Shown in pieces: positions 1 through 24,471 of a stretch of DNA of 24,471 bases; the stretch's first letter is position 1, and every line of letters starts with the position of its first letter. Origin of the DNA: a virus. The DNA lies in IMG/VR virus record IMGVR_UViG_3300025141_000717, positions 1-24,471 of that record; one strand, given 5' to 3'. Both the position numbers and the translations under genes were made by a program. The notes under the pieces are model-generated. The model had not been told where the DNA came from, made no database searches, and was given only the letters and a program-made list of their open reading frames with translations.

Positions 1-977
1 TTACAGAATTGATAAGGTCTTAGTGCAATCTCACAACAAGGATTAGTTCCCCAATCTTTATCATTATTAAGATATATACCTGGTTCTCCTGCTCCTGACA
101 ATTCAACTCTTTTCCATAAATCCATAAAGAATTCTTTAGTAATTTTATGTCTCATTAAACAAGCGGAATTATTAGCTCTTCCTCTTTGTGGATTCAATTC
201 CCACCAATTACCTGCTTTACACCCAATCATTGAGTCGTCATCTGCACTAAATAAACTAATGAGAGCAGCTCGTCTGATTCCTCCAGCAAGAACTGCGTCT
301 GCTATGTAACATACAATATCATGTACTTCAAGAGTGGTTAATTGTTCACCATTATCTTTATGTGATAAAATACCTTCTATTTTAACCAAACACTCTTTTA
401 GCGGTTGGGGTCCAGGAGCCTTACCACCTGATGTTACTAATCTAGCTCCTTTAGCTCTAATGTCCGAATAATCAAATTCTACTCTGGAACCACCACCATT
501 CATATATGTTTTCATAAGAACCTTAACTGAATCTGCCCATCCCTCTATAGAGTCTCCGATTAGAAATCTTTTCTTTCTTTTAGGGTACGGTTTTTGAATA
601 CATGGTAATTTTTCTACATGATGCTTTTGTACGGAATACCCTACACCTGTACCTCCTAGTAATAGAAACATTGTTTCACTGAAAGAATCAATATGGTCTA
701 CGGGTAGATATGCGCAGTTATAAATTCTATTCGGAGATATTTCTATCGGTTTACCACCGAATTGCATACTTCGCATGGAAGGTAATACTTTTTTATCGTA
801 TACAAATTTATATTTTTCTTCTATTTCTTCTTCTAGGTGGGGATATTTCTTTTGGTGCATTTCTTTGTTTCGTGTTACCAACTCTCCCCACGTCTCTCTT
901 CTATTTAACTCCGGTATATACTTCGCATATTTCATGTGAACAGTAATATCCGATAGAATCTTATTTGATACTTCCAT
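1..977 (-). CDS. nrdJ: Adenosylcobalamin-dependent (class II) ribonucleotide reductase, N-terminal part (cut by left edge)
   Basis: Reduces ribonucleotides to deoxyribonucleotides for phage DNA synthesis, using coenzyme B12 to generate the active-site thiyl radical. I translated 325 codons from the ATG at 975-977 to the window edge; the frame is still open there. Visible landmarks are PSMRSMQFGG near residue 66, NRIYNCAYLP with Cys88, GGTGVGYSV, and NPCCEIALRPYQFC at the very edge. Cys88, the first Cys of NPCC (314) and Cys325 match the redox pair and radical cysteine of the Lactobacillus leichmannii enzyme (C119, C408, C419); the 11-residue spacing between the last two is identical. The start follows the helicase stop by 15 nt and has no Shine-Dalgarno, only an A-rich leader. 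It is the last gene seen of the replication operon. The class assignment is firm from motifs; B12 use is inferred from the family. Confidence 0.94.
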   Translation of the reverse strand, partial: MEVSNKILSDITVHMKYAKYIPELNRRETWGELVTRNKEMHQKKYPHLEEEIEEKYKFVYDKKVLPSMRSMQFGGKPIEISPNRIYNCAYLPVDHIDSFSETMFLLLGGTGVGYSVQKHHVEKLPCIQKPYPKRKKRFLIGDSIEGWADSVKVLMKTYMNGGGSRVEFDYSDIRAKGARLVTSGGKAPGPQPLKECLVKIEGILSHKDNGEQLTTLEVHDIVCYIADAVLAGGIRRAALISLFSADDDSMIGCKAGNWWELNPQRGRANNSACLMRHKITKEFFMDLWKRVELSGAGEPGIYLNNDKDWGTNPCCEIALRPYQFC

Positions 978-992
978 GTTTTTATTTTTTAA

Positions 993-2372
993 TTAATTAT
1001 TTTTATTTATTATTTGTTCTCTTCTTTGTAGAGCTCTGCTTACTCTTTCACGGTTTCTATTTGTTTTTTCTTCCTCGAAACCTAGGAATGTTTGTGTACT
1101 GTCAGTATCGATTTCTAGAGTTGCATTATCAAATTTACAATTTTCAAAAATGACGCCGTCTCTACCTAATCTAGATTTTACTATCGCGATGGTAGCCAAT
1201 CCTAGTTCTTTTTGTTGTAAAGTCTTTGCGACTGATATAATTACATGACCTACTTGTGCTTTTTTGATGGACCCTCCCATTTGGTCAGTCGTTACAACGT
1301 CTGAGGATATAGAACTTCTATTTCCTTGTGTCGCTGTCCATCCAGCTATATTTAACTCGTGACACATGCCTTCAAATTTTCTCATAACCGAACCCTCACC
1401 TTTCCATTCGTCGTTAAATGCCCTATCCGGCAGTATACAATCAATATAATCTATTAATATAATATCTATCTTAGTCCCTTCTGAAATAATTTTTCTTACT
1501 TGGTTTTTTATTTGTAACATAGTCATTTCATCTGATGGTAATTTTTTTAATATTAATTTACCGCCAGTTTTTTTCATTTCATCTGCTTTATCTAAAACAG
1601 TTTCTTTGTGTTCTGTTAATTTATCGTTGGGTATTCCAGTCCAACATGTAAAATGTTTTCTTTGGATTATCTTTGGGTTATCTTCAAAAAAGATTTGTAA
1701 CACATTATATCCCATATTAAAAGCTGTGTTAGCGAACCTAGTTAACATAGTTGTCTTCCCTACCCCTGTTGGTGCTAAAACGACACCAATTTCACCTTTA
1801 GCTAGTCCACCATTTAAAATATTATCTAATCCGTCTACTCCTGTTGGTAGTGGGTGTCTGTAGTCCTCTTCTAATAATTTTTCTAATTCTGTAAAAATTT
1901 CAAAACTACCGATATCGTTATCACCTATTTTAATTGCGTCTCTAATATATTCTTCACATTTATCATAATTCTCGAATTCCCCCTTTTCCATTATATTTTC
2001 TACTTTCCTAATGGCTTTTTTTAATTCTTGTTGTTTACAAAATTTTATAGATTTTTCTTTAATAAAAAGATGGTCTTCAAATGAAGCGTCTTTAATATCC
2101 TTTATCATATCAAAAATATTCTTTCTTGCCATTTCTGAAGATATTTCTATTCTGGTAAGTTGGTCTAGAGCGTCAAAAGATGGTGATGTTTGATATTTTT
2201 CATAATATTCTTTAATTAATTGCATGATTAATCTAAAGTACTGATTGTCGAAATATTTGGGGAGAATAGCGTCAATTATCGACTGAAAAAAAGTATCGTC
2301 AGTAATAACTAAATTTAATAGTTTTAGTTGAAAGGTATATCCTAGATACCCAAAATTTGTAGTTTCGCTCAT
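993..2372 (-). CDS. Replicative DNA helicase, DnaB/T4 gp41 type
   Basis: Hexameric 5'-3' helicase that unwinds the fork ahead of the phage polymerase. The 459-residue protein is the usual size for gp41/DnaB. An N-terminal helical domain (about 1-150) is followed by a RecA-fold motor: Walker A PTGVGKTT at 201-208, Walker B IDIILIDYID at 302-311, a Gln sensor in TATQGNRSS near 349, and KSRLGRDG at 399-406, the position of the DnaB arginine-finger segment. It lies between an unknown 147-aa gene (27 nt upstream) and the ribonucleotide reductase (15 nt downstream), in an operon with recombinase and SSB. No Shine-Dalgarno is seen; a near-match to the TATTTATA element occurs at 2390-2397. No primase domain is visible, so the primase is presumably encoded elsewhere. 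Confidence 0.93.
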   Translation of the reverse strand: MSETTNFGYLGYTFQLKLLNLVITDDTFFQSIIDAILPKYFDNQYFRLIMQLIKEYYEKYQTSPSFDALDQLTRIEISSEMARKNIFDMIKDIKDASFEDHLFIKEKSIKFCKQQELKKAIRKVENIMEKGEFENYDKCEEYIRDAIKIGDNDIGSFEIFTELEKLLEEDYRHPLPTGVDGLDNILNGGLAKGEIGVVLAPTGVGKTTMLTRFANTAFNMGYNVLQIFFEDNPKIIQRKHFTCWTGIPNDKLTEHKETVLDKADEMKKTGGKLILKKLPSDEMTMLQIKNQVRKIISEGTKIDIILIDYIDCILPDRAFNDEWKGEGSVMRKFEGMCHELNIAGWTATQGNRSSISSDVVTTDQMGGSIKKAQVGHVIISVAKTLQQKELGLATIAIVKSRLGRDGVIFENCKFDNATLEIDTDSTQTFLGFEEEKTNRNRERVSRALQRREQIINKNN

Positions 2373-2399
2373 CTGTAAATTGATTTAATGATAAATACT

Positions 2400-2843
2400 T
2401 TATTCTCTAACAATTAGTGAATAATCTTGGTAGTTAGTGGTAACTTTTTTACTTGATAGTGTGTCGGTCAATTCTCTTAAAATATAAGATATTTGTGGTC
2501 TTATATCTACAGTATATCTTACTTTTGGGGGGTAGACATCGGCAGGTAGAATTCTAGTGTATACTGGTGTGTTACCTTTTTTTATTGTTATCGTAAAATT
2601 GTCTTCACCTTGTGTGATTGTACTGTTATTTTCTCTAAAATTACTATCCATTAAAAATAAAGTTTTTTGTTTTAACTTATCTTCTATCTCATATACAATG
2701 TCTGTCATACTGTAATGTAGGTCTAAAGAATTAGTTGCTCTATTATTAAAATTCCTAACTGAGAAAAATCTTTGGCATACAATATTTTTTCCTAATGTTA
2801 GTATAAATTCACATTTTTGTGTATTATCATTTCTTTGTTTCAT
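2400..2843 (-). CDS. Unknown 147-aa protein in the replication operon
   Basis: I do not recognise a family. The protein is soluble, with no signal peptide or membrane segment, and is rich in beta-prone stretches. It has a Cys at 11 and at 23, an acidic/helical stretch near 48-60, and a conserved-looking segment YPPKVRYTVDIRP near residue 105. It sits tightly between the exonuclease (stop 4 nt upstream of its start) and the helicase, so it is co-expressed with replication proteins; a replisome accessory role is inference from position only. The start at 2843 is preceded by an A-run leader and no Shine-Dalgarno. It is clearly coding, because it fills the gap between two sure genes in the same direction. 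Confidence 0.75.
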   Translation of the reverse strand: MKQRNDNTQKCEFILTLGKNIVCQRFFSVRNFNNRATNSLDLHYSMTDIVYEIEDKLKQKTLFLMDSNFRENNSTITQGEDNFTITIKKGNTPVYTRILPADVYPPKVRYTVDIRPQISYILRELTDTLSSKKVTTNYQDYSLIVRE

Positions 2844-2847
2844 ACTA

Positions 2848-3852
2848 TTATTTTTTTTTATTTTTATAAAAATCTTTTTCTATTCTTGTTAATCTTAAGA
2901 ATGGCCTTACAAAATCTACCCAAGCATCATTTGTCTGTGGTAAAATATTAAGTAATCCATCTGACATCATCAAGTTTAAAGCGTTTTTCCAATCTCTCCC
3001 TTTCGGGTCTATAGCTTCTACCGACAATTCTTTTATTCCTTTTATTGCTTCTTTAGTTAAAAACTGTTTACCTATCCCTATGATATTGTAGTTAGTTTTT
3101 AAAATATCTTTTTTATTGGGTTCTTGATTTGTCACCCCTTCAATTATATTCTTTTCCTTGGTCGTAACCTTGTCTTTAGTTTTTATTGTTTCTAAAACCT
3201 CATCTAATGTTACTTTTTCTTCTAATATTTCTGGTTTTATCTTTATAAGTGATTTTACACCTACCATTTTTATCCCATATATATTATCAGATGAATCACC
3301 ACATATAGTTTTGACCACCCTTATATTGTCTGATGGGATATAAACCCCATTTAGTGGTACCTTATCACCAAATTTAAATAATTTATTTAATGAAATAATG
3401 TGAAGTGAAACGTTAGGTGAAATTAACTGTAATAAATCTCGGTCTGAAGTTAATATTATAATTTCTTCATTAGGTGATTTATCACAATAATAACCAACAC
3501 AATCGTCTGCTTCACACCATTTAAATGTAGATTGTCTAACATAAAGTTCTTCTAAATATTCTTGTGTGCGTAATTTTTGTCTGGAATAGGAGTCTAGAGA
3601 GTCTTGAGATTTTAGTTTTAGTCTTCTCTTTAGTTTATAATCTGGGTACAGTTCTATCCTTGATTTGGTGTTCTCTTCTCCGTCCCAGAATACAACTACC
3701 TTTGTTATAAAATAACTGTCAATAAGTTTTCTTACGGTATTTAAAAAATGATATAGACCACCTATATGATTATCTCCATGATACATATTTTTAATACCAT
3801 GAAAACCTGTATTTAATAATGAGTTTCCGTCAACTAATAGGGTTCTTATCAA
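2848..3852 (-). CDS. 5'-3' exonuclease, FEN/T4 RNase H family
   Basis: Structure-specific 5' nuclease, expected to remove RNA primers and flaps during lagging-strand processing. All the metal-binding acids of the family are visible: D8 in LLVDGN, D57 in FWDG, E114/D116/D117 in EADD, D137/D139 in TSDRDL, and D186/D189 in GDSSDN. A helix-three-turn-helix follows (GIKMVGVKSL, about 193-202). The length (334) is normal for T4 RNase H-like proteins (T4: 305). The only start codon available is TTG at 3850-3852. An in-frame TAA lies four codons upstream, and the nearby ATG at 3855-3857 is in another frame and reads ATG-TCT-TGA, its stop overlapping the TTG. Translation may therefore be coupled to that minicistron, or a base may be missing here. 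It follows the FKBP gene by 29 nt. Confidence 0.92.
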   Translation of the reverse strand: MIRTLLVDGNSLLNTGFHGIKNMYHGDNHIGGLYHFLNTVRKLIDSYFITKVVVFWDGEENTKSRIELYPDYKLKRRLKLKSQDSLDSYSRQKLRTQEYLEELYVRQSTFKWCEADDCVGYYCDKSPNEEIIILTSDRDLLQLISPNVSLHIISLNKLFKFGDKVPLNGVYIPSDNIRVVKTICGDSSDNIYGIKMVGVKSLIKIKPEILEEKVTLDEVLETIKTKDKVTTKEKNIIEGVTNQEPNKKDILKTNYNIIGIGKQFLTKEAIKGIKELSVEAIDPKGRDWKNALNLMMSDGLLNILPQTNDAWVDFVRPFLRLTRIEKDFYKNKKK

Positions 3853-3881
3853 GACATTTAATTAAAAGGGTTAAACAATTT

Positions 3882-4316
3882 TTACTTTACTACTTCTACT
3901 AATTCAATTTCAAAACTTAAATCTTCACCAGCTAATGGATGGTTCATATCTAAATTTATACTTTCTTCCTCAATTTTAACTATCTGTCCTTGTACTGGTC
4001 TTCCTTGGTTATCTTGACCTTGTACAAATCTATCCATTTCAAATTTCATTTCCGATGGAAATTCATTTTTTTGTACCGTTATTACCGCTTCTGTTATATA
4101 TTCACCATAAGCTTCGTTTGCTGGTAAACTAATTGTTTTTTTATCTCCAACACTTAAATCTTTAACGGTATCATTAAATCCTTTTAATAGTTTACCATCA
4201 TCAATAGCAAACTCTAATGTTTGTTCTCGTTGTCTAGAATTATCAAATTCTGAACCATCTTTTAAAGTACCTATATAGTGCACCTTTACTTTGTCTCCTG
4301 TTTTTAATTTAGTCAT
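3882..4316 (-). CDS. FKBP-type peptidyl-prolyl isomerase, SlyD-like
   Basis: Prolyl isomerase and probable chaperone in the cytoplasm. The 144 residues contain the FKBP core: KVHYIGTLKDGSEFDNS (11-27), GKLLKGFNDTV (41-51) and NEAYGEY (67-73). An inserted flap domain (about 72-125) typical of SlyD follows, then the closing strand NHPLAGEDLSFEIELVEV (125-142). The His/Cys-rich metal-binding tail of E. coli SlyD is absent and there is no signal peptide. The start overlaps the recombinase stop by 8 nt (ATGACTAA), so the two are translationally coupled, and the exonuclease follows after 29 nt. The family is certain. The client is unknown; placement suggests folding of replication or virion proteins made in bulk. 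Confidence 0.96.
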   Translation of the reverse strand: MTKLKTGDKVKVHYIGTLKDGSEFDNSRQREQTLEFAIDDGKLLKGFNDTVKDLSVGDKKTISLPANEAYGEYITEAVITVQKNEFPSEMKFEMDRFVQGQDNQGRPVQGQIVKIEEESINLDMNHPLAGEDLSFEIELVEVVK

Positions 4317-5313
4317 TTTCTTTTTCTATTTTTAAATCGAAATCGCCACCTTTGCCTAACTGTTCAGACCAAAATGTAGCGTGTTCTTGTTTATAATTAT
4401 CTATTGATTTCTTTTCTTCCGTAATTTCTCTACCAGCTATAAAACCATGTGGTGTTATAAGAATTTTACCGTCCTCATATCCCAAACCATTTACGTGGTT
4501 TTTCATTATTGTTATTTTAGTTCTAGTAGCAAATTTTACTTTTCTCTTTTCTTTAACTGCAGAAATATTTGTTGTACCAGCATTTTTTTGATTTCCAAAT
4601 CTAAAAACTAGTGTGGAGTTTAACCATAATGACTCTCCTCCTTTAGCTTTAATTTTTGGTTGACCAAATGGGTTGTCTGGTAACTCTACCCATGGTTGGT
4701 TTACTACTACTAGTGTGTTTGTGTATTTAGAATCTTGTCTTCTGGATTTGCCAATTCTCTGGTTTAGCCCCATACCTATTTTGTCAGCTAGTGTTGCTGC
4801 ATTATGCATTTTACCACCTTTACCATCAAAAGTCATTTTACATGGTACTGAACCAACTGAATCCCATAAGAACAATAAATCATATTCTAACTCTCCTTTC
4901 TGTTGTGCGTCCAATAAACTATTAATATAATCAGTAATTTCTTCTATATAATGAAAATCATTATTAAACAGAAAGAAACCGTCCCAATCTACTTCTCCAG
5001 TAGTTTTATCTACAACTTCTTCACAATCAAAACCTAAAAGTTTTGCGTGTTCAAAACCCCACTTTTGTTCGGTAATAATTAATACTGGTAATATGCCTTT
5101 TTTTTGTGCGTCAACAGCTGCTTTTATTAAAGCGGTTGTTTTACCAGTATCTGAATGACCAAGAAACATTTGTAGGTGTCCCATCGCTGGTCCTGGTAAT
5201 CCAGTAGCATCAAGAAAAGCTTTCCCTAAATCAAAAAATCTTTCTGGTTTAAAGTTAGCTTTCTTGGAAAATTTATTTTTTAAGTCCGCGAATGTTCTTT
5301 TTTTCAACGCCAT
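4309..5313 (-). CDS. RecA/UvsX-type recombinase
   Basis: ATP-dependent strand-exchange protein for recombination-dependent replication and repair. In 334 residues it shows Walker A GHSDTGKTT at 52-60, an EQKWGF segment near 82-87 following the second core strand, Walker B LLFLWDS at about 146-152, and a third strand ending in NTLVVVNQPW near 199-208 where RecA proteins have their L2-adjacent sensor. The C-terminus is charged and ends in KEND. It lies 10 nt downstream of the gp32-like SSB and overlaps the FKBP start, the same partnership (UvsX-gp32) as in T4. I call it UvsX-like from context; from sequence alone it is a RecA/RadA-fold ATPase. No UvsY is visible in the window. Confidence 0.9.
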   Translation of the reverse strand: MALKKRTFADLKNKFSKKANFKPERFFDLGKAFLDATGLPGPAMGHLQMFLGHSDTGKTTALIKAAVDAQKKGILPVLIITEQKWGFEHAKLLGFDCEEVVDKTTGEVDWDGFFLFNNDFHYIEEITDYINSLLDAQQKGELEYDLLFLWDSVGSVPCKMTFDGKGGKMHNAATLADKIGMGLNQRIGKSRRQDSKYTNTLVVVNQPWVELPDNPFGQPKIKAKGGESLWLNSTLVFRFGNQKNAGTTNISAVKEKRKVKFATRTKITIMKNHVNGLGYEDGKILITPHGFIAGREITEEKKSIDNYKQEHATFWSEQLGKGGDFDLKIEKEND

Positions 5314-5323
5314 ATTCCTTTAA

Positions 5324-6193
5324 TTAAAATGGTAAGTCTTCGTCCTGTGGGTCGTTTGCTTGTGGGTCACTAGTAGAACCTAATGTTGTAGTGTCTGTTG
5401 TGTTGTTAACACTATTAGGGTCGTCATAAACATATTTTTTAAGTTCTGAATCCCATACTGGGTCCAATCCTTTAGAAATAGCCTCTAAATACTCTACTGG
5501 TTTTTGAGAATATACATCTTTCCAGGTTCTAGCATCTTCTGTCCACTCTTTTACTAATGCTGGGTCTTCTGATAATTTTCCTGGGTCTTCATACATAACT
5601 GAAGATACAGTAGTATACTCACCTCTACCTCCTGGTAATGGTACTGTTTGAAGGATTAATATTAAGTCTCTTCCTTCATTTATGTCTGTTACATCCCCTT
5701 TATTTCTCCATATAGGGATAATTTTATCGATTGGTCCGTCACCTTTCCAATTATGTTTAAATCTCCAAAATTTAACACCGTCTTCTTCATTATCTCTATC
5801 AACAACTTTTACTATGTAAAATTTTTGTGAACGATAAGAACGTGCTAATTCTTTTGATTGTGCATCACCAGCTAGCCTTAAAGCTTCTTCTACTTCATTT
5901 AATGGACTTCTTTCTCCTGTTGGTTTTCCTGTGGAGTCTTTCCCTGGGTCGTAGATTTTCATCCACCTACCTTGTACTTGTGTATTGTGAAAAAATACTT
6001 CTTTAAATGGTGATGTACCGTCATTGGTTGGTACGATTCTAATTCTTTTTTCTCCTTGTTTTGTTCCTTTTGGTAACATTATGGAAAGATATTGTTTCAT
6101 TCTTTCTTCTGATGTCATTTGTGGTTTTGTGGAACCACCACTTTGTTTGTTTTTCTCGTATTGAGCTAAAACCGCATCTAAACTATTACTCAT
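5324..6193 (-). CDS. Single-stranded DNA-binding protein, T4 gp32-like
   Basis: Coats ssDNA at the fork and organises replication and recombination proteins. The layout fits gp32: a basic, Ser/Gly/Gln-rich N-terminal arm (1-35), a core (about 40-225) with SIMLPKGTKQGEKRIRIVP and aromatic strands such as KFWRFKHNW, a linker rich in Thr/Asn/Ser, and an acidic tail ending DEDLPF. That ending resembles the DDDIPF peptide of bacterial SSB, which recruits partners. At 289 residues it is close to T4 gp32 (301). The protein has no cysteine at all, so the zinc-binding site of T4 gp32 is missing. It is the first gene of the replication operon; a TATTTATA element lies 43 nt upstream (6237-6244) in an AT-rich leader. 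Confidence 0.88.
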   Translation of the reverse strand: MSNSLDAVLAQYEKNKQSGGSTKPQMTSEERMKQYLSIMLPKGTKQGEKRIRIVPTNDGTSPFKEVFFHNTQVQGRWMKIYDPGKDSTGKPTGERSPLNEVEEALRLAGDAQSKELARSYRSQKFYIVKVVDRDNEEDGVKFWRFKHNWKGDGPIDKIIPIWRNKGDVTDINEGRDLILILQTVPLPGGRGEYTTVSSVMYEDPGKLSEDPALVKEWTEDARTWKDVYSQKPVEYLEAISKGLDPVWDSELKKYVYDDPNSVNNTTDTTTLGSTSDPQANDPQDEDLPF

Positions 6194-6236
6194 AAATTTT
6201 TTTTTTAATTAATTAATATCTATGTAAATATAAGAA

Positions 6237-6244
6237 TATAAATA
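6237..6244 (-). promoter_or_regulatory. TATTTATA element upstream of the gp32-like gene
   Basis: An exact TATTTATA on the coding strand, 43 nt before the ATG at 6193, is followed by an AT-rich leader. It is one of six exact copies in gaps between genes. It would serve as the promoter of the replication operon; the function is inferred from recurrence and position only. Confidence 0.4.
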
Positions 6245-6273
6245 AGGGATGTCAAACAAAGAATAGATTAATT

Positions 6274-7032
6274 TTACTCTTCTTCGTCTTCTGGTTGTGA
6301 GAAGCTCTTCTTGATGTCGTCTTTACTAAAATCTTCAACATCATCTTTTGTTAAAATATATTGTTTCTTTCCAGTTTTATCAAAAATTTCTTCTTTATCT
6401 GTGAAAAAATCACTAAGATTTTGGTTGTATGGGCCACTATCATGTTTTCTAAGGCCTATTTTCTCTTCTGGTGTACGAGGACGGTACTCCTCAATTTTAT
6501 TTTCTAAATTACTTATTTTTTCCACCATATCATCCATAGATGTTAAGTGGTCTTCTAAATCTGATAATTTGTTCATTAAATCATCTAAACTTTGGCTATT
6601 CTTAGATAAGATATCTTTTTGGTCTGATAATTCTGTATTAACTTCATCTTGTTTTGTTACTAAATCAGTGACATCTAATTCGGTGGTATCTTCTCCCCCA
6701 ACATCAATATCCGTATCCATTTCCATTTCTTCGTCACCACCTTCCATATCTACATCCATGTCCATTTCTTCACCGCCTTCCGTCTCACCAGCTAATTCAT
6801 CTGGCATTTCTTCTGTTTCAGCTTCTGGGTCTAATGGTACTTCTTCTGTTTCCACTTCTGGCTCTTCCTGTTCACCCATATTAAATCGTTTGGCTAAGCG
6901 GTCAATATGACTGCCCATACCTAAATTGCCCATACTACCGACCATTTGTTCGTCTAAATTTTGAGTATTGTGATTAATCTCTTTAAATCTAGATAATTCT
7001 TTTAATAATTTTTTTTCTAATTCCTTAGCCAT
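6274..7032 (-). CDS. Unknown highly acidic coiled-coil protein
   Basis: No family recognised. The 252-residue protein has three parts: a short helical N-terminus (1-50, MAKELEKKLLKELSRFKEIN then a Gly/Met-rich turn); an extremely acidic low-complexity stretch (about 54-125) made of repeated Glu/Asp with Met, Gly and Thr; and a coiled coil (about 125-185, heptad-like SLDDLMNKLSDLEDHLTSMDDMVEKI split into shorter runs). A more ordered C-terminal segment with FFTDKEEIFDKTGKKQYILT ends in DEEE. It overlaps the stop of the 79-aa gene by 8 nt (ATGGCTAA), so the pair is coupled. It lies at the junction of replication and tail modules. Acidic internal-head, scaffold or DNA-mimic roles are possible but unsupported. 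The long opposite-strand reading frame here is a by-product of Glu/Asp codons. Confidence 0.75.
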   Translation of the reverse strand: MAKELEKKLLKELSRFKEINHNTQNLDEQMVGSMGNLGMGSHIDRLAKRFNMGEQEEPEVETEEVPLDPEAETEEMPDELAGETEGGEEMDMDVDMEGGDEEMEMDTDIDVGGEDTTELDVTDLVTKQDEVNTELSDQKDILSKNSQSLDDLMNKLSDLEDHLTSMDDMVEKISNLENKIEEYRPRTPEEKIGLRKHDSGPYNQNLSDFFTDKEEIFDKTGKKQYILTKDDVEDFSKDDIKKSFSQPEDEEE

Positions 7033-7264
7033 TTAATAATTGTTTTATTTCTCCTGATGGTGATTCTACTTGTACTTTACGATTTACTTTAATACTATTT
7101 TCAACTCTTTCTATTAACCCGTCTCTACTTCTAATAGTATAGCAGGTACCGGTATCTAAATCACAAACTTGTTGCCCTTCTGGTGTTGCCTCCAACATAG
7201 TAACGTTATCGGTTTTTTTACCTAGGAAATTTCCTAATTTTTCTTTTATAATTTCTGATATCAT
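7025..7264 (-). CDS. Unknown small protein (79 aa)
   Basis: No family recognised. An amphipathic N-terminal helix (ISEIIKEKLGNFLGKK) is followed by a beta-rich part with two cysteines in CDLDTGTC (residues 34-41), which could bind metal or form a disulfide, and a C-terminal strand pair. There is no signal peptide or membrane segment. Its stop overlaps the start of the acidic 252-aa gene, so they are probably translated together. Twelve nt upstream of its ATG is an exact TATTTATA element (7277-7284), suggesting that a transcript begins here. It is separated from the giant hub gene by 64 nt. Confidence 0.65.
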   Translation of the reverse strand: MISEIIKEKLGNFLGKKTDNVTMLEATPEGQQVCDLDTGTCYTIRSRDGLIERVENSIKVNRKVQVESPSGEIKQLLNG

Positions 7265-7276
7265 AATTCTTTGTTA

Positions 7277-7284
7277 TATAAATA
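7277..7284 (-). promoter_or_regulatory. TATTTATA element upstream of the 79-aa gene
   Basis: An exact copy (context GATATTTATATAAC) lies 12 nt before the ATG at 7264, in the only gap between the giant hub gene and the small gene pair. Confidence 0.4.
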
Positions 7285-7328
7285 TCATTAAATTTAATAA
7301 TAGTCAACTAAATAGGTAATTACAATAG

Positions 7329-10300
7329 TTAGAGTGGTCTATAAGCTGGTAAAAAGTTTTTTGGATTTAATATGTGTTCCACAATTTTACCTTTTACTTG
7401 GACTCCTCTTACAATTTCAAAATGTAAATGTTGTCCTTTAGAATTTCCGGTATTCCCTAGTTTACCTAACTTTTTGCCCCCTACACCAACACTACTTTTA
7501 TAAATAATTGACTCAGGTCCTTGGTCTGGTGTAACTAACACTCCCTCCCTTAAAAACGCATAAGTTATTTTATAGTACGCTGTTTCGTCATCAAGTGGAT
7601 TTGCTATACCCATATCGTGTGTTATTTCTACATAATTACCTTTTGCACAATTTTCCTCAGTATTCCCTATTGGGCATCCATCTACTACTGCGGTTACCAC
7701 CCCATCAAACGCTGGGTAGACATAAAGACCGGCATCACTTGACGCTTCATCTGTCATTTTTATTGTTGGGGTTAAATCTATACCTAAATGTGGTTCTAGT
7801 GGGTTATCTTCGGAAACATTCACATCAAATGGGAACATCACGTCACCCCAAGTTATAGCGTCGTTTACTAAATTTGGTGAATTCCATGTACTACCACTAT
7901 CTATATATCCATCTTGTTCTCTTGTAAGTTTCATTTGGTTTTTTGTGGCGTTTAAATTATCATAATAGTAATTAGGTTGTCTAGTCTCTCTAAGGTTAGT
8001 TTCCGCTTCTTTATATAAACTTTCATTAACACGTTGTACTAAATCATCAATTTTTGGTAATTTAGGAATTGGTACTCTTATACCTTCAAAACTAGTTTCT
8101 ATAGTATTTGGTCTTATATCATGTTCTACATTAATAATTAAATACGGCCCATTAAACATAGGTAAATACCTAAGTTGGAAGTACATGGTTGGTTGAATGG
8201 TTACATTCCCCATACATGTAATTTTTGCGGTATATGACCTACTAGCATAAACATTGTATAGGGATAGAGATGCCATGCTTGTCGCTCCACCACCTCCAGA
8301 ATTTGCCATTTCCTGTAAAACCTTATAACTCTCCGCCGTATTTTGATATTGTGACTGGTCTAACGTTATTGATTCAAATATATTTTGATTTGGTATACCA
8401 AAATCAACATTAAAACCCATTACTTTATTGGACAGATTTCTATCACCACAGTCTTCAGCTAAAAGTGGGTTGTTAGCGGTATTATTCGCGTTAAATGTAT
8501 CTGTACTGTATCCATTATTTGGTGTTTTGACATCTAGTTGGTTTGAAGAGTTACCCACATACTGACATAAAAAAGCTGGTTTAGACTCTAGATAATCTAC
8601 AGTAGTGAATGTACCGAACATCGCATTTCCTTGTCGTTGGGAATTATCCCCTTCTATATTAAAGAAGTTTATGTATGAAGGTAGTGGTATAAAATTAAAG
8701 TAGTTATCCGCTAAAATAATACTTAAGTAACTAGCAATACTCTGGGTTAGGGTCTTTGAACTACCGTCATCGAAAGGTGAGTCTAATTTTAATATATCCC
8801 ATATGTTAATGACAGCATCATTTCCTATGTCTCTATTTGCTCTATCCAAAAATAAGAACCTTTCAAATAGTGTTCCTCCAGTTGCTGTCAAATTAATACC
8901 TGAAATCCACCTATCATTCATTGTTTTAAAACCATTATATAATTCTAATTTTAAATCATCTGCTTCTACAGAAGGTCGTGAATCTGGCTCTTTAAGTTTG
9001 TTTATATTCTTTTCCTCTTTTATCTTTTTCTTTGTCTTCTTTAAAATAGTATTGATGTACTCTTCTTCTTGGGTGTTTAGTTCTTCTAATTCATCAACCA
9101 ATAATTTTATGTATTTATGAGCGGGAAAGGTGTTCAAGGATGGGGCTTTGGTACAATAGGTCCCATACATTCGAATTATAGGTGCAAAAGCTTCTATATT
9201 ACTGCTATTAAAGGTAATACCATTGCCGTCTGGTCTTGCGGTCACAAAAAAGTTATAAAAAGGATTACTAATATCTGTTGTACTTAATAAATCAAAATCG
9301 TTACCACTAGTGTAATGTTCCCCAACATAAATTTGCATGTCTATATGTTCCTGGGTTAATGGTGGGAACGTACCACCTACAGTAGTAGGTATGGTCACAG
9401 AAGATTGTGGGTAGGTTCCAAAATCATAGTCTGTACTCTCACTATAAAGACCCATCACATTTTGTAACACAGTTGACCCATTTACAATCATATCTAAATT
9501 AGTAGTAGAATTATGTGAGTAATCTATCGATTGGTGGATGAACTCACCTACTACTCTATCAAATTTCCTTGCTTGTACCACTAATATTGTAGAACCTATA
9601 TCGTATATCGCTCCATTAATAAAATCTAATTCGGCACTGTCAAAATAAGAATCTTCTATGACACTAACTTCTTTTATAAATCCTTTTAGTGTCCCTCCTA
9701 CATTTTTAGGGTTTTTTGAATCAGCAAAAGCCAAAAACATTTTTTCAAATTCATCTAACTGTTGGTTGTTAAACACCCCTCTTAATTCTTCTATTGTCGA
9801 ATAACTAGTATTTTCAATTAAAGACCATGGTATAACCTGTTCGTTTTTTTCTGGGTTTACTAATTTAAGATATTGGTTGTAATTTGGTTTGTATGAACTC
9901 TTGTGTTGGAAGTATCCGTTAGGTGAGGACGACCATAGTAATCGGGCCGCACCGTTATGCATCGAATTTGTATTGTTTGGTACACTTGCTGGGTTTATAG
10001 TTCCGTCATCTTCGTAGGCTGGTGCTTCGGTCCAGGTTAGGCGTCCGGATGAAGGATACATTATAAAATATCTATTTGGTTCAACTCTATTACCAAATTT
10101 AACCCCAAATGTACTTTTATCGTTTATGTTATTAGAATCTAAATAAACAGTGTAGTAATTAACTTTTGTTCCGTCACTACTTGTATAAGACACCGCTACA
10201 TTATTTTCAATACTTAAATTTAAATCTACTGCTGGTAATATAAGTGGGTTAAATATTAAATTTAGAGATGATGTTGGGGCTGGAACTGGTAGTGGTGGCA

Positions 10301-13300
10301 CATAACTACTTGTGTTGTCTGTGGCTATATATTGTATAGCTTCTATTAGGCTTGGGTAAACGCCAACTTGTAAACTATTATTAGTAGTATCTTCAGATAT
10401 GTAATTATAGGTGGTACCGTCTGTTAGACCAGTAAATGTAAAATTTGCATTTAAAGAACTCCCTCCCGGGTCGTAGATAGTTGCTGGGGACATTCCTATG
10501 TCTCCCCAAATTGCTGTTAGTGGGTCATTTGTTGTTTTAATTGTTTCTTTATACCTCCACCATATAGAACCTATTTTTAATAATAAAGATATTGGGACGG
10601 TGTGTAATGCAGGCATCTGATTAAACATTGACGCGACATAGTCCCCAAAGTCTCCGTCTCTACCATTAGTCACATCTAACACCCTTTCTCTAAAATTTAT
10701 TAATGGTAAAGAATTTAATAATAAGTAAGAACTCAAAGTATATGGGTTTGCGGTACCAGCTTTATCTTTACTTACACCATCTAATAGTGAGTTAATAAAA
10801 TATGGTGTGTTTAACATAGACGCTAATTTTTTAGATGTTTGGTCTATTTCTTGATTAAGTGTATTGCCTTGTAGTGGGTCATTTAGATTAATAGGTGTCA
10901 AGGAATCTTTAATATCTCCTTCAGTATAGTCTATCTTTGCGGGGTCTGACATTTTATCCTCGTAGTATTGATTTACCACATTAACGTCTGTTTGGGGTCC
11001 TGATGGGCTACCTAGTAGTAGATGAAAAAGCATAGGTGCTTTTGCTGAAGTTATATGCATCTTTAATCCTAAATCCACACTGGTTAAATAACGCACTCCC
11101 TTTATATCACTAAGTACTCCCGTACCATTAATATCATAAAATAGACTATCCCCAATACCATAAAAATCACCAGGACCAGAAATTAACTCACCACCTGCAA
11201 AATTATTAACAATCCAGCTACCAGTGGTTTGTGGAAATATGATAGGTACTACATCAAAAAATCCGGTGGTTTTAGATACTTTTATGGCCTGAGAATTTAA
11301 TGAGAAATTCTTGCTTATAACATCAAAAGGATTGTTCGGTATAGTTTCAATTGTAAAAGTTTTTTGGGTGAATGGTGTGATAATCCCGAAATTTTCATAA
11401 ATACTAAAGTTATATGGTGATGTAGATTTTAGTTTTCTTTCTATATCTTCAAAGCTTAATAAACCACCAATAAACTCTTGTAATTTTGGATTTTCTTCTA
11501 TTTGTTTATTTATGTTTTCTGCTTCATATGCCGCTAATTCATTTAATGCCTCACCAACTAGATTTTGTGAAGATAGAGCTTCGTATCTAGTCATTACACT
11601 ACCAAATGTAATCACTGCTTGTGCTCTGTCTAATATTTCAAATAAAAATTCGTTATTGTCTTTAGTTGAGTATGGTGTTGTGCTGGATGGCCAATCTCTT
11701 ACATTAATTGGTATGAATTGTTTAGAAATTCCAGAATTAAGCGTTGCAAATTTATAATCACTTAAACGGTATATAGTACTTTTAACATATTCTTCTACAA
11801 ATTCTACTTCAGGCCAATATATTTTATTATTAGATTCTGTCACATTAATTACATCTGACGCTCCTGGATATTTTAAAACAGCTGAAGTTATTCCACAATC
11901 ACCCTCTTCTTCCACCACATAGTATTGTGGCCATGGATAACAAACTTCATTAGATTGTGTGTTATTTTGAGCGTTGTCATTTGACTCATTAGCTACCGCT
12001 AACCTTTTAGGGTTGGTACTTTGTCTCATGGCTTTTGTGTGTACATCATCAAGTAGCCTTAAAAAAGTGTCAGCGCCTGCTAACATAATAGCAAATACAT
12101 TTCTTATTGTTGGTACGAACCCAATATAATTTTGTAGTTTTTCGTTTAATTCCGCCGATACTACTTCAGACATTTCTGTTGCTAAATCCGTAAAATTTTT
12201 CTTTTGTTGGTTCCATCTACCATAAAAAGAAAATTCAGCCATACCTATAATGAACCAAGGTTCTATTTGTATGTTTAAGTTATCAGTATTATCTACTGTA
12301 ATCCCGTCAGGTTGATTTACTTTCATGTCAGAGTATAACGTCACAGTAGGTTGTGGTTTTATAGAATTCTTGACTTTATATTCCCCAAACTCCCCAAAAG
12401 TACTATTTTCACTTAGTTCGTTGTCGTATTGTAAAATAATTTGATTAAGTGCTTGTTTTGCTTTTTCCTCCTCTTCTTCTAAAGTTTGTATTGTTGGTGA
12501 TTGTGCGTTTGCATTTATCTTACCTATAGCTTTTAATGGGTATGCGGTGGTCCAAACTTTTTTATCATAAGCGTTACCTTGTACATCAACATCGGTAATA
12601 GTTATCTCCACATCCTCACCTAAATCCGTAGCTAGATATTCCATTACCCAGTTCTCTTTAAAAGCTTCTTTAAACTTGTCTAAAGTTTCTTCATATCTTA
12701 ATTTATCTGTTGTGACGGTAAGATTTCTTTCTCCGTATAATTTTCCTAAGTCATTATCAATAGTTTTTACCTTTTGTATTAGTTCTACTATAGTATATTC
12801 TGGAAAATCTTCAGGTATTAATTTAGCTTTTTTGTAAATCCCGTAAACATTACTCATTATTTGTCTACCCTTTGTAGAGGTGGTGAATCCCTCACTATCT
12901 ACTCTTGTTGGGTACATATACGGTGCGGTAACACACTGATGCATATTTATATCCCTTAAAAGAGCTATATGGTTTCCTTTAAAATCACAAGTTATTAAGT
13001 AATCCCCACTACCCGGGTCAAATCGTGATACAAATTTTTCTAGGGTTAACTGATACTGGACTGCCTTACCATAATAACCTTTTAGTGTTAAAAAGAACGT
13101 TGGGTATGGTAAGTGAAAAAATGCAGTGTAGGGTGTATTAGTTCGTGCTTGTTCGAATAGTGTTTTTCCTCTAATATCCGTAAAGTTAATTGTTACTTGT
13201 GGTATATATGAAGCGTTTACCTTAACACTTATAGATGTTATTCCGAAACCACCAAAATCTTTACTGTTATCGAAAAATTTTGCTGGTTCAACACCGTCAC

Positions 13301-13631
13301 TATTTCTTTTTTTATTCTCATTAAAGTTTGGGTCGGTGAACCCTTCGGTCCACTCAGAATCTAAAAACTTTTTACCACCAGGTTTTAAAAAATTTAACTC
13401 ACCCTCAAATAGTTCTACCTTTATTTCGTCACCCGCAGCAGCTCCCGCGATAATTTTACTTCTAGGGTATATTCTAGCAGATAAATTAGCGTACATAACT
13501 AAATCTTCAGTGTTAACTAATCTGTCTATTACTTTCCCATTAGAACCCATTATTTTATTAGGGTCAACAACAACTAAATTGTTACCTACTGGGTTGGTTA
13601 AAACATCTCCTGAGTTTAATTTATCTGCCAT
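7329..13631 (-). CDS. Giant baseplate/tail hub protein with C-terminal M23 peptidase
   Basis: A 2100-residue virion protein, probably at the baseplate hub or tail tip, that cuts peptidoglycan during DNA entry. The last 150 residues are an M23 (LytM-like) zinc endopeptidase: HLGID at 1948-1952 gives the HxxxD ligands, KLGNTGNSKGQHLHFE ends with the HxH motif (2068-2070), and G-rich strands lie between. Before it, residues about 1788-1855 (KITCMGNVTIQP, then FNGPYLIINVEHDI and FEGIRVPI) resemble the hub-barrel segment of gp27/VgrG-type proteins. The N-terminal quarter contains structural beta domains such as VTINFTDIRGKTLFEQAR, and a Lys/Glu coiled coil lies near residue 1500. It overlaps the gp53-like gene by 11 nt. 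The peptidase is certain; the hub assignment is inferred from weak motifs, size and neighbours. T4 carries a lysozyme rather than M23 in gp5. Confidence 0.85.
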   Translation of the reverse strand: MADKLNSGDVLTNPVGNNLVVVDPNKIMGSNGKVIDRLVNTEDLVMYANLSARIYPRSKIIAGAAAGDEIKVELFEGELNFLKPGGKKFLDSEWTEGFTDPNFNENKKRNSDGVEPAKFFDNSKDFGGFGITSISVKVNASYIPQVTINFTDIRGKTLFEQARTNTPYTAFFHLPYPTFFLTLKGYYGKAVQYQLTLEKFVSRFDPGSGDYLITCDFKGNHIALLRDINMHQCVTAPYMYPTRVDSEGFTTSTKGRQIMSNVYGIYKKAKLIPEDFPEYTIVELIQKVKTIDNDLGKLYGERNLTVTTDKLRYEETLDKFKEAFKENWVMEYLATDLGEDVEITITDVDVQGNAYDKKVWTTAYPLKAIGKINANAQSPTIQTLEEEEEKAKQALNQIILQYDNELSENSTFGEFGEYKVKNSIKPQPTVTLYSDMKVNQPDGITVDNTDNLNIQIEPWFIIGMAEFSFYGRWNQQKKNFTDLATEMSEVVSAELNEKLQNYIGFVPTIRNVFAIMLAGADTFLRLLDDVHTKAMRQSTNPKRLAVANESNDNAQNNTQSNEVCYPWPQYYVVEEEGDCGITSAVLKYPGASDVINVTESNNKIYWPEVEFVEEYVKSTIYRLSDYKFATLNSGISKQFIPINVRDWPSSTTPYSTKDNNEFLFEILDRAQAVITFGSVMTRYEALSSQNLVGEALNELAAYEAENINKQIEENPKLQEFIGGLLSFEDIERKLKSTSPYNFSIYENFGIITPFTQKTFTIETIPNNPFDVISKNFSLNSQAIKVSKTTGFFDVVPIIFPQTTGSWIVNNFAGGELISGPGDFYGIGDSLFYDINGTGVLSDIKGVRYLTSVDLGLKMHITSAKAPMLFHLLLGSPSGPQTDVNVVNQYYEDKMSDPAKIDYTEGDIKDSLTPINLNDPLQGNTLNQEIDQTSKKLASMLNTPYFINSLLDGVSKDKAGTANPYTLSSYLLLNSLPLINFRERVLDVTNGRDGDFGDYVASMFNQMPALHTVPISLLLKIGSIWWRYKETIKTTNDPLTAIWGDIGMSPATIYDPGGSSLNANFTFTGLTDGTTYNYISEDTTNNSLQVGVYPSLIEAIQYIATDNTSSYVPPLPVPAPTSSLNLIFNPLILPAVDLNLSIENNVAVSYTSSDGTKVNYYTVYLDSNNINDKSTFGVKFGNRVEPNRYFIMYPSSGRLTWTEAPAYEDDGTINPASVPNNTNSMHNGAARLLWSSSPNGYFQHKSSYKPNYNQYLKLVNPEKNEQVIPWSLIENTSYSTIEELRGVFNNQQLDEFEKMFLAFADSKNPKNVGGTLKGFIKEVSVIEDSYFDSAELDFINGAIYDIGSTILVVQARKFDRVVGEFIHQSIDYSHNSTTNLDMIVNGSTVLQNVMGLYSESTDYDFGTYPQSSVTIPTTVGGTFPPLTQEHIDMQIYVGEHYTSGNDFDLLSTTDISNPFYNFFVTARPDGNGITFNSSNIEAFAPIIRMYGTYCTKAPSLNTFPAHKYIKLLVDELEELNTQEEEYINTILKKTKKKIKEEKNINKLKEPDSRPSVEADDLKLELYNGFKTMNDRWISGINLTATGGTLFERFLFLDRANRDIGNDAVINIWDILKLDSPFDDGSSKTLTQSIASYLSIILADNYFNFIPLPSYINFFNIEGDNSQRQGNAMFGTFTTVDYLESKPAFLCQYVGNSSNQLDVKTPNNGYSTDTFNANNTANNPLLAEDCGDRNLSNKVMGFNVDFGIPNQNIFESITLDQSQYQNTAESYKVLQEMANSGGGGATSMASLSLYNVYASRSYTAKITCMGNVTIQPTMYFQLRYLPMFNGPYLIINVEHDIRPNTIETSFEGIRVPIPKLPKIDDLVQRVNESLYKEAETNLRETRQPNYYYDNLNATKNQMKLTREQDGYIDSGSTWNSPNLVNDAITWGDVMFPFDVNVSEDNPLEPHLGIDLTPTIKMTDEASSDAGLYVYPAFDGVVTAVVDGCPIGNTEENCAKGNYVEITHDMGIANPLDDETAYYKITYAFLREGVLVTPDQGPESIIYKSSVGVGGKKLGKLGNTGNSKGQHLHFEIVRGVQVKGKIVEHILNPKNFLPAYRPL

Positions 13632-13938
13632 AGTAGAGGAAGTGTTGGTCTAGTTGTGTTTTATAGTCCTCTAGTGATTGCATTAATGGGTATGGTATTG
13701 TTATTATGGTCCCGTCTGGTATATTCCACTCTTGTCCACCGAATTTTGGATTTGCTTGCATAATTAACCAACCATAGTATGGGGAACCATAATATTGTTG
13801 TGAAAATTTATCTAGCCTACTTTTACCTGTTTTATAAACTACCTGTCTATCACCAGATTTTTGTGTTAGTTTGATGCCTGGTACCATTATATAGTCTCCA
13901 TTCACAATAAATTCATTATATCTATTATAGTAACTCAT
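13621..13938 (-). CDS. Baseplate wedge protein, T4 gp53-like (LysM-like fold)
   Basis: A 105-residue protein, probably a baseplate wedge component. Residues about 35-85 form a LysM-like pattern: YKTGKSRLDKFSQQYYGSPYYGWLIMQANP, given here as the segment 35-64, followed by a turn and IPDGTIITIPYP (73-84). In T4, gp53 has such a LysM-like domain and joins wedges into the baseplate. It overlaps the start of the giant hub gene by 11 nt and follows the 366-aa structural gene by 5 nt, as expected for baseplate genes made together. The residues around YYG-W-N and the closing IP-strand are the strongest evidence. An alternative is a tail protein X-like peptidoglycan-binding protein. Confidence 0.75.
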   Translation of the reverse strand: MSYYNRYNEFIVNGDYIMVPGIKLTQKSGDRQVVYKTGKSRLDKFSQQYYGSPYYGWLIMQANPKFGGQEWNIPDGTIITIPYPLMQSLEDYKTQLDQHFLYYGR

Positions 13939-13943
13939 AATTT

Positions 13944-15044
13944 TTAACTAATATGTAACTGGTTTTCTAATTTAAAATTAAATTTATTATCTGGAACACC
14001 ACCATTTCTTTCACGTAAATTATTTCTAACTAAGTTTTGTGCGGTCACTCCAGTAGTTGTTCCGTACTCAATATTAAAATCACTAGTATATGTAGATAAT
14101 TGTCCGTCTAAAATATCATACCCGGATTCTATCCCATTGGTAATTCTAGAGTTGAAGTGTCTGAGGTCATACCCAATCCATGGTCTAATTATGTCATTTA
14201 GTAATGGTTCAAACCCTCTTTGTGTTTTTACCTTTATCCCCTTAAACCCATCATTATCTATCTTTATAAGACTATCATACAATTGGCTATTTCTGGACCT
14301 TATTAATCTTTTTAATTCATTATAGTAATTACCATCAAAAGTAAACGATAAACTCTTATTTGTATACATCTCATTAGAAAAGAAAATATATTCATTGCCC
14401 GATGGATAGTTTTTAGTAAAGGTAGGATTTACATATTCCCCTATAAAATTACCCAAACTTACACTGTCACCTGTGTATGATTGTATAAGTGTTGTAGTGG
14501 ATGACGTTAGTTGTTGGGCTGTTACCAGACCACCAAATGTATTTTGATAGTGTCCATCGTAACTATTACTAGTTATAAAATTTAATTTATCTACTGTAGT
14601 TGTTAGGTTAAATTGTGATTTTCTTAAACTATTTACTACTTCTATTAAATTGTTATTGATGTTATCAAATTGCTTTTCTAATGTTTTATTTAAAATGTCT
14701 TTTATATATAGTTTTTCATTATCGGTTGGGGATAAAGAATTAAAACTTGTTTGTATTGTGGTTGTTTCACTACTAATTGCTGTTTTTAATGTCGTATAAT
14801 AATTTATTGTTCTTTGGAATAGTGAATCTGGTATACCAACTAAATTAGTTATTATTCCGCCAATGGTTTCGTCCCCCCCTAAAACTCCTTGGTTATAATT
14901 ACGAGACCACATTAATTCCTCCACCAAACCCATATTGTTAAATAAAAATAAATTTTTTAATCTGTTTTTAACATCGAGACTATAAGCCTTGCTATTGCCT
15001 ACAAACGTATTTAAAATATTTTTATAATTAGTTGTTCCTGTCAT
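13944..15044 (-). CDS. Unknown structural protein (366 aa), probably baseplate
   Basis: No family recognised. It is soluble, Asn/Thr/Ser-rich and without signal peptide or membrane segment, with a helical middle (about 115-165, LNKTLEKQFDNINNNLIEVVNSL region) and a C-terminal part with aromatic strands including GFEPLLNDIIRPWIGYDLRH (near 280-300). Composition and length resemble phage baseplate proteins. It lies between the 967-aa structural gene (11 nt upstream) and the gp53-like gene (5 nt downstream), inside the baseplate block, so a virion role is inferred from position. The only cue for initiation is an A-rich leader before ATG at 15044. Confidence 0.7.
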   Translation of the reverse strand: MTGTTNYKNILNTFVGNSKAYSLDVKNRLKNLFLFNNMGLVEELMWSRNYNQGVLGGDETIGGIITNLVGIPDSLFQRTINYYTTLKTAISSETTTIQTSFNSLSPTDNEKLYIKDILNKTLEKQFDNINNNLIEVVNSLRKSQFNLTTTVDKLNFITSNSYDGHYQNTFGGLVTAQQLTSSTTTLIQSYTGDSVSLGNFIGEYVNPTFTKNYPSGNEYIFFSNEMYTNKSLSFTFDGNYYNELKRLIRSRNSQLYDSLIKIDNDGFKGIKVKTQRGFEPLLNDIIRPWIGYDLRHFNSRITNGIESGYDILDGQLSTYTSDFNIEYGTTTGVTAQNLVRNNLRERNGGVPDNKFNFKLENQLHIS

Positions 15045-15055
15045 CTTTTAATTAT

Positions 15056-17959
15056 TTATGAAAACCAATCATTTATTTTATCGGTTGCCTTATCCTTAAT
15101 CCAATCAAAACTATCAAACTCACCTTCTTCTCCGGTATTAACTAGACTATCAGGATTATACATTTCAGTATTAGCGAAATAATTATTAGATAAAGCATTT
15201 TGTAATTGAGATATTGGACCTTTTAGTCCTTGTCCACCGATATATTTAAAGTTAAGACTTGCTGTAGCTATCATCGGTTGGATGCCAATCCCTTCTGGAT
15301 TTAAGTCAAGTATTAATGGGTCGTAACTAAAACTAACTGAATCTATAGCTATTTTTGTGTGGTAAAAATCACCTACCCGTAATACACATATTGGGGGTGT
15401 CCCAAAGGCTGTATTTTCTGCGTCTAAATTTTTTACCCCGCTCTCTGTTTTTGTTGCTATTGTATTCCCAGGTCTAGTACATTGTAGTAAAAAAGACAAT
15501 CTATTGTTTAATCCTTCTGGGGTTGTAGAATGAAAACCTGGGTGAAAATACTGTAATTTTCTTTTTAAAGAACTATAGACAAGCTCATCTGAACTCTCTA
15601 AATGTTTAAAATAATTTTCTTCTCCTAGTAGTTTAGATAATATTTTGGTTTTTAATTTAGTGGCGTTTTCTTCCTGATTTACCACATTATTCTTAATTGT
15701 GTTGTTATATGTGGTTGCTTCATCTCCAGTACCACCCCCACCAGCTGCTACGGTTTCTGTCCAAGTATTCCAGAATGTTTTTGGTTCGCTAGAATTTTCA
15801 TCATTAACCTCCACCGCGGTATCAGGCCCTGGATTTACATTAGGTGGTGGTGTATTATTTTCATTACTATTTAAAACTTGGTTTATTTCATCTGGTGTTA
15901 AAAATTCATACCTTTCAGCTAATTCATAGACATCATAATCTTTACATCCAGCGAAGAATGCTTCCAGAGCAGCGTCAGCTACACTATCTGGTGTGTTAGC
16001 TAACTCTTTTTGTGCTATAACATTTAATATGGATGGGTGGTCAACCACCAACTTAAAACTCAAAGTACCAATACGTTCTGTATAGTTATAAGCGTATACT
16101 GGTTCTGGTCTACCTAGAAAGTTTATGCTATTCCATTGGGCAGAATTTGTATCCCCTATACTAATATCATAAGGTGGGAACCACATTATTCTTCCTCCGT
16201 TTGGTCCTTTTTCTGATTTAGGTAAATTTAATAGCTCCTCACTTCCTCTCCAAGCTAAATTTTCAATAGAAAACATGTATTTTTTTACATTTTTTTCTTT
16301 AGCTTCACTATCCACATTAACCCCCATATTAGGGGCAATATTTAAATTAAAGGTGCCGTCCAATACAGAATTTTCATTACCTAGTTGATTTCCTTTAAAC
16401 CTAACCATGTTATTAAATTTATAATAAGGATTGTCTTTTGTCCAAGTACGACAAAATTCTCTGTCTTGTAATGAACCAAAAATACCTTCATCCACAAATC
16501 TAACTCCTGACCCTTTGGATATGTTTTTATACCCGTCGTTGAATATTTTAGATGTTTGGTCTATTGCGTGACCCGCGTGTTTTCTTCTAGCTCCACCCAT
16601 TAGTGGTGCTGAATCTATAAGTTTTTGTGTTTCATCTAATATCCCACCTTTTCTTTTTGGCATTTCAGATGACTTTGTTGTTAACATCTGTGGTGGTGCA
16701 TTTAAAGAAGCAAAAGATTTATTACCAAACCAAGTCCATCCTCCTGACAATCCACCTCCATCTATATAGGTTTTGCCTCTTAACCCAAATGTTTGGAACA
16801 CCCATGTAGCTCTACCATTAACGGTTTCTAACTCTTTAGCTAAAGTAGATGGACCATATACTATTGCTCCGGTGCTTCTACCAAATTCATCTTGTGGTAC
16901 AGCGTCTAGTGGACTTTGTATTTTTCCTGGTTCAGATTCTTTTGACCCAACATAATAGAATGGTACTACTGTGTCTATGTTACTAGGTAGTGGTACTTTA
17001 CTATAATCTGGTCTATAAATGTTATATTTTAATGACCCAAATAAAGCAGATTGTTGTTCTTCTCCCATATATTGTAAAAATATATCACTAGGTATAGGCA
17101 TATTAGTTGGGCTTGTTGGTATACCTAGTCCGTTAGAGAATACAGAATTTTGTAGAGCGTCTGCTGAAGCGGTTATATTTGGAGCTAGCCCACCAACATA
17201 ATTAATTTGGTTTAATTGTAACTCATTTATGTTTGGGACAAATGTTGCTTGGAAATAATTGCCTGGTATATTAGAATATCCGTAATATAAATTGGTAATT
17301 CTAGACATGAAATCTGTACCTTTTAATATCTTATTTCCTGGTGTTCTACTTATATTAGAATCTGCTATGCCTAACGCACTAACCTCAAAGTCGTATTGGG
17401 ACTGTATGTACCCTAAATTTTCTCTAAGGTATCCGGCTGATACCTCAGTTAATTTACTATCATTTAAAATCTTATTATTTAAAGTGTTAACGAGCCCATT
17501 AGTTATGTTTACTGTTTCTAATATTTCAGCTGGAGTATAGTTGGATGATACGAAAGATTGGGGTGTTATTGTATTTGGTGCTACATACCCTTGTCCGGTT
17601 CTAGGAAGTACCTTGTCAACATCAATTAATTGTACGTCTCTATATCCATCCATAGGACCATATTTATTATCTAAAAATAAATTAGTCTGATTTATTCTAC
17701 CTTTTTCTTGTACTGTTTGTTGGTCTATAATAAAATTATCCGATAAATTTGTGTACACGTTTTTTCCTGGTTCTTGAATACCGAAAGACGGTGATACTGG
17801 ATTTGCGTCTGCCAAATATGAACTTTGTAAGTTTTTTCCTAATAAAAATTTTCTTAAAATTTCGGTACTGGATAGCGTAATATTATAATCCCCTAACCCA
17901 TAAGGGTTTTGTCCGCCTTTTGCTTTTCCTCTTGGTTGTATTCTATCGTCGTTTGCCAT
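15056..17959 (-). CDS. Large tail/baseplate structural protein (967 aa)
   Basis: No exact family can be named. The N-terminus is low-complexity and basic (RGKAKGGQNPYG); long Asn/Ser/Pro-rich stretches follow. Two segments look domain-like: residues about 561-655 (YMFSIENLAWRGSEELL, then MWFPPYDISIGD and the strands RIGTLSFKLVVDHPS) and a C-terminal region about 845-930 (CVLRVGDFYHTKI, SVSFSYDP, ATASLNFKYIGGQGLKGPI). The latter resembles the C-terminal strands of tail-tube-initiator or LysM-adjacent baseplate proteins, but that is impression only. It sits 35 nt after the tape-measure-like gene, where gp48/gp54-like tube-connector proteins are found in T4 (genes 29-48-54). A TATTTATT near-match lies 13 nt upstream (17973-17980). 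Confidence 0.7.
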   Translation of the reverse strand: MANDDRIQPRGKAKGGQNPYGLGDYNITLSSTEILRKFLLGKNLQSSYLADANPVSPSFGIQEPGKNVYTNLSDNFIIDQQTVQEKGRINQTNLFLDNKYGPMDGYRDVQLIDVDKVLPRTGQGYVAPNTITPQSFVSSNYTPAEILETVNITNGLVNTLNNKILNDSKLTEVSAGYLRENLGYIQSQYDFEVSALGIADSNISRTPGNKILKGTDFMSRITNLYYGYSNIPGNYFQATFVPNINELQLNQINYVGGLAPNITASADALQNSVFSNGLGIPTSPTNMPIPSDIFLQYMGEEQQSALFGSLKYNIYRPDYSKVPLPSNIDTVVPFYYVGSKESEPGKIQSPLDAVPQDEFGRSTGAIVYGPSTLAKELETVNGRATWVFQTFGLRGKTYIDGGGLSGGWTWFGNKSFASLNAPPQMLTTKSSEMPKRKGGILDETQKLIDSAPLMGGARRKHAGHAIDQTSKIFNDGYKNISKGSGVRFVDEGIFGSLQDREFCRTWTKDNPYYKFNNMVRFKGNQLGNENSVLDGTFNLNIAPNMGVNVDSEAKEKNVKKYMFSIENLAWRGSEELLNLPKSEKGPNGGRIMWFPPYDISIGDTNSAQWNSINFLGRPEPVYAYNYTERIGTLSFKLVVDHPSILNVIAQKELANTPDSVADAALEAFFAGCKDYDVYELAERYEFLTPDEINQVLNSNENNTPPPNVNPGPDTAVEVNDENSSEPKTFWNTWTETVAAGGGGTGDEATTYNNTIKNNVVNQEENATKLKTKILSKLLGEENYFKHLESSDELVYSSLKRKLQYFHPGFHSTTPEGLNNRLSFLLQCTRPGNTIATKTESGVKNLDAENTAFGTPPICVLRVGDFYHTKIAIDSVSFSYDPLILDLNPEGIGIQPMIATASLNFKYIGGQGLKGPISQLQNALSNNYFANTEMYNPDSLVNTGEEGEFDSFDWIKDKATDKINDWFS

Positions 17960-17994
17960 CTTTTTATTTTATAATAAATAGATTATTAATTATT

Positions 17995-20175
17995 TTATGC
18001 TGTTGCGTTAGATAACATCATGCTTAAATTTTGTAAATCACCAGAATTCATTTGTCTCAATAATTTCTTAACATTAACAGTAGCGTTTTCTCCTTCACCT
18101 TTAACTGTTAAGGTACCAGTAAGTTCTATAGGGCCTCCAGTACCCCCAATATTTGTAGTTAAATTAGTGTTGGTTGTATTAATCTTATTACTCATATCTG
18201 TTATTGAGTCTCCTAATAATGAGGTACCCCCTAAGAGTAGGTCATCTTTGTCAAATTGTACTGGTGCCATTCCTGGCCTTAATATAAAATCCTCTACCTC
18301 TACAGTGTTCGGGTTTCCTTGTGGTATTAACCCCATACTTCTTAACCCGTCTAGTATAACCTTAGCGGCGTCGGCACCTACCTTGTTATTAGTTGGGTCC
18401 ATTTGTTGTGCTTGAAAGTCAGCTAAAAATCCTTTTACATCCCCTTTACCTAACATCTCCTGTTGTGGTGCTGTAAGTAACTCCATCTTGTCCCCGAGTT
18501 GTTGACTTAGACTGGCCATCATCATATTACTTGCTGCAGCGTCTCCACCACCTTTCCTTACCATCATTCTCATTCCACTATCAATCGTGGCTAAATACTG
18601 ATTTGCTTTTTCAGCTACGGTAAGTTGTTGTTTATAGACATCGGAGTCGGACATTCCTACCTGTTTTAATTCTTCTATTTGTTCCGCACTTAATTTATCC
18701 ACATCAACCATTTTATCTAAACTAGGTATTCTTACTTGCATTTCTCCACCCTCACCCATCTGTGCCATACTTGATATTAACTCCTTGTCTTCTTCGGTTA
18801 CATTATCCAAAAATTCCATTTCTGAAAATACTTCTGCTCGTCTTGCGGATTTAACTGCATGGTCTGCTAAGTCTTGATACGACATTCCCATAGCATCCGC
18901 CATATCTTTTAATTGTCTTCTTTGTTCTGGTGATATTACAAATTTACCCTTTTCTTCATCAAAGGTTACTGCGGCTGCAGCGGTATCCATTATAGCTTCT
19001 TGTAGACCTTCTAGGTCATTAGTCGCCATATACATTAATTTAAATGGGTCTTGTAAATCACCTACTGCCCCACCTATTACTTGCATTCTTGCCGCAAAAT
19101 CAATTGCTCCTTCTGGGTCAAAGAATTTATCCGCTAATGAAGTAACCGTACCCATTTCCAGACCTAGCGCTTGACCTCTTGCGACCATCCTAGCTAAACC
19201 TTCAACACCCCTTTCAAAGCCATACGTATTAACTAATTTAAGATTTGCTGACATATTACCCATAAATTTCTCCATCACCACACCAAATTGTCTTCCGGTA
19301 TCTATAATGTCAGACATTGCATTATCAGTTTCATCTACTTTACCCATCGCTTTATCTAAACTAAACCCTATAACGTCAAAACCTTCAGAGAAAGCACCCG
19401 CATCAAACCCAGATAAAGTTTTAGTTAATAATGCAGCTCTTTCTGTTACCTCAGGAGAAATTCTTAGTTTTCTCCCAATTTCCATAGTTATATCTTTAAA
19501 AGTCTCGAATAACTGATGTACTTGAATACCCCATCTCGCACTAGAAGCACCAGCTTCATTTAATTCTTCAATAGTGTCAAATAATTGTTGGTTTGACATT
19601 CCTATAGTTTGGGATATGTCTACACGTAGAGTATCTTCTAATGCTAACATGTCTAGAAGGACGTCCATGTTAGCAATCACTTTACCACCTGATGTGTCAA
19701 GCTGTGTCATGAGGTCCTGCATCTTTTCTAGGTCACCCCATTGCATTCCTTCATTAGGTGTTCGTTGTTTACCCACCATCTCGGCATGTTTACCCCAAGC
19801 ACTCGTCGCTGAGCCTCTACTATTACCCCCAGCATTCCTTGGATAACCTTTATTGCCGTTACAGAACCAAGCATTACCATTAACCATAAAATCACGTCCT
19901 CTATCAGTCCCTGCCGTACATATAGCGTCCGCTTCAGATTGGTCACTATAAGATGGGATTGGGTTGTTTATCCCTAAGTTTTTTGCTAACTTATAGGATA
20001 GTGGATTTCCTTTTATTCCATACTTTTTAATGGAATTAACTCTGGCTTGGTGATTGGGTTCGTCTTTGTAGTTAAAGATACCGATTGGTACTCCTAATTC
20101 TGGGTGAAAAGCGATGTATGGCTTAGCCCCTGATAGGATGTGCTCAATAAATAATTGTTTCAAAAATTTAAACAT
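17995..20175 (-). CDS. Probable tail tape measure protein with an unusual N-terminal domain
   Basis: Thought to set tail length and chaperone DNA entry. Residues about 145-700 are helix-rich with Ala/Gly/Met-rich segments typical of tape measures (for example AMGKVDETDNAMSDII, FMGNMSANLKL, MDTAAAAVTFDE, GLARMVARGQALG). The position between the gp26-like/overlapping ORF pair and baseplate genes is the classical tape-measure position. At 726 residues, and about 1.5 angstrom per residue from other phages, a tail near 110 nm would be expected at most. The first 130 residues differ: aromatic, Pro/Gly-rich, with Cys86 and Cys105 in a GRDFMVNGNAWFCNGNKGYP segment, and no coiled coil. A TATTTATA element lies 15 nt upstream of ATG 20175. 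No transmembrane helix is obvious. Confidence 0.65.
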   Translation of the reverse strand: MFKFLKQLFIEHILSGAKPYIAFHPELGVPIGIFNYKDEPNHQARVNSIKKYGIKGNPLSYKLAKNLGINNPIPSYSDQSEADAICTAGTDRGRDFMVNGNAWFCNGNKGYPRNAGGNSRGSATSAWGKHAEMVGKQRTPNEGMQWGDLEKMQDLMTQLDTSGGKVIANMDVLLDMLALEDTLRVDISQTIGMSNQQLFDTIEELNEAGASSARWGIQVHQLFETFKDITMEIGRKLRISPEVTERAALLTKTLSGFDAGAFSEGFDVIGFSLDKAMGKVDETDNAMSDIIDTGRQFGVVMEKFMGNMSANLKLVNTYGFERGVEGLARMVARGQALGLEMGTVTSLADKFFDPEGAIDFAARMQVIGGAVGDLQDPFKLMYMATNDLEGLQEAIMDTAAAAVTFDEEKGKFVISPEQRRQLKDMADAMGMSYQDLADHAVKSARRAEVFSEMEFLDNVTEEDKELISSMAQMGEGGEMQVRIPSLDKMVDVDKLSAEQIEELKQVGMSDSDVYKQQLTVAEKANQYLATIDSGMRMMVRKGGGDAAASNMMMASLSQQLGDKMELLTAPQQEMLGKGDVKGFLADFQAQQMDPTNNKVGADAAKVILDGLRSMGLIPQGNPNTVEVEDFILRPGMAPVQFDKDDLLLGGTSLLGDSITDMSNKINTTNTNLTTNIGGTGGPIELTGTLTVKGEGENATVNVKKLLRQMNSGDLQNLSMMLSNATA

Positions 20176-20190
20176 AAAGATTCGTTTAAC

Positions 20191-20198
20191 TATAAATA
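20191..20198 (-). promoter_or_regulatory. TATTTATA element upstream of the tape-measure-like gene
   Basis: An exact copy lies 15 nt before ATG 20175, embedded in the inverted repeat AACTAT-TT-ATAGTT and touching the stop of the overlapping small ORF. It may allow a separate transcript for the tape measure. Confidence 0.4.
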
Positions 20199-20199
20199 G

Positions 20200-20427
20200 T
20201 TAGAATCTGTTTTTGCTTTTGTTCTTTGCCTGTTCGTGAGCCTCATTTTTCTTTTCAAATTCTTCAATTAGTTTACCAATGTAAAATCTTCTTTCAAATG
20301 TAGGCATTTGTAATAAATCAGTATAAGGGATATGTAAGTGGCGCATTAAGAAGTAAAACTCTTGCAATAGGGCATTCCTATAGCCCGTAGAAAGGACGAA
20401 AAAACTCAACACCCAATGAAATTGCAA
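20200..20427 (-). CDS. Small ORF in the +1 frame overlapping the gp26-like gene; probable frameshift extension (tail assembly chaperone type)
   Basis: This 75-codon frame begins inside the gp26-like gene: a TGA closes it at 20434-20436 and the only early start is TTG at 20425-20427. Its conserved-looking part is LLQEFYFLMRHLHIPYTDLL, then MPTFERRFYIGKLIEEFEKK and a Lys/Asn-rich tail. The pattern of xMPxxxRRFYIxKL is common in small proteins encoded just before phage tape measures. Because that part starts before the first ATG (20344-20346), fusion to the upstream protein by ribosomal frameshifting is more likely than separate initiation. A TTTTTTC run at 20398-20404 lies in the overlap. A fused product would be about 312 residues. 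The alternatives are TTG start (75 aa) or ATG start (48 aa). In T4, gp51 fills the matching slot. Confidence 0.6.
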   Translation of the reverse strand: MQFHWVLSFFVLSTGYRNALLQEFYFLMRHLHIPYTDLLQMPTFERRFYIGKLIEEFEKKNEAHEQAKNKSKNRF

Positions 20428-21139
20428 CTTTCATTTCTTCTCCTGATGGTGTTTTTTGGGTAACATTTAAATCCAATGCTGGGGTATTATTTTTAACAAC
20501 TTTTCTAATGTCTTGTGAGTCTTTGATTGGCATTGTCTGTATAAATTGTGCTATAGTCATTCTATCTCTAACCCCATCTATCTCTACTACCATTTTTTCA
20601 AGTTGTTTTGTCATGTAAGGACTTATCGGGTCGTTTTTATGTGTTTCATTAAGTTCTATTAATTCTTTAGTGTCTACCGGTGTTAATAACTTTAATTTAG
20701 TTTTTTTCTTAGACTTTTCTAAATAGAATTCAAATTCATTTTTTTCGTCAAACTTAACATTTATATCTTTAGTTTTTAAAATAGATAAATCTATATTTGT
20801 TGTAAATTTTTCTTTAGTCTTAGGGTCTGTAAGTTGTACCGTATATTCTGAACCAAATGCTGTATTACGTAAAAAAATTAGAATAGCTTGTTTGTCACAC
20901 TCCGGCATATCGATAGGACTAATGTCCTTATCTAATACTTTTTTACTTATTAGTTGATTGACTAAATCTCCGGTTCCTTGTAATGACTGAGACGCTAAAA
21001 GGTTTTCATCAGAAGCATTTAAATAGGTTACTTTAACACTTTTTTTCTTATTAGTATAAAATATCCCTTCTGAAGGTAGTGTTACCATATCGTATGGTAA
21101 AATAGTTTCTGTATCTGGTCTTAAATTATCTTGTAACAT
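20378..21139 (-). CDS. T4 gp26-like baseplate/tail assembly protein
   Basis: The 253-residue protein has features of the T4 gp26 baseplate-hub assembly family: an N-terminal DMVTLPSEGIFYTNKK segment (about 18-33), then MPECDKQAILIFLRNTAFGSEYTVQ (about 77-101, given as a region) and a Cys in that helix. Charged beta segments follow, with a helix rich in ISPYMTKQLEKMVVEIDGV and TIAQFIQTMPIKD. It lies after the tail tube and before the tape measure, where tail assembly chaperones are encoded. Its last 18 codons overlap a second frame with a slippery TTTTTTC (20398-20404), suggesting a G/GT-like pair. It is soluble and has no signal peptide. A 162-nt gap upstream holds the tail-tube terminator and a TATA-rich leader. 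Confidence 0.72.
   Translation of the reverse strand: MLQDNLRPDTETILPYDMVTLPSEGIFYTNKKKSVKVTYLNASDENLLASQSLQGTGDLVNQLISKKVLDKDISPIDMPECDKQAILIFLRNTAFGSEYTVQLTDPKTKEKFTTNIDLSILKTKDINVKFDEKNEFEFYLEKSKKKTKLKLLTPVDTKELIELNETHKNDPISPYMTKQLEKMVVEIDGVRDRMTIAQFIQTMPIKDSQDIRKVVKNNTPALDLNVTQKTPSGEEMKVAISLGVEFFRPFYGL
20398..20404 (-). other. Possible ribosomal slip site (TTTTTTC) in the gp26-like/small ORF overlap
   Basis: In the gp26 frame it reads TTT TTT C(GT). A P-site Phe-tRNA could move +1 onto TTC, or back 2 onto TTT, and enter the frame of the small ORF. A short inverted repeat (ATAGG/CCTAT, 20367-20381) follows around the gp26 stop. Established tail-chaperone pairs in other phages use -1, -2 or +1 shifts; here the direction is deduced from the frames only. 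Confidence 0.45.
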
Positions 21140-21256
21140 AAATTATCTTTATTTATATATATATATATCGCTTTTTATTTTATTAGTAAATAATAAGTTA
21201 TTATATTGCATATAAAGCTTTGGCATTTATATTAAGAAAGTAAAGTGTTTAAACAA

Positions 21257-21282
21257 AAAAAGTCCTTAATTAAGGACTTTTT
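21257..21282. terminator. Hairpin terminator after the tail tube gene
   Basis: A perfect 26-bp palindrome centred on GTCCTTAATTAAGGAC with A/T flanks begins 20 nt after the tail-tube stop (21302) in the leftward direction and is followed by seven T on that strand. It would separate tail-tube mRNA from the downstream gp26-like operon. It is symmetric and could work in both directions. Confidence 0.85.
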
Positions 21283-21301
21283 CATTCTATTTAAAATTTT
21301 A

Positions 21302-21790
21302 TTAATAAACTAAAATACATCTGTCTGGCCTTAAGGTAGCTGAAATAGTAGCTAGTCCGTCATCACTATAACCTAAACTATCGAAATTAACATCGGTAAG
21401 GAAAGTTCCTTGTAAAATCCATTTTTCTACTACAACACCTGTTGGGTCTAATAATTCTAAGTCAATATTTTTCTTGTATCCTGCCGCGTAACCCATTCTA
21501 CCAGTTACTGATTCTGAATGTAATCTTACCCATTCCATAAGTGCTTGAGCTGCTGAAGGACCGATTGGGTCTCTAAATGTAACACTTATTGTCCCCCAGT
21601 TGAATCTACCAGCAACATAAGTAGATGTGTTTAAAAATGGTACTTCTACTGAATTTATTGTTATTTGTGGTCTAGATGTACTTTCCACATACCATTCGTT
21701 GATACCTAACGAAGAATCAAATCTTAATATAAACCTATTCTTTCTTTTAGGTTCGTAGGGTATCGGCATTTTCATTAATAAATCGGCCAT
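21302..21790 (-). CDS. Tail tube protein, T4 gp19 type
   Basis: Main protein of the inner tail tube, through which DNA passes. The 162-residue length is that of gp19 (T4: 163). Characteristic elements are NRFILRFDSSLGINEWYVES near 18-37, PQITINSVEVPFLN, FRDPIGPSAAQALMEWVR (about 73-90), and the closing DLELLDPTGVVVEKWILQG with FLTDVNFDSLGYSDDG and ISATLRPDRCIL. It appears to be its own transcription unit: a TATTTATA element 37 nt upstream and a strong hairpin terminator 20 nt after its stop, as expected for a protein needed in many copies. No Shine-Dalgarno is seen; the leader is A-rich. The sheath gene is not in the window. Confidence 0.92.
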   Translation of the reverse strand: MADLLMKMPIPYEPKRKNRFILRFDSSLGINEWYVESTSRPQITINSVEVPFLNTSTYVAGRFNWGTISVTFRDPIGPSAAQALMEWVRLHSESVTGRMGYAAGYKKNIDLELLDPTGVVVEKWILQGTFLTDVNFDSLGYSDDGLATISATLRPDRCILVY

Positions 21791-21827
21791 ATCTTTTAAT
21801 TTTAGTTTTTTACTTTTTTATTATATC

Positions 21828-21835
21828 TATAAATA
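21828..21835 (-). promoter_or_regulatory. TATTTATA element upstream of the tail tube gene
   Basis: An exact copy (context GATATATTTATAGATATAAT) lies 37 nt before ATG 21790. Together with the terminator at 21257-21282 it delimits the tail tube as a single-gene unit. Confidence 0.45.
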
Positions 21836-21857
21836 TATCGGTAATGAAAAAAACATA

Positions 21858-22721
21858 CTAGTTTAACTGTTTTAGTATTATTTTATTCATACCACCTTCT
21901 GAAGTGTCATAAACTACGAAGTCCACATCAGGGAATTCAATCTGTAAAACTTCTTCAATAAAGGGAACTATAGCATTTATGTTACCCAAATCATCGTCAC
22001 TAAACCCAATCGATAATTTATTATATTTTGTATTTACCATTTCAGAGGTTTTAGCTACTATTTTGGTAACATAATCCCTTAAAGCTATTTTTTTACTTTC
22101 TTCGGGACGTGACGCTAAACTATCCTCTACCCCAAACTTATCTATAAATTCAGTTGACGTCACTGGGTGGTACTCGTGAGAATCTAAATAAGTCTTTAAT
22201 ATAAGTTCTGGTGTTTTACCGTCTAATTCTGGTATTTGTTGTTGTATATTATCTATCATTTGAGCTAATTCTTCTTCATTAAATGTGTGGGAGATAACAA
22301 AATCCATACCTTTTCTTAGTGTTTCCGGTTTATGTCCACGAGCTGTTATTATTGATATTGGATTTCCGTAAATTAAAGCTTCTTTAAACTTATCAAATGA
22401 TGGGGCAAAAGACTTGGTATTTAGGGCTTCCTCTAAATCATTTATAAAGCCATCGTCATCTATAAAATTATCGAATGCTCCATCGTCTAATTTATAATTT
22501 TCATCATCCCTTATGGCAGCAAACTCCTCCGTTCCAACATTAATATTTTCCCAACCATCATTGGTTTTCTTTAACATCTTTATTGTAGTTGGCATAATCA
22601 TTATATTATCATCCCAATCGAAAGAATAAGCTCTAACATTTGATGTGTCGGCATTTTGTTCTTTTAATAGATTACTTATTTTAAATAATTGGTCTTTTGT
22701 TATTATAATATTTTTTACCAT
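21858..22721 (-). CDS. HAD-superfamily hydrolase-like protein
   Basis: Probable phosphatase-like enzyme of the HAD superfamily; substrate unknown. With start ATG 22721 it has 287 residues. Motif I is SFDWDDN (Asp35 nucleophile, Asp37 acid/base), motif II is SIITARGHKPET with the Thr, a Lys-containing helix follows, and motif IV is GFSDDDLGN near residue 245. A large cap/insertion (about 50-105) and an N-terminal helix (ITKDQLFKISNLLKEQ) precede and surround the core. A longer frame with TTG at 22734-22736 is open, but ATG 22721 fits better. A TATTTATA element ends only 4 nt before this ATG. Phage HADs often trim nucleic acid ends or nucleotides, as T4 Pnkp does; the role here is not inferable. 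It is transcribed away from the rightward lipoprotein gene, 56 nt apart. Confidence 0.68.
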   Translation of the reverse strand: MVKNIIITKDQLFKISNLLKEQNADTSNVRAYSFDWDDNIMIMPTTIKMLKKTNDGWENINVGTEEFAAIRDDENYKLDDGAFDNFIDDDGFINDLEEALNTKSFAPSFDKFKEALIYGNPISIITARGHKPETLRKGMDFVISHTFNEEELAQMIDNIQQQIPELDGKTPELILKTYLDSHEYHPVTSTEFIDKFGVEDSLASRPEESKKIALRDYVTKIVAKTSEMVNTKYNKLSIGFSDDDLGNINAIVPFIEEVLQIEFPDVDFVVYDTSEGGMNKIILKQLN

Positions 22722-22725
22722 ATAA

Positions 22726-22733
22726 TATAAATA
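22726..22733 (-). promoter_or_regulatory. TATTTATA element upstream of the HAD-like gene
   Basis: An exact copy lies 4 nt before ATG 22721. If it is a promoter, the mRNA would be nearly leaderless, or the real start codon would lie further downstream. Confidence 0.35.
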
Positions 22734-22742
22734 CAAATTAAT

Positions 22743-22773
22743 TTTGTTTATTCATATATTTTATTTATCTTTG
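22743..22773 (+). promoter_or_regulatory. Bacteroidetes-type housekeeping promoter (TTTG-N19-TATCTTTG)
   Basis: TTTG at 22743-22746 and TATCTTTG at 22766-22773 are separated by 19 nt, matching the established -33/-7 consensus TTTG/TAnnTTTG of the Bacteroidetes primary sigma factor. The ATG of the lipoprotein follows 4 nt after the box, so transcription would start at or very near the start codon (leaderless or nearly so). It implies expression by host polymerase without phage factors. Confidence 0.8.
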
Positions 22774-22777
22774 TAGT
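22763..22777 (+). repeat. Left arm of a 15-bp inverted repeat around the lipoprotein gene
   Basis: ATTTATCTTTGTAGT contains the -7 promoter box and ends at the base before the lipoprotein ATG. Its exact reverse complement lies at 23376-23390, 25 nt after the lipoprotein stop. Confidence 0.75.
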
Positions 22778-23350
22778 ATGAAAAATATTATAAAGCTATT
22801 ATGTGTTTTATTGTTGGTATCCTGTGAAACCGAACCACTATACATGCCTTGTACAACACAATACCCTACTACTCAAAACCCTACATCGTATGTAGATATT
22901 AATTTTCTAGATGGTTGTTGGAAATTACTTGGTGGTAAACTATATATGGAGAATCTAGAAACTGGTGAATCTACTGAAATGTTGCATTTTCAATATAGTG
23001 ATACTAGTAGTCTAAGATATAATGGAAGTATGTATGAATTTGAGGATATAATAAAAAAGGATACTGATTGGTGTTTTGATTTCCCTGTGGATGTTCCTGG
23101 GATGGGTTATTTTATTTTAAATGGTGATTCTTTGTATCCTTATGGTTTATCTGTTACATCTAATAACCTTACTATCACAGAGCCTTTAGTTGGTTCATAT
23201 TTGCTTTTAGGCGGTTCCTCACGCCCATTAGTGTATGAAATAATAAGTTTAGAAAATAAAATAGTTAATTTTTATGTTCAAGAAACTTACGAAAACATAG
23301 ATGGGTACAATTATAGATATTATTCCAAATTAAAATTTAAAAAATACTAA
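22778..23350 (+). CDS. Predicted lipoprotein of the rightward cassette
   Basis: Secreted lipoprotein of 190 residues, presumably in the host envelope. The N-terminus MKNIIKLLCVLLLVSC is a type II signal peptide with lipobox LVSC; Cys16 would be lipidated. The following ETE resembles acidic surface-export signals reported for Bacteroidetes lipoproteins, but the match is partial. The mature part is beta-rich with GCWKLLGGKLY near residue 46 and Cys pairs, resembling small lipocalin-like lipoproteins; I would not name a family. It is on the opposite strand to nearly all other genes and is preceded by a canonical Bacteroidetes promoter ending 4 nt before the ATG, so the mRNA is nearly leaderless. 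No downstream Met could serve. Superinfection exclusion or host-surface alteration is a plausible, unproven role. Confidence 0.82.
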   Translation: MKNIIKLLCVLLLVSCETEPLYMPCTTQYPTTQNPTSYVDINFLDGCWKLLGGKLYMENLETGESTEMLHFQYSDTSSLRYNGSMYEFEDIIKKDTDWCFDFPVDVPGMGYFILNGDSLYPYGLSVTSNNLTITEPLVGSYLLLGGSSRPLVYEIISLENKIVNFYVQETYENIDGYNYRYYSKLKFKKY

Positions 23351-23375
23351 TTAAAAATAACCCACCTCAAACGAA

Positions 23376-23390
23376 ACTACAAAGATAAAT
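23376..23390 (-). repeat. Right arm of the 15-bp inverted repeat
   Basis: The exact reverse complement of 22763-22777. Read leftward it gives TATCTTTG (23387-23380) with CTTG 21 nt upstream, a weaker promoter match that would run antisense through the lipoprotein gene. Confidence 0.75.
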
Positions 23391-23447
23391 TTTACGTATA
23401 TAATAATACAAGCCGACTGTTTAACCAACCAAATAAAATCAAATCAA

Positions 23448-24041
23448 ATGAAAAAAATCCTTACCATATTACTAACTTTAGTTTCCTTAACTTCATTTTC
23501 TCAATCTATATGGAGAAATACTGAGTTAGAGAAAGTAGTTTTTGACGAAATTAATATCCATAGACAAAGTGTGGGTTCAGATGCAGTGGTATGGGATGAT
23601 AATAATAGAACAGCTCTTCCTTATTCGGAACTATTAACAAGTAAAATAGAGGAGAATAACAAACAACGTCTAGTTCATTGTGTTTGTCAACCTGGTAGTG
23701 AAATTTTAATAGATGTACCAGCTGTAAATTACGATAACACACCTAAACCACATAAAGAGATTGCAGAGATGATGGTCTATTATTGGAATAGGTCTCCTAT
23801 GCATAAAACGTGTATGGAATATAATGGAGTTGTGAGAGCTTTTGTTGCTATTCAGATGTATGTGGATGACAAGGGAGTGACTAGAGCGTTAGCGGTAGTT
23901 CAATTTAGACAACCTATACAATATTATATTGATACCGGTTATGGTAAGGATGGTGAAAACCAAGATGCATTCACACCAATTCATGCAAAAACAAACAACC
24001 AAAATAAATTAAAAAACCCTTGGGTTTGGGTATTGAGGTAA
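23448..24041 (+). CDS. Secreted CAP/SCP-superfamily-like protein
   Basis: The N-terminus MKKILTILLTLVSLTSFSQS is a clear Sec signal peptide with a flavobacterial-type cleavage region (SFSQ). The mature protein (about 178 residues) has a CAP-like outline: EINIHRQSVGSDAVVWDD near 34-51 fits the first helix and 'hxLxwd' part, GSEILI (near 83) the GENI position, and YYWNRSPMHKTCM (about 111-123) the W-x-x-SPxH motif, followed by the strand AVVQF. The Cys pair HCVC is unusual. Assignment is moderate because the His/Glu cavity set is only partly visible. It follows the lipoprotein gene by 97 nt with no strong own promoter and is closed by a hairpin terminator, so both probably share a transcript. 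It acts outside the cytoplasm; the target is unknown. Confidence 0.65.
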   Translation: MKKILTILLTLVSLTSFSQSIWRNTELEKVVFDEINIHRQSVGSDAVVWDDNNRTALPYSELLTSKIEENNKQRLVHCVCQPGSEILIDVPAVNYDNTPKPHKEIAEMMVYYWNRSPMHKTCMEYNGVVRAFVAIQMYVDDKGVTRALAVVQFRQPIQYYIDTGYGKDGENQDAFTPIHAKTNNQNKLKNPWVWVLR

Positions 24042-24045
24042 AAAT

Positions 24046-24071
24046 AAAAAAGGACCGTGTGGTCCTTTTTT
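24046..24071. terminator. Bidirectional rho-independent terminator between convergent genes
   Basis: A hairpin with 11-bp arms (A-run plus GGACC, loop GTGT, GGTCC plus T-run) lies between the stop of the CAP-like gene (24041) and the stop of the leftward gene (24091). Both strands show a T-run after the stem, so it can end transcription from either side. Confidence 0.9.
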
Positions 24072-24090
24072 AATTATATATAAATATCTT

Positions 24091-24471
24091 TTATATTGAC
24101 TGAGATTGGCTTTTTTGTTTCGCAATCTTCTGGTCTTTTGTCAACTTATCCTTAACAACTGTTGTTGTTCTCTTTTCCTTACTTTTAAACCATTCAGATG
24201 GTGGCCATTTTTTCTTTTTAGAAATCACCTTTTTAGTTATTGAACTTTGGTCAAATTTAATGTATGCTTTTTTAATGTCTATTATATTTTCTGGGTACTG
24301 GGTGGTGGTGTTGCTATTATCCTTCGTCGTCTTGGATTTACTAATTACCTTCGTTGTCTTTTCGACCGTTCCTCCTTTAAGTACTTCTATTGTATCGTCT
24401 TCCATTGCCATTATCTCTAAATTTGCAAATTGGTTATCGTCTCCACTACCACCTATTTCATATACAAATTG
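24091..24471 (-). CDS. Unknown protein, C-terminal part (runs off right edge)
   Basis: The frame is open to the right edge, so the gene almost certainly starts outside; the ATG at 24409-24411 is only an internal Met. The visible 126 residues begin QFVYEIGGSGDDNQFANLEI, then MAMEDDTIEVLKGG, and become strongly basic and Lys/Ser/Thr-rich with KKKKWPPSEWFKSKEKR near residue 95 and a Gln/Ser tail. No family recognised. It converges on the CAP-like gene, with a shared hairpin terminator between them. In T4-like phages this side of the tail tube usually holds sheath or other structural genes, but the segment resembles none that I know. Confidence 0.6.
   Translation of the reverse strand, partial: QFVYEIGGSGDDNQFANLEIMAMEDDTIEVLKGGTVEKTTKVISKSKTTKDNSNTTTQYPENIIDIKKAYIKFDQSSITKKVISKKKKWPPSEWFKSKEKRTTTVVKDKLTKDQKIAKQKSQSQSI

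Follow-up and report, generated by a model that had tools for sequence, protein, structure and literature searches.

The stretch of DNA analysed here, referred to as the window, is a viral contig of 24,471 nucleotides (24.5 kb) that carries T4-like tail genes, with matches to a tail tube and to baseplate proteins, running leftward. A rightward unit composed of a promoter, a lipoprotein gene, a gene for a secreted protein and a terminator was located at 22743–24072 within this leftward tail region, and every credible gene outside the unit lies on the leftward strand. The features of the unit and its flanks are as follows.

21858–22722, minus strand: P0003, a gene conserved in T4-like Bacteroidota phages, used as the anchor of the comparison.
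22726–22733, minus strand: TATTTATA, a motif of the late-type leftward genes, placed back to back with the promoter of the cassette.
22743–22773, plus strand: promoter of the Bacteroidota −33/−7 type, TTTG-N19-TATCTTTG, kept in every one of the 35 relatives that have the site.
22778–23350, plus strand: lipoprotein gene (family A1), 190 aa, lipobox LVSC, with a barrel-like, beta-rich model.
23448–24041, plus strand: gene for a predicted secreted CAP-superfamily protein, 197 aa, Sec-type signal MKKILTILLTLVSLTSFSQ, assigned by a homology chain and a model.
24045–24072, plus strand: intrinsic terminator, the pattern of which fits both strands.
24091–24471, minus strand: neighbour gene on the far side, incomplete at the contig end.

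The rightward gene pair, the host-type promoter and the strong terminator that the original prediction had placed in this leftward window were all seen in the sequence. The terminator has a 12-bp stem and a 4-nt loop (−15.3 kcal/mol, z = −5.45). The export signals claimed for both products were also found, namely the lipobox LVSC in the 190-aa protein and a Sec-type signal in the 197-aa protein, as called by sequence pattern and hydropathy rather than by SignalP. Searches against RNA families and known defence families gave no match, and the leftward neighbour at 24091–24471 has no relatives among the loci searched. The −7 box recurs as a 10-bp copy (TATCTTTGTA) on the minus strand at 23378–23387, between the two genes and facing into the lipoprotein gene, which is within chance (0.16 expected per window). 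In addition, distant relatives of P0003 (31–33%) occur in uncultured huge phages of 634–735 kb (LR756502, LR745206, LR756501 and LR756504).

The promoter elements TTTG and TANNTTTG form the consensus of primary sigma factor promoters in Bacteroidota (PMC6847099). The consensus by itself is weak evidence, with three matches in the window against 1.9 expected, and the promoter call is strong because of its conservation, in all 35 sited relatives against none of the 82 others. The −7 box ends 4 nt ahead of the ATG at 22778, and in Flavobacterium johnsoniae transcription starts 4–5 nt past this box (PMC6847099), so that the transcript is predicted to begin at the ATG or within one nucleotide of it and to be leaderless. 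The leftward genes carry a different signal: TATTTATA was detected on the coding strand, no more than 60 bp from the start, in five of 18 leftward genes (6237–6244, 7277–7284, 20191–20198, 21828–21835 and 22726–22733), where 0.37 would be expected and none of 2000 shuffles reached this count. As an aside, the motif resembles a late-promoter element of these phages and is unlike that of T4, TATAAATA. Since the leftward genes carry this motif, the cassette promoter belongs to another class, and the slot is probably read early by the unmodified host polymerase, the label "early" being derived from the promoter class.

Relatives of the region were gathered through P0003 and through the tail tube gene, which gave 117 distinct sites with sufficient upstream sequence. 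Where P0003 is at least 55% identical, all 35 sites carry the promoter followed by one to three divergent genes, while below 55% the promoter was found at none of 82 sites and any divergent gene at only five. The other 77 distant relatives have no opposite-strand gene adjoining P0003, and in most of the distant relatives its upstream neighbour is the tail sheath gene or a small gene on the same strand. Presence and absence at 22743–24071, the comparison proposed by the original prediction, therefore separated occupied close relatives from mostly empty distant ones, and the simplest reading is a single origin of the slot in this clade, with its promoter retained since.

The contents of the slot vary behind this promoter. 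The lipoprotein family is present in 25 of the 35 islands, and a membrane protein of 77–83 aa, which is missing from the present window, is the commonest slot gene (26 of 35; for example, L166:4864–5100). The latter protein has two hydrophobic stretches and matches DUF420 weakly (E 0.0011, below the cut-off); its T4 Imm-like look is recorded as a lead only. Other islands hold small secreted proteins in which similarity to the lipoprotein was not detected. Ten of the 35 islands begin with a gene unrelated to the lipoprotein and have an unchanged promoter, and those that start with the membrane protein retain the promoter with a longer leader after it. Whichever gene comes first, the spacing on the P0003 side is mostly 42–48 bp, and the −7 box and the TAGT or TATT ahead of the ATG are nearly constant among the islands. 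The anatomy of the unit, its insertion, the conservation of its promoter and the swapping of its contents can all be read from the sequences.

The cassette had been interpreted as a phage moron, and this reading stood up to the comparison. A self-contained insertion on the opposite strand, with a host-type promoter and a terminator of its own, is absent from the more distant relatives, and both the lipoprotein and CAP genes also turn up at other places in the genomes of other phages, again with this type of promoter ahead of them. The cassette is no rare stray: the slot is fixed in its own clade, and the lipoprotein itself has a fixed place here across most of that clade.

The lipoprotein shares 44–70% identity with its relatives, with 39 invariant columns in 19 sequences, and its median dN/dS of 0.19 (31 pairs) points to purifying selection. 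It was also found once outside the slot, in L184, with a promoter of its own (TTTG-N19-TATATTTG). Direct searches of viral and genome collections found no relatives of either the lipoprotein or the CAP protein; the relatives of both were reached through the neighbour P0003, the family alignment and the promoter pattern, and by scanning related records with PF00188. The AF2 model of the lipoprotein is beta-rich and barrel-like (pLDDT 79.6), and its fold search returned nothing significant (best E 0.0048 among viral models and 0.037 in the PDB). The lipocalin-like family suggested by the original prediction was accordingly dropped, its one lipocalin-like viral model reaching E 0.015. Neither a sequence link nor a significant fold link to the known exclusion proteins Llp, Cor and Ltp was found, the Cor match of one relative (E 0.12) covering the signal region only. 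The protein carries part of the Bacteroidota surface-export signal (LES), C-X-K-(D/E)2: the family has C-x-K-E-P and the window protein C-E-T-E-P, and after the lipobox K stands at +3 in 18 of 19 members and an acidic residue at +4 in 17 of 19, with the second acid absent.

It is very unlikely that these genes aid lysis or virion maturation, for example as a spanin-like lipoprotein or through late remodelling of the envelope. The location in the tail block, a weak PHROG match (E 0.02) between the lipoprotein and an endolysin family and the two hydrophobic stretches of the commonest other slot gene, which could be holin-like, would suit such a role; but the cassette lies on the opposite strand behind its own host-type promoter, the late-type motif is missing from the coding strand of its genes, and the contents of the slot are freely swapped, with the 77 distant relatives having no divergent gene at all.

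The second protein (P0002) has no match in Pfam (PF00188 included), PHROGs or NCBIfam, a PHROG match at E 0.13 being confined to the signal region. Its membership of the CAP superfamily is therefore claimed through a homology chain and the fold, not through a Pfam score. A phage homologue, L315, is 31% identical to it over 154 aa (pairwise E 3e-20) and shares the stretches HCxCQPGSEIL and WxxSPMHK; L315, which may be frameshifted at the signal peptide, scores 18.3 bits on PF00188, below the cut-off of 21.1, while other phage members reach 41.2. Residues N36, R39, G43, H77, E85, S116 and H119 of the window protein match the phage CAP set. In an alignment with 14 phage CAP proteins R39, H77, E85, S116 and H119 are kept, H77 and H119 being invariant in the 15 sequences and E85 present in 14; the second Glu of the classical CAP tetrad was not identified in this alignment. 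The structural model matches CAP structures of the PR-1/GAPR-1/CRISP type almost exclusively (best E 1.1e-5, probability 1.00), a fold match that is not independent of the residue alignment, as the model's input alignment included confirmed CAP proteins. We take the predicted alpha-beta-alpha CAP fold as settled well enough, given the L315 homology, the aligned residues and the model matches. The CAP-like character proposed at the outset was thus borne out by L315 and the model, while of the two checks suggested for it the Pfam profile stayed silent and the structure prediction agreed. No close CAP relative was found in isolated phages.

The original prediction had regarded the lipoprotein and the CAP protein as an undescribed pair. 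As one two-part system, the former might anchor or guide the latter at the outer membrane. The two genes share a strand and a single predicted transcript in the window, and unrelated lipoprotein-type genes adjoin CAP genes in three other phages (L327, L328 and L320), the 126-aa lipoprotein gene of L327 overlapping its CAP gene by 4 nt. A CAP gene is nevertheless present in none of the 25 islands of relatives that hold the lipoprotein, the sole CAP gene in a relative's island (L103/L165, passing the Pfam cut-off) follows a different first gene, and most CAP genes stand alone, so that the pairing did not survive the comparison and a joint system appears quite unlikely. The CAP matches in the L183 and L225 islands were discounted, being small secreted proteins that passed a loose cut-off, probably on the strength of their signal peptides.

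CAP genes recur beyond the slot. Of 47 related phage records searched with PF00188, 11 held the 13 matches that exceeded the cut-off, and several further matches fell short of it. The regions retrieved around the CAP genes, 14 in all, provided 20 such genes for examination. A Sec-type signal is predicted in 19 of the 20, against 33 of 321 other genes, and in 16 of the 20 the nearest non-exported neighbour on either side runs antiparallel to the CAP gene, while of genes in general 45 of 313 are antiparallel to both of their neighbours. The box TAT[AC]TTTG lies within 120 bp upstream of 13 of the 20 CAP genes, against 26 of 321 others, a figure inflated because part of the CAP records were picked by promoter pattern (both CAP genes of L298 were matched directly by it); this bias touches the figures for export and orientation less. 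Such a box ends 3–6 nt ahead of the ATG in seven of the 20. Thioredoxin-like genes were also observed beside CAP genes (L298:6672–9454, L319 and L324). We tentatively suggest that T4-like Bacteroidota phages may harbour a large repertoire of exported effectors, expressed early and so far undescribed, in which CAP proteins recur. Each would be inserted antiparallel to the late genes around it, behind almost the same, apparently leaderless host promoter, and they could target the host surface, either to keep competitors out or to remodel the infected cell in some other way. In the open papers searched, the only mention of a CAP protein in a phage was an annotation note, on a LysM+CAP protein of Bacillus phage Stills with an unknown role (PMC4541274), and no functional study came up.

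Taken together, the reading we lean towards, with modest confidence, is that of an insertion slot with a fixed early-class promoter and swappable exported proteins that alter the envelope, most probably for superinfection exclusion. The slot would sit in the tail-gene block of a T4-like Bacteroidota phage clade, its host-type promoter directed opposite to the late genes, with one to three interchangeable exported-protein genes behind it and, in the window, a strong terminator closing the unit; here the clade's usual lipoprotein would be joined by a CAP gene where most relatives have a small membrane or secreted protein. The early timing, the export, the location and the function are inferred. 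Host RNA polymerase would transcribe the slot early in infection, the lipoprotein would be anchored in the outer membrane, the CAP protein would pass to the periplasm or outside, and each alone may alter the envelope of the infected cell. Nearly all slot products look exported or membrane-bound, and for a virulent phage the most straightforward purpose of exporting proteins early is to alter the envelope of the cell it infects; an envelope change of some kind is probable. Blocking adsorption or injection by further phages is the most probable use, although taken by itself it is held to be somewhat less likely than not. Llp of T5 attaches to the receptor FhuA on its periplasmic side and prevents further infection (PMC9586334), and Ltp of Streptococcus phages mediates exclusion from the cell surface (PMC3952083). 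The CAP fold, on the other side, carries many unrelated functions, which counts against exclusion.

The exported proteins could instead act on the outside world or on host physiology, for example if the CAP protein has a surface protein or a lipid as its cleavage target or ligand and so changes adhesion or conjugation. The closest parallel in function for a CAP protein, recorded as a lead only, is PrgA. This CAP-containing surface-exclusion protein of an Enterococcus conjugative plasmid is thought to act by cleaving the adhesin PrgB (PMC10588982), and its CAP structure (6z9k) is among the matches of the window model (E 0.011). The sequence link between them is at the superfamily level only, and PrgA is far larger and wall-anchored; we regard this alternative as unlikely.

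Morons and lipoprotein-based exclusion are already known, and the best-known morons belong to temperate phages. The slot resembles a moron in having, at the sequence level, its own promoter and terminator, and in its opposite strand, its position between genes that adjoin in relatives and its predicted envelope-directed products; it differs in having one conserved promoter with rotating contents, in T4-like Bacteroidota phages. In T4-type phages, PeSL cassettes are described, in the citing paper, as promoter early stem-loop elements through which genes are shuffled (Arbiol 2010 and Comeau 2014, as cited in PMC4503421). As there described, they share with the slot a T4-like phage and an early-type promoter and stem-loop linked to accessory-gene exchange, but in the window the promoter stands 1.3 kb from the stem-loop, with the genes between them, and the two form no composite motif; a PeSL cassette in the strict sense was rejected. 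Llp of T5, Cor and Ltp are likewise small phage-encoded lipoproteins exported to the envelope, Llp being expressed early, whereas the present lipoprotein has 190 aa and is predicted to be beta-rich (Llp is much smaller), with no detected sequence or fold link. In the open papers searched, no description was found of the slot with its conserved promoter, or of the repeated occurrence of CAP genes in it and in similar insertions. The slot is a credible candidate source of new viral ways to remodel the infected-cell surface and, if our reading of it is true, one promoter string beside one conserved gene would serve as a handle for collecting exported effectors of poorly studied phages. The window protein shares its model fold, key residues and predicted secretion with the CAP superfamily (PR-1, GAPR-1, CRISP, bacterial YkwD and Enterococcus PrgA) and differs in being phage-encoded, short and single-domain, with a Pfam score under the threshold; on the same reading, this superfamily, with its known members in venoms, in plant defence and in surface exclusion, would also be a recurrent phage tool.
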